From Bacteroidia bacterium (GTDB lineage Bacteria; Bacteroidota; Bacteroidia; Bacteroidales; Prolixibacteraceae): 48,826 bases of DNA. A program made the position numbers and the translations under genes. Below, piece after piece: positions 1-48,826 of the stretch. The notes under the pieces are model-generated. The model was not told the origin of the DNA. It made no database searches and worked only from the letters and a program-made list of their open reading frames with translations. The stretch spans positions 1 to 48,826 of the forward strand of contig JAPLDR010000105.1 in the NCBI GenBank assembly GCA_026391655.1, given 5' to 3'. Position 1 is the stretch's first letter. Each line of letters starts with the position of its first letter.

Positions 1-408
1 CAGTGTCGAGATAATTTGGTTGAGCTTTGAAAGCGCCGAACCAGGTATTGATGGATTCGCAGTACCATTTAACGCAGCCATTATTCGTACTTCCATGTTA
101 TTTTGTAGGTCACGATAAGCATCATGCGGAATAATAATCCCCATATCTATTTCATTTCTGTCAATCATCTTTTGTAAAGAAAGATAATCATTAGGTTGAG
201 CCACTATCTTGTAGTAATCAGTAGCCCGTATGTTGTGTAAAATAGATCGGCTGAGAGTGGAATGATCTTCATCCACAATGGCGATATGAATGTTCCGAGG
301 TGCAGTTTTGTAATACATTCCTGCCATCATGCTGAAAAACAATACCAATACCAATGAAATAATAACAATCCGCATAAGAATCATCATTATAAGCTTGAGT
401 ATTTTCAT
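1..408 (-). CDS. ABC-2 type transporter permease, N-terminal part (cut by window edge)
   Basis: The frame is open from an ATG at 408 to the window edge (136 codons seen). The product starts with a hydrophobic segment (about residues 5-30), then a soluble region with IHIAIVDEDHSTLSR, PNDYLSLQKMIDR and IDMGIIIPHD. This is the layout of YhgE/YbhR-type ABC-2 permeases: one N-terminal membrane helix, a large periplasmic domain, then a membrane bundle that would lie outside the window. It starts 2 bases after the stop of the HlyD-type gene, so the two are surely co-transcribed. The inferred role is the membrane part of a drug or small-molecule exporter; no ATPase is visible here. Confidence is good for the family, low for the substrate. 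Confidence 0.75.
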   Translation of the reverse strand, partial: MKILKLIMMILMRIVIISLVLVLFFSMMAGMYYKTAPRNIHIAIVDEDHSTLSRSILHNIRATDYYKIVAQPNDYLSLQKMIDRNEIDMGIIIPHDAYRDLQNNMEVRIMAALNGTANPSIPGSALSKLNQIISTL

Positions 409-410
409 GT

Positions 411-1241
411 CTATAGCTTCTTATTAGGTTTAAGATTTTCAATGATTGGGTCTTTCAGTGTAAGATATACGCACATTCCTGGTTTACTGGTATTTATTAA
501 GGTATGTTGAGGAGTATCAATTAATTTCATCTTTACGTCAAAAGTCCTTATATCACGTTCATCCCTCAATGTAGTTGGTGTATGTGTTGCAAACTCAGCA
601 AAGGGTAATGTTTGAATTACTTTAGCCGAGTAAATTAGTTCTGGTGTATTGCTTGTTATTTCAAATTGTTGTCCCAACTTAATCAGATTCATATATTTTT
701 CAGGAATACTAAATCGTGCCCAGGTTCCATCAGGATCAGTAACAATAACAACCGCCATTCCAGGAGACAACATTTGTCCGCTTTCCAATACCTTAACATT
801 TACGATACCATCGATAGGTGAGGTGATAACCATATCTTCAATTTTGGTTTTTAATGCCAGGATATTGCTTCTAAGCACCTCATAAGATGTTTCTATCTCA
901 TCAACTTTCTGCTGTGGCAAGGCGCCGGCTTGAAATAGATGTTCAACACGGCTTTTATTCAAAATGATGTTTTTAAGTTGAAAATTAAGTGCGGCCATGT
1001 TTGCATCTAATTCCCTTGTATCAAGCTGGGCAATTTTCTCTCCTTGTTTTACAGTATCGCCTTCATCAACATATATAGTTGTAATTTTCCCTGGTAAGCG
1101 GCCAGTGATATTGACCTGGGTATTTTCAACATAGCCCATAAATTGATGTTCAGTCATTTCTTTTTTGTCAGAGTTTGTACAGGAAAAAACGATAATTATT
1201 ATCAGCGACAGTGAGACAATCTGGAATACTTTTGTTTTCAT
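411..1241 (-). CDS. HlyD-family periplasmic adaptor lipoprotein
   Basis: 276 residues. The N-terminus is a lipoprotein signal: a hydrophobic stretch ending VFSC with the acceptor Cys at residue 21. The first half of a lipoyl/barrel-sandwich domain follows (VNITGRLPGKITTIYVDEGD, about 43-62), then a helical hairpin (about 77-135) and the second lipoyl half (VITSPIDGIVNVKVLESGQ, from about 138) before a beta-barrel domain. This is the membrane fusion protein of tripartite exporters, joining an inner-membrane pump to an outer-membrane channel. The ABC-2 permease starts 2 bases downstream, so the pump is probably ABC type (YbhG-like) rather than RND. The gene lies in the TetR-flanked efflux operon. 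Confidence 0.85.
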   Translation of the reverse strand: MKTKVFQIVSLSLIIIIVFSCTNSDKKEMTEHQFMGYVENTQVNITGRLPGKITTIYVDEGDTVKQGEKIAQLDTRELDANMAALNFQLKNIILNKSRVEHLFQAGALPQQKVDEIETSYEVLRSNILALKTKIEDMVITSPIDGIVNVKVLESGQMLSPGMAVVIVTDPDGTWARFSIPEKYMNLIKLGQQFEITSNTPELIYSAKVIQTLPFAEFATHTPTTLRDERDIRTFDVKMKLIDTPQHTLINTSKPGMCVYLTLKDPIIENLKPNKKL

Positions 1242-1253
1242 GATATTTTTATG

Positions 1254-2192
1254 TTATTTAGTTTTTTTTAGATCAAAATAATAATCAAGCTGTATTGAAA
1301 CTTCATATTTTGTTAGCCAACTCTTATTCTGGTAGATAGAATAAGGGATGCCGACTCGTATATCGAAGTCTTTCAGATAATTATACCAGGCACCAACAAA
1401 AAGGTTTGCTGAGTAATCGTCAGTATGAGGGATGTAAGTGCCACTTTTTTTATCTTTAAAATTCCAAGAGCTATATGCTCCGCCTTCAAGACCAAAATTT
1501 CCATAATTCGTTTTGATTTGTTTTTGAAAGGTTATATAAGCACCTGCTTCATCACCTATATTTAATCCTTGAGAATTGTTGGTCCGATATTCATAATAGA
1601 CCGAATACATCATATCCAGGTTCTTGAATCGATGTAAACCTGTGACATCACCTTTAAACTTGTATGCCCCAAGCCCAAGCGGGTAATTATTCGGACCAAT
1701 ATTTTTGAATTTTCCGGTTGGAAAACCAATAGTTATACTGGAAGTCAGGCTATTTTCGAAATTTTTCGATTCAACCAGACTATAAATACCCCCTAACACA
1801 AAATCCCCAAATCCCTTGCCGATAATCGTTGCTGATGGCGAATAATGATGAATTGACGTCATTGGTAGAATGGCAAATAAATTAATTTGATCGTTAAAGC
1901 CATATACTATGTGACCAAAATAGTAAGCTTCATTTAATGCTGTGCTTTCTGAAATTCGTTCCGTCTTGCCACTTTGGGGATTAAAATATTTGTAGTATTC
2001 CGGATATTCAGCCTGTAAACTAAATAGTATCCTTTGTTTATTTAGGGTTACTGGCCGAATATTTAGCACAGAAATGAAGACTGGTTTCTTAACGAACCCG
2101 GAATCTACCTGTTGTTCGGGATTTTGCCCGATAGATTGCCTTACTGTAAATAGTAGTAGACCGAATAATAGAAGAATAAATTTCTTTTTCAT
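1254..2192 (-). CDS. predicted outer-membrane beta-barrel protein of the efflux operon
   Basis: From the ATG at 2192 the product is 312 residues; an in-frame upstream ATG at 2228 would add a poor leader. The chosen start gives a textbook signal peptide (MKKKFILLLFGLLLFTV then SIGQ). The mature part alternates aromatic and polar residues in strand-like segments (DMMYSVYYEYRTN, NLFVGAWYNYL, VSIQLDYYFDL) and ends near an aromatic strand, as outer-membrane barrels do. It resembles the loose MetA/phenol-degradation channel-like group, but I do not recognise a precise family. It precedes the HlyD gene by 12 bases. No TolC-like gene is seen in the operon, so this barrel may serve as its outer-membrane component; that is inference. 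Confidence 0.65.
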   Translation of the reverse strand: MKKKFILLLFGLLLFTVRQSIGQNPEQQVDSGFVKKPVFISVLNIRPVTLNKQRILFSLQAEYPEYYKYFNPQSGKTERISESTALNEAYYFGHIVYGFNDQINLFAILPMTSIHHYSPSATIIGKGFGDFVLGGIYSLVESKNFENSLTSSITIGFPTGKFKNIGPNNYPLGLGAYKFKGDVTGLHRFKNLDMMYSVYYEYRTNNSQGLNIGDEAGAYITFQKQIKTNYGNFGLEGGAYSSWNFKDKKSGTYIPHTDDYSANLFVGAWYNYLKDFDIRVGIPYSIYQNKSWLTKYEVSIQLDYYFDLKKTK

Positions 2193-2297
2193 TGTGTATA
2201 TATTTATGATTAATGTTTGCTGAAACATACTTTGAAGATTCTATCCATCCGTGTTTTCGTTTTCAATATAATTGAGAATTAATGTTATGAATTTATT

Positions 2298-2317
2298 GTA
2301 AATGAGTACTTACTTAC
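2298..2317. promoter_or_regulatory. operator-like palindrome upstream of the efflux operon
   Basis: GTAAATGAGTACTTACTTAC differs at two positions from the perfect palindrome GTAAGTAAGTACTTACTTAC. It lies about 106 bp before the barrel gene start and just past the tetR stop. The same motif (17/20 identical) overlaps the tetR promoter at 2941-2960. A CAAA at 2327-2330 could be the leftward -33 box, putting the palindrome over the core promoter. Inferred binding site for the TetR protein encoded between the two sites. Confidence 0.7.
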
Positions 2318-2343
2318 ATGTTTGGTCAAATTTTTTATGCCAA

Positions 2344-2934
2344 TTATTTTCGAAGCATTTTCAATAATAGTAATATCATATGGCTGCAAAAATTATCGAA
2401 TTGGAAACCTTTGCCTCCAATCAGCACTTCCATATTCATTGCAAGAGGAATGCCCATATACATCAAAGCTACGTTTTCAACAACAACATTTTCGTCCCAA
2501 ATGCCAGAGGTAATACCGTCTTCAATAATTTCCATTACAAACTGTTTTTGATCGCGAAAGATTTGCTGCAGACGTTTCTTAAGTTCAGGATCGTTTTTAT
2601 ACGATGCTTCAGAAAAAAGCAACATGTTTATTCCTTTGTTATCAGTATGATATTTTATTGTAGCACTTAGATATTTGGTTAAACGGAAAGTGGGTGATTC
2701 ATTTGACCCAGCTATTTGCCTTAGTTCACCTATAAAATTATCCTGAATGTCGTTGAAAATAGATATGATAATGTCCTTTTTAGTTTTGAAATGACGAAAG
2801 ATACTTCCTTCACTCATACCAATTCGAATTGCAAGATTTCGCGTGGAGAGGTTTTTCAACCCGTCCGTAGAAATGATGTCGATGACAGCCTGCTTGATTT
2901 GTTCCTGGCGAATATCTGTTGTTTGACGTTCCAT
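2344..2934 (-). CDS. TetR/AcrR-family transcriptional regulator
   Basis: 196 residues, the usual TetR length. Residues about 10-55 form the TetR helix-turn-helix, with NLSTRNLAIRIGMSEGSIFR followed by HFKTKKDII. The C-terminal two thirds is a helical ligand-binding region without a recognisable family signature. It heads a leftward cluster with a barrel protein, an HlyD-type adaptor and an ABC-2 permease, a typical layout for a regulator that derepresses export of a toxic compound. Its start codon lies 6 bases from a 20-bp palindrome, and a matching palindrome precedes the downstream operon, so it probably controls both itself and the exporter. The inducer is unknown. Confidence 0.9.
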   Translation of the reverse strand: MERQTTDIRQEQIKQAVIDIISTDGLKNLSTRNLAIRIGMSEGSIFRHFKTKKDIIISIFNDIQDNFIGELRQIAGSNESPTFRLTKYLSATIKYHTDNKGINMLLFSEASYKNDPELKKRLQQIFRDQKQFVMEIIEDGITSGIWDENVVVENVALMYMGIPLAMNMEVLIGGKGFQFDNFCSHMILLLLKMLRK

Positions 2935-2940
2935 AATAAA

Positions 2941-2960
2941 GTAAGTGAGTATTTACTTGC
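2941..2960. promoter_or_regulatory. operator-like palindrome over the tetR transcription start
   Basis: GTAAGTGAGTATTTACTTGC matches the ideal palindrome GTAAGTAAGTACTTACTTAC at 17 of 20 positions and the site at 2298-2317 at 17 of 20. It touches the -7 box at 2960-2967 and covers the predicted start of transcription, an ideal autorepression position. Confidence 0.7.
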
Positions 2961-2990
2961 AAAGATAAATGCATTTTTTTTAAATCCAAA
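2960..2990 (-). promoter_or_regulatory. promoter of the tetR gene
   Basis: On the minus strand TTTG (2990-2987) is followed by exactly 19 bases and TATCTTTG (2967-2960), a full match to the Bacteroidota primary sigma consensus TTTG-N19-TAnnTTTG. It gives a leader of about 20 nt before the ATG at 2934. Confidence 0.75.
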
Positions 2991-3097
2991 CATTTATTGC
3001 AAAATATTTTAAAATATTTTTAAGATAACTAATTACAATCAGTAGCATAGGATATATAATTTTGTAACAGTTTGAAAATGACTCTCATTCAATAAAG

Positions 3098-3751
3098 TCA
3101 CAAATGCCCGCCTTCTTCAATATGGTTTGGATTATGTCCTTCTTCCTCACCTTCAGCAAATTTGAAAAATTGTACGTATGCTTCAATATATTCTCTTCCA
3201 GCCTCAACATTATTAACATCAAAATTCTTTAGCGACATTACTTTATCAAATCGTTTCTTCAATTCTGCAAGCTTATCTTTTGGCACTAAATCTTTCAGTG
3301 GTGAAAGGTTACCTATTTCAATTGATTTATCAGCAGCGAGTATCTTTTCATCAATGGGAGTGCCTGATGGCTTAACACCTGTAAAAGGTACCCCTTCACC
3401 GTTTCGGTGGATCCTTACCAGTGTCTCAAAAAAATATTTATCTGCAAGTTCCTTTGCTTCAGGGCTAAGCACTCTAACTTTCATACTAAGGTTAAAGGTT
3501 TCCTTAATCTCTACTTCATCCTGGGGGCGAATCCATTTGAGAACATAGTTAACATTGTTTTGTGAGATCGCTTTTTGGGCATCTGCAATTACGGGTCCAT
3601 CCATGGTATCGCAATGAGCGAATGTTACCTTGGATGAGAAGAATAAAGCTGAAAATAAAAGCAGGGTTAAAAAACTGAATTTTATTCCGCTTTTCATTCT
3701 CTTTTGACTCGTTAAATTTTCTTCTGACTGAATTTTAATACTTGTTTTCAT
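3098..3751 (-). CDS. DUF6448-family exported protein
   Basis: 217 residues from the first ATG. A second in-frame ATG at 3697 would give a more conventional signal peptide (MKSGIKFSFLTLLLFSALFF, cleaved near FAHC) and may be the true start. The mature protein begins with AHCDTMDGPVIADAQKA, the conserved opening I associate with DUF6448, and continues as a mostly helical, charged domain ending in a His-rich tail (EEEGHNPNHIEEGGHL) that could bind metal. Function is unknown. It follows the CMD-family gene by 15 bases, so the pair forms one operon. The family name rests on the HCDTMDGPV motif only. Confidence 0.7.
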   Translation of the reverse strand: MKTSIKIQSEENLTSQKRMKSGIKFSFLTLLLFSALFFSSKVTFAHCDTMDGPVIADAQKAISQNNVNYVLKWIRPQDEVEIKETFNLSMKVRVLSPEAKELADKYFFETLVRIHRNGEGVPFTGVKPSGTPIDEKILAADKSIEIGNLSPLKDLVPKDKLAELKKRFDKVMSLKNFDVNNVEAGREYIEAYVQFFKFAEGEEEGHNPNHIEEGGHL

Positions 3752-3766
3752 TATTCTGATTTTTAT

Positions 3767-4144
3767 TTAATTGTTAATACTATTTATTAATGGATTGACC
3801 ATTTTGGTCTCAAATTCTTGAAGGGCGGCAAAAGCTTTAGCCCCGTGCACTACAGATGGGCCACCTCCCATATAAATTGCTGTCCCTATTGTTTCAACAA
3901 TTTCATCATGGGTTGCACCTTTTTCAATAGCATCGTGAATATGCATTGTGATACAGCCCTCACATTTAGTATTTATAGAAATACCCAAGGCTATTAGTTC
4001 TTTAAATTTTGATTTTAAAGCTCCATCCTTTGACCCTATTTGATGGACTTTCGAAAAAGCAGTCATCATTTCAGGATTTTCTTTAGCATAGTGGCCAATC
4101 ATGTTGCGAATCTGCTCATAAATGTCTGAATAATTTTTTGTCAT
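3767..4144 (-). CDS. carboxymuconolactone decarboxylase family (AhpD-like) protein
   Basis: 125 residues from the ATG at 4144; the frame is open further upstream, but the added stretch lies in the promoter region and is not protein-like. Residues 61-68 read CEGCITMH, the CxxCxxxH redox motif of AhpD-like proteins, preceded by a helix (KFKELIALGISINTK) and followed by HDAIEKGATHDEIVETIGTA, all typical of the CMD fold. Family members act as peroxidase partners or decarboxylases; the CxxC form points to redox chemistry. It is the first gene of an operon with the DUF6448 protein, and its upstream region carries a good promoter and paired direct repeats that suit AraC-type activation. Confidence 0.85.
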   Translation of the reverse strand: MTKNYSDIYEQIRNMIGHYAKENPEMMTAFSKVHQIGSKDGALKSKFKELIALGISINTKCEGCITMHIHDAIEKGATHDEIVETIGTAIYMGGGPSVVHGAKAFAALQEFETKMVNPLINSINN

Positions 4145-4195
4145 GATTTTTTTTCTTTTTAAATTTTTAAAATTGATTGTGAATGATTTCCTGAG

Positions 4196-4203
4196 CAAAA
4201 GTA
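4196..4203 (-). promoter_or_regulatory. -7 box of the CMD/DUF6448 operon promoter
   Basis: The minus strand reads TACTTTTG, a full match to TAnnTTTG, about 50 bp before the ATG at 4144. No good -33 TTTG sits at the right distance, which fits a promoter that needs an activator bound upstream. Confidence 0.6.
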
Positions 4204-4233
4204 TATCACAGCACAAGGTCAATCGCTCTATCT

Positions 4234-4289
4234 TATAAAGTGGGACTTATTTGAAAGCCTATATAGGCTCCAGTGTATAAAATGGGACT
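4234..4289. promoter_or_regulatory. paired direct repeats flanking a palindrome, likely AraC activator sites
   Basis: TATAAAGTGGGACT at 4234-4247 recurs as TATAAAATGGGACT at 4276-4289 (13/14 identical), exactly 42 bp or four helical turns apart. Between them is a perfect 14-bp palindrome AGCCTATATAGGCT (4256-4269). The repeats sit about 50 and 90 bp upstream of the expected transcription start of the CMD gene. The AraC-family gene at 4464-5594 is the obvious candidate regulator. The region 4145-4463 holds no gene; beyond these sites I see nothing in 4290-4463. Confidence 0.6.
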
Positions 4290-4463
4290 ATTAAATATAA
4301 GAAATGAGTCCACTCCGAGCAATTAATAAATGAAATATCGCCAAGTCTCCAGGACTCCAAAAAAAAACGAAAGTCTGATATCCAGCAATTGATATTTTGT
4401 GAATTTAGGTATTTTAGTGAAAATAATAGTTTCGGAGAAACCTCAAAAATAAAGTGGTGACCG

Positions 4464-5594
4464 TTATGAAGTTGCCTCTTTGAACTGAGAAGGAGTCAGC
4501 CCTGTAGATTTTTTAAACATCCTGTTAAAAGCCGATTTTGAATTGAAACCACATTCAAAAGCAATTCCCAGAAGTGAAAAGTTTTTATTTTTTGGATCGA
4601 CAACTGCATCTTTAAATTCCCGTACCCGATATTCATTTACAAAATCGAAAAAATTGAGTTTGTACTGATCATTTATAATCTGCGAGAGTATATGAGGTGA
4701 AGTGCCTAAATCAGAAGCTAATTGCAGGAGCGTTAAATCCGGGTTTAAATATGGTTTTGATAACTTCATATGCTTGTTAATCTTCTCAACATATAGTTTT
4801 GCCTCAGAATCTTTAAGCCTCGAGCCTGAGTATTTAGTCTGAACCTCGATAATATCACCGGATACAATTATTGATTCCGCGAAAAAAATAACCTTTTGTT
4901 TCAATCCATAATATCCAATTAGGATCACGAAAACAGATAAGGACAGGAACAAACCATCAGTACAAAAAACCATTGAAAACATACTAAAAACGTGATGGAT
5001 TATAGTAATCGAAATTAACGTAGTCCAAACTATACCAAAAATGAAAACCAACTTTCTGAACCAGAAGAGATTGATGTCTTTAGAATTTGAAAAATTATTG
5101 AAAATATTTATGTCAAGCTTTTTGAAGAGCTTAATGGTTACTAAAAAATATACAGTTCCTGACAATGCCGTTATGATTAAGAAAAACAAGAAAAGCAATG
5201 GTGGATTATTATCCAATGATAGTTTTTCAATGTTAAGTTTCACCGCTGTTTCTGGAAAGAAAGAAGCAATCAGAAGATAAATATTAAATAAAATAAATGG
5301 AACGAAGTGGAGAAAGTCCTTCTTCTGAATTTGTTTTTTATCCGAAACTAATGTCAAAATATAGTAATACAAGAAGGGCCCATGCAGCATTAACAGTGAA
5401 ATAAAACTGATTGAGAGTAATTGAAAATGTGTAAACAAATCGTGTGAATAAAATGAATACACTCCAATAAATAATCCCAGATACAATAACCATAAAACCA
5501 AAATAATGTCGTGTAAAGCTTTTGGCCTTTTCTGCAGTAATAAAACTGTGAAAAAGAATGCATTAAATGATGCTATCAAAAAGATGATTTTCAT
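4464..5594 (-). CDS. membrane-anchored AraC-family transcriptional regulator
   Basis: 376 residues. The first about 230 residues contain roughly seven hydrophobic segments (ILVLWLLYLGLFIGVYSFY, LLMLHGPFLYYYILTLV, IFGIVWTTLISITIIHHVF and others). The C-terminal about 100 residues are a double helix-turn-helix of AraC type, with LLQLASDLGTSPHILSQIIN and SLLGIAFECGFNSKSAFNRM then FKKSTGLTPSQFK. Such 7TM-AraC fusions are common in Bacteroidota and are thought to sense a membrane or extracellular signal. It likely regulates the leftward CMD/DUF6448 operon downstream, where direct repeats lie 42 bp apart. The signal is unknown. Confidence 0.85.
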   Translation of the reverse strand: MKIIFLIASFNAFFFTVLLLQKRPKALHDIILVLWLLYLGLFIGVYSFYSHDLFTHFQLLSISFISLLMLHGPFLYYYILTLVSDKKQIQKKDFLHFVPFILFNIYLLIASFFPETAVKLNIEKLSLDNNPPLLFLFFLIITALSGTVYFLVTIKLFKKLDINIFNNFSNSKDINLFWFRKLVFIFGIVWTTLISITIIHHVFSMFSMVFCTDGLFLSLSVFVILIGYYGLKQKVIFFAESIIVSGDIIEVQTKYSGSRLKDSEAKLYVEKINKHMKLSKPYLNPDLTLLQLASDLGTSPHILSQIINDQYKLNFFDFVNEYRVREFKDAVVDPKNKNFSLLGIAFECGFNSKSAFNRMFKKSTGLTPSQFKEATS

Positions 5595-5791
5595 AAACGC
5601 TAAATTAATCTTTTTTTCTCCTTTACCTTTTTATATCAATGCAAGAATTTAGTTCTTTTGAAAGTTAAAACAAATCTGGTTGAAGTGTGAGAGCAAAAAA
5701 ATAGATTTAGGGAGGTTCTGTAATTTAAATTACAGTATATCAAATCAATAGTGTTGAATTTGAATATTAAAAATACGATAACTATTAAGCG

Positions 5792-5964
5792 ATATTTAAA
5801 AAAAATAAACCCAAAGGTCAAATAGGTCTATTCGACAAACAGTTTGCTAATGAACAGCTTACTGAAATGGATAATCTATTGGAAGCAATAATAACGTGAT
5901 TGATTTTGAATATATTAGACATATTTTAGAGGAGAAGCATTTAAACGCAAAACAAGAAGAATAA
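5792..5964 (+). pseudogene. remnant of an IS5-like transposase N-terminus
   Basis: The forward frame from 5792 reads ...KPKGQIGLFDKQFANEQL then TEMDNLLEAII; after one frameshift near 5890 it continues VIDFEYIRHILEEKHL and stops at 5964. The order GLFD-xxF-xxEQL-x-NLLE-IDFE-x-R-ILEE matches the N-terminal block of IS5/IS1182-like transposases as I remember them. There is no start codon, no DDE domain and no terminal repeat nearby, so this is a dead scrap. Apart from it and a doubtful small ORF on the other strand, I see nothing in 5595-6288. Confidence 0.45.
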
Positions 5965-6098
5965 TCATATAGGCTCAAGGAATAATTAAATTTTCGTATA
6001 TTTTGTGAAAAACAACATTCCTTCAAATATAATTCGAATAAGTTTTTGTCAGTATTAGGTGGATAATACTTCTGGTGGTTCAATATACTCCGGAATTT

Positions 6099-6206
6099 TC
6101 ATTTTCCCATCTGTTCCTCCGTTATTTCTATTTCTGCCGGGTATTCCGGTTGGTAAGAAGGATTCAATAAATCCATCATGTACTCTCGTGCCTGATACTT
6201 GTCCAT
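6099..6206 (-). CDS. possible small protein of 35 residues
   Basis: ATG at 6206, stop at 6099. The product, beginning MDKYQAREYMMDLLNPSY and ending TEEQMGK, is acidic and has coding-like composition. The last codons overlap an ATGA that would open a 15-residue peptide in the next frame (MKIPEYIEPPEVLST), so this may be the frameshifted tail of a lost gene rather than a working small protein. No family is recognised. Confidence 0.25.
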   Translation of the reverse strand: MDKYQAREYMMDLLNPSYQPEYPAEIEITEEQMGK

Positions 6207-6288
6207 TCCGTTTATTTCTCAGTTGTGCAAATAGCAAAATATAAATCCGTAACTGATTGAATATCAATTACGGTTTCTCATTATTTGT

Positions 6289-6368
6289 GGGCTGTACTGG
6301 ATTCGAACCAGTGACCCCTACCCTGTCATCCGTCGGTTGACGGACTAAACCAACTGAGCTAACAGCCT
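6289..6368 (-). pseudogene. tRNA-Val pseudogene with a palindrome in place of part of the anticodon arm
   Basis: Both ends match the intact tRNA-Val at 6647-6721: the 3' half with T-arm, the 11 bases around the GAC anticodon, and the 5' half with D-arm. The 10 bases that would form the 5' side of the anticodon stem and part of the D-stem are replaced by a 16-bp palindrome, TCCGTCGGTTGACGGA (6329-6344, plus strand). The anticodon stem cannot form, and the first acceptor pair is A-C. A normal tRNA finder may still report a low-scoring tRNA here. Confidence 0.8.
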
Positions 6369-6376
6369 ATTCTGTT

Positions 6377-6631
6377 TTATTTATTTCTATTGTTGATGAT
6401 TTCCCAAATAAAAGATCTCCCTCGGGAGGTTTTTAGCTGCTTCTCGCGTTTCATTGCATCTGACTTGGTCGTATATTCCTCTGAATAAAAGATTTCCCAC
6501 GGTTGATATTGAGCTGTCCAACCTGTATTTCTTGAATCATTGTGTATCAGAAGACGATTTTGTAAATCACCGGAAAATCCAATATAGATTTTATTGAACC
6601 GAATGGAATATAAAACGTATGTGTAATACAT
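6377..6631 (-). CDS. small GIY-YIG endonuclease-domain protein
   Basis: 84 residues covering a single GIY-YIG domain. MYYTYVLYSIRFNKIYIGFS gives the YVLYS...IYIG form of the motif, followed by DLQNRLLIHN with the conserved Arg and His, and EYTTKSDAMKREKQLK with the conserved Glu and the basic end of the UvrC/UPF0213-like domain. Family members cut or bind DNA, but the host role of these short Bacteroidota copies is unclear. The gene begins 15 bases after the 3' end of tRNA-Val and ends 8 bases before the tRNA-Val pseudogene on the same strand, so it was probably inserted into a tandem tRNA array and shares its transcript. Confidence 0.85.
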   Translation of the reverse strand: MYYTYVLYSIRFNKIYIGFSGDLQNRLLIHNDSRNTGWTAQYQPWEIFYSEEYTTKSDAMKREKQLKTSRGRSFIWEIINNRNK

Positions 6632-6646
6632 TTCATTTTTAAGAAG

Positions 6647-6721
6647 TGGGCTGTACTGGATTCGAACCAGTGACCCCTACCCTGTCAAGGTAATGCTCTA
6701 AACCAACTGAGCTAACAGCCC
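6647..6721 (-). tRNA. tRNA-Val (GAC)
   Basis: The minus strand starts GGGCTGTTAGCTCAGTTGG, the anticodon stem TTACC/GGTAG encloses loop TTGACAG with anticodon GAC, the T-arm carries GGTTCGAATCC, and the 3' end ACAGCCC pairs with the 5' GGGCTGT. All four arms form. CCA is not encoded. It is the only intact member of what looks like a former tandem array. Confidence 0.93.
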
Positions 6722-6933
6722 TTCTATTTTATGTTTTAATATCAAAAAGAACCATCCGCCAGCTGGCGGACTACCCTGTCATCCGTCAGTTGACGGACTA
6801 AACCAACTGATCCGTCAGCTGACGGACCTTCCATTTTATGTTTTAATATCAAAAAGAACCATCCGCCAGCTGGCGGACTACCCTGTCATCCGTCGGTTGA
6901 CGGACTAAACCAACTGATCCGTCAACAGATGGA
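6720..6933 (-). repeat. two tandem 107-bp degenerate tRNA-Val units
   Basis: Copies at 6720-6826 and 6827-6933 are nearly identical. Each has the array spacer (TTTTATGTTTTAATATC and flanks) followed by fragments of tRNA-Val: CTACCCTGTCA (anticodon loop side) and CTAAACCAACTGA (D-arm), plus-strand reading. The remaining tRNA parts (acceptor/T-arm, 5' anticodon stem, 5' acceptor) are each replaced by a 16-bp palindrome. The 107-bp period equals one tRNA gene plus spacer, so these are former tRNA genes in a tandem array read from the promoter at 6952. Confidence 0.85.
6755..6933. repeat. family of 16-bp palindromes, consensus TCCGYCA-NN-TGRCGGA
   Basis: Copies lie at 6755-6770 and 6862-6877 (TCCGCCAGCTGGCGGA), 6782-6797 (TCCGTCAGTTGACGGA), 6811-6826 (TCCGTCAGCTGACGGA), 6889-6904 (TCCGTCGGTTGACGGA) and 6918-6933 (TCCGTCAACAGATGGA, decayed), plus one inside the pseudo-tRNA at 6329-6344. 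Every copy stands where a tRNA segment should be. I saw no further copies elsewhere in the window. The sequences look like a short interspersed palindrome family that may occur across the genome. Confidence 0.85.
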
Positions 6934-6951
6934 CCTAAAATCTCAGTGTGC

Positions 6952-6959
6952 AAAGATAA
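6952..6959 (-). promoter_or_regulatory. -7 box of the tRNA-Val array promoter
   Basis: The minus strand reads TATCTTTG, matching TAnnTTTG, with a weak -33 (TTG at 6980-6978) about 18 bp upstream. It lies just before the first degenerate unit, so one transcript would run through both degenerate copies, tRNA-Val, the GIY-YIG gene and the pseudo-tRNA. Confidence 0.6.
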
Positions 6960-6985
6960 TAAATGGTACTAATCTACCAAGTTTA

Positions 6986-8356
6986 TCATTCTGTAAGAAA
7001 AATATACCTGACTACAACCAGTACAAAGAGCAAATACATCATCCAATGTACCTGTTTGTATTTACCGGTCAGCACTTTTAACAATGTATAGAAAATAATA
7101 CCTGCTGCGACTCCATTGGCAATACTGTAGGTAAAAGGCATCATGATAAAGGTCATAAACGCCGGAAAACCTTCAGTAAAGTCCTCGAAATCTATCTCTT
7201 TTATACTCGACACCATCAACAGACCAACAATGATTAACGCCGGAGCTGTGGCTGCACTTGGTATCAGTGTAGCGAGTGGAGCAAGGATTAGGGCAACCAG
7301 GAATAAAATACCTGTTGTGACGGCTGTTAATCCGGTCCGACCACCTTCGCTGATACCGGCTGCACTTTCGACATAGGCTGTAATGGTACTTGTTCCCATT
7401 AATGCACCAAAAGAGACACCGAAAGCATCGACGAGCATCGCTTTCCCGATTTTAGGTGATTTCCCCTCTTTATCAATCAGTCCCGCTTTGTTCGCCGTTC
7501 CGACCAGTGTTCCGAAGGTGTCAAACAGTTCCACGAAAGTAAAGGTAAATACGACAGTCCAGATTCCCATATTAAGTGCACCTTTGATATCAAGCGCTCC
7601 AACGGCCAGATTTGAAAAATCGGGGAGTGCGATCGGACTAAATCCGGGGGCAATCTGCGTAACTCCCATTGGAATCCCGATGATGGTTGAAACCACGATT
7701 CCAATAAGAAGTGAGCCTTTCACGCGAAGGGCCATCAAAGCGGCTGTGATTCCAAGACCGATAAGGCACAATAACATAGCAGGATTTTTGAGACTCCCAA
7801 ATCCGATATTCCACTCAAAAAACATCAACCCGGCTTTACCGCCGCTTGCCTGCATTTTAGCAAGTGTTGGAGGAATTACACTGGCCGAGGCAACCATTAT
7901 CTCGGAGAGTTTAAGACCGATCACGGTAATAAAAAGTCCGATACCCACAGTTATAGCAACTTTAAGTGATGCCGGTACAGCAACAACAAGTATTTGACGG
8001 ACTTTGGTAACCGTCAATAAGATAAAGATAATTCCCGAGATAAATACTGCACCGAGTGCTACCTGCCAGGGCATGCCAACTCCCTGAAGCGCAACTGTTG
8101 CAAAGAGGGCGTTTAGTCCCATTCCCGGAGCCAATGCAATCGGGAAATTGGCAATCATTCCCATAGCAATAGTTACAATTCCGGCAGCAACAGCCGTTGC
8201 AAAGAATACCGCCCCTTTATCCATACCTGTTGAGGAAAGGATGTTTGGGTTGAGGAACAGGATATACGCCATCGTCATAAACGTAGTAACCCCCGCAATA
8301 ACCTCAGTTTTAACCGAAGTTTTGTTCGCCGTTAGTTTGAAAAGTTTTTCAAGCAT
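6986..8356 (-). CDS. NCS2/AzgA-family purine (hypoxanthine/guanine) permease
   Basis: 456 residues with about 12-14 hydrophobic segments. The N-terminal TTFMTMAYILFLNPNILS and the APGMGLNALFA segment are hallmark stretches of the AzgA/PbuG branch of nucleobase permeases. FVELFDTFGTLVGTANKAGL and MGTSTITAYVESAAGISEGG (about 270-335) are the other conserved blocks. It imports hypoxanthine, guanine or adenine with protons across the inner membrane. The gene for a Tsx-like outer-membrane protein ends 16 bases upstream on the same strand, which suggests a two-membrane purine or nucleoside uptake pair. The exact substrate cannot be read from sequence. Confidence 0.92.
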   Translation of the reverse strand: MLEKLFKLTANKTSVKTEVIAGVTTFMTMAYILFLNPNILSSTGMDKGAVFFATAVAAGIVTIAMGMIANFPIALAPGMGLNALFATVALQGVGMPWQVALGAVFISGIIFILLTVTKVRQILVVAVPASLKVAITVGIGLFITVIGLKLSEIMVASASVIPPTLAKMQASGGKAGLMFFEWNIGFGSLKNPAMLLCLIGLGITAALMALRVKGSLLIGIVVSTIIGIPMGVTQIAPGFSPIALPDFSNLAVGALDIKGALNMGIWTVVFTFTFVELFDTFGTLVGTANKAGLIDKEGKSPKIGKAMLVDAFGVSFGALMGTSTITAYVESAAGISEGGRTGLTAVTTGILFLVALILAPLATLIPSAATAPALIIVGLLMVSSIKEIDFEDFTEGFPAFMTFIMMPFTYSIANGVAAGIIFYTLLKVLTGKYKQVHWMMYLLFVLVVVRYIFLTE

Positions 8357-8372
8357 AAGTGGTTATTTTAAT

Positions 8373-9074
8373 TTAGAAATTCCATTTACCTGCGATTGTT
8401 GGATTTACCATTAATCCATTGTGACCAGCAAAATTTGAACTTACTTCAACCTCGCTTCCCACCGAGAAATGTTCTGTGCAATTATACCAAAACTGAGGTT
8501 CGCTCAGGAATACAAAATTGGTTGATTTTGTGTTGGCGCCAACTCCGACAATATTGTCTTCTCTCCAGAAATCGGCGAATCCGGAGAGGGTTACTTTGTT
8601 TTTCAACAGCTGAACTGTCCAGACGCCAGTTAACTGGAACGACATATCGTTTTTACCACGAATGTTTTTGTACATCGCCTCTAAGGTGAAAACTTTTGAA
8701 AAATCAGATGTATTCCAGGTGTAATTTCCTCCAAATAGCCAGGCATCGTTGATTTGGTACGCGCCGTTAAACGGAGTGGCCTTAAATTGTCCAAAACCGC
8801 CATTGTACTCAACGTGCAGTTCGAAAGGACTTTTCCAGAATTTCAGTCCGCGTGAGATTTCGAAATATCCCATACTAACTCCCTGAGCGCCACCAGATCC
8901 ATAATCCATATCGACAAAGAAAAAGGTGCTTCCCCATTTGTCTGGTTTGAACATTTCGACGGTTGAAGTAAGGTATTTACGGTCTTTACCCAAATCATAA
9001 TGCAATTGCACATTTTGCGCTTCTAGTGCTGCTCCGGCAGTAAAAAGAGCGAATAGAATCAGAAGTTTTTTCAT
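8373..9074 (-). CDS. DUF5020-family Tsx-like outer-membrane protein
   Basis: 233 residues with a signal peptide (MKKLLILFALFTAGAALEAQ). The mature protein is made of aromatic-rich strands: NVQLHYDLGKDRKYLTSTVE, STFFFVDMDYG, PFELHVEYNGGFG, AWLFGGNYTWN, and it ends WNF. This resembles DUF5020, a relative of the nucleoside-specific channel Tsx. It lies directly upstream of the purine permease in the same orientation, which supports a role in nucleoside or purine passage through the outer membrane. That role is inference from context and family; the barrel itself is well supported. Confidence 0.8.
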   Translation of the reverse strand: MKKLLILFALFTAGAALEAQNVQLHYDLGKDRKYLTSTVEMFKPDKWGSTFFFVDMDYGSGGAQGVSMGYFEISRGLKFWKSPFELHVEYNGGFGQFKATPFNGAYQINDAWLFGGNYTWNTSDFSKVFTLEAMYKNIRGKNDMSFQLTGVWTVQLLKNKVTLSGFADFWREDNIVGVGANTKSTNFVFLSEPQFWYNCTEHFSVGSEVEVSSNFAGHNGLMVNPTIAGKWNF

Positions 9075-9124
9075 GTAGTTTATTTATTTAGTTATTTAGT
9101 TGTAAAAATAGAAATTAATTTAAA

Positions 9125-9147
9125 AATGCCCGGAAGTTCCGGGCATT
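9125..9147 (-). terminator. intrinsic terminator after the DUF1080 gene
   Basis: AATGCCCGGAA at 9125-9135 is repeated inverted at 9137-9147 (effectively a 9-bp stem and 5-base loop), followed on the minus strand by TTTTTAAATT. It lies 26 bases past the DUF1080 stop. Confidence 0.8.
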
Positions 9148-9172
9148 ATGTTGGTAAAATATTTTCAGCACT

Positions 9173-9937
9173 TTACAGTTTTCTGATCCAGATATTTTTG
9201 TAGCTAACCGGATTACCATGATCCTGAAGAACCAATGCACCAGGTCCATGAGCTATGTATTTTGGAATTCCAATATACTCAGTCGGGCCTAACAGTTGAA
9301 CATTATTTTGTACGAGGACACCATTCTGAAGTACTGTGGCGCGGGCCGGCAAAAACAAGGTGCCATCTTCCTTAAACCTTGGAGCTGTATAGATGACATC
9401 ATAAGTCTGCCATTCACCCGGTTTTTTGCAAACATTCACAAGCGGAGCATACTGTTTGTAAAATGAGCCGGCCTGTCCGTTGCGGTAAGTACAGTTGTCG
9501 TAATTATCGAGTACCTGCAATTCGTATCTTTCCTGCATAAATATCCCGGAGTTTCCTCGTGCCTGACTTTTGTTTTCAGGATTTACTTCAGCAGGAGAGC
9601 GCCATTCGATATGTAACTGAAAATCTTCGAAAAGCATTTTTGTCTGAATTGTGCCGGTTCCTTTAACTACGGTGACACAATTATCAGTAACATTCCATCC
9701 GGGAACTTCACCCTTGCTATTTGTCCAGTTTTGAACCAATGTTGCACTGGTTCCGTCAAAAAGAACAATAGCATCCGATGGGGCATTCAGATTAGTTTCA
9801 GCTGGCGTTACAACTCTAACTTCGGGATCCCAGAATTCGGTCATCTCGGGTTTCATTTTTGCAAGTTCGGGGTTTTGATTTTGTGCATTAGCCGTAAAAG
9901 CACCAAAGACGCAAAGTCCTAAAAGAATCTTTTTCAT
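9173..9937 (-). CDS. DUF1080 (3-keto-disaccharide hydrolase-like) secreted protein
   Basis: 254 residues with a signal peptide (MKKILLGLCVFGAFTANAQ). Residues from about 55 on form the concanavalin-like DUF1080 domain: AIVLFDGTSATLVQNW, WNVTDNCVTVVKGTG, DFQLHIEWRSP, ARGNSGIFMQERYELQVLDN and the end stretch LQDHGNPVSYKNIWIR. Family members occur in sugar-degrading Bacteroidota and Planctomycetes; some cleave 3-keto-glycosides. The protein is probably periplasmic or surface exposed. It stands alone between two terminators, with no sugar-uptake genes beside it, so its substrate is open. Confidence 0.88.
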   Translation of the reverse strand: MKKILLGLCVFGAFTANAQNQNPELAKMKPEMTEFWDPEVRVVTPAETNLNAPSDAIVLFDGTSATLVQNWTNSKGEVPGWNVTDNCVTVVKGTGTIQTKMLFEDFQLHIEWRSPAEVNPENKSQARGNSGIFMQERYELQVLDNYDNCTYRNGQAGSFYKQYAPLVNVCKKPGEWQTYDVIYTAPRFKEDGTLFLPARATVLQNGVLVQNNVQLLGPTEYIGIPKYIAHGPGALVLQDHGNPVSYKNIWIRKL

Positions 9938-9996
9938 TTTTCTTTGAATTTTGATTACCGTTAATTAAAATATAAAAGTACAACAATTGAGAATAC

Positions 9997-10884
9997 TTAT
10001 TCTCCAAGATATTTCTTTTTCATCTTTCGCGACATTCCAATCATTACGACTTCGGGGAAATGGCGGGCAGTATATTTGGTATTTGGAAGAAGAATTTCGG
10101 GTTTTATTGATGACACACAGAATTTAGTGAGTACATAGTCTGACTCGTTGGTTTTTATGTTTACATGATATACAAGTAAATAAACATGCGATCTGGTTTG
10201 ACTATTACCAGCTGATGCAATCCCAATAGGTTGCGATGCGATGATTTTATCTCCAATTTGAGGGAAAACTTTATTGTTTTCCAATTGTGAATAACGTGCC
10301 ACTGTTCCATCATCGTGAAGAATGATAACATAGTTATAATCACTACTATACCACACATCCCGATCTTTTTCCTTTATACTCATTTTATTCTCAACCACAA
10401 TTCCACCCCGTGAGGCATAGATTGTATCACCGGCATTCGTGTTGAATCCCATGCAGTACCAATTTGTCGGTCCACTTTTGCCAAGGATCGAGCTGATGTT
10501 CGAAACTTGAAAAACCTCCGTCGAAGTACCATTCTTTACTGGAATCAAATAGGGATAATCGGGATCAATCTTAGCCGAGGGATCAGAGGTGAAAAACCGG
10601 TAACTATAGGAAGAGAAAGGAGAAGAACCCTGATTGGGTTTTACAGTACACAGTTGTTCCTTGCCATACTCGACGCGATGTGCAAAACCCGGTGTATCAG
10701 TACAAGTGCCTACAAGATCTCTAAACTCCAGGACAACGAAATAGGGCCTTTGTGAATGGTTAGTTGCCTCAAACTTTAAATCACCTTTGTCATCATATTG
10801 GTAACTGACTTCAACGTCTTGCGCCTGAATTCGGGTTGAAAAGAGGATTGATAATAAAATGAGGATTCTCGTAATTTTCTTCAT
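9997..10884 (-). CDS. secreted M23-like protein lacking the metal ligands
   Basis: 295 residues, signal peptide to about A21. The C-terminal half follows the LytM/M23 pattern: GDTIYASRGGIVVE, YNYVIILHDDGTVARYSQL, IGDKIIASQPIGIASAGN, HVYLLVYHV. In active M23 enzymes the first block is preceded by HxxxD and the last reads HxH. Here the first motif is absent (GFNTNAGD) and the last is HVY, so zinc binding is probably lost. The N-terminal half (about 22-130) is beta-rich and unassigned. Likely a non-catalytic cell-wall binding or regulatory relative. It is followed by DUF1080 on the same strand but with a 59-base gap. Confidence 0.65.
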   Translation of the reverse strand: MKKITRILILLSILFSTRIQAQDVEVSYQYDDKGDLKFEATNHSQRPYFVVLEFRDLVGTCTDTPGFAHRVEYGKEQLCTVKPNQGSSPFSSYSYRFFTSDPSAKIDPDYPYLIPVKNGTSTEVFQVSNISSILGKSGPTNWYCMGFNTNAGDTIYASRGGIVVENKMSIKEKDRDVWYSSDYNYVIILHDDGTVARYSQLENNKVFPQIGDKIIASQPIGIASAGNSQTRSHVYLLVYHVNIKTNESDYVLTKFCVSSIKPEILLPNTKYTARHFPEVVMIGMSRKMKKKYLGE

Positions 10885-10931
10885 GGGTGTCAGATTTTGG
10901 CAGAGTAATTTTAGGTTAATTTATTAAGAAG

Positions 10932-10973
10932 AAATGGAATCCGACAGATTTAGGAACCAGCCGGATTCCATTT
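10932..10973 (-). terminator. intrinsic terminator after the phosphohexomutase gene
   Basis: AAATGGAATCCG (10932-10943) and CGGATTCCATTT (10962-10973) form a 12-bp stem with an 18-base loop, 19 bases beyond the stop of the leftward mutase gene. Confidence 0.75.
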
Positions 10974-10992
10974 TGATATGTGTTGTAGTATC

Positions 10993-12738
10993 TTAAAGGC
11001 CGAGATCAGTCATTACCTGATCAATCTTTAGATCGGTTTTAGCCTCCACTGCATCATACTGATCGCGTGAAACAAGTGCATCCTTTACTTCGATGTAAAA
11101 TTTAATTTTTGGTTCGGTTCCCGAAGGTCGTACGGAAACTTTTGTACCATCCTTTGTAAAAAACTGCAAAACATTGGAGGTGATTTTCTGATTGATGGGC
11201 TTTTCAGCACCCGTAACCAGGTTCTTTTCTTTGAGTGTCTCATAATCCTTTACGACTGAAAGTTCAGATCCCGCCAAATGTTTTGGGGGATTGTTCCGGA
11301 AATTAACCATCATTTGTTCGATCTCCTCAGCACCGCTTTTCCCTTTCCGAACCACATATTTCATTTTTTCTTTCGAATAGCCATAGGTAAGGTAAATATC
11401 CTGTAGCATTTCAAATAACGAGCGTCCGTTATCTTTGGCCCACGCAGCAATTTCAGCCATGAGCGCACATGATGTCACAGCATCTTTGTCGCGGACAAAA
11501 TCTGCAGGAAGAAATCCGAAACTCTCTTCTCCCCCACCAATATATTCTTTAATACCTTCGTTTTCACGAATTACTTCGGCAATAAACTTGAATCCTGTGT
11601 AACAATCGTAGTATTCAACACCGTTTTTCAAGGCTATTTCGGCAGCAAGTTCTGAAGTAACAATCGTTTTCACGACATATTGCTTTCCTTTCAGGAGACC
11701 AAGTTCTTTTCGCCTGGTAATGATGTAATAAAGGAAGATAAGTACCGTCTGATTTCCATTAACCAGAATAAATTTCCCTTTGTCATTTTTTACAGCGATA
11801 CCTAATCGGTCAGCATCGGGATCTGAGGCCATCACGATATCGGCATCCGTTTCGACCGCTTTTTCGATGGCCAGTTTCATTGCTGCCGGTTCCTCCGGAT
11901 TAGGGGAGATGACAGTCGGGAAATCACCACTCACAACATCCTGCTCCGGAACATGAATAACATTCGTAAATCCCATTTTGGCCAACGCCATCGGAATAAG
12001 TTTAACACCTGTTCCATGTATCGGAGTGTATACTATTTTAAGATCTTTATTGCGTTTAATTGCATCGGGTGACAGTGAAACAGAAACTACTTTTTTAAGA
12101 AATTTATTGTCCATGTCGACACCCAAAATGGTAATATTTTTTTTAGGTCCGTTGAATTTAATGTCGTCGACTTTCACTTTCGAAACTTCGTTGATGATAT
12201 TAACGTCATGTGGTTCAACAATCTGTGAACCATCGTCCCAATAGGCTTTGTACCCGTTGTATTCTTTTGGATTGTGCGAGGCGGTGAGGATAATTCCACT
12301 TTGCAAACCGAGTTCCCTGATAACAAACGACAGTTCGGGCGTTGGACGTAAATCCTCGAAAAGGTATACCTTGAATCCGTTTGCAGAAAAAATTCCGGCA
12401 GCAGTTTCTGCAAAGAGCCGGCTGTTGTTTCGGCAATCATAACCGATCGCAACGCCAATTTGGGGCAATTTGGCAAAAGCCACTTTAAGGTAATTGCTAA
12501 GTCCTTGGGTAGCAGCACCCACAGTATAAATGTTCATGCGATTCGAGCCAACACCCATAATTCCGCGCAACCCACCGGTACCGAATTCAAGATCACGGTA
12601 AAATGCATCAATCAATGCCGTATTATCATCATTATTAATGAGCTGACGAACTTCTTCCTTTGTTTTATCATCATAATTCCCTGTCAGCCATTCATTGGCC
12701 TTCTGCAGAATAATTGCCGGTGTTTCAATTGTTTTCAT
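10993..12738 (-). CDS. phosphoglucomutase/phosphomannomutase family enzyme
   Basis: 581 residues, matching the long type of alpha-D-phosphohexomutase. FGTGGLRGIMGVGSNRMN (about 52-69) opens domain 1, TASHNPKEYNGYK (152-164) carries the phosphoserine S154, DPDADR (306-311) is the magnesium loop, GGGEESFG (near 400) is the sugar-binding loop, and VSVRPSGTEPKIKFY near the C-terminus is the phosphate-binding loop. It interconverts hexose 1- and 6-phosphates, linking glycolysis to glycan and glycogen synthesis and, with galU here, to UDP-glucose. All catalytic loops are intact. It is monocistronic, divergent from rpsA, and closed by its own terminator. Confidence 0.93.
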   Translation of the reverse strand: MKTIETPAIILQKANEWLTGNYDDKTKEEVRQLINNDDNTALIDAFYRDLEFGTGGLRGIMGVGSNRMNIYTVGAATQGLSNYLKVAFAKLPQIGVAIGYDCRNNSRLFAETAAGIFSANGFKVYLFEDLRPTPELSFVIRELGLQSGIILTASHNPKEYNGYKAYWDDGSQIVEPHDVNIINEVSKVKVDDIKFNGPKKNITILGVDMDNKFLKKVVSVSLSPDAIKRNKDLKIVYTPIHGTGVKLIPMALAKMGFTNVIHVPEQDVVSGDFPTVISPNPEEPAAMKLAIEKAVETDADIVMASDPDADRLGIAVKNDKGKFILVNGNQTVLIFLYYIITRRKELGLLKGKQYVVKTIVTSELAAEIALKNGVEYYDCYTGFKFIAEVIRENEGIKEYIGGGEESFGFLPADFVRDKDAVTSCALMAEIAAWAKDNGRSLFEMLQDIYLTYGYSKEKMKYVVRKGKSGAEEIEQMMVNFRNNPPKHLAGSELSVVKDYETLKEKNLVTGAEKPINQKITSNVLQFFTKDGTKVSVRPSGTEPKIKFYIEVKDALVSRDQYDAVEAKTDLKIDQVMTDLGL

Positions 12739-12876
12739 GCTTTATCAATTTAAATGACTTTTCAATCTGTTTTACCTGAATTCAAAATAAATATCAAAAA
12801 TAACTCTGATTTTTGATTTATTAAGATAGTGAAAATGAGTTTTACTGCAAATTAACCTTAAAAAAACAAATAATCA

Positions 12877-12907
12877 TTTGATATTAAAGGGATAAATCCT
12901 ACTTTTG
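12877..12907 (+). promoter_or_regulatory. rpsA promoter
   Basis: TTTG (12877-12880), exactly 19 bases, then TACTTTTG (12900-12907): a perfect TTTG-N19-TAnnTTTG match. Start of transcription would be near 12914, leaving a leader of about 44 nt before the ATG. Confidence 0.85.
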
Positions 12908-12957
12908 CGGCACAAAATAAAATAATGTCTAATTTATTAATTTTAAGAACATCTTGA

Positions 12958-15006
12958 ATGAGTGAAATTAACGAAAACCCCGAAATTAACGAGGCAGCGG
13001 AGTTACCCGCCGAAGTACCTGTAACACCTGAGGTACCTGAAGTGCCTGTCGTTCCTGAAACACCTGAAGTACCTGTTACTCCTGTTGCTCCTGAAGTACC
13101 TGTAACACCTGAGGTACCTTCTTCTCCGGTTGCTCCTGAAGTACCTGAAACACCTGAAGTACTTGCTGCTCCGGTTGCTCCTGAAGTACCTGTTGCTCCT
13201 GTAGTAAGAGTTTTAAAAGAGACATCCTCAAAAGCTGAGGAAGATTTTGACTGGGATGCCTTCGAAGGCACCAAGTTAGTCAATAGTGTTGCCAGTAAAA
13301 AAGAGATGACTGACATGTACGACAATACACTTTCTATCCTTCAGGAGAAAGAAGTTGTTGACGGTCGTGTAATCTCCATGAACAAACGTGAAGTTGTTGT
13401 TGATATCGGCTACAAATCAGACGGTATTGTTTCTGTAAACGAATTCCGTTACAATCCGGCACTTAAAATTGGCGATAAAGTGGAAGTTTATGTCGAAACC
13501 CTTGAAGATAAAAAAGGGCAGCTGACACTTTCGCACAAGAAAGCACGTGCAATGCGTAGCTGGGATCGTGTTAACGCAGCGCTTGAAAATGACGAAATTA
13601 TTACCGGATTCATCAAATGCCGCACGAAAGGTGGTATGATTGTAGATGTATTCGGAATTGAAGCCTTCCTTCCGGGATCTCAGATTGATGTTAAACCAAT
13701 CCGTGATTACGATATTTATGTGAACAAAACAATGGAGTTTAAAGTGGTTAAAATCAACCATGAGTTCCGTAATGTTGTTGTTTCGCATAAAGCGCTTATC
13801 GAAGCTGAGCTTGAACAGCAGAAGAAGGACATCATCTCCAAACTTGAAAAAGGACAGGTTCTTGAAGGAACCGTTAAAAATATCACCTCTTACGGTGTAT
13901 TTATTGACCTTGGCGGCGTAGATGGATTAATCCACATCACCGACTTGAGTTGGGGACGCGTGGCTCATCCTAACGAAATCGTACAGCTTGATCAAAAGAT
14001 CAACGTCGTTATTCTTGATTTCGACGATGACAAAAAACGTATCGCCCTTGGACTTAAACAATTATCTCCTCATCCTTGGGATAACCTCAGTGCAGAACTT
14101 AAAGTTGGCGATGTCGTGAAAGGTAAAGTCGTAGTGATGGCCGATTATGGCGCATTCATCGAAATTGCTCCCGGAGTTGAAGGTTTGATCCATGTTTCTG
14201 AAATGAGCTGGTCACAACATCTTCGTTCAGCACAGGACTTTCTGAAAGTTGGAGACGAAGTCGAAGCTACTATTCTAACACTTGATCGTGACGAACGCAA
14301 AATGTCACTGGGCATCAAACAAATGAAGAATGATCCATGGGATAAGATTGAAGCTAAATATGCGATCGGTTCTAATCATGTTGCCAAGGTACGCAACTTC
14401 ACCAATTTCGGCGTATTTGTTGAAATTGAAGAGGGTGTTGACGGTCTGATTCATATCAGCGATCTTAGCTGGACCAAAAAAATCAAACATCCGTCGGAAT
14501 TCACTTCCATTGGTGCAGAAGTTGATGTTCAGGTACTTGATATTGACAAAGACAACCGTCGCCTGAGCCTCGGTCACAAACAGCTTGAAGAAAATCCATG
14601 GGATGTATTCGAAACAATCTTTACCGTTGACTCTGTACATGAAGGTATAGTAATCGATCTTTTCGACAAAGGTGCTGTAATTTCATTGCCTTATGGCGTT
14701 GAAGGATTCGCAACTCCCCGTCACCTGGTAAAAGAAGATGGCTCGAATGTCAAAATGGATGAGAAACTTGAGTTTAAGGTTATTGAATTCTCAAAATCTG
14801 CAAAAAGAATAATTCTTTCACATTCACGTGTATATGAGGATGTCAAAAAGTCGGAAGAGACAGCTAAGAAAAAAGCTACTGCCAAAACGACTCAGAAAGG
14901 AATTAAAACGTTGAAAGATAATGTTGAGAAAACAACACTTGGGGACATCAGCGAATTAGCTGCCTTGAGAACTCAGATGGAAGAAAAAGAGAAAAGAGAT
15001 AACTAA
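12958..15006 (+). CDS. rpsA: 30S ribosomal protein S1
   Basis: 682 residues. After a proline-rich leader come the DFDWDAFEG motif seen in Bacteroidota S1 proteins and six S1 RNA-binding repeats: [100 protein letters not shown] and [20 protein letters not shown]. Repeats 3-5 carry the conserved GLIH segment. S1 tethers mRNA to the 30S subunit and matters for unstructured leaders that lack Shine-Dalgarno sites. The tail is lysine-rich. Odd is the leader (about residues 19-82), a low-complexity series of PEVP, PEAP-like and PVAP units. The STAS gene follows after 40 bases. Confidence 0.96.
13012..13203 (+). repeat. degenerate 9-27 bp tandem repeats encoding the proline-rich S1 leader
   Basis: Units such as CCTGAAGTACCTGT, CCTGTTGCTCCTG and CCTGAAACACCTG recur in a shuffled order, encoding PEVP, PVAP and PETP blocks. 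The array is prone to expansion and contraction, so the leader length may vary between strains. Its antisense frame reads as a spurious GTSG repeat protein. Confidence 0.85.
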
Positions 15007-15046
15007 GCAGGTTATTGATCGGGTAATATATCTTAACTGGTTATCC

Positions 15047-15391
15047 ATGAATTTTATCGTTCGAAAAGAGGAAAATTATTCCTGTATAAAAGTTGTCAGA
15101 GATCGTCTTGATAGTTTTGTTTCTCCGGAGTTGAAAGCTGAACTTGTGATGCTTGCAAGTAATCAGGAGCACAATATTATTCTTGACCTTGCGGATTGCA
15201 ATTATTGCGACTCTTCAGGATTAAGCGCCATTCTTGTTGGAAACCGGCTTTGCGAGGACTCAGAGGGAACATTTATCATTTGTAATCTCTCACAGAGCGT
15301 TGAAAAAATGATAAAGCTGGCAATGCTCGATTCAATCCTGTTGATAGCGTCAAACCTTGAGGAAGCTGAAAAATTACTCTTCAATATCTGA
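15047..15391 (+). CDS. STAS-domain protein (anti-sigma-factor-antagonist type)
   Basis: 114 residues, a single STAS domain. NIILDLADCNYCDSSGLSAI holds the conserved DSSGL, where the serine is the phosphorylation site in SpoIIAA-like proteins, and GTFIICNLSQSVEKMIKLAM is the following strand and helix. Typical members bind or release an anti-sigma factor or control another partner according to phosphorylation. No kinase or phosphatase is nearby. It lies 40 bases after rpsA with no promoter between, so it is likely the second gene of that transcript, which ends at the hairpin 15403-15425. Confidence 0.88.
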   Translation: MNFIVRKEENYSCIKVVRDRLDSFVSPELKAELVMLASNQEHNIILDLADCNYCDSSGLSAILVGNRLCEDSEGTFIICNLSQSVEKMIKLAMLDSILLIASNLEEAEKLLFNI

Positions 15392-15402
15392 CTAAAGAAA
15401 AA

Positions 15403-15432
15403 AACCCGGTCTCAACAGCCGGGTTTTCTTTT
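15403..15432 (+). terminator. intrinsic terminator of the rpsA-STAS transcript
   Basis: AACCCGG (15403-15409) pairs with CCGGGTT (15419-15425) across a 9-base loop and is followed by a T-rich run. Confidence 0.85.
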
Positions 15433-15496
15433 TCAATTTTTTTTGTTCGTATTGCGAATTCGCAACTTTTCGTGTAGGTTTGAAAAAACTTTGACA

Positions 15497-16411
15497 ATGC
15501 TCCCTTTTTCCGTCACTATTTTAGGCAGTAGTTCAGCGCTTCCAACATCGACAAGATTCCCAACTTCTCAGGTTGTTAGTCTGAACGAGAGATTGTACCT
15601 AATTGATTGTGGGGAAGGTACACAGATACAGTTACGTAAATTCAGAATAAAGACCAGTAAAATCAACCATATATTTATTTCGCATCTGCATGGGGATCAT
15701 ATTTTTGGTTTACCTGGATTAATTTCAACGATGGCTCTTGGAGGTAAAAAGGGCGAACTACACATCTATTCCCACTCCGAATTGAAGATGATGATGGATA
15801 ATCTGATGAAATTCATGAATGAATTTGACGATTTTAAAGTTGTTTATCATCCGTTGAACTTTCGTAGCAGAGCAGTTATTTATGAAGATTCGAAAATCGT
15901 TATCGATTCATTTCCACTGAAGCACCGGATTCCATGCTGCGGGTTTATTTTTAAGGAAAAACTCCATGAACTTCATTTGCGAGGTGACAGAATAGACTAT
16001 TTGAACATTCCAATCAGAGACAGGGTCGCTATAAAAGGCGGGGCCGATTACCAGACACCTGAAGGCGCAATAATTCCCAACCACGAACTTACATTCCCTG
16101 CCGATCCTGTTCGGTCGTATGCGTTTTGTACCGATACCGTATGCAGAAAACAGATCATCCCCATTATTGAGAATGTTGATTTGCTTTACCATGAAGCGAC
16201 ATTTTCCGACGAATTAAGTGATCTGGCGTTGAAAACGTACCATACAACAGCAAGACAGGCTGCCCGGCTTGCTGGTGAGGCTGCTGTTAAGAAATTGATT
16301 ATCGGTCACTTTTCGAGCCGGTATAAAAGTGTGAAACCGCTTGTTGACGAAGCAAGGGTTGTATTCCCAAATACTTTTCCTGCCAACGATGGCGACAGAT
16401 TCGATTTGTGA
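15497..16411 (+). CDS. rnz: ribonuclease Z
   Basis: 304 residues from the ATG at 15497. An upstream in-frame start at 15443 would add 18 residues that overlap the terminator region and do not fit the family. The protein begins with the beta-lactamase strand FSVTILGSSSALPTS, then LIDCGEGTQIQLR and the zinc motif HLHGDH (63-68). Later ligands sit in FCTDTVC and YHEATF, and KLIIGHFSSRY holds the C-terminal His. RNase Z trims the 3' trailer of tRNA precursors without encoded CCA, which fits the tRNAs in this window (CCA is not encoded for tRNA-Val). No operon partner is evident; the next gene is convergent. Confidence 0.94.
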   Translation: MLPFSVTILGSSSALPTSTRFPTSQVVSLNERLYLIDCGEGTQIQLRKFRIKTSKINHIFISHLHGDHIFGLPGLISTMALGGKKGELHIYSHSELKMMMDNLMKFMNEFDDFKVVYHPLNFRSRAVIYEDSKIVIDSFPLKHRIPCCGFIFKEKLHELHLRGDRIDYLNIPIRDRVAIKGGADYQTPEGAIIPNHELTFPADPVRSYAFCTDTVCRKQIIPIIENVDLLYHEATFSDELSDLALKTYHTTARQAARLAGEAAVKKLIIGHFSSRYKSVKPLVDEARVVFPNTFPANDGDRFDL

Positions 16412-16551
16412 GGAAGAGACTGAGAAGGAGAGAAAACAAGTTGAATTTCCCGACAATCTGAGTAAAATATTTTATAGAATAGTAATTTCCATCCAATGGC
16501 GGACAAATAGTCTAATTATCGAATTGTCAAATTGTCGAATAAACCTATTCA

Positions 16552-17982
16552 TTACAATTCATCTCCCTCAAAAAACTCTTTATTAAAATTGACCAGGTAA
16601 AGCCGGTCAGTCGGTCGTGTGAATGCAGTGTACGCCCATCTTAGGTACTCACGGTCAATCATCTCTTCGGTCAGATACCCATGATCCAGAAAGACAGCCT
16701 TCCATTGACCACCCTGCGATTTATGACACGTGATAGCATATGAAAACTTCACCTGTAAAGCATTAAAATATTCATTTTCGCGTAATTTTTCCCATAACTT
16801 TCTTTTGCTGTGGATTTCGGGATAATCCTGCGAAATTTCGTCAAATAGTTTTTTCTGATCTGCCTGCGTTAGCGACGGTGCCTCTGTAGTTAAGGTATCC
16901 AGAATGATTTTGCAATCAATTTCGACATCTTTATAGTCTATCAGCCTCAATGTGACATTCACAAAATGGAATCCAAATTTTTCTTCGAATCTTTTTATTC
17001 TAACTACTTCGGCAATATCGCCGTTGGCAATGAAATCGAGTTCTTCTGACTGTTTCGTCCAGTAGTAATTGTTTTTTACGATCATCACCAAATCCCCTGT
17101 TGAAATCTGTTCTTCACGGTATAAAACCGATCTGCGGATCCATTCGTTAAATTTATTTGACCTTCTGTTCGACCGTGTAACAACAATTGTCTCATCAATT
17201 CCGTATTTTGAAAAACAATTAGAGATCTCCTCAATCAGATCGGCACCTCCAATTCGTATAATATCTTTAAAACCAGATGTTTTAATTTTCCAATACCCTT
17301 CAGGATGTTCGTCGGCAAGTAACGTCCTGATGGCTGTGGCATTTTCAAGAATACCCGATTTTAAAGCTTGCCGGACCACTTGAGTCAGTTCGCATTTGAT
17401 CACATCAAGATCAAAATATTTCAATTCTTCCTCTTCCAGAGCCGGACTAACGCTAAAACCGACAGGAGGAAGCTGAGCAGTGTCGCCGGCAAGAATCAGG
17501 CGACAATTTTCGCCCGACATCACGTATTCGATCACATCAGAAAGCAGATAACCTGAACCAAAAATATTTTGTTCCTGAGGGTTATTCGAAATCATCGAAG
17601 CCTCATCAATGATGAAAATTGTGTTGGTATGCAGGTTTCGGTCAAGTCCAAATTTCCCGTAACCATCTGTGTTAGATTGTTGCCGGTATATTTTTTTGTG
17701 AATGGTTGTTGCCTGTTTTCCCGAATACCTCGATAGAACTTTAGATGCTCTGCCGGTAGGTGCCAGTAAAACAGTTTTCATTTTTAAAGTATCAAGTACC
17801 CTTACAAGCGCACTAAGCACTGTGGTTTTTCCCGTGCCCGCATAACCTCTCAACAGAAATACAACATCCGGATGTTCAATGGTGATGAATTCAGATACCT
17901 TATCTGCCATTTCTCTCTGACATTCAGTAGGTTCAAATTTTATTTCGTCGATTATCAGATCAGAAATGTATTTTTTTAACAT
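16552..17982 (-). CDS. RecD/Pif1-like ATP-dependent DNA helicase
   Basis: 476 residues. GYAGTGKTT (46-54) is Walker A, IIDEASM (124-130) is motif II, ILAGDTAQLPPVG is motif III, and AITCHKSQGGQWKAVFLD plus RWAYTAFTRPTDRL are the C-terminal UvrD/RecD motifs V-VI. The AAA_30 plus UvrD_C2 arrangement is that of the short RecD-like helicases common in Bacteroidota, without the long RecD2 N-terminal extension. It probably moves 5'-3' on single strands in repair or recombination. No RecB/RecC or nuclease gene lies nearby. The start at 17982 leaves 88 bp to the divergent downstream gene. Confidence 0.9.
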   Translation of the reverse strand: MLKKYISDLIIDEIKFEPTECQREMADKVSEFITIEHPDVVFLLRGYAGTGKTTVLSALVRVLDTLKMKTVLLAPTGRASKVLSRYSGKQATTIHKKIYRQQSNTDGYGKFGLDRNLHTNTIFIIDEASMISNNPQEQNIFGSGYLLSDVIEYVMSGENCRLILAGDTAQLPPVGFSVSPALEEEELKYFDLDVIKCELTQVVRQALKSGILENATAIRTLLADEHPEGYWKIKTSGFKDIIRIGGADLIEEISNCFSKYGIDETIVVTRSNRRSNKFNEWIRRSVLYREEQISTGDLVMIVKNNYYWTKQSEELDFIANGDIAEVVRIKRFEEKFGFHFVNVTLRLIDYKDVEIDCKIILDTLTTEAPSLTQADQKKLFDEISQDYPEIHSKRKLWEKLRENEYFNALQVKFSYAITCHKSQGGQWKAVFLDHGYLTEEMIDREYLRWAYTAFTRPTDRLYLVNFNKEFFEGDEL

Positions 17983-18030
17983 AGTAGATTCTTTTTACGG
18001 TATTCTTAAGCAAAGATTTATTTATTTTTT

Positions 18031-18038
18031 TAAATTTG
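18031..18038 (+). promoter_or_regulatory. -7 box before the gene at 18071
   Basis: TAAATTTG matches TAnnTTTG. Transcription would start near 18045, which rules out the earlier in-frame start inside the helicase gene and favours the GTG at 18071. The -33 box is poor. Confidence 0.5.
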
Positions 18039-18070
18039 CAGTGATACGAACTGTTTCATTTCAAATAAAA

Positions 18071-18709
18071 GTGAAAAAAGTAATTCAAGGTTTATTGATC
18101 GTTGGAAGTATTGTTTTAGCTTACTTTATTTATTCTGCGATTCTTAACCCTATCGATTTCAAAACAGCCCAGGATCTTCGCTACTCTGCAACAATTGAGA
18201 GTTTGAAAAACATCCGTAAGGCTCAAATTGCTTTTAAAGATGTAAATGGTCGATTTACAGGAAGTTGGGATACTTTAGCTGTTTTTGTAAAAAAGGGAAC
18301 GTTGCCTTTGGTAAAGAAAATTGGTTCTCTTAGTGATGAACAATTGGAGGCTGGGATGACTGAGAAAGAGGCAATTAATAAAGGTCTGATTATCAGGGAT
18401 ACTGTCAGGGTGGCAGTTTTTGATTCTCTTTTTGGGAAATCTTTCGATATCGACAAAATGCGTTACATCCCTTTTACCAAAAATGAAGTGTTTTTCCTTG
18501 GTACAAATGTAATTACTACGGGGTCAGGAGTTAAAGTGGCAGTTTTTGAAGCCAGAGCGCATAATAATCAGATTCTTAATGAATTACATAGGAAATTCAA
18601 GCAAGAGATCATTAACCTGAATGAGAAAAGACGTTTAGACGGGAAGTATCCAGGTTTGAAAGTTGGATCGCTGACCGAAACTAATAATAGTGCCGGAAAC
18701 TGGGAATAA
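18071..18709 (+). CDS. membrane-anchored protein of unknown function (DUF3822/rsmD cluster)
   Basis: 212 residues from a GTG at 18071; the frame is open back to 17966, but that would overlap the helicase start and precede the -7 box. Residues about 4-23 are a single hydrophobic anchor (VIQGLLIVGSIVLAYFIYSA). The rest is soluble and periplasmic, with AQDLRYSATIESLKNIRKAQ then IAFKDVNGRFTGSWDTLAVF, reminiscent of the N-terminal helix and YK-type body of pseudopilins, though no prepilin cleavage site is seen. It sits 12 bases before the DUF3822 gene and rsmD, so the three form an operon. I do not recognise a named family. Confidence 0.8.
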   Translation: MKKVIQGLLIVGSIVLAYFIYSAILNPIDFKTAQDLRYSATIESLKNIRKAQIAFKDVNGRFTGSWDTLAVFVKKGTLPLVKKIGSLSDEQLEAGMTEKEAINKGLIIRDTVRVAVFDSLFGKSFDIDKMRYIPFTKNEVFFLGTNVITTGSGVKVAVFEARAHNNQILNELHRKFKQEIINLNEKRRLDGKYPGLKVGSLTETNNSAGNWE

Positions 18710-18721
18710 TATACATAACAA

Positions 18722-19573
18722 ATGCGTGATATCTGTTTTATAGACAAAACTTTCGATAACGCTCAAACTCATTTATATCATTTGTCCATCCAGATTAGTC
18801 TGGATGGATTTTATTTTTCTGTACTTGATATACCCAAAGGAAAATACATCGTTCTTACCGGACATCACTTTTTTCTGAAACGAGCTCGTCTGTTATTAAA
18901 ACATGTCCGCGAAGTAATTGAGTCAGAAGATATTTTTAACCTTGACTTCAAAAGCATAGAGATTCTTTATGCTGCAAGAAAATTTACGCTGGTTCCTCAG
19001 GCCTTTTATGGTCGGGGGTCATTAGATAAATATTTATGGTTTAATAACATACAAGAAAAGGGCTTCGTGGTGGAAAAAAATCTTTTCCCAAAGGCCGGGT
19101 GTTGGTGTATTTTCGATATTCCCCAAAATTTAAGTGAATATTTGTCGGCAAAATTTCCGAAAATCAATGTAAAGCACAATCTTTTCCCCTTGGTCGAAGG
19201 TACGCTTAAACGAAATCTTGCTTATTCCGAACGGGAGCAGGTTCACCTGAACTTTTTTCGGGACTGCTTCGAAATTGTTGTTGTTAATGGTTCAAAATTA
19301 GTGCATTGTAATATTTTCAATTACAAAACAGATCGCGATGTCTTATACCACGTCCTGTTTACATTCGATCAGTTAAAGTTATCACCCGAGAGTACCGAGC
19401 TAATTTTACATGGCCAGATGCCTCAGGTTTCGCCAGTCTACCATTTATTTAAGAAATACGTGAAGTTGACTTCTTTTGCCAGACTTGATACCACTTTTCA
19501 ATACAGCTACACGTTCAGCCAGCTACCTGAGCATTATTATTCTTCACTATTAAGCGTTTATAAATGCGAATAA
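18722..19573 (+). CDS. DUF3822-family protein
   Basis: 283 residues. The product has the two-lobed layout of DUF3822: HLYHLSIQISLDGFYFSVLD at the start, FTLVPQAFYGRGSLDKYLWF in the middle, then NCFEIVVVNG-like strands, KTDRDVLYHVLFTFDQLKL and a C-terminal lobe. This resembles an actin/FtsA-like fold stripped of its nucleotide motifs. DUF3822 genes lie next to rsmD in many Bacteroidota, and here the 3' end overlaps the rsmD start by 10 bases, so translation is coupled. Function is unknown; a role linked to rRNA modification or the pilin-like upstream protein is only guesswork. Confidence 0.82.
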   Translation: MRDICFIDKTFDNAQTHLYHLSIQISLDGFYFSVLDIPKGKYIVLTGHHFFLKRARLLLKHVREVIESEDIFNLDFKSIEILYAARKFTLVPQAFYGRGSLDKYLWFNNIQEKGFVVEKNLFPKAGCWCIFDIPQNLSEYLSAKFPKINVKHNLFPLVEGTLKRNLAYSEREQVHLNFFRDCFEIVVVNGSKLVHCNIFNYKTDRDVLYHVLFTFDQLKLSPESTELILHGQMPQVSPVYHLFKKYVKLTSFARLDTTFQYSYTFSQLPEHYYSSLLSVYKCE

Positions 19574-20124
19574 TTGGCGGTACCTTTAAAAGCCGGATAT
19601 TTAGACCAGGAAAGAATTTTAAGGCAAGACCAACCACTGACTTTGCGCGCGAGAACCTTTTTAATATCCTTGATAACAGGTACGATTTTAATAATAAAAG
19701 AGTTCTGGATCTTTTTAGTGGAACAGGCAGTATTTCATTCGAATTTGTCTCTCGCGGCTGTCAGAATATCACCAGCGTTGAACTCGACCGCTTTCATTAT
19801 AATTTTATCTGTTCGGTAATAGAGAAACTTGATGTTAAGAGTTCTGTAAAGGCGGTGAATGCTGATGCCTTTAAATTTATCGGACGATCGCCCGAACAAT
19901 TCAATATCATTTTTGCCGATCCTCCCTATGAATTGAAGCGATTAGCCGAAATTCCGGACTTAATATTAAATAGTAACCTTCTAACTGACGAAGGGTTGCT
20001 AATTCTTGAGCATGGCAAGACTAACAATTTTTCAGCACATCCCTGCTTCAGAGAATTAAGAACCTATGGAAGCGTACATTTCTCCTTTTTTGTGCGAAAA
20101 ACTGCTGTTGCGGATATTAAGTAA
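19564..20124 (+). CDS. rsmD: 16S rRNA (guanine966-N2)-methyltransferase
   Basis: 186 residues, the normal RsmD length. MRIIGGTFKSRIF and RPTTDFARENLFNIL are the family N-terminal blocks, VLDLFSGTGSISFE (47-60) is the SAM-binding motif I, SVELD is motif II, and ADPPYEL (118-124) is the catalytic DPPY motif for exocyclic amine methylation. It methylates G966 in 16S rRNA during 30S assembly. It overlaps the end of the DUF3822 gene by 10 bases. Confidence 0.93.
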   Translation: MRIIGGTFKSRIFRPGKNFKARPTTDFARENLFNILDNRYDFNNKRVLDLFSGTGSISFEFVSRGCQNITSVELDRFHYNFICSVIEKLDVKSSVKAVNADAFKFIGRSPEQFNIIFADPPYELKRLAEIPDLILNSNLLTDEGLLILEHGKTNNFSAHPCFRELRTYGSVHFSFFVRKTAVADIK

Positions 20125-20185
20125 TTGACATATAGCAATATAATTGCGTATTTTATCATTTTTTTATCTATTTATTTTTAATACA

Positions 20186-20215
20186 TTTGCAGTCTGAAAA
20201 AATGCAGTATATTTG
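20186..20215 (+). promoter_or_regulatory. tRNA-Asp promoter
   Basis: TTTG (20186-20189), 18 bases, then TATATTTG (20208-20215). The first TTTG itself belongs to another possible -7 box, TACATTTG (20182-20189), so two overlapping start sites are possible. Expected start is near 20222, about 55 nt before the mature tRNA. Confidence 0.7.
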
Positions 20216-20276
20216 CAGCGCCTTAGGAAAATGGGGTATTCATGCAAGTTCTTAGTTTTTTTAAAGAGATAAAAAC

Positions 20277-20350
20277 GGTTTGGTAGTTCAGTTGGTTAGA
20301 ATACATGCCTGTCACGCATGGGGTCGCGGGTTCGAGTCCCGTCCAGACCG
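20277..20350 (+). tRNA. tRNA-Asp (GTC)
   Basis: Starts GGTTTGGTAGTTCAGTTGG and has anticodon stem CATGC/GCATG with loop CTGTCAC (anticodon GTC), T-arm CGGGTTCGAGTCCCG, and 3' CCAGACC pairing with the 5' GGTTTGG (one T-G pair), with discriminator G at 20350. Confidence 0.95.
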
Positions 20351-20388
20351 CACAAGCTTCGGAAGAAATTCTGAAGCTTTTGTGTTTT
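20351..20388 (+). terminator. intrinsic terminator after tRNA-Asp
   Basis: CACAAGCTTC (20351-20360) pairs with GAAGC...TTGTG (20373-20384) with a two-T bulge, followed by TTTT. Confidence 0.75.
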
Positions 20389-20515
20389 AGATGGCACAGA
20401 TATAAGGGACACCCCTTCTCAAAAAGCATTCGAACTGATAGACCTGATTGGCAGTAGAAAAATGCTGCTGATGCGAATATGTTTTTTAGTACTTTAGCGC
20501 CGATAAAACAGAAGT

Positions 20516-21376
20516 ATGTTCGAGAATCTTAATCAACCGTATCCGTTTAATAATAATTTTAAACACAATGTGAAAACCATCGGATTAGTTACGATAGGAT
20601 TCATGTTGCTTATGTTTTATTTTCAGCCTTTTGGAATCAATTTTCTCAAGTTGGAGGATGAGAGCTATTTTGTTTTGGGGGCATGTTTAATGAGCTCGGC
20701 AACTCTTTTTGTTAATACTCTAATACTGCCTGGAATCATGCCAAAGGTTTTTGATTCCACACGATGGACAATCCGGAAAGAGATGGTATGGAATATTTGG
20801 CTTTTTAGTAATCTTTTTGTGATATTCTCTTTTACGGCATGGGTTATAAAACCCATGCAAGCCACCGATTTGCCGATTTTCCAGACTGGAGCTTTGGCTG
20901 TACTTCCGCTTGTTTTATTTAACCTCATTAGTTACAATCACGCATTGAAAGATAAAATGGTGAATGTGCTTGACAATAGCCGAAGACATTGGTTCGGAGA
21001 GGAAAAACCGGAGACTATTGCAAAATGGGATATGCAGCTAACTGCAGAGAATGGAAAGGATGTTTTTTCGGCTCGAATGGAAGATATTCTTGTCTTTCAC
21101 TCTTCAGGAAATTATATCGAGATTTTCTGGATTGACAATCAGACAAGGAGGAAAAAGCTGTTCAGACAAACATTTGCATTTGTAGAACAATATTTGAAAG
21201 ATAAGCCTGAGTTTAGAAAATGTCACCGTTGCTGGCTGGTCAATCTTAAAAAGATTGATGCTTTGACAGGAAATTCCAAAGGCTATTTCATTGAAGTAAA
21301 TAAACTTGGATTTAAAGTTCCTGTCTCCCGAAATTATATTTCAACCTTCCGCACCCTATCATCGCGAATACAATAG
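20516..21376 (+). CDS. membrane LytTR-family DNA-binding regulator
   Basis: 286 residues. The N-terminal about 140 residues contain four hydrophobic segments (IGLVTIGFMLLMFYFQPFG, VLGACLMSSATLFVNTLIL, WNIWLFSNLFVIFSFTAWVI, GALAVLPLVLFNLIS). From about 180 on a LytTR DNA-binding domain is clear: ILVFHSSGNYIEIFW, LFRQTFAFVEQYLKDKPEF, KCHRCWLVNLKKIDALTGNS and VPVSRNYISTF. It probably responds to a membrane signal without a separate histidine kinase, a one-component form frequent in Bacteroidota. No target site or partner gene is evident. Confidence 0.88.
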   Translation: MFENLNQPYPFNNNFKHNVKTIGLVTIGFMLLMFYFQPFGINFLKLEDESYFVLGACLMSSATLFVNTLILPGIMPKVFDSTRWTIRKEMVWNIWLFSNLFVIFSFTAWVIKPMQATDLPIFQTGALAVLPLVLFNLISYNHALKDKMVNVLDNSRRHWFGEEKPETIAKWDMQLTAENGKDVFSARMEDILVFHSSGNYIEIFWIDNQTRRKKLFRQTFAFVEQYLKDKPEFRKCHRCWLVNLKKIDALTGNSKGYFIEVNKLGFKVPVSRNYISTFRTLSSRIQ

Positions 21377-21609
21377 TAATACTGTTTTCCTAAAATTCTT
21401 CAGATTTTACGCGTCATTCGTCCCATCCGAACATGCATTTCGTCCCATATTCCTGTATTTGCGCCCTTTTTTGTGCATGATAAACCAAATTTTATCATTG
21501 AACTGCTCTTGTTATTATCATTGTGCCGGATTTCAAAAACTTCTTAGAATATCCTTAAGGGATCCATCTATAACTTTTCGCGATATTAATTTTAATCTTG
21601 GCATAAAAA

Positions 21610-22701
21610 ATGAAGAATCTAAACATTGGAGGTTTAGAAATTAGCTTACCCATCATTCAAGGTGGAATGGGTGTTGGAATTTCTTTGTCCGGGCTTGCCT
21701 CTGCTGTAGCTAATGAAGGTGGTGTAGGAGTTATTTCACCTGCAGGAATTGGTTTTTTGTACAAGAAACACTCAAAAGATTATCTTGAAAATTGCATTTT
21801 TGGTCTTACTGAAGAGATTAGAAAAGCAAGAGAAAAGACCAGGGGAATCATAGGTGTCAACATAATGGTGGCTTTATCAAATTATGCTGATTTGGTTAAA
21901 ACCTCTGTGAAAGAAGGGGCTGATATTATTTTTTCCGGCGCAGGTTTGCCGCTGGATCTACCAAAGTATCTGACTTCAGACTCTAAAACCCGCCTTGTTC
22001 CTATTGTATCTTCAGCTCGGGGCGCAGCCCTGATTTGCAATAAATGGAAATCCAACTACGATTATCTGCCTGATGCAATTGTTGTTGAAGGGCCAAAAGC
22101 CGGAGGGCATCTTGGCTTCAAAGTTGAACAAATTGAAGATGAAAATTTTTCTCTGGAGAAAATTATTCCGGAAGTAATCGCTGTTGCTAAAGAGATTGGC
22201 GAAAAAAACGGCCGTACGATTCCCGTCATTGCGGCAGGTGGAATTTATACCGGAGAAGATATTGATAAATTTTTAGAGATGGGTGCAGCAGGAGTACAAA
22301 TGGGTACCCGATTTGTCACGACTGTTGAATGCGATGCGTCCGAAAAATTCAAACAAGCTTATATTAATGCACGTGTGAACGATGTCCGAATTATCAAGAG
22401 CCCAGTTGGTATGCCTGGAAGAGCAATTACAAGCGAATTTCTTGATGAGGTGGAGGCAGGAACTAAACAGCCCAAGTACTGTCCGGTCAATTGCATAAAA
22501 ACATGCGATATTAATACAGCTCCTTATTGTATAATTGCCTGCTTATCAGCTGCATTAAAAGGGAATTTCAAGAATGGCTATGCATTTGCCGGGAGCAACG
22601 TGTGGCGCAATGATAAAATTGTAACAGTAAAGGAGTTGTTTTCAACATTAATTCAGGAATTTAACGATTATCGTAGCAAGATTAATTTGGCACTTAGCTA
22701 A
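21610..22701 (+). CDS. NAD(P)H-dependent flavin oxidoreductase (nitronate monooxygenase family)
   Basis: 363 residues forming one FMN-binding TIM barrel. PIIQGGMGVGISLSGLASAV opens the family, VVEGPKAGGHLGF holds the active-site His block, PVIAAGGIYTGEDIDKFLEM and GAAGVQMGTRFVTTVEC form the phosphate-binding loops. The C-terminal segment has a cysteine cluster (CPVNCIKTCDINTAPYCII, four cysteines) shared by this subfamily. The enzyme oxidises nitronates or reduces quinones; substrate cannot be set from sequence. It stands alone, followed by a terminator at 22732. Confidence 0.88.
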   Translation: MKNLNIGGLEISLPIIQGGMGVGISLSGLASAVANEGGVGVISPAGIGFLYKKHSKDYLENCIFGLTEEIRKAREKTRGIIGVNIMVALSNYADLVKTSVKEGADIIFSGAGLPLDLPKYLTSDSKTRLVPIVSSARGAALICNKWKSNYDYLPDAIVVEGPKAGGHLGFKVEQIEDENFSLEKIIPEVIAVAKEIGEKNGRTIPVIAAGGIYTGEDIDKFLEMGAAGVQMGTRFVTTVECDASEKFKQAYINARVNDVRIIKSPVGMPGRAITSEFLDEVEAGTKQPKYCPVNCIKTCDINTAPYCIIACLSAALKGNFKNGYAFAGSNVWRNDKIVTVKELFSTLIQEFNDYRSKINLALS

Positions 22702-22731
22702 AAAGAACATATCTATTTAATATTTTACAGA

Positions 22732-22765
22732 AGATGAACAAGTTACAATGTTCATCTTTTCTTTT
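22732..22765 (+). terminator. intrinsic terminator after the flavin oxidoreductase gene
   Basis: AGATGAACA (22732-22740) pairs with TGTTCATCT (22749-22757) over an 8-base loop, followed by TTTCTTTTTT. The remaining sequence to 22963 has no gene and no convincing -7 box. Confidence 0.8.
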
Positions 22766-22963
22766 TTAGTAATTAGTGTTGTAAATTGAAGGAATCCGGG
22801 ACAAATCAAATGATCTGTTTCTTGTTTAGTTGCCTCTCAAATGTTATTTTGCGATTATTCGTTTTATTTTTGAACAATATTTTTAAGAATCCGGCTGGTA
22901 TGCGGCCACGGTTAAGGCTTTAGCAGGCCTCTTTTCCCTGGTATAGGTTTCCGTCAGCCGATA

Positions 22964-24595
22964 ATGAGTACAATATCATTAGTTATGAACTATTTCAGAA
23001 CCACAAAAAAGACATTACTCCTACTGTTAATTTTGCTGACTTTTGGTCAGTTAATAACACGCGCGCAGGATATACAGGGACAGGCTATAAAGTTTGGACG
23101 GGTATTGAAATTAATTGAGAGTTTTTATGTCGATACTACTAATATTAATAAACTGACTGAGAGTGCAATATCAGAAATGCTTTCATCGCTCGATCCACAT
23201 TCGATCTATATATCAAAAGATGAAGTAGCTGAGATGAATCAGCCACTTGAGGGAAATTTTGAAGGAATAGGTATCTCCTTCAATGTTTTCCAGGATACAC
23301 TAATGGTCATGACAACTATCCCCGGAGGACCTTCAGAACAAGTTGGTCTCAGACCCGGAGACCGGATTATAAAAGTTGATGCAAAGATTATTGTAAATAT
23401 CGGACTGAAAACTCCGGATGTTTATAAACTTTTAAGGGGTGATAAAGGGACGAAAGTAAATCTTACCATAATCAGAAAAGGTGAACGGGCTCCGCTTGAG
23501 TTCACTATTATACGGGATAAAATCCCAATTTTCAGTCTTGATGCTTCATTTATGCTGAATAAAGAAACGGCATACATTAAACTGAATAAATTTGCAGCGA
23601 CTACCATTGATGAATACAAAGAGGCAATGAAGTCACTCAATGCAAACGCTAAAGTTAAAAATCTTGTTTTGGACTTACGCGGAAACGGCGGCGGATTCCT
23701 TGGCGCTGCCTATGAACTTGCCAATCAGTTTCTTGAAGAGAAAAAGCTAATTGTTTACACTGAGGGTTCACATAGTCCGCGAAGAGACTATTATTCCACC
23801 ACTCGCGGTGATTTTATTCAAGGTAATTTGATTGTCCTGATTGACGAAGGTTCAGCTTCTGCTTCTGAAATTGTGGCTGGGGCAATACAGGACTGGGACA
23901 GGGGAATTCTGATTGGCCGGCGTTCATTTGGTAAGGGACTGGTACAACAACAAATCCCGCTCAATGACGGTTCGATGATCCGGTTAACCACGGCTCATTA
24001 TTATACACCAGCTGGAAGAAATATTCAGAAACCTTATAAGGATGATATTAAGAATTACAGGAATGAGTATCTTAAAAGATTCGAGAAGGGTGAAATGTTC
24101 AGTAAAGACAGTATCTCATTCCCCGATTCGCTAATGATTAAAACGCTGGTTACCAAGCGTAAAGTTTATGGCGGCGGCGGTATAATGCCCGATATATTTA
24201 TACCAATGGATACTTCAATGTATTACCGTTATTTCAATAACCTTGTTCGTAAAAATGTATTATTCCCTTTTGTTGTGGGATTCATTGATAAAAACAGAGA
24301 CCAACTCAAAACTCAATTTAAATCTGTCGCTGATTTTAAGACTAATTTCCAGGTTACAGATGCAATGATGGAAGAATTGATTAAAGCGGGTGAGAAGCAG
24401 GGGATAAAAAGAGATGACGAGAGTTTAAAAGTGGCGGGAACCATTATTAAAAGACAGATTAGAGCACTTGTAGCCAGGGATTTGTACGACACAGGAGCTT
24501 ATTATCTAATTATGATGGAAGACGATAAGGAGGTTGAAAAAGCCCTGGAAATCCTTGCCAATCAAAAAGGGTTCAATCATTATTTGAATAAATGA
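22964..24595 (+). CDS. S41-family carboxyl-terminal processing protease
   Basis: 543 residues, with signal anchor at about 17-35 (LLLLLILLTFGQLITRAQ). A second ATG at residue 8 (22985) is an equally good start. Order of domains: N-terminal helical part with LSSLDPHSIYIS, PDZ (about 95-185, with GIGISFNVFQ and PSEQVGLRPGDRIIKVD), then the S41 catalytic core with LDLRGNGGGFL (237-247), the serine block GSASASEIVAGA (296-307) and the lysine in SFGKGLVQQQ. A long C-terminal extension follows. CtpA/Prc-type enzymes trim periplasmic proteins; the catalytic Ser/Lys dyad is present. The next gene, pnuC, starts 42 bases on. Confidence 0.93.
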   Translation: MSTISLVMNYFRTTKKTLLLLLILLTFGQLITRAQDIQGQAIKFGRVLKLIESFYVDTTNINKLTESAISEMLSSLDPHSIYISKDEVAEMNQPLEGNFEGIGISFNVFQDTLMVMTTIPGGPSEQVGLRPGDRIIKVDAKIIVNIGLKTPDVYKLLRGDKGTKVNLTIIRKGERAPLEFTIIRDKIPIFSLDASFMLNKETAYIKLNKFAATTIDEYKEAMKSLNANAKVKNLVLDLRGNGGGFLGAAYELANQFLEEKKLIVYTEGSHSPRRDYYSTTRGDFIQGNLIVLIDEGSASASEIVAGAIQDWDRGILIGRRSFGKGLVQQQIPLNDGSMIRLTTAHYYTPAGRNIQKPYKDDIKNYRNEYLKRFEKGEMFSKDSISFPDSLMIKTLVTKRKVYGGGGIMPDIFIPMDTSMYYRYFNNLVRKNVLFPFVVGFIDKNRDQLKTQFKSVADFKTNFQVTDAMMEELIKAGEKQGIKRDDESLKVAGTIIKRQIRALVARDLYDTGAYYLIMMEDDKEVEKALEILANQKGFNHYLNK

Positions 24596-24637
24596 AATAG
24601 GGTTGCCAGAATTATTTTCCCGCTTAATAGATTGTAT

Positions 24638-25240
24638 ATGAACACTTTTATTGATTGGACTTTGTCGAACAAAGTTGAGCTAAGCGGAACTATTTTTGGA
24701 TTGATTTATGTTTGGTTTTCCATTCGGCAGAGTTTGTATACATGGCCGGCTGGAATAATCACTTCGCTTCTTTATTGCTGGATATTCTTTACTGCAAAAT
24801 TTTATGCAGGGATGGGACTTCAAGGTTATTATGTAGCAATAAGTATTTACGGTTGGTGGAGCTGGAGTCATGGCGGACAAACCGGTTCAGCCGTGGAAAA
24901 GCTACATGTTAGTTATACCGATACAAGTCTTTGGATCAGGTTATTTGTTCTTAATTTACTCTTGACTTTATTAATGTACTATTTATTAGGTAGATATACT
25001 GATTCACCCATTCCATTTGGGGATGCTCTCACCACATCTCTTAGTGTTATTGCAACCTGGATGCTTGCCCGTAAGAAGATAGAACATTGGTTAATCTGGA
25101 TCTTTATTGATATGGTATCAGCTGGATTATACTTGTACAGAGGACTTTATCCAACTGTCTTTTTGTTTATGGTTTATTCGGTAATGGCAGGAATCGGGTT
25201 TTACGAATGGCGAAAGGAGCCTGTAAAAGTATCATGTTAA
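24638..25240 (+). CDS. pnuC: nicotinamide riboside transporter PnuC
   Basis: 200 residues from the ATG at 24638 (a TTG two codons earlier is also in frame). Seven hydrophobic segments are visible. Family marks are LSGTIFGLIYVWFSIRQS, LYTWPAGIITSLLYCWIFF (the WPxG block), GWWSWSHGG, and near the end WIFIDMVSAGLYLYRGLYPT. PnuC lets nicotinamide riboside cross the inner membrane by facilitated diffusion, driven by later phosphorylation. The next gene is a NadR-like kinase that overlaps this stop, so uptake and trapping are coupled. Confidence 0.92.
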   Translation: MNTFIDWTLSNKVELSGTIFGLIYVWFSIRQSLYTWPAGIITSLLYCWIFFTAKFYAGMGLQGYYVAISIYGWWSWSHGGQTGSAVEKLHVSYTDTSLWIRLFVLNLLLTLLMYYLLGRYTDSPIPFGDALTTSLSVIATWMLARKKIEHWLIWIFIDMVSAGLYLYRGLYPTVFLFMVYSVMAGIGFYEWRKEPVKVSC

Positions 25241-25776
25241 GAGGGGAAAATATTAGTCGAATCGTTATCACGGGACCGGAATCGACCGGTAAAACAGAAT
25301 TGGCTAAAGCATTGGCTAAAAAATTGAATACTATATGGATACCTGAGTATGCAAGGCAATATGTCGAAAATCTCGATCGTCCTTACAATTATGACGATGT
25401 TGTTCGAATAGCTCATCATCAGATTACTCAGGAAACGGAATTTGCATTAAAAATGGAGAAAGGAATACTTATTTTTGATACATGGCTGATTATTACAAAG
25501 GTATGGCTCGATTTAGTTTTTGGAAAGTGTCCTGAGCGGATTTCTGATCATATCCGGTCCTCAAAAATTGATCTTTTTTTGGTATGCGATACCGATTTAC
25601 CCTGGGTAGCAGATCCGGTGAGGGAAAACGGAGGTGAAAAAAGGGAACAATTGTTTCAGCTATATTGCAACGAAATTCGTACATTCGGCTTTAAATACGA
25701 GATTGTTAGTGGCTTTGGTGATTTAAGAACGGTGAATGCTATGAACGCACTTTTAAAACATGGTTTGAAACTATAA
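25234..25776 (+). CDS. NadR-like ribosylnicotinamide kinase (AAA ATPase)
   Basis: 180 residues from the ATG at 25234, which overlaps the pnuC stop; an in-frame ATG at 25207 would add nine residues inside pnuC. IVITGPESTGKTELAKALAK is the Walker A P-loop, WIPEYARQYVENLDRPYN the substrate lid region, ILIFDTWLIITKVW the Walker B-like strand, and SSKIDLFLVCDTDLPWVADP with REN the nucleotide-binding end. This is the NR kinase domain of NadR without the adenylyltransferase half, as often seen beside pnuC in Bacteroidota. It phosphorylates imported nicotinamide riboside to NMN for NAD synthesis. Confidence 0.88.
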   Translation: MLRGENISRIVITGPESTGKTELAKALAKKLNTIWIPEYARQYVENLDRPYNYDDVVRIAHHQITQETEFALKMEKGILIFDTWLIITKVWLDLVFGKCPERISDHIRSSKIDLFLVCDTDLPWVADPVRENGGEKREQLFQLYCNEIRTFGFKYEIVSGFGDLRTVNAMNALLKHGLKL

Positions 25777-25806
25777 TTCGTTTTTATCGTTTATCTATCA
25801 AATTTT

Positions 25807-26649
25807 GTGAAACTAGAATCGCAAAACCCAGGCGGCTCAGTAAAAGACAGATTGGGATTTGCGATGATTGATGCCGCTGAAAAGAGCGGTTTAATAAACA
25901 AGGATACAGTAATAATTGAACCTACAAGCGGTAATACAGGTGTTGGTCTGGCGTTTGTATGTGCGGCCAAAGGGTACAAGCTGATAATTGTAATGCCTGA
26001 CTCAGTCAGTATCGAAAGGAGAATGATCGTTCATGCTTATGGAGGAGAAGTTATACTCACTCCGGGCAAAGAGGGGATGAAAGGAGCTATTGCCAAAGCA
26101 GAAGAGATACAACAAAACACACCCGGAAGTTACATTCCAATGCAATTTGCTAATCCTGCCAACCCGGAAATGCACCGGAAAACAACTGCAAAAGAAATTT
26201 GGGAAGATACTGATGGAAAAGTAGATATCTTTGTTGCAGGTTCCGGAACCGGAGGTACAATTACCGGAGTTTCAGAAGTGCTCAGAGCTAAAAAATCGTC
26301 ATTCTATTCTGTAGTTGTTGAGCCTGAGGATTCTCCGATATTATCTGGTGGAGCTCCCGGACCACATAAGATTCAGGGAATTGGTCCGGGTTTCGTACCT
26401 CAGGTGTTGAATACTTCGTCGTACGACGAGATTTTAAAGGTTTCATCCGCCGATGCATACGAAACTGCAAGGAAATTGGCCAGTTTAGAGGGTATTTTCT
26501 GTGGTATGTCAGCCGGAGCAAATGTTTATGCCGCGCTTCAGATAGCCAGGCGTCCTGAAAACAAAGGGAAAATGATTGTCACTATTATCTGCGATACCGG
26601 TGAACGATACTTAAGTACACCATTATTTGCCTATGAGAATGAAAAATAA
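25807..26649 (+). CDS. cysK: cysteine synthase A, lacking the first ~40 residues
   Basis: 280 residues from a GTG at 25807. The visible part is a good O-acetylserine sulfhydrylase: NPGGSVKDR (7-15) with the PLP lysine K13, [12 protein letters not shown] (39-50), SGTGGTITG (146-154) and [12 protein letters not shown] near the end. Full-length members carry about 40 more residues before NPGGSVKDR, including the conserved IGNTPLV segment and a first strand-helix unit. None of the three frames in the 30 bases after the nadR stop encodes it; the upstream open frame runs only ten codons to that stop. So the 5' end is missing, through deletion or misassembly. It overlaps cysE, its usual partner, by 17 bases. 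Confidence 0.85.
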
Positions 26650-27574
26650 AAAGGATAATCAATTTGGAGAATGGACAGATTCTGCAGTCAGGTCGTTGGT
26701 TGATGCAAAATCTTTTGATATTCTGTGTCACAAGCACCGGACAGGAGAATCAATGCCTTCTACCGAAAAATTAAGAGTAACGGTCGAAAAAATTCGTCAA
26801 ATCGTTTTCCCTGGTTATTTTGGGGAGATTAACCTGAAGTCAGATACGCTTCCTTATTACATGGGTGTTCTTGTTGACGAGGTTTATGAATCAATGGCCG
26901 AACAGATTTTTTCGGGACTGTGCTTTATTTGTGAAAACGAAGCCGATCGCGATCTTATCGGTAAAAGAGCCAAAGCAGAAAAGATTGCTTACGAATTCGT
27001 GAACGGACTTGCCGAACTGAGGCGAATCCTCATTACCGATGTTAATGCTGCCTACCTCGGTGACCCTGCAGCCAATAGTGTTGGAGAAGTGATCTTCTGT
27101 TATCCGGCCATCAGGGCAATATCAAGTTACCGGATTGCCCATTGCTTGTTCACTTTGGGAGTTCCATTAATTCCACGAATAATCACGGAGATGGCTCATT
27201 CGGAAACCGGAATCGACATTAATCCTGAAGCCGTTATTGGTGAATACTTTACAATCGACCACGGAACAGGTGTAGTGATCGGATCGACAAGCATCATCGG
27301 TAAAAATGTAAAAGTTTACCAGGGTGTAACCCTTGGCGCCAAGAGTTTTCCACTCGACGAAAATGGCAATCCCGTCAAAGGTATACCACGACATCCAATT
27401 ATTGAAGACAACGTTGTCATCTATTCGAGTGCGACTATTCTTGGACGCATCACAATCGGTCACGATTCGGTGATTGGTGGTAACATATGGGTAACCAATG
27501 ATTTACCTCCTTATTCCAAAGTCGTTCAGAATAAGACCCGCAATGCCGATTTTTTTAACGGAGGAGGGATCTGA
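26633..27574 (+). CDS. cysE: serine O-acetyltransferase
   Basis: 313 residues from the ATG at 26633, which overlaps the end of cysK; another ATG lies at 26639. The N-terminal half is the helical SAT domain ([54 protein letters not shown]). The C-terminal half is a left-handed beta-helix of hexapeptide repeats: [54 protein letters not shown]. It acetylates serine for CysK, with which it normally forms a complex. The tail ends FFNGGGI; a terminal Ile is the residue that docks into the CysK active site, so that interaction seems retained. Confidence 0.93.
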
Positions 27575-27803
27575 ATTGTGGCTCTCTATAATGTTTGTGT
27601 AGGTAATTTGAAAATCAAGCCCTCTGGCTGCCGGTAACTCGTTACTGGCTGTCGGTACTTCGTAAGCAAAAATACATACTTGAAAAACCCGTAAAAACCC
27701 AATTTTTAAGGCAATTGGGAGAAGGAGTCCATTTTTTCTCGTTGCAAGCAGCCAAAACCAGTTGCCAGATACTCCCGAAAGGTTGGGCTAAAGCAATAAT
27801 CCA

Positions 27804-27811
27804 TATCTTTG
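27804..27811 (+). promoter_or_regulatory. -7 box of the guaA promoter
   Basis: TATCTTTG matches TAnnTTTG and a TTG (27783-27785) lies 18 bases upstream. The start of transcription would be near 27818, about 26 nt before the ATG. The stretch 27575-27800 has no gene, only a weak internal repeat around CTGGCTGYCGGTA (27618-27654). Confidence 0.65.
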
Positions 27812-27843
27812 CGCCAAAATATCATTTGTTATAATTCATTCTG

Positions 27844-29373
27844 ATGCAGGAAAAAATAATCATCCTTGACTTTGGCTCCCAATATACCCAATTGATCGGA
27901 CGACGAGTCCGCGAACTCAATGTTTATTGCGAAATCCATCCCTTTAACCATTATCCTGAAATCGATTCTAACGTAAAAGGAGTTATCCTTTCGGGAAGTC
28001 CGTATTCAGTGCGTGATAAAAATGGACCAAGGATCGATCTGACCAAAATTAAAGGAAAATTCCCTTTACTGGGAGTTTGTTATGGTGCACAATACCTGGC
28101 TCATTTTTTCGGCGGCGAAGTAGCTGCTTCCGATTCGCGTGAATATGGTCGTGCCAACCTCAAAGTTGTCGATAAGAATAGTGTTTTATTGCAAGGAATC
28201 AGCGAAAATTCGCAGGTCTGGATGTCACACGGTGATACCATTGTAAGTTTACCTTTAAATTACAAAATAATTGCCTCGACCGTCGATGTCGAAAATGCAG
28301 CCTATAAAATCGGAGGTGAAAACACTTATGCGATACAGTTTCATCCCGAAGTTTTTCATACGACCGAGGGGACAAAAATTCTTGAGAACTTCCTTGTAAA
28401 CGTCTGCGGATGCAAACAGGATTGGACCCCCGACTCATTTATTGAAACCACCATTCAGCAATTGCGTGATAAGATCGGAAACGATAAAGTTGTTTTGGGA
28501 CTTTCGGGTGGCGTCGATTCTTCGGTTGCCGGGGTTTTACTCCACAAAGCAATCGGGAAAAACCTCACCTGCATATTTGTCGATAACGGATTGCTCCGCA
28601 AAAATGAATTTCAGGATGTACTCGATTCCTATAAAGATATGGGGTTGAATGTCATTGGTATCAACGCCAGCGAACGGTTTTGGAAAGACCTTAAAGGTGA
28701 ACGTGATCCGGAAAAGAAAAGGAAAATCATTGGTCGCGACTTTATTGAAGTTTTCGATATTGAAGCTCATCGTATTCAGGATGTAAAATGGCTTGCACAA
28801 GGAACCATCTACCCCGATGTAATTGAATCGGTTTCGGTGAATGGGCCGTCGGCGACAATCAAATCGCACCACAACGTGGGTGGACTTCCTGCAAAGATGA
28901 ATTTAAAAGTTGTTGAACCATTAAATCTTCTTTTCAAGGATGAAGTTCGCCGTGTGGGCAGGGCACTTGGAATCAAACCCGAACTACTTGGAAGGCATCC
29001 ATTCCCGGGACCAGGACTTGGAATCAGAATACTTAGTGATGTCACTCCCGAAAAAGTAAGGGTGCTACAGGAAGCAGATGCCATTTTTGTTAACGGATTG
29101 AAAGAATGGGGATTATACGACAAAGTATGGCAGGCTGGTGTAATGTTATTACCCGTCCAATCTGTTGGAGTAATGGGTGATGAGCGGACTTACGAAAATG
29201 TAGTTGCTTTGCGTGCCGTAGCTTCAACCGATGGAATGACTGCAGACTGGGTACATCTCCCTTATGAATTCCTGGCCAAAGTTTCGAACGACATTATTAA
29301 TAAAGTGCCTGGTATCAACCGCGTTGTTTACGATATCAGCTCGAAACCGCCCGCGACAATTGAGTGGGAATAA
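27844..29373 (+). CDS. guaA: GMP synthase (glutamine-hydrolysing)
   Basis: 509 residues, normal length. The N-terminal class I glutamine amidotransferase domain shows [34 protein letters not shown] with the nucleophile Cys, and [12 protein letters not shown] with the His-x-Glu pair. The ATP-pyrophosphatase domain has [19 protein letters not shown] (the SGGVDSS P-loop) and the dimerisation domain ends [16 protein letters not shown], the universal GuaA tail. It converts XMP to GMP in purine synthesis. It stands alone behind its own promoter and is convergent with the phosphatase gene. Confidence 0.97.
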
Positions 29374-29409
29374 ATAATCCGACGATTCAGCAACTTGAAA
29401 ATTTGAAAA

Positions 29410-30339
29410 CTAAAGGGATACACTGATAATATTCTCCTTTGTGAGGAACTCCTCCCCGCTCCAGCAGTAAGCTGACAATTGTTCGGACCCAACCACGCAG
29501 CTATCGATGCAACAAATATTTGACTGAACAATTACAGCACCCTGGCTCAGACAATAGTGTCCCATAAAAACAGGAGGTTGGTCTGATCCGTAAGGTTCAA
29601 ACGAAGGGGCAATCTGAATTGGGACAGTATAATCGGGTAATATAAACTTATTTCCAAACGAAAGTTCACGAAAGGTCTTATCCTGAGGCGATTCCCACCA
29701 ATTCATCCGAAACAACTTTCTGCTCATTCCTTTAGTACATTTAAGAATAAGATCCTGAGGACAACGGTATTCAAGCCCTTTGAGCATTCTATAGATGATT
29801 GCAGCTACAGGATGTTGCATTTCATGAATCGTTCTCAAAAAATCTTTCTTCAATATACCCTCAGGGATAAAGCTCCTGAGATAATTGATATCATTATCGT
29901 TCCAGTAAGCATGAACAATCCTGATATCGCCCAGATCGATAAAAAAAGGCAACGTACGAAACCATTTCAAATGGTCGCGCCACTCGGGATCAAATCCTTT
30001 AAAAGCAGTAAGCGTACTTTGAATCTGGTTTCTGTTTCCGGCGATGTGACGCGAAAGATACATTCCAGCCGAGTCCTTAATATGGTATAATACAGCACTA
30101 TATTCGTGATTTCCGAGTATAGTTAGGGCATAACCCGCCTCTGTCATCTGCCGGACGATCTGAATAGTCTCCCTGATTTCGGGCCCACGGTTAATAAAAT
30201 CACCAATAAAAATAGCTTTGCGTTCGGGATGTCGCCATGTTCCATTCGTTTTCGCATACCCCATCGTCTTTAAAAGTTTCTTTAAAAGGGAAGCATAACC
30301 ATGAACATCACCTATTATATCATATTGCAAAGGTATCAT
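29410..30339 (-). CDS. calcineurin-like metallophosphoesterase (PrpE/ApaH-like)
   Basis: 309 residues. IIGDVHGYASLLKKLLK (about 8-24), AIFIGDFINRGPEIRETI and ILGNHEYSAVLY are the three metal-ligand blocks of PPP-family phosphatases, in the form GDVHG / GDxxNRGP / GNHE. RIVHAYWND carries a later His, and VFMGHYCLS is the closing GH block. The closest relatives are bis(5'-nucleosyl)-tetraphosphatase or protein phosphatases of the PrpE type. The C-terminal region is longer than in the minimal enzyme. Substrate is unresolved. It is convergent with guaA, with 36 bases between stops. Confidence 0.85.
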   Translation of the reverse strand: MIPLQYDIIGDVHGYASLLKKLLKTMGYAKTNGTWRHPERKAIFIGDFINRGPEIRETIQIVRQMTEAGYALTILGNHEYSAVLYHIKDSAGMYLSRHIAGNRNQIQSTLTAFKGFDPEWRDHLKWFRTLPFFIDLGDIRIVHAYWNDNDINYLRSFIPEGILKKDFLRTIHEMQHPVAAIIYRMLKGLEYRCPQDLILKCTKGMSRKLFRMNWWESPQDKTFRELSFGNKFILPDYTVPIQIAPSFEPYGSDQPPVFMGHYCLSQGAVIVQSNICCIDSCVVGSEQLSAYCWSGEEFLTKENIISVSL

Positions 30340-30370
30340 CTGTGAATGATTTGATTTTTAATGGTCAGAT

Positions 30371-30431
30371 GGAATAGCCATGATAATTTATTTTCATTAT
30401 CGGGTCGTGATTTCTCAATCATGGCTATTTC
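30371..30431. repeat. 13-14 bp inverted repeat with a 33-base loop
   Basis: GGAATAGCCATGAT at 30371-30384 is mirrored by ATCATGGCTATTTC at 30418-30431 (13 of 14 pairs). It lies upstream of the leftward phosphatase start (30339). No T-run follows on either side, so it is not a plain terminator; an operator or RNA structure is possible. Confidence 0.5.
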
Positions 30432-30522
30432 ATAGACTTCAAAATTAAAAATATTTAGTAAACAAAACCGCAGTCTTGGTGGAGAAATGAAATTTCTAAA
30501 AGATTATTCCCTGGTTACAAAA

Positions 30523-30560
30523 AATGGCAGGAAGATCCATTACTGGTTCTTCCTGCCATT
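30523..30560 (-). terminator. intrinsic terminator after the MFS transporter gene
   Basis: AATGGCAGGAAGA (30523-30535) and TCTTCCTGCCATT (30548-30560) form a perfect 13-bp stem with a 12-base loop; on the minus strand TTTTTTG follows. It lies 23 bases past the transporter stop. Confidence 0.9.
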
Positions 30561-30582
30561 CTCAAATAAATATTGATCCAGA

Positions 30583-31826
30583 TTATTCTGCCGATTGTTT
30601 AACCTTTGATCCTGACAAGGCATAATAAAGCATAAACAACTCACCAACAATTACGATAAACCAGGTCATTCTCCATGAACCACCGAAAGCATCGGCCATG
30701 GCACCTTGCATTAGTGGCATAATGGCACCACCAACTACGCCAATCATAAATACGCCTGAAGCAACAGAAGTATACTTGCCCAATTTTGCTACAGAAAGGG
30801 TGAATATTGAACCCCACATAACAGAATGGAACAATCCCACAACAACCAATAACCATGGATTATTCAAGACTATGGCTGCAATAGTGAATACAGTTGCTAA
30901 AACTGTAGTAACGCCCAGCTGAACACTTGGTGAAATTTTGCTTAAAGAACTAGATATCAAACGACCAACGAGCATACCACCCCAGTAAAAGGTAGCCATT
31001 AAAGCAGCTTGAGCAGCAAATGATCCACCTAAACTTATTGCATACAGATTGATATTCGCACCAATCGCCACTTCAACGCCTACATAAAAGAAAATAGATA
31101 TAACACCTAAAGTAAGGTGGCTAAAGGACCAAACACTTTTCTCCAGCTTTTCACCAACCTCAGCTTTTGTACCTTGAATATCAGGCAACGAAAGCTTCGT
31201 CATGACAAACGCTACTAAAGCGATAACTGCCATTAGAGCAAGGAAAGGAATCATCAGCTGGCTAACTTTTACATCCGACATAGACAAACCACCGAATACG
31301 ATTCCAGTTACAAAGAATGGTGCAACAGTAGTACCAATTGAGTTGGAAGAACCTCCGATATTCAAACGTTGAACAGGTTGAGTTCCTTTAACTGTACATG
31401 CTGTCAGGTATGGATTAATTACAACCTGAAGAATCGTAGCAGCAGATCCCACCACAAAAGAACCCAACAGGAAGATAAAATAGCCAACCGGAATAGTTGC
31501 CGAAGCAATTTGAACTTTTGATTCAGGGAATTGAACGGTGAACCATGAAGCATCACTAACAATGCGCGAATCAATGTTCCTTTATAACCATATTTAGTTA
31601 CCCAGGCCGATCCGATACCCCCGGTCAAAGGATAAGCAAGAAACCAGGAGAATGAAATCAACGTGATGAATGTGTTTTTCAAATTCCCTGCGCCACTTAG
31701 AAACGCTTCTTTTAATGGTCCCTGAAACTGACCATTTGCTGTTGTTAAAAAACCAACAATGAAGAAAAGAAAGACCAAGGTAATGAATGGTCCCATGTAA
31801 TTTACCTCTTTTTGATTTGTCGCCAT
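30583..31826 (-). pseudogene. sugar (glucose/galactose-type) MFS transporter, frameshifted
   Basis: The 5' frame (ATG at 31826) gives MGPFITLVFLFFIVGFLTTA through GYKGTLIRALLVM, then runs on as unrelated sequence. The 3' frame resumes with ASWFTVQFPESKVQIA and IPVGYFIFLLGSFVVGSAAT, through VQRLNIGGSSNSIGTT, to the stop at 30583. The break lies near 31545-31557, and a handful of residues typical of the loop/helix seem missing, so a short out-of-frame deletion is more likely than a single-base slip. The family is the FucP/GluP-type sugar:proton symporters. A perfect palindrome AAAGTTTAAACTTT lies 7 bp before the ATG (31833-31846). It lies downstream of galK with 60 bases between. Real decay or assembly error are both possible. 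Confidence 0.85.
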
Positions 31827-31886
31827 TTTTTTAAAGTTTAAACTTTTATTGAGTGAGATTTTCGCAATTTAGAAATATTTATTCTT

Positions 31887-33036
31887 TTAAAAAAGTTTCT
31901 TTCCTCCATCACCAATTTCTGCAACATAGAACGCCGGTTTCAGACCAGTTTTTACCTCATAATTTTTACCTACCTGCTCAATAAAGGTGTCAACTGCTTC
32001 ATTTTTCACCAGACTGACGGTACAGCCACCAAAGCCGCCACCAGTCATTCGGGTACCAATTACCCCGTCCTTCTTCAACCATAGTATCCAACTCAAAACC
32101 AGTTACTTCATAATCATCTCTTAATGAATCATGAGATCCGTTCATGAGTTCTCCGAATTTGACCAGATTACCTGCTTTTAGAAATTTCACAGCATCTTCG
32201 GTTCGTTTGATCTCGCTGACAACGTGGCGTGCGCGGTTACGCACTGTGGTGTTTTCAATTTTGTCCTCAACTTTCAGAAAATCTTCCCAGGAGATTTCGC
32301 CCAAAGCAGAAATCTGTTTGAATGGTTGAATCGCTTTAACGGCAGCCTGACATTCTGCAACCCTCTCGTTATACTTTCCTGAATCCAATTTATGAGGACT
32401 ATTGGTATTGCTGATCACAATTTTTACTCCATCAAGCTTAACCGGAACTAAATCATAAGCTAAAGTATCGCAATTGAGGAAAACAGCATGGTCTTTCTTA
32501 CCCATGGCAGAGACAAACTGGTCCATGATTCCGCAATTAACCAGCGCATATTCATGCTCAGCCTTTTGCCCCATCTTTGCCAGTTCAATTTTGTCAATTC
32601 CAAAACCATACATATCATTGATTGCTACACCTGTAACCACTTCAAGAGCAGCAGATGAAGATAGTCCTGCGCCTGTAGGAACATCACCATAAAATAGCAT
32701 ATCTGCACCTTTATCGAAGGTTATTCCCTTTTTCATAAACTGTGCAAAAACTCCAATAGGATAATTAACCCACTCTTTGCCAATGGCTTTATTCAAATCT
32801 TCCACTTTTACCTCTGCCACAAATGGCATATTCAGAGAGGCGAATCTCACTGTTTTCCGGTCAGTTTTGCGGATCAAACAATAGATTCCGAAACTAAGGG
32901 CACATGGAAATACAAAACCACCATTATAGTCGGTATGTTCGCCAATTAAATTTACGCGACCGGGTGAAAAATAGCCACTTACTTCACCTTTGCCAAATTT
33001 TTCAATAAATTTTGCTTTTAATTGTTCAATCGTCAT
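31887..33036 (-). pseudogene. galK: galactokinase, frameshifted near the 3' end
   Basis: The main frame from 33036 shows FSPGRVNLIGEHTDYNGG (the galactokinase signature, residues 23-40), PTGAGLSSSAALEVV (the GHMP ATP loop) and DYEVTGFELDTMVEE, then shifts. The last part, DGVIGTRMTGGGFGGC plus tail, lies in another frame and stops at 31887. The break is at 32065-32079 within GAAGAAGGAC (minus strand), which reads EE in one frame and KKD in the other. About three to four residues also seem absent, which fits an 11-bp deletion between two GAAGAAG repeats. Galactokinase makes galactose-1-phosphate in the Leloir pathway with galM and galU nearby. As read, the motif-3 GGGFGG is lost. Confidence 0.88.
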
Positions 33037-33057
33037 ATTTAAAAAATTAATGTAATA

Positions 33058-33087
33058 ACTGGTAGGTACTGGTAGGGCGCAAATGTA
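33058..33087 (-). promoter_or_regulatory. galK promoter with a tandem 10-bp operator-like repeat
   Basis: The minus strand carries TACATTTG (33087-33080), matching TAnnTTTG, with TCTG at the -33 position 19 bases upstream. Just past it, ACTGGTAGGT and ACTGGTAGGG (33058-33077, plus strand) form a head-to-tail repeat with one-helical-turn period over the expected transcription start. The nearby GntR-type regulator is a candidate binder. Confidence 0.6.
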
Positions 33088-33144
33088 TAATATTTTGAAT
33101 GTAATACAGAGGGTAAAAAAATGTTTTATAACAGATTTTTGGTT

Positions 33145-34152
33145 CTATAGCGATTTTCGTACAATTAGCTTTGAAGGATTCCGAACCTTAACCTTTTCAT
33201 GATTTGTTACCATTTCAGCCAGCGCCTTGCCCATTTGAACGAAATCGGTTGAAATGGTGGTAATCCCTCCTGCAACCACCTCCATCAACATTGTATCGTT
33301 AAACGAAACAAGGCCAACGTCCTTCCCTAATTGAAGATTCATCGAAGCGGCACTTTTTACGATTCTCACCAGATCGCGATCCGAAACAACAATATAAGCC
33401 TCCCCTTTTTGCAAATTTCGCTTATCCACTGACCGGATAATCTCAGCTTCTAACCTATATTCGGCACAAAACCTTTTAAAACCTGCCACACGCTCTTCTG
33501 GTTCTTTTCCTCCGGGAAAAACCATGATCAGTTTTTGATATTTACAAAAGAGCTCCTTCCCGGCTATCATCCCATCATAAACATCCTGCTCGAAATCCTG
33601 GTAGATTACAGGATAATCGGCAAGATCGGTCTTAAGCCGATCAAGGATATAAACTTTATCGGGGGGAAGTTGCTTAACAAAATCAATCGAATTATTGAAA
33701 GTTGCCGGCATAATAATGTAGGCACAGTATTTACCCGCTGCACTTTCAATCAGTTCTTTGTAAACATGATAGTTGAAATGGTGAAAATAAATATCAACAG
33801 CGGTACGTTTGTCTAAATGCTCAAGAAACGAGTTGTATAAATCTTCCTTGAACACGTTCAACTCGTCGAAAAGGAGAAAAACCTGTTTGTCAAAATTCAG
33901 ATCAGTACGTTCGATGTAGTATCCCTTACCAGGGACGGAAATCACAACACCACGAGCTCTTAACTCATTGAAAGCAAGCATTACAGTATCCCGCGAAAGA
34001 GAAAACTCTCCACAAATCTGGTTGATTGAAGCGATTTTGTCACCTTTTGTCAGAATTCCCTGCTCAATAGCCAAACAAACAGAGTTGATGATCTGTCTGT
34101 ATTTCGGGATTCCTACAGTTTCGTCAATATTAAAGATATTGGTGATATTCAC
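33145..34152 (-). CDS. GntR-family regulator with a LacI-like sugar-sensing domain
   Basis: 335 residues. The N-terminal winged helix (about 15-75) has KYRQIINSVCLAIEQGILTK, INQICGEFSLSRDTVMLAFN and LRARGVVISVPGKGYYIERT. From about 90 onward the protein follows a periplasmic-binding-protein-like fold (VFLLFDELNVFKEDLYNSFL, IIMPATFNNSIDFVKQLP, GLVSFNDTMLMEVVAGGITT). This GntR plus LacI-type sensor combination is common for sugar control in Bacteroidota. It lies between galK and galM, divergent from galM, so galactose or an epimer is the probable ligand. The tandem repeat before galK and the inverted repeat before galM are candidate sites. Confidence 0.87.
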   Translation of the reverse strand: MNITNIFNIDETVGIPKYRQIINSVCLAIEQGILTKGDKIASINQICGEFSLSRDTVMLAFNELRARGVVISVPGKGYYIERTDLNFDKQVFLLFDELNVFKEDLYNSFLEHLDKRTAVDIYFHHFNYHVYKELIESAAGKYCAYIIMPATFNNSIDFVKQLPPDKVYILDRLKTDLADYPVIYQDFEQDVYDGMIAGKELFCKYQKLIMVFPGGKEPEERVAGFKRFCAEYRLEAEIIRSVDKRNLQKGEAYIVVSDRDLVRIVKSAASMNLQLGKDVGLVSFNDTMLMEVVAGGITTISTDFVQMGKALAEMVTNHEKVKVRNPSKLIVRKSL

Positions 34153-34172
34153 AGAAGATGGTTTTTTCAGGC

Positions 34173-34211
34173 AATAAATATATGTTTTTTTTATATTTAT
34201 TTTTAAGTTTG
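34173..34211 (+). promoter_or_regulatory. galM promoter and overlapping inverted repeat
   Basis: TAAGTTTG (34204-34211) matches TAnnTTTG, about 25 bp before the ATG at 34236. Upstream, AATAAATATA (34173-34182) and TATATTTATT (34192-34201) make a 10-bp inverted repeat with a 9-base spacer over the -33 region. The sequence is very AT-rich, so chance symmetry is possible. Confidence 0.5.
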
Positions 34212-34235
34212 CATCCGGATAAAAAAAATCATTTT

Positions 34236-35285
34236 ATGGAACTAATTCGTGATGTTTTCGGAAATGCCCGCAGAGGCGAAAAGATATTCATATTTACACT
34301 TCGCAATGATCATGGGATCACTATTAAAATTACTAATTACGGGGGAATTGTAACTTCGATTGAAACTCCCGACAAAAACGGGAAAAAAGCGAATATTGCG
34401 CTTGGTTTCAAATCACTGGAGGACTACCTCACCAATACTTATATCGAGAACTGTCCTTATTTCGGATGTATTGCAGGAAGATATGCCAACCGCATTGCCA
34501 AAGGAAAATTTTCGATCGACGGAAAAGAATATTCGCTTCCGGTCAATAATGGACCAAACAGTCTGCATGGCGGAATCACCGGTTTTGATAAAGTGATTTG
34601 GGTTCCTAATAAAATCGAAAAACCCGATCTTATCGGAGTAGAGTTGAAATATCGAAGCGTCCACATGGAAGAGGGGTATCCAGGCAACCTCGATCTTACA
34701 TTGACCTATACTCTGAATCATAAAAATGAGTTTCATATTGACTATAAAGCAACTGCAGACAGGGAAACCATTATTAATCTGACAAACCACACCTACTTCA
34801 ATCTTACCGGAAAAAAAGAAAACATCCTTGGTCATACGCTTCAACTTGCGGCAAAAACGAAAACCGTTAATGATTCCACGTTGATTCCTACAGGAGAAAT
34901 TGTTGAAGTAGCCGGAACCCCTTACGATTTTACAACCCCGGCTACTATCGGATCGCACATCGGAGGATTAGCAGATGGTTTTGATGCCAATTTCATCCTG
35001 AATAATCCATGCAAGAAACTGGTTAAAGCCGGTGTTTTATCGGAAGAATCAACGGGCAGGACGGTTGAAGTGTTCACAACAGAACCTGGAATCCAATTAT
35101 ATACAGGCTATTATATTTCTGAAATGGTTGGGAAACATGGTGAGAAATATGGAAGATATGCCGGGCTGGCACTCGAAACACAACATTATCCCGATTCACC
35201 AAACCATCCTGATTTTCCGTCAACATCGCTAAAGGCTGGTGATGTATTTAAATCGAAAACAATTTATAAATTTGGTACCAGGTAA
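34236..35285 (+). CDS. galM: aldose 1-epimerase (mutarotase)
   Basis: 349 residues from the ATG at 34236. The frame is open from 34158, but that part lies upstream of the -7 box. TNYGGIVTSIETPDKNGKKA opens the galactose-mutarotase fold, AGRYANRIAKGKFSIDGKEY holds the conserved NRI block, NGPNSLHGGITGFDKVIW carries the LHGG histidine, INLTNHTYFNLTG the second active-site His, and PGIQLYTGYY and ALETQHYPDSPNHPDFPS the catalytic Glu region. It converts beta- to alpha-galactose for galactokinase. It is divergent from the GntR regulator and ends at a terminator. Confidence 0.94.
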   Translation: MELIRDVFGNARRGEKIFIFTLRNDHGITIKITNYGGIVTSIETPDKNGKKANIALGFKSLEDYLTNTYIENCPYFGCIAGRYANRIAKGKFSIDGKEYSLPVNNGPNSLHGGITGFDKVIWVPNKIEKPDLIGVELKYRSVHMEEGYPGNLDLTLTYTLNHKNEFHIDYKATADRETIINLTNHTYFNLTGKKENILGHTLQLAAKTKTVNDSTLIPTGEIVEVAGTPYDFTTPATIGSHIGGLADGFDANFILNNPCKKLVKAGVLSEESTGRTVEVFTTEPGIQLYTGYYISEMVGKHGEKYGRYAGLALETQHYPDSPNHPDFPSTSLKAGDVFKSKTIYKFGTR

Positions 35286-35305
35286 CACCTGAAAAAGCTG
35301 ATTCA

Positions 35306-35340
35306 AAGTCTGTAGCTCACAGTTACAGACTTAGTTTTCT
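35306..35340 (+). terminator. intrinsic terminator after galM
   Basis: AAGTCTGTA (35306-35314) pairs with TACAGACTT (35324-35332) over a 9-base loop, followed by AGTTTTCT. Confidence 0.7.
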
Positions 35341-35413
35341 TAAATAGTTTCTGAATTGCCAGGCAGGAATCTCCTTTTTTCTAAACATTCTTTACGGATA
35401 CTAAAACAACAAA

Positions 35414-37183
35414 ATGAGAACGCTGACAGAACTGTTTGAATTTAGTGTTGAGAAATATTTGAATAACCCATTGCTTTGGGAAAAACCCAAAGACCGTTAT
35501 TTACCATCAACTTACCTTGATATCCGGCAACAGGTTTATTCTTTTGGAGCGGGATTAATGTCGCTCGGGCTGAAGAAAGAGGATCGGGTCGGGCTTCTTT
35601 CTGAAGGGAGGAACAACTGGCTGGTCAGCGAGCTGGGTATTTTCTACTGCGGGGCAGTAAATGTTCCGCTATCGGTTAAGCTCGAAGCGACAGAATTAAA
35701 ATTCAGGCTGGTTCACTCGGGATCGAGAATGGTGATCGCCTCGGCAGGACAAGCCTCCAAGATAGCTGAAATTATCAACGATTTACCTGATATAGATTAT
35801 ATTATTCACTTTGATCCCATTGAAAATCCAGGATCCAAAGATCTCTTTTTTGAAGATATTCAGGCACGAGGGCGCGACTTTCTGAATTCTGAAGAAAATA
35901 AAAAACAATTTGAAGCTGTCTGGAAAAATGTTCAACCGAACGACATTGCAAATATCTCCTACACCTCGGGAACAACTGCTGATCCCAAAGGAATTATGCT
36001 TACCCATCTGAACTATACGGCAAATGTATTGCAGGCAAATGCCGTATTGGATATTGCGGAAAATTATAAAACACTGGCAATACTCCCCTGGGACCATTCT
36101 TTTGCACATACCGCTTGTCTGTACGCTTTTATGTTCAAAGGAGCATCAATTGGATCAGTTCAATCAGGACGAACTCCTATGGAGACGCTTCGAAATGTAC
36201 CAGTTAATATTAAGGAGTTTATGCCCGACATTATGATGAGTGTTCCGGCATTGTCAAAGAGTTTCAGGAAGAACATCGAAAAAGGGATTCTGTCGAAAGG
36301 GAAAATTACCGAAATGTTATTCAACCACGGATTGAAAGTGGCCTATCTCTATAACGGAAATGGATGGAACCGTGGTAAAGGCTGGCGGGTACTCCTTAAA
36401 CCCGAATATGCTTTTTTTGATAAAATCCTGTTTTCGAAAATCCGTGAAGGGTTTGGCGGAAACCTGAAATTCTTTATCGGTGGCGGTGCATTACTCGATA
36501 TTGAACTTCAGCGCTTTTTTTATGCCATTGGAACCCCTGTCTATCAGGGATATGGACTAACAGAAGCAGCACCCATCATTTCAGCCAATTCACCGCTATC
36601 CGTAAAATTCGGCTCTTCGGGCAAGCCAGTGAAAGACCTCGAAATTAAAATTTGTGATGTCGAAGGTGTCGCATTTCCTGTCGGAGAAAAAGGGGAAATC
36701 GTAGTGAAAGGTGAAAATGTGATGAAAGGATACTGGAAGAACCCCAAAGCTTCGGAAGAGACCTTAAAAAAAGGCTGGCTTCATACGGGGGATTTAGGTT
36801 ATTTATCAAACGATGGATATCTCTATGTATTAGGACGTTTCAAAAGTCTGTTAATCGGAAACGACGGAAGCAAACTTGGATTGAATCCAGACAGTGATGA
36901 AGGAATTAATAAGTCACTTGAAATTATTAAACAGGAAATTGATGCTTACCGCAAAGGTGGCAAATTCGAAGGATTGTTTCCTGAAAGATGGCTGCCTACC
37001 GCAATACAAATCCTCCCTGAAGCCTTTACCGAGCAAAACCATTTATTGAACAGTACCTTGAAAATGGTGCGAGGAAAAATCACTGAACATTTTAAACTGG
37101 AAATGAATTTTATATACACTCCTGAAGCAAAAGAAATTACAAATATAAAAAACAAAGAATCCATTAAAAAGTGGAATAAATAA
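35414..37183 (+). CDS. AMP-binding long-chain fatty acid-CoA ligase
   Basis: 589 residues. YTSGTTADPKGIMLTH (about 181-196) is the P-loop-like AMP motif, YQGYGLTEAAPIISANSPLS the substrate/adenylate motif, GEIVVKGENVMKGYWKNP and KGWLHTGDLGYLSNDGYLYV the hinge region with LGRFKSLLI. The C-terminal part is unusual for FadD: it goes on with NPDSDEGINKSLEIIKQEID and ends near EKMNFIYTP-like sequence typical of the Bacteroidota long-chain ligases. It activates fatty acids to acyl-CoA at the membrane. It lies between galM and galU by position only; a terminator separates it from galM. Confidence 0.88.
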   Translation: MRTLTELFEFSVEKYLNNPLLWEKPKDRYLPSTYLDIRQQVYSFGAGLMSLGLKKEDRVGLLSEGRNNWLVSELGIFYCGAVNVPLSVKLEATELKFRLVHSGSRMVIASAGQASKIAEIINDLPDIDYIIHFDPIENPGSKDLFFEDIQARGRDFLNSEENKKQFEAVWKNVQPNDIANISYTSGTTADPKGIMLTHLNYTANVLQANAVLDIAENYKTLAILPWDHSFAHTACLYAFMFKGASIGSVQSGRTPMETLRNVPVNIKEFMPDIMMSVPALSKSFRKNIEKGILSKGKITEMLFNHGLKVAYLYNGNGWNRGKGWRVLLKPEYAFFDKILFSKIREGFGGNLKFFIGGGALLDIELQRFFYAIGTPVYQGYGLTEAAPIISANSPLSVKFGSSGKPVKDLEIKICDVEGVAFPVGEKGEIVVKGENVMKGYWKNPKASEETLKKGWLHTGDLGYLSNDGYLYVLGRFKSLLIGNDGSKLGLNPDSDEGINKSLEIIKQEIDAYRKGGKFEGLFPERWLPTAIQILPEAFTEQNHLLNSTLKMVRGKITEHFKLEMNFIYTPEAKEITNIKNKESIKKWNK

Positions 37184-37325
37184 CGCTGGCTGTAATCATC
37201 GAAACTAATTCATACCCTCGAAACTCAACGATTAATGTAACCTATTTTTAAGAAAGCAGGTATAAGGAGTTTTAGAGGTTCTCAGTGAAAAACATTTGAG
37301 ATCCTTAACTATTAAAGCTCTGGAT

Positions 37326-38255
37326 ATGAGAATTACAAAAGCTGTTATACCTGCTGCCGGATTTGGAACCCGCTTTTTACCAATTACCAAGGCCCAGCCC
37401 AAAGAAATGATCCCAATCGTGGATACACCTGTCATTCAATATGTTGTTGAAGAGGCTGTTGAATCAGGGATTACCGATATTTTATTAATTATCGGACGCG
37501 GTAAAAGAGCAGTCGAAGAGCATTTCGACCGAAGTTTCGAATTGGAGAACATTCTGGCCGAAAAAAAAATGGTCGCAGAACTTGCTTCAATACAGCGAAT
37601 CACAAAAATGGCCAATATCCATTTTATCTGGCAAAAGGAGATGCGAGGTCTTGGCGATGCGATCAATCACGCAAGATACCATATAGGTAATGAGCCTTTT
37701 GCTGTGCTTCTCGGTGATACTATTGCCCGTAGTTCCTGGAAACCGGTCACACGACAATTAATGGACGTGGCAGAAAAATATAACAGCTCGGTTGTGGCAT
37801 TGGAGGAAGTAGCACCCGAACTGATACCGCGTTACGGAATAATGGATGGACCGTTAATAGAAGGAAATGTCCTATTGGCCAGATCTTTCGTAGAAAAACC
37901 ATCCATCGAAGATGCTCCTTCAAACCTTGCAATCGCAAGCCGCTACATTTTCACTCCCGATATTTTTAAATACCTTGACAGGACCAAACCTGGTAAAAAT
38001 AATGAAATCCAGATCACGGATGCAATGAGCCTGTTAATTAAAGACCATAAAATGTATGGAGTAAAATTCGACGGAAAACGATACGATATCGGAAATAAAC
38101 TTGATTTCATCAAGACCAATGTACTTTTTGGGCTTGAACATGAAGACATAAATGATAGTCTAAAAAACTGGATTTTAGAGCTCGCAAAGCAGCTTAAGTC
38201 TCCCTCGCATTTCCCCGAAAATAATTCCTATATTTATACTTCTGTAAATCAGTGA
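37326..38255 (+). CDS. galU: UTP-glucose-1-phosphate uridylyltransferase
   Basis: 309 residues from the ATG at 37326 (an in-frame TTG lies at 37296). KAVIPAAGFGTRFLPITKAQ then PKEMIPIVD is the nucleotide-binding start of GalU, VVEEAVESGITDILLIIGRG and AVEEHFDRSFELE are family blocks, FAVLLGDTI the metal-binding Asp, PRYGIMDG the sugar loop, and NEIQITDAM with GKRYDIGNKLDFIKT the C-terminal marks. It makes UDP-glucose, the cofactor recycled in the Leloir pathway and a donor for glycans; the phosphohexomutase at 10993 would supply glucose-1-phosphate. Confidence 0.95.
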   Translation: MRITKAVIPAAGFGTRFLPITKAQPKEMIPIVDTPVIQYVVEEAVESGITDILLIIGRGKRAVEEHFDRSFELENILAEKKMVAELASIQRITKMANIHFIWQKEMRGLGDAINHARYHIGNEPFAVLLGDTIARSSWKPVTRQLMDVAEKYNSSVVALEEVAPELIPRYGIMDGPLIEGNVLLARSFVEKPSIEDAPSNLAIASRYIFTPDIFKYLDRTKPGKNNEIQITDAMSLLIKDHKMYGVKFDGKRYDIGNKLDFIKTNVLFGLEHEDINDSLKNWILELAKQLKSPSHFPENNSYIYTSVNQ

Positions 38256-38419
38256 ATTTACTCTTTTGAAGTAGGAAATAATGAACCCGGAGCGATTCTT
38301 GTTTGTTGATCCTTTAAATTCATTGGACACCAGTAACAAAAAAGAGGCAACAAGTTTGGATACGAATGGCTGAAGATTTTCTCACAGAAAATAACTTCAA
38401 TAACTTTAAAACGATGACA

Positions 38420-39139
38420 ATGGCAAATACAATTCTTCACAAAGCCGAAACCCGCGGGCATGCCAATCATGGCTGGCTTGATAGTTATCATACCTTTAGT
38501 TTCGCAAATTACTACAATCCCGAAAGGATGAATTTCGGAGCTTTGCGGGTCTTAAACGACGACCGTATAGACCCGGGTATGGGATTCGGCAAACACCCTC
38601 ACGACAACATGGAAATCATCTCAATTCCATTATCAGGCGACCTCGAGCACAAGGATAGCATGGGTAATGTTGCTGTTATAAAAAGCGGTGACATTCAGGT
38701 CATGAGTGCAGGAACAGGAATTACGCATAGTGAATATAATAAAAACACCGACAGGGTCGGTAAATTTCTTCAGATTTGGGTTATTCCCAATCAACACAAT
38801 GTAAAGCCACGCTACGACCAGATTACACTAAATCTTCAGGAACGGCACAATATATTACATCAAATTGTTTCTCCCGATTCTGATGATGACGGAGTCTGGA
38901 TCAATCAGAACGCCTGGTTCCATCTGGGAGTTTTTGATAAAGATTTTGTAGTCGAATATCCTGTAAAAATAGAAGGGAACGGAGTTTATGCATTTGTGAT
39001 CAAGGGCCAATTCACTATTCTGAATATTGACCTTAATTTAAGAGACGGGCTTGGTATTACTAACACCAATAATATCACCATTAAATCAACCTCGCAGGAC
39101 TCAGAAATCCTGATTATGGAGGTGCCGATGGAGTTTTAA
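38420..39139 (+). CDS. pirin-family protein
   Basis: 239 residues from the ATG at 38420; ATGs at 38366 and 38414 are in frame, but the family starts at MANTILHKAETRG. The first cupin has HANHGWLDSYHTFSFANYYN, the metal ligands in GFGKHPHDNMEIISIPLSG (His-x-His) and DLEHKDSMGN, and GDIQVMSAGTGITHSEYNK with the distal His. The second cupin is less conserved (FHLGVFDKDFVVEYPVKIEG). Bacterial pirins bind iron and some act as quercetinases; the role here is not set by context. It stands alone. Confidence 0.92.
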   Translation: MANTILHKAETRGHANHGWLDSYHTFSFANYYNPERMNFGALRVLNDDRIDPGMGFGKHPHDNMEIISIPLSGDLEHKDSMGNVAVIKSGDIQVMSAGTGITHSEYNKNTDRVGKFLQIWVIPNQHNVKPRYDQITLNLQERHNILHQIVSPDSDDDGVWINQNAWFHLGVFDKDFVVEYPVKIEGNGVYAFVIKGQFTILNIDLNLRDGLGITNTNNITIKSTSQDSEILIMEVPMEF

Positions 39140-39289
39140 TCCTAACCAGACTAATCGCAGGCAAATTTTTGGCAAAAAATAGCCGATTTTCACATCGGCG
39201 ACTATAATTATTAAAAAAACAGCTCTTTTAAAAGAATACTTATGCAAAGTTTGTAGTTTTATAGATTGAAATCTGCAAACTCTAAACGA

Positions 39290-41575
39290 ATGAATCCTAT
39301 AGCAATTTGTATCGCCTTTATCGTTTCAATTGTAAGTGTTGGAACACCTCTTTTTTTTCACGTGATTTCCAAATTTGATGAAAAATATCATTCCGAAAAA
39401 ATTATTGATTTGTTTAAAAGAGAAAGTGGGTTCAAGCTATTGAAAGGGTTTTTGATAGTGACTCCAATTTTTGTTTTATTATACATTATTGCTTCGAGTC
39501 TATTAGTTAATTTTCACAAAGAAATTTATGGCCGAATACTAAATTGGATAACTTATATTCTTTTGGCATTGACGATCCTTCTTCTGATTCAGTTCATATA
39601 TTTTTCATTTATTATATTAAAATACAGTATCCCATCTTCATTTATTAAGGCAAGAATTAATTATTTAAAGAAATCAACGAAAAGAAAAAGAATTGAAAAG
39701 GAAGATAACCTTGAGGTCGTTACCAATTTCTTTCTTTACTCAATTCAAAAAGACTTAATAGACACTTGTACCCTGATCCCGGATTATATGTTTTATGTAT
39801 TTTTCAATTACCGAGAGAATTTCAAAGATGAAAGCTTAAAATTTCCAAATAAGTTTTATGAAACAACCTATCTAATTGCTCAAGAACTCTCACTCTCAAA
39901 TAGCGTACGTCTAAAAAAACTTGATTATCGAGCTTCAGGGTTCTATTGGCTTGTAGGCGAGGATAAAATAATATCAAAAGAAACTTACGGTATTCTTTGG
40001 ATCAATTTAAGATTTTTAATTGTCAATAAGAAAGATGATGCAATTCTTAAATATTGGGGCCAAGCATTCGATCATTTTGAATATAACTTAAGAATACCTG
40101 ATACGATTTATTCTATCCCTCTTTCGACAGAAAAAAAGAACCAGAAAGAAATCGATCAAATAAAAGAAGAGCGATCTGAATTTCTAAATTTTCATTATTA
40201 TTTAGGTGGATTATTGCTATCTGAAAACCGGATTGAATGTATTCGAAGAGTCTGGGATCATACAAATAGTGAACCACCAAGATATCCATTGCTACCATTC
40301 GTAATAGGTGAGATATTCAACAGATATTTTGAACTATGCCAAATTTTTTTTTTTTTTTTATGGGAGAAAGCAGCAAGATTTAGCTTTCCAAGAGTTGATT
40401 CAGTTAATTTTGATTGGATTGTTAACAGCAGGGTTCGTAAATATTTGGTTTTATTATTCCTCCGGCAATACACATTACAGAAATATTATATCTATCAAGA
40501 ATTTTTAGAATTGCCAAATTCTCCCGAAACGCAAGCTGAAAAGAAACACTGGATTGATAATATTCAAAGATTTATAGATGATTTAAAAGAAATCCTATCT
40601 AATATTGAGCTCTTAAAAACCTTACAGTTTGATTATATTACAGAAGAATGTTGTAAAGCTGAAAACAAAATCTATCCATTAAAATTAGTTGATAATTTTA
40701 AACGTCAATTAGAAGAAGATTTTGGGCAAGCAAATATTAGCCAGCGAGTTTCACTGGAAAAGGAAAGGAATTTTTGGGCAAGCAGTAAACAAAAAATTGA
40801 AGCAGCAATTGAGGAATATAAAGGCGTTATAAATGCTAATGTTCCAACAGATGATAAAAACTGGAGAAATTTTAGTATTGTGGGCAGTTGGCAGAAAGCC
40901 CTTAAAAGCGATTTCGCTGGCGACCAACCATATGATCATTTAAACTACGATTCATTCCTTGCAGAACAAGTAGCGAATAATATGCGTTGGGCGATTTCTG
41001 AAACATTTTTAAGTGCAACAACGCAAGGATATTTATTAAAAGAAGAAGATTTGTTTAAGGCGATTGACAATTTGAAAATAACAGAAAAACCAAATGATTT
41101 TGTAATAATTTCTTTCAAGAATAATATTGAGTATTATAATAGTGTACTTAAAGTTCCGGGGTTAAGCGCTACTAAATACAAAGAAGTGGACTTGATCGAC
41201 AAATGGAACTGTAGCGGCCATATTGTGGGTAATACATTCTTCATTCTCAGAAAATCGGATTTACCATATCTGGAGTTTAAAAAATATGTTTCTAAATGGG
41301 GAATTGAGTGGAAGAAAGAAGAAATGATAATACCGGACAAACATATTTCAGCATCCATTATTGATCTTCACGAATACCCTGAAGTAATTCAAAAACTAAA
41401 GGAAGAAGGGAATAAAGAAAATTTGGATGATAAAGTTTTGGTGGCCATAGAGATGCTGGCTCATGTTCTATGGGATAAAGATGCCAAAGTAATTGCTTTA
41501 CAGGTGGCTTCAGCTTATGAAGACCACGGAATTCCTAACAAACTGGAAGAAATAAAACCGTTTGGTAAAATATGA
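39290..41575 (+). CDS. large membrane-anchored protein of unknown function, first gene of a HipA-like kinase cassette
   Basis: 761 residues from the ATG at 39290; a TTG at 39266 is also in frame. Three hydrophobic helices lie in the first about 120 residues (IAFIVSIVSVGTPLFFHVI, FLIVTPIFVLLYIIASSLLV, WITYILLALTILLLIQFIYF), followed by a long cytosolic region rich in Lys, Glu and aromatic residues with coiled-coil-prone stretches. I recognise no domain or catalytic motif. Codon use is more AT-rich than the flanking pirin gene, suggesting acquisition. A run of 16 T (40344-40359) codes for IFFFFL near residue 352. The stop overlaps the next start as ATGA, so the HipA-like gene is translationally coupled. 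Confidence 0.8.
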   Translation: MNPIAICIAFIVSIVSVGTPLFFHVISKFDEKYHSEKIIDLFKRESGFKLLKGFLIVTPIFVLLYIIASSLLVNFHKEIYGRILNWITYILLALTILLLIQFIYFSFIILKYSIPSSFIKARINYLKKSTKRKRIEKEDNLEVVTNFFLYSIQKDLIDTCTLIPDYMFYVFFNYRENFKDESLKFPNKFYETTYLIAQELSLSNSVRLKKLDYRASGFYWLVGEDKIISKETYGILWINLRFLIVNKKDDAILKYWGQAFDHFEYNLRIPDTIYSIPLSTEKKNQKEIDQIKEERSEFLNFHYYLGGLLLSENRIECIRRVWDHTNSEPPRYPLLPFVIGEIFNRYFELCQIFFFFLWEKAARFSFPRVDSVNFDWIVNSRVRKYLVLLFLRQYTLQKYYIYQEFLELPNSPETQAEKKHWIDNIQRFIDDLKEILSNIELLKTLQFDYITEECCKAENKIYPLKLVDNFKRQLEEDFGQANISQRVSLEKERNFWASSKQKIEAAIEEYKGVINANVPTDDKNWRNFSIVGSWQKALKSDFAGDQPYDHLNYDSFLAEQVANNMRWAISETFLSATTQGYLLKEEDLFKAIDNLKITEKPNDFVIISFKNNIEYYNSVLKVPGLSATKYKEVDLIDKWNCSGHIVGNTFFILRKSDLPYLEFKKYVSKWGIEWKKEEMIIPDKHISASIIDLHEYPEVIQKLKEEGNKENLDDKVLVAIEMLAHVLWDKDAKVIALQVASAYEDHGIPNKLEEIKPFGKI
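40344..40359. repeat. homopolymeric T16 tract inside a coding region
   Basis: Sixteen consecutive T, read in frame as ATT, four TTT and TTA. With 15 T the frame would hit TAG within eight codons; with 17 T it would run about 50 codons to another TAG. Either change truncates the membrane protein at about half length. Confidence 0.95.
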
Positions 41576-42396
41576 GTTACCTGCATTCCATAGAACCCAT
41601 TCAAAAGGTATATTCCACTCAACGGGAGCCCGTATTGGTGCGGTGCAATAACTTGGGGTACTATGTTTGCAAGCATTCTATTCACTCTCCATGCGATTCG
41701 CTTTTTAACGAGTTTTTGGCAGCACGTTTTTTGCCTGTTTGGAATATTTATTCGCTTTCTCCAAACCTAATCACGATAAGTGAAGAACATCTGCCTCAAA
41801 AATTTTATAGTGGTCAATTGCAGCCAGCCAGTTTGAAACATACGTTAATCGGGTTTCCTTTCGTTAAAAATCAAAAGGATATTACCCTGTTGGACAATGG
41901 TTTTGAGGAAAATCATTCCGATCGGAAAAGGATCGTAAAACCAGAAGAATTGGTTTATATAGCCTTGTTTGACTTGTGGTTGGGAAACGACGACCGAAAT
42001 TGGAATAATTACAACCTATTGTTGGAATCGAAAGCCGATGGTTACCATTTTATACCGATCGACCATGAAACAATCTTCAACAGTAATTCGTTATACCATG
42101 GCATAAATATTCAAACGGAACAAGATTCGTTGATTTATACTCCTTTGTTTAAGACCATAGTAACAAAGAGGTTAATAAAAAACATATTTGAACAGGAGAA
42201 AATAATCCGGGAAGATTTTTACCTTTGTATCGCAAATTGTAAAAAAGAACTGGATAAAATTTGGGAGGAACTTCCTCATGACTGGAATATTTCAATAGAT
42301 ACCAAACGCGAGCTTATTCTGAAGAACATTTTCTCTTCAGAGTGGCAGGATGATGTATTTCGTACTTTTCTCATTTATTTAAAACATCTGCTATGA
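41572..42396 (+). CDS. HipA-like kinase domain protein (HipA_2 type)
   Basis: 274 residues. PVLVRCNNLGYYVCKHS (20-36) looks like the ATP-lysine strand with K34. The catalytic block LGNDDRNWNNYN (137-148) gives Asp and Asn in the HipA/PI-kinase order, and IPIDHETIF (161-169) is the metal-binding Asp in place of DFG. This is the small, free-standing HipA-like kinase type that often pairs with DUF3037. No HipB-like antitoxin is seen. The start overlaps the previous stop (ATGA, 41572-41575) and its stop overlaps the next start (42393-42396), so all three proteins are made in coupled fashion. The substrate is unknown; a protein or lipid target is possible. Confidence 0.82.
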   Translation: MSYLHSIEPIQKVYSTQREPVLVRCNNLGYYVCKHSIHSPCDSLFNEFLAARFLPVWNIYSLSPNLITISEEHLPQKFYSGQLQPASLKHTLIGFPFVKNQKDITLLDNGFEENHSDRKRIVKPEELVYIALFDLWLGNDDRNWNNYNLLLESKADGYHFIPIDHETIFNSNSLYHGINIQTEQDSLIYTPLFKTIVTKRLIKNIFEQEKIIREDFYLCIANCKKELDKIWEELPHDWNISIDTKRELILKNIFSSEWQDDVFRTFLIYLKHLL

Positions 42397-43250
42397 ACAC
42401 TTATTATTCAGTCATATTTGCCTCAGTCAATTCGATTATTTCCGAACGTTTATCCATTGGTATAGTGATGGTTGGAGATAACCGTGTCTGGTTTCAATAT
42501 TCGGGCAAAAAACTTTCGCTGATGCGGCAGTTCTTTACTGACGAGGCTTTTCAATTGCTGAAAACTTCGCTGAAAAACATTGAAAGTACTGCCAATTCTT
42601 TTCCCAATAAAGAAGAAATTGCGAACGAATTAAAATTGTTTGATTTCTCTGGTAAAAATCATCACGCCTTTTCGCTGGAGTATATGCGTTATCTTTCACG
42701 CTATTGCAATTCAACACTAAACTTCAACGAACCTGTCAAAATTGACATCGAAGCTTCAGATGAACTTTTCGGACATCTTTACAATGAGTTTGTTTTTGTC
42801 GAAACAGAAGAGACAAAGAGAATTTCTACTGTTGAAACTGTGAAGACAAATCTTTATCCTTCGATTAAGAATCATGTTAATTTGGATCAACGCATTGAAA
42901 CAGGAACAATTTCTGGATTAATCATCCCAATTGAACTCGATTTCATCGGGAAAAACGAAAATCCGGTAGTAGGGAAAATTACCGACTTTAACCAACTCAA
43001 TTTTTACCTTGATGCATCGCTGGGAAACTTGTTTGTGCTGATGAAGGTTCTTGAGGGAAACGGGCAATCGGGTAACTATTTCATTATCGGTAACGAACCC
43101 GACAAGCAACATACAAATCAGCACAAAACCTGGCAGGAAGTACGAAGCTCAAAGTTCCTTGATTTCGTTCCGTGCAACGAAACCCAGCGAGTTATTGAAT
43201 ATATGAAAACTCACGACGTTAAACCATATTTCGAGGTTGAAAATGACTAA
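42393..43250 (+). CDS. DUF3037-like partner of the HipA-like kinase
   Basis: 285 residues. The start YYSVIFASVNSIISERLSIG and the following IVMVGDNRVWFQYSGKKL have the DUF3037 pattern, in which a strand, a Glu-Arg pair and an IGI/VGV strand open the domain. After about 150 residues the protein continues with a second region (GTISGLIIPIELDFIGKNEN, FNQLNFYLDASLGNLFVLMK) that I cannot place. DUF3037 genes are repeatedly found next to HipA_2 kinase genes, which supports both calls. It closes the cassette; a strong bidirectional terminator follows at 43358. Confidence 0.7.
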   Translation: MNTYYSVIFASVNSIISERLSIGIVMVGDNRVWFQYSGKKLSLMRQFFTDEAFQLLKTSLKNIESTANSFPNKEEIANELKLFDFSGKNHHAFSLEYMRYLSRYCNSTLNFNEPVKIDIEASDELFGHLYNEFVFVETEETKRISTVETVKTNLYPSIKNHVNLDQRIETGTISGLIIPIELDFIGKNENPVVGKITDFNQLNFYLDASLGNLFVLMKVLEGNGQSGNYFIIGNEPDKQHTNQHKTWQEVRSSKFLDFVPCNETQRVIEYMKTHDVKPYFEVEND

Positions 43251-43357
43251 TTCCTTCCTTTCCACAATTTTTGGATATCAATCTTAATCTGGAAATCTTT
43301 TCAAGGGCAATTCCAATCAAAACTTAACGAAATATTGGAAATACCAACAGACACTAA

Positions 43358-43403
43358 GCAGAAAGAAAAACCCCGGTAAAAATTCCGGGGTTTTTCTTTC
43401 TGC
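43358..43403. terminator. bidirectional intrinsic terminator with a perfect 19-bp stem
   Basis: GCAGAAAGAAAAACCCCGG (43358-43376) is perfectly complementary to CCGGGGTTTTTCTTTCTGC (43385-43403) with an 8-base loop. T-runs are present on both strands, so it serves both the rightward HipA cassette and the leftward gene at 43448. Confidence 0.92.
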
Positions 43404-43447
43404 TAATTCTGGACATTAATTGATCTTAAGATCATATTTGCAGCATA

Positions 43448-44755
43448 TTACATCTTGGCCTTTTCAAGTTTCTTCTGGATTTTTTTGATTGCTGATTCAA
43501 TCGGTTTTTCAGGTTCTATTACATTGTATTCTCCCCAAAATTCACGATCAGCAAATCCGGAAATCTCATCGGTCAGAACTACATTTGTTTTCATTCGTTC
43601 GGCCAGTTTTATGGGTTTATCGTTTGTTTTTTCCCAGTCGGTAACTGCCATTTCGATGGTCGATTCATAAACTGTATTGAACAATCGTTTATTCCAAATA
43701 ACCTTGAATATAACCTGACCTCTTGAATAACTGTAGTACCATTTGCCATCTTTTTCACGGTAGTCGATATGGTAAGCGGCTAATGTTGGATATACTTTGG
43801 CTCCCAATGGTTTCTTTTTGATAAACATATCGCTGGCCATCATTTTGTTCTCAACATTAAGGTTAAAAGTGGCGCTTGTAATGGCCAGACTTTCAGTATC
43901 GATGTAAAGTCTTCCATAATAAAGCGGTTCCGAAACGAATGAACGTTGTTTGAACCCTAAGATATAAATCAAGCGGTCACTTATTTTTGTAATATTCTCA
44001 AGATTAAATTCATAATTACCGATCATATCATCTGTAAAGATCATTTCCGGATTTTTCATAATATCGAGATACAAATTGGTGTATGGTCCACCCTGAAGTT
44101 TGAACGTTAAAGTATCTAATCGGTTGTAATCGGTACTTTTTCTGGCTTTATAAAGTTGGGCTACATCAAGTCGGGACGACATATATGGTTGTTTGTGAAT
44201 TTCAACAACGGCTTCAGATAAGGACACATATGTTTTCCTTTTTTTGATTGTTTCACGGTAGAATGCCGACATTAATGTTTGATCACTGAAATAGTTTTCG
44301 GCCCTTTTGTTCATCACAGCACGAATTAGCAATTCCGGATCCTTGGGGAAAACAGTGATCTCGTTTAATGCAATCACGAGCTGTTCAAGTTCGATTTTCG
44401 TTTTTTCAGGTTTAAATTCCGAAAGATTCATAAGTTTGTTCTTGTACCCGAGAAACGATACGCTTACTTTTCCTTCAGTCAGATTTTTCGGAACTTTTAA
44501 CGAGAATTCACCTTCACTATTTGTGATCGTTGCAATATTTGTTCCTTTTAGAGTCAATGAAGCAAAAGCAAGGGGAACTCTTGATTCCTGATCAGATACC
44601 GAACCTTTAAACTGGATATAAGTCAAGGTATCAGGCTGATTGGATTTAACAACAGGTGGTGAAGCAAGAGCAGCGTTGGAAAATCCCATGCAAATCAAAA
44701 TAATGACTGAAAGCATGAATGATTTTTTAACTAGTTGAAAATTTTGTGTTTTCAT
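43448..44755 (-). CDS. carboxypeptidase-regulatory-like (CarboxypepD_reg) surface protein, DUF5686-like
   Basis: 435 residues with a signal peptide (SFMLSVIILICMGFSNAALA). Residues about 48-130 are a carboxypeptidase-D regulatory-like Ig fold: FKGSVSDQESRVPLAFASLT, IATITNSEGEFSLKVP, VSVSFLGYKNK. The rest carries LNEITVFPKDPELLIRAVMN, FYRETIKKRKTYVSLSEAVV and a beta-rich domain with GRLYIDTESLAITSATFNLN, as in the DUF5686 group but without its large barrel. The C-terminus is a short basic helix. It is probably a periplasmic or surface protein of unknown role. It is divergent from the patatin gene. Confidence 0.78.
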   Translation of the reverse strand: MKTQNFQLVKKSFMLSVIILICMGFSNAALASPPVVKSNQPDTLTYIQFKGSVSDQESRVPLAFASLTLKGTNIATITNSEGEFSLKVPKNLTEGKVSVSFLGYKNKLMNLSEFKPEKTKIELEQLVIALNEITVFPKDPELLIRAVMNKRAENYFSDQTLMSAFYRETIKKRKTYVSLSEAVVEIHKQPYMSSRLDVAQLYKARKSTDYNRLDTLTFKLQGGPYTNLYLDIMKNPEMIFTDDMIGNYEFNLENITKISDRLIYILGFKQRSFVSEPLYYGRLYIDTESLAITSATFNLNVENKMMASDMFIKKKPLGAKVYPTLAAYHIDYREKDGKWYYSYSRGQVIFKVIWNKRLFNTVYESTIEMAVTDWEKTNDKPIKLAERMKTNVVLTDEISGFADREFWGEYNVIEPEKPIESAIKKIQKKLEKAKM

Positions 44756-44948
44756 GGTTTAAATTTTTAAAATTTGACTTTATACTCTTGAGACAGCCAG
44801 CTGTTAAAACACCCTTATGCAAGAAACTTTTTTTGTAGATTTATTCGCTGGTAACCTGCGCTGGTATGTTACACCCGGCATAAATCAAATATTCAGAGAT
44901 TTTAAGTATTTTGGCAGTTAATTCTGTTCTTAATAAATCGATAAAATT

Positions 44949-47132
44949 GTGAAAAGAGAGATAATTATAGCGCTTTTAACAGTGTTTTCACTTTTTGTCA
45001 ATGCTGAAGAATTTGCAAAGCGTCCGAAAATCGGATTAGTCCTTTCGGGCGGAGGCGCTAAGGGGTTTGCCCACGTTGGCGCACTAAAAGTGATTGAAGA
45101 GGCAGGAATACCGGTTGATTATATTACTGGTACCAGTGTCGGCAGTATTGTGGGTGGGCTTTATGCATTAGGATATGATGCATCCATGCTTGAAAATGTG
45201 ATTGAAAAACAGAATTGGAAGGAGTTGTTAAGCAACAGTTTTAAAAGGGAATATATCCCTGCAATTATCAAAGAGGAGCAATCACGTTATCTTATATCGC
45301 TGCCAATCGAAACGAGAAAAATAAGTCTCCCGGCCGGTTTGCTAAACGGACAAAATTTAATGGAATTGTTTACCTATCTGTCATATGGTTACCACGATGT
45401 AACTGATTTTTCGAAGTTGCCTGTTCCTTTCGAATGTATCGCTGCTGATATAGCCACAGGCGAAGAGGTCGTCCTGAATAAAGGATTCCTTCCAAAAGCA
45501 ATCAGGGCAAGTATGGCCGTACCTGCAGCCATTGCAGCCTGCGAGATCGATGGCCGTATGCTCGTTGATGGCGGAATTGTGAATAATTTCCCGGTCGATC
45601 GTTGTCGCGAGATGGGGGCCAATATTATTATAGGGATTGATATTGGAGATGATTTGCTTACCAGGGATAAAATCAGATCAATTACTGATGTGATCTCCCA
45701 ACTCTCGAGCCTGATGTCTATCGAACGCAGTGAAAAGAATCGTAAAAACGTCGATATATTAATAAAACCCGATATATCAGGATTTTCTGCCACAAGCTTT
45801 GATACCGAATCGGCCAAAGTTCTGATGAAGCGTGGGGAGGATGCAGCAAGAAAAATGTTGCCTCAGCTCATCAGAATGCGCGATTCACTCGGGATAGACC
45901 CTGTTATTAAGAACAAAAGGGAGCTGCCTGATGATAATGAATCGGTTATTGTGAATAAGATTGAAGTTGAAGGAACTGATAAAACGAATATTGTATCTTT
46001 TCTTGGGAAAATGGGGATCGGTAATGATAAAAAGGTTACTTTACAACATATAAGACAGGGGATTTCAAGGATTTATGCTGCAGGCAATTACGAAAGCGTT
46101 GATTTCAAAATATCGGGAGGAATCAAAAAAACGATCAATATTTTAGTGAAAGAAAGTTCTACTAAACGGTTAAATGTTGGACTACATTATGATACTGATC
46201 TTAAAGCTTCTGCGCTCATAAACACTACATTATACAGTGACCGGATCAGCGGATCGAATCTTTCGCTCGATGCGAAACTGTCGTCATTTCCGATGTTCTC
46301 AGCCCGCTATTCACTTGATAGGGGCTGGAAACCTGGCTTTACGGGAGCCGGATCATTTACCTCAGACAGAATCTGGGGATACGAAAATGGCCGCAAGGCC
46401 TCTGAAATCAATGTTTCGCTGATCAATTTTCAAATAGCAACACAGGCGGTCATCTCCGATGCTTTTAAAATCTCGCTTGGTGCCTCGTTTGAGAATTTTC
46501 ATTTTGGTACAATTATCGGGCAACCGGATATTTCTGAGTTAAAGAATGCTACGTTTTATAATTATTTCGCAAAAGTAAAGATTGATGAGTTCGACAAACC
46601 TTATTTCCCCGTAAAGGGGTGGGCCCTGGACGGGAACTTTAAACTTGTCACTGACAATGGATTGAATTATAATGGAAAATCACCTGTTCCACTTTTGGGA
46701 TTTACGCTTAAAGGAGCCAGACAAATCACCGACCGACTCGTTTTTCTCCCATCGTTCTATTCGCAATTTACCTTTGCATCATTCGCTCCGGTGTATTACA
46801 GATCATATGTTGGTGGTACTATAAGAACAAACTACTTTGGTGTTTTTCTCCCTTTTGCCGGATTAAGACGAATGCAACTCAGCGCCGATAATGTGGCGTT
46901 GATTCGTTTAGACCTTCGCATGCGTATGTGGCAGAAAGTCTTTGTTTCTCTAAACCCCAATATCGGAATATATGGTGACCGTCTCTCACTATTCAGTGCG
47001 GGAAATTTTATGTTTGGGGGAGGTTTCTCAATAGCATATGATAGCATGGTTGGACCTATTGAGTTTAATCTTGGTACTTCAAATCTAAATCAAAAAATTA
47101 CAGCATTTTTCTCTTTGGGATATACCTTTTAG
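44949..47132 (+). CDS. patatin-like phospholipase with POTRA and outer-membrane barrel
   Basis: 727 residues from a GTG at 44949. After a short signal peptide the patatin domain has IGLVLSGGGAKGFAHVGALK (oxyanion loop GGGAKG, 34-39), GTSVGS (61-66) with the nucleophile S63, and VDGGIVNNFPV with D207 completing the dyad. About 320-390 resembles a POTRA domain (VIVNKIEVEGTDKTNIVSFL), and the last about 300 residues are strand-rich, ending KITAFFSLGYTF as a barrel closing strand. This is the PlpD/type Vd secretion layout or its Bacteroidota kin (NTE family). It hydrolyses phospholipid acyl chains at the outer membrane. It precedes the PBP4 gene by 22 bases and is likely co-transcribed. Confidence 0.92.
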   Translation: MKREIIIALLTVFSLFVNAEEFAKRPKIGLVLSGGGAKGFAHVGALKVIEEAGIPVDYITGTSVGSIVGGLYALGYDASMLENVIEKQNWKELLSNSFKREYIPAIIKEEQSRYLISLPIETRKISLPAGLLNGQNLMELFTYLSYGYHDVTDFSKLPVPFECIAADIATGEEVVLNKGFLPKAIRASMAVPAAIAACEIDGRMLVDGGIVNNFPVDRCREMGANIIIGIDIGDDLLTRDKIRSITDVISQLSSLMSIERSEKNRKNVDILIKPDISGFSATSFDTESAKVLMKRGEDAARKMLPQLIRMRDSLGIDPVIKNKRELPDDNESVIVNKIEVEGTDKTNIVSFLGKMGIGNDKKVTLQHIRQGISRIYAAGNYESVDFKISGGIKKTINILVKESSTKRLNVGLHYDTDLKASALINTTLYSDRISGSNLSLDAKLSSFPMFSARYSLDRGWKPGFTGAGSFTSDRIWGYENGRKASEINVSLINFQIATQAVISDAFKISLGASFENFHFGTIIGQPDISELKNATFYNYFAKVKIDEFDKPYFPVKGWALDGNFKLVTDNGLNYNGKSPVPLLGFTLKGARQITDRLVFLPSFYSQFTFASFAPVYYRSYVGGTIRTNYFGVFLPFAGLRRMQLSADNVALIRLDLRMRMWQKVFVSLNPNIGIYGDRLSLFSAGNFMFGGGFSIAYDSMVGPIEFNLGTSNLNQKITAFFSLGYTF

Positions 47133-47154
47133 CGAACTTTATAATGAAATACAA

Positions 47155-48603
47155 ATGAAGAAATTAGTTTTGCTCATATTTGGATGTTCATTCTTCACGG
47201 TAATATTTGCTCAATCGGGAGCTGCATTCAAAGGTAACTCACTGCAAAATGCAGCCTATTCTGTCTATGTTATTGATGCAGATAATGGTATTGTTTTATA
47301 TAACACGCCTCAGGTAAGTCTGGTTCCTGCTTCCGTTATGAAAATCGTAACAACAGCCGCAGCACTTGAGATATTAGGTGCAGATTTTGAATTTCATACT
47401 CAATTAGGCATCACGGGCAAAGTTAATGCTGAAACCGGACTTCTCGAAGGGAATCTGGTTCTCCGTGGTGGTTGCGACCCGGCATTTTACTCCGAATATT
47501 TCCCCGAACATTATAAGGGAACCTTTGAAGCATGGGTTGCTGCGCTTTCAAATGCCGGAATAAAAAGTATTCGGGGAAATTTTATCGTTGATTTGTCTCA
47601 AATGAATGGGACGTCTGTTCCCGGTGGCTGGCTATGGGAAGATATCGGAAACTACTATGGAGCGGGTGTCTCGGCGCTTACCTATTCCGATAACTTTTAT
47701 AAAATCCATTTTTCCTCTGATGCAGAACCCGATAAACCTGTAACAATCAGCAGAACAGAACCAGCTATTGACAGTCTGAACCTGGCAAACAATGTAACTT
47801 CTTCTTCAGTTAATCGTGACCTTGCGTTTGTTTATGGCGCTCCCGGCTCTTTTTCTCAACTCGTTGAAGGATCCATTCCCAAAGGCCGCTCAGATTTTAT
47901 AGTGAAAGCAGCGATGCCCAATCCTGCTCATATTGCAGTAGCTGAATTTGTTAAAATACTGAAATATAACGGCATAGACATTCAGGGCTCAATTTTGTAT
48001 GTCAATGCATCACAAAGTAAAGAGATTACCCTGATTGCAGATAAGCGTTCACCTGCGCTCCGCGATCTGATCATCCCGCTTAACAAAGAGAGTATTAATT
48101 TATTTGCAGAGCATCTGTTACATGAGATTGGACGCGCGAGGAAAGGTTCATCCTCACTGGACAGCAGCATTATTGCCTTGAAGGAATTCTGGATTGAAAA
48201 GGGGATCTTTTTGAAAGGATTCTACCCGACAGACGGAAGCGGACTCTCCCGTTCGAACGGTATCTGCCCGCGAACTTTGGCCGAAATACTTCGCTATATG
48301 TATCTTAGCTCAAATCGTGACGATTTTTTTAATTCTCTTCCGGTTGCAGGAAGAGATGGAACACTTCAATTGGCATTTAAAGGGACAAAGCTTGAAAATA
48401 ATCTCCATGCCAAAACCGGCTCAATGACCAGGGTAAAAAGTATGACCGGAATTTTCACCAATAAGGATGGTAAAAAACTGATATTTGCAATTATTACGAA
48501 TAATTTCGAAGGTACACAAACTACGGTTAGCCGCTCAATTGAGGATTTTCTGGGCGAAGTGTATGTTTCAGATACAGTGCCGGTAAAAAAGAGTAATCAT
48601 TGA
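47155..48603 (+). CDS. dacB: D-alanyl-D-alanine carboxypeptidase/endopeptidase (PBP4)
   Basis: 482 residues with a signal peptide (KKLVLLIFGCSFFTVIFAQ). The penicillin-binding motifs are present: SVMK (60-63) with the acylating Ser, SIN (313-315) as SxN and KTG (420-422). Between them lies the usual long PBP4 insertion (about 95-280). Class C low-molecular-weight PBPs trim or open peptidoglycan cross-links in the periplasm. It shares a transcript with the patatin gene, so both may serve envelope remodelling. No terminator is clear in 48604-48700. Confidence 0.93.
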   Translation: MKKLVLLIFGCSFFTVIFAQSGAAFKGNSLQNAAYSVYVIDADNGIVLYNTPQVSLVPASVMKIVTTAAALEILGADFEFHTQLGITGKVNAETGLLEGNLVLRGGCDPAFYSEYFPEHYKGTFEAWVAALSNAGIKSIRGNFIVDLSQMNGTSVPGGWLWEDIGNYYGAGVSALTYSDNFYKIHFSSDAEPDKPVTISRTEPAIDSLNLANNVTSSSVNRDLAFVYGAPGSFSQLVEGSIPKGRSDFIVKAAMPNPAHIAVAEFVKILKYNGIDIQGSILYVNASQSKEITLIADKRSPALRDLIIPLNKESINLFAEHLLHEIGRARKGSSSLDSSIIALKEFWIEKGIFLKGFYPTDGSGLSRSNGICPRTLAEILRYMYLSSNRDDFFNSLPVAGRDGTLQLAFKGTKLENNLHAKTGSMTRVKSMTGIFTNKDGKKLIFAIITNNFEGTQTTVSRSIEDFLGEVYVSDTVPVKKSNH

Positions 48604-48693
48604 AATTTTTGGATTGTTGTGAGCGTAGTTTTTCTATAAACGAATTGAAGTGTTTTTTGGGGGAGAACCTTATTTTTTATTCAAATAACCTCT

Positions 48694-48724
48694 TATGTTT
48701 GCGTTTTTAAAGTTAATACGTTTG
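48694..48724 (+). promoter_or_regulatory. possible promoter before the gene at the right edge
   Basis: Two matches to TAnnTTTG lie here, TATGTTTG (48694-48701) and TACGTTTG (48717-48724). The second has a TTTG 15 bases upstream, shorter than usual. Either could drive the ORF starting at 48784. Confidence 0.4.
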
Positions 48725-48783
48725 TAAGATAACAAAAGGACAGTAATGGGAAAAAGATTTTAACCAAGACAACAAGAATTTGT

Positions 48784-48826
48784 ATGTCGTTACTAAGAGA
48801 AATTCCCATTGCTGAATTTTCTTCGA
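48784..48826 (+). CDS. possible start of a gene cut by the window edge
   Basis: ATG at 48784 opens a frame that reads MSLLREIPIAEFSS to the edge. It lies about 60 bp past the -7 boxes. Fourteen codons are too few to name a family. Confidence 0.35.
   Translation, partial: MSLLREIPIAEFSS

What the first reader, a model, noticed from the sequence alone, without database searches (positions are those of the whole stretch)
6289..6933. tRNA-Val array rewritten by 16-bp palindromes at matching places in three copies
Seven copies of TCCGYCA-NN-TGRCGGA stand exactly where parts of tRNA-Val should be. In the two 107-bp units three segments each are replaced (acceptor/T-arm side, 5' anticodon-stem side, 5' acceptor side), leaving only CTACCCTGTCA and CTAAACCAACTGA. 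In the 6289 copy only the 10-base anticodon-side segment is replaced, so that copy looks like an earlier stage of the same process. The array period (107 bp) and the promoter at 6952 are kept. Plain insertion would leave the replaced bases nearby; here they are gone, so the palindromes substitute rather than insert. The resulting RNA would be a string of three short hairpins joined by tRNA fragments. I know of no named element that does this.
Basis: partly seen in the sequence, partly recalled or inferred. Interest (0 to 1): 0.85.

Follow-up and report, generated by a model that had tools for sequence, protein, structure and literature searches.

The report
Palindrome-ended tRNA–nuclease cassette splitting tRNA-Val
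A small mobile-looking cassette, made of a spare valine tRNA gene and a nuclease gene with 16-base palindromes at its ends, sits inside the valine tRNA gene of some Bacteroidales bacteria, cutting the old gene in two while supplying a replacement.

Summary
The layout [tRNA 5' piece:palindrome] - intact tRNA-Val - GIY-YIG - [palindrome:tRNA 3' piece] recurs; 26 of 140 family genomes carry the junction. Sister genomes hold the empty site: in two genomes of another genus the flanks align base-precisely to an uninterrupted tRNA-Val, and a 732-bp palindrome-ended cassette stands in place of exactly 10 bp (AGCATTACCT). Its tRNA is of another type than the split host halves. Relatives of the nuclease lie behind Asn, Lys, Val-TAC, Met, Thr, Leu, Asp and Glu tRNA genes too, and the displaced tRNA copy there is usually patched with a perfect hairpin. 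I read these as homing-and-rescue cassettes invading tRNA genes: the structure is shown, nuclease-driven homing is inferred. The palindrome is wider still: 33 exact copies in this genome, and the tree suggests it replaced an RNase P RNA hairpin three times in the genus. Closest known: phage SegB.

The parts
6951..6958 (-). promoter-like TATCTTTG (TAnnTTTG type) ahead of the first tRNA piece
   Evidence: read by eye; consensus recalled; not tested
6843..6933 (-). outer left tRNA-Val piece: decayed palindrome (6918-6933), TCAGTTGGTTTAG, palindrome (6889-6904, site ii, outer border of the cassette by comparison), TGACAGGGTAG, palindrome (6862-6877), TGGTTC and AT-rich spacer
6736..6826 (-). second left tRNA-Val piece, 107 bp from the first, palindromes at 6811-6826, 6782-6797, 6755-6770
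6646..6721 (-). intact tRNA-Val(GAC)
   Evidence: ARAGORN
6377..6631 (-). GIY-YIG nuclease gene, 84 aa
   Evidence: ORF; PF01541 56.5 bits, cut-off 22.6
6287..6368 (-). right tRNA-Val piece with palindrome at 6329-6344 in place of the 10-nt segment, 3' end kept

Best explanation
The region is a tRNA-Val(GAC) gene split by a small mobile cassette. The cassette runs from palindrome to palindrome and carries a complete tRNA-Val plus a GIY-YIG nuclease gene. It stands in place of 10 bp of the host gene (positions 25-34, D-arm/anticodon-stem side), leaving the host 5' half on one side and the 3' half on the other; the carried tRNA supplies the lost function. Shown: the recurring architecture and, in two relatives, the base-precise empty site. 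For the window itself the same reading rests on the shared architecture. Inferred: the nuclease cuts the empty tRNA gene and the cassette is copied in by break repair (homing with built-in rescue); repeated cutting and recombination made the tandem pieces, as SegB does in phage T6. The palindromes come from a pool of dispersed hairpins that also replace hairpins in other structured RNAs; in the split halves they probably destroy the nuclease site and/or keep the wreckage from mispairing with the intact tRNA.
For: One grammar at the tRNA-Val locus of many genomes: [t1-58:PAL]n - intact tRNA - (GIY-YIG - t6-76:PAL)n; 31 of 31 left and 16 of 17 right pieces carry a TCCG..CGGA palindrome, and each of the 38 loci with an intact copy has exactly one. 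Junction in 26 of 140 family genomes, 7 of 23 genera, some on contigs beyond 0.6-4.1 Mb. Empty site: flanks of G452 and G456 (genus g25) reach position 24 on the left and resume at position 35 on the right of uninterrupted tRNA-Val genes of sisters; 6 sister loci align on both sides over more than 500 bp and have AGCATTACCT between. The host type GAGGCAT..ATGCCTC is uninterrupted in 11 of 37 genomes of that genus; no nuclease match in these 11 loci. The carried tRNA of G447 (genus g4) equals those of G464 and G466 (genus g25) over 76 nt, while G020 of g4 has another type. Nuclease residues R26, H30, E63 conserved in 46-47 of 48; dN/dS 0.13-0.18 in the 3 of 105 usable pairs. 29 of 67 loci of nuclease relatives follow a tRNA gene of nine kinds, 21 of the 29 with a partial copy of that tRNA after the nuclease gene.
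Against: No cutting or movement was observed. The window's intact tRNA keeps the native 10-nt segment, so immunity of the cassette's own tRNA is unexplained. The window's pieces and intact tRNA are of one type, and no empty site was aligned for the window itself. Acceptor pairing is only moderate support: outer left pairs with outer right 7/7, 6/7, 7/7 and 5/5 in G456, G452, G457, G470 against 4, 5, 3 and 3 with the central tRNA, but the central 5' strand pairs with the outer right nearly as well, 6/7, 6/7, 6/7 and 4/5, wobble counted. Several loci with pieces lack the nuclease gene. Palindrome number and nuclease number do not go together within the genus (rho -0.08). The G457 left border is not clean.
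Confidence: 0.72

Rival explanations
1. The palindrome is an independent mobile hairpin that entered tandem tRNA-Val duplicates; the nuclease gene is a passenger.
For: 33 exact copies elsewhere and here; copies in repeats and RNAs of many kinds; three separate gains in RNase P RNA suggested by the tree; genomes with palindrome but no nuclease match (6 of 41) and the reverse (8 of 41).
Against: Base-precise empty site with a palindrome at both cassette ends; the outer halves match the sister's uninterrupted tRNA, not the central one; nuclease relatives elsewhere are flanked by tRNA pieces patched with other hairpins.
Confidence: 0.15
2. The hairpins are there because selection favours self-folding patches that insulate the intact tRNA from its broken copies. 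This can be true together with the cassette reading; it concerns the palindrome's role.
For: Predicted cloverleaf pairing of the intact tRNA in 19 leader transcripts: 0.63 with the real palindrome, 0.42 with the native segment, 0.54 with shuffled letters; real above native in 16 of 19, above shuffled in 15 of 19. Different hairpins stand at corresponding places in other tRNAs.
Against: Identical 16-mers in unrelated contexts need a copying process. In 3 of 19 the native segment does as well or better (L172, L173, L192); the loci are related, so the p values (0.0006, 0.0014) are optimistic; even with the palindrome pairing stays below the tRNA alone (0.81). The native 3' acceptor strand is kept in most right pieces.
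Confidence: 0.35
3. Only segmental amplification by a resident tRNA-cutting nuclease (SegB-like), without insertion of a foreign cassette.
For: Tandem left pieces and tandem nuclease plus piece units; 14 of 31 left pieces end at GGTTC in the T loop by reading (two script positives, L180 and L181, dropped, the two window units added); 33 of 38 intact tRNAs contain the SegB motif RAWTSGAAC on the other strand.
Against: The empty site and the differing type of the central tRNA.
Confidence: 0.15
4. Assembly artefact.
For: The window's genome is a draft of 149 contigs.
Against: Same junction in 26 of 140 genomes, some deep inside Mb-scale contigs.
Confidence: 0.02

Closest known systems
SegB and other free-standing GIY-YIG homing endonucleases of T4-like phages
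   Same: GIY-YIG nuclease beside tRNA genes; SegB cuts within tRNA genes and drives tandem amplification of a tRNA plus truncated segB (PMC13096335: abstract, sections 9, 10 and passages read; PMC2988022: passages read)
   Different: Bacterial chromosomes; the nuclease is about 84 aa; the element splits a tRNA gene, carries a replacement and has palindromes at its ends; no cutting shown here. Sequence kinship to SegB itself was not tested
Integrative elements that use tRNA genes as attachment sites (recalled)
   Same: Entry into a tRNA gene with the function kept
   Different: Whole tRNA carried, split on the anticodon 5' side, palindromes at both ends, and no integrase-sized gene fits in the 732-bp cassette
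Group I introns and inteins with homing nucleases (recalled)
   Same: Nuclease in an essential gene kept functional
   Different: Here an uninterrupted second tRNA replaces the broken one; no splicing is needed
Small mobile palindromes: Rickettsia palindromic elements, cyanobacterial small dispersed repeats, mitochondrial double-hairpin elements, REPs (recalled; REP paper PMC3733652 seen only in listings)
   Same: Short dispersed hairpins in RNA genes and intergenic repeats
   Different: 16 bp, usually replacing existing sequence, and serving as ends of a tRNA-nuclease cassette

Membership tests
Free-standing GIY-YIG homing endonuclease element | GIY-YIG catalytic residues | tested here: met
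   PF01541 over cut-off; R26 46/48, H30 47/48, E63 47/48; the Y/G motif counts (47-48 of 48) are partly by construction because ORFs were picked by those motifs
Free-standing GIY-YIG homing endonuclease element | Alleles with and without the nuclease gene at one site | tested here: met
   Empty sites at the same locus in sister genomes
Free-standing GIY-YIG homing endonuclease element | Cuts the empty allele and spreads by break repair | not testable with these tools
   Needs the bench
SegB family | Sequence kinship with SegB | not tested
   No comparison made; nearest solved chains by sequence are UPF0213 proteins, weak (E 0.01 and 0.08)
REP/RAYT palindrome | Tie to a Y1 transposase | tested here: inconclusive
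   Copy number v Y1 number: rho 0.42 (p 0.006) over 41 genomes, -0.02 within the genus of 18; no palindrome in 5 stretches around Y1 genes of the own genome
Small mobile palindrome (RPE/SDR type) | Dispersed in many copies | tested here: met
   33 exact copies
Small mobile palindrome (RPE/SDR type) | Plain insertion without loss of target (recalled) | tested here: not met
   10 bp lost at tRNA positions 25-34; an 18-nt RNase P hairpin exchanged for 16 nt; but one near-plain insertion in a tRNA copy of L106

The most novel reading that the evidence does not exclude
A natural homing-and-rescue drive on tRNA genes: nuclease cassettes with palindromic ends that break a tRNA gene in bacterial chromosomes and carry a replacement tRNA, passing between Bacteroidales genera and working on at least six kinds of tRNA gene, with the broken halves patched by interchangeable hairpins drawn from a dispersed pool.
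Probability: 0.5. Interest if true: 0.92.

Novelty: new variant of a known kind. Interest (0 to 1): 0.82.

Why it matters
Homing elements usually keep their target gene alive by splicing or by sitting beside it. Here an essential type of gene is broken and replaced, the design used on purpose in synthetic cleave-and-rescue gene drives (recalled). It would explain a class of tRNA pseudo-copies beside small GIY-YIG genes, give a route by which tRNA genes are swapped between species, and make testable how short hairpins come to replace parts of structured RNAs such as RNase P RNA.

Tried and rejected
Rfam scan of 20 palindrome loci of the own genome: 4 weak hits, none over its gathering score. 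A second palindrome, TCCCGAT-N0to6-ATCGGGA, has only 4 exact places in the genome. NCBIfam gave no family for the nuclease. Y1 transposases as movers of the palindrome: a weak tie over 41 genomes, none within the genus. The first folding test used wrong cloverleaf coordinates and is discarded; one search corrects it and leaves out L036, which had no palindrome at site ii. The first empty-site script found nothing because of a wrong spacing; one search corrects it. Plasmid search: 26 records, in the 20 listed the match lies in the intact tRNA stretch. The group II intron reading of L076/L078 rests on recalled features. L022, L044 and L103 were dropped before the counts as duplicates of L189, L169 and L179. 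Paper searches whose listings did not show this arrangement; most subscription journals are not held.

Full report
WHAT IS THERE. Seven palindromes lie at 6329-6933 (four exact, two with one mismatch but perfect arms, one decayed), against 0.30 matches expected in the whole window. The genome has 33 exact copies, the reversed control none; 23 of 41 genomes of the relatives set, own included, have at least one. On the minus strand the order is: a promoter-like TATCTTTG (by eye), two tRNA-Val pieces 107 bp apart, the intact tRNA-Val(GAC) 6721-6646, a GIY-YIG gene 6631-6377, and a tRNA-Val copy 6368-6287 with one palindrome.

THE SAME LOCUS IN RELATIVES. The neighbouring permease brought in 56 loci. 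Of 41 scanned, 13 hold a tRNA-Val(GAC); four of the 13 (L022, L036, L037, L044) have palindrome-bearing pieces ahead of it, and L019 has pieces without an intact copy in the stretch held. A pattern search for the junction (2 mismatches allowed) found 6 of 393 genomes of the order, in four families; with 1 mismatch allowed, 26 of 140 genomes of the family, 7 of 23 genera. Annotation with a tRNA profile and the nuclease gives one grammar: [t1-58:PAL]n - intact tRNA - (GIY-YIG - t6-76:PAL)n; not every locus has all parts, and several have pieces but no nuclease gene. After dropping three duplicates, 38 of 41 loci have one intact copy each (intact is defined as palindrome-free); all 31 left pieces and 16 of 17 right pieces carry a palindrome; the exception, L021, shows a truncated one by eye.

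EMPTY SITE. In G456, G457 and G470 the outer left acceptor strand pairs fully with the outer right one (7/7, 7/7, 5/5) and less with the central tRNA (4, 3, 3); G452 is weak (6 v 5). The central 5' strand, however, pairs nearly as well with the outer right one (6/7, 6/7, 4/5; wobble counted), so pairing alone is moderate support. Stronger: 11 of 37 genomes of that genus hold the outer type, GAGGCAT..ATGCCTC, as one uninterrupted gene. Ten of the eleven show no other tRNA piece in the stretch held; G448 (L269) has a left piece of a third type with a palindrome, and L275 has one palindrome-like match 160 bp downstream. The left flank plus positions 1-24 of G452 align with G477 at 95.8% up to base 1521; the right flank resumes at base 1532, position 35, at 88.8%. 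Between lie 10 bp, AGCATTACCT. G456 gives the same borders. Six sister loci (L271, L274, L276-L279) align on both sides over more than 500 bp; for the others one side is short. No nuclease match was found in the eleven loci. In both genomes the cassette from palindrome to palindrome is 732 bp (790-1521 in L174, 1130-1861 in L176). G457 gives a less clean left border, its left half holding a further hairpin. No such alignment was made for the window's own cassette.

TRANSFER. The carried tRNA of G447 (genus g4) is identical over 76 nt to those of G464 and G466 (genus g25); G020 of g4 has another type, and the right piece of G447 ends like the G020 tRNA. This suggests transfer, though tRNAs are short and conserved.

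OTHER tRNAs. The window's nuclease has matches in 25 of 41 genomes. Of 67 loci held (with L143; L204 and L224 overlap; 8 others hold under 250 bp upstream), 29 have a tRNA gene within 400 bp upstream on the same strand: Asn 8, Val-TAC 7, Val-GAC 6, Lys 2, Met 2, Thr, Leu, Asp, Glu 1 each. Rough yardstick: 40 palindrome loci, 123,957 bases, held one tRNA. Of the 29, 21 have a partial copy of that tRNA after the nuclease gene at E up to 0.05; in 4 of the other 8 the contig ends inside the nuclease gene. Reading by eye, 16 of the 20 distinct copies clearly have the anticodon and/or T arm replaced by a perfect hairpin, mostly TCCCG..CGGGA; two (L235, L239) are weaker and two (L199, L244) show none, though L199 has a truncated palindrome. 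L201 shows a tRNA-Met piece patched 3' of the anticodon. One patched copy, at tRNA-Val(TAC), is in the window's own genome (L143).

PALINDROMES ELSEWHERE. The palindrome also sits in repeats and structured RNAs. In RNase P RNA it takes the place of a hairpin (P12 by recall): AACCG-TCCGTCAGCTGACGGA-TAAGG against AACCG-TCCCGATGAAAATCGGGA-TAAGG in sisters. Five of the 14 same-genus sequences compared have it, at three places of the tree; the trio node has support 0.999, the nodes placing G000 and G005 0.64 and 0.88. In a repeated element of the own genome TCCGTCAACTGACGGA and TCCCGATGCATCGGGA exchange at one place. Replacement seems the rule, with exceptions such as a near-plain insertion in L106.

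WHAT THE HAIRPINS MAY DO. In 19 leader-plus-tRNA transcripts the predicted cloverleaf pairing is 0.63 with the real palindrome, 0.42 with the native segment, 0.54 with shuffled letters and 0.81 for the tRNA alone; real beats native in 16 of 19, not in L172, L173 and L192. The loci are related, so the p values are optimistic. Destruction of the nuclease site is the alternative and is untested; the intact tRNA of the window still has that segment.

NUCLEASE AND PRECEDENT. R26, H30 and E63 are conserved in 46-47 of 48 proteins; the other motif counts are partly by construction of the filter. dN/dS is 0.13-0.18 for 3 usable of 105 pairs. SegB (PMC13096335: abstract, sections 9 and 10, passages) cuts within tRNA genes, prefers RAWTSGAAC and drives tandem amplification of a tRNA plus truncated segB segment. 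That this motif is the T-loop complement is my own reading; 33 of 38 intact tRNAs contain it. It fits the T-loop end of many left pieces, not the 10-bp border, so the cutting site of this nuclease is open.

VERDICT. A palindrome-ended tRNA plus GIY-YIG cassette splitting a tRNA gene is shown by comparison in relatives and inferred for the window from the same architecture. Homing and the role of the palindromes are inferred. The listings of nine searches of an open-access library did not show it. Odds were lowered slightly on checking (0.75 planned, 0.72 now) because of the wobble control and the lack of an aligned empty site for the window itself.

Noticed in passing
L204/L224 (G026 contig 3): Tandem array of tRNA-Val(TAC) copies with an anticodon arm TTCCGTCTTAAAACGGAA and two GIY-YIG genes: nearly whole tRNA-like units without a normal anticodon.
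   Followed up: partly
L143 (own genome, contig 130, around 196288-196533): A second tRNA plus GIY-YIG cassette in the same genome, at tRNA-Val(TAC), with the displaced copy's anticodon arm replaced by TCCCGACTTTACGTCGGGA.
   Followed up: partly
L122, L129, L133, L134, L135 (rnpB): The palindrome takes the place of a native hairpin in RNase P RNA, apparently three times in one genus; G016 has two rnpB contigs with different palindrome centres.
   Followed up: yes
L076 (own genome, contig 89): Repeated elements that look like group II introns (recalled) carry the palindrome at several places; one stem near the 3' end, TCCGTCAGCTAATTACTGGCGGA, resembles the palindrome with a 7-nt insert and could be a source.
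   Followed up: no
window 30336-30433 and L062-L065, L067, L074, L083: A family of intergenic repeats whose loop is either an AT-rich hairpin or the palindrome.
   Followed up: partly
L036 5691-5761: A palindrome seems to have replaced part of an older palindrome inside a tRNA piece.
   Followed up: no
L177 1462-1500: A different hairpin, TGCCTGCCGTCAGGCA, sits in the D-loop region of the left tRNA piece.
   Followed up: no
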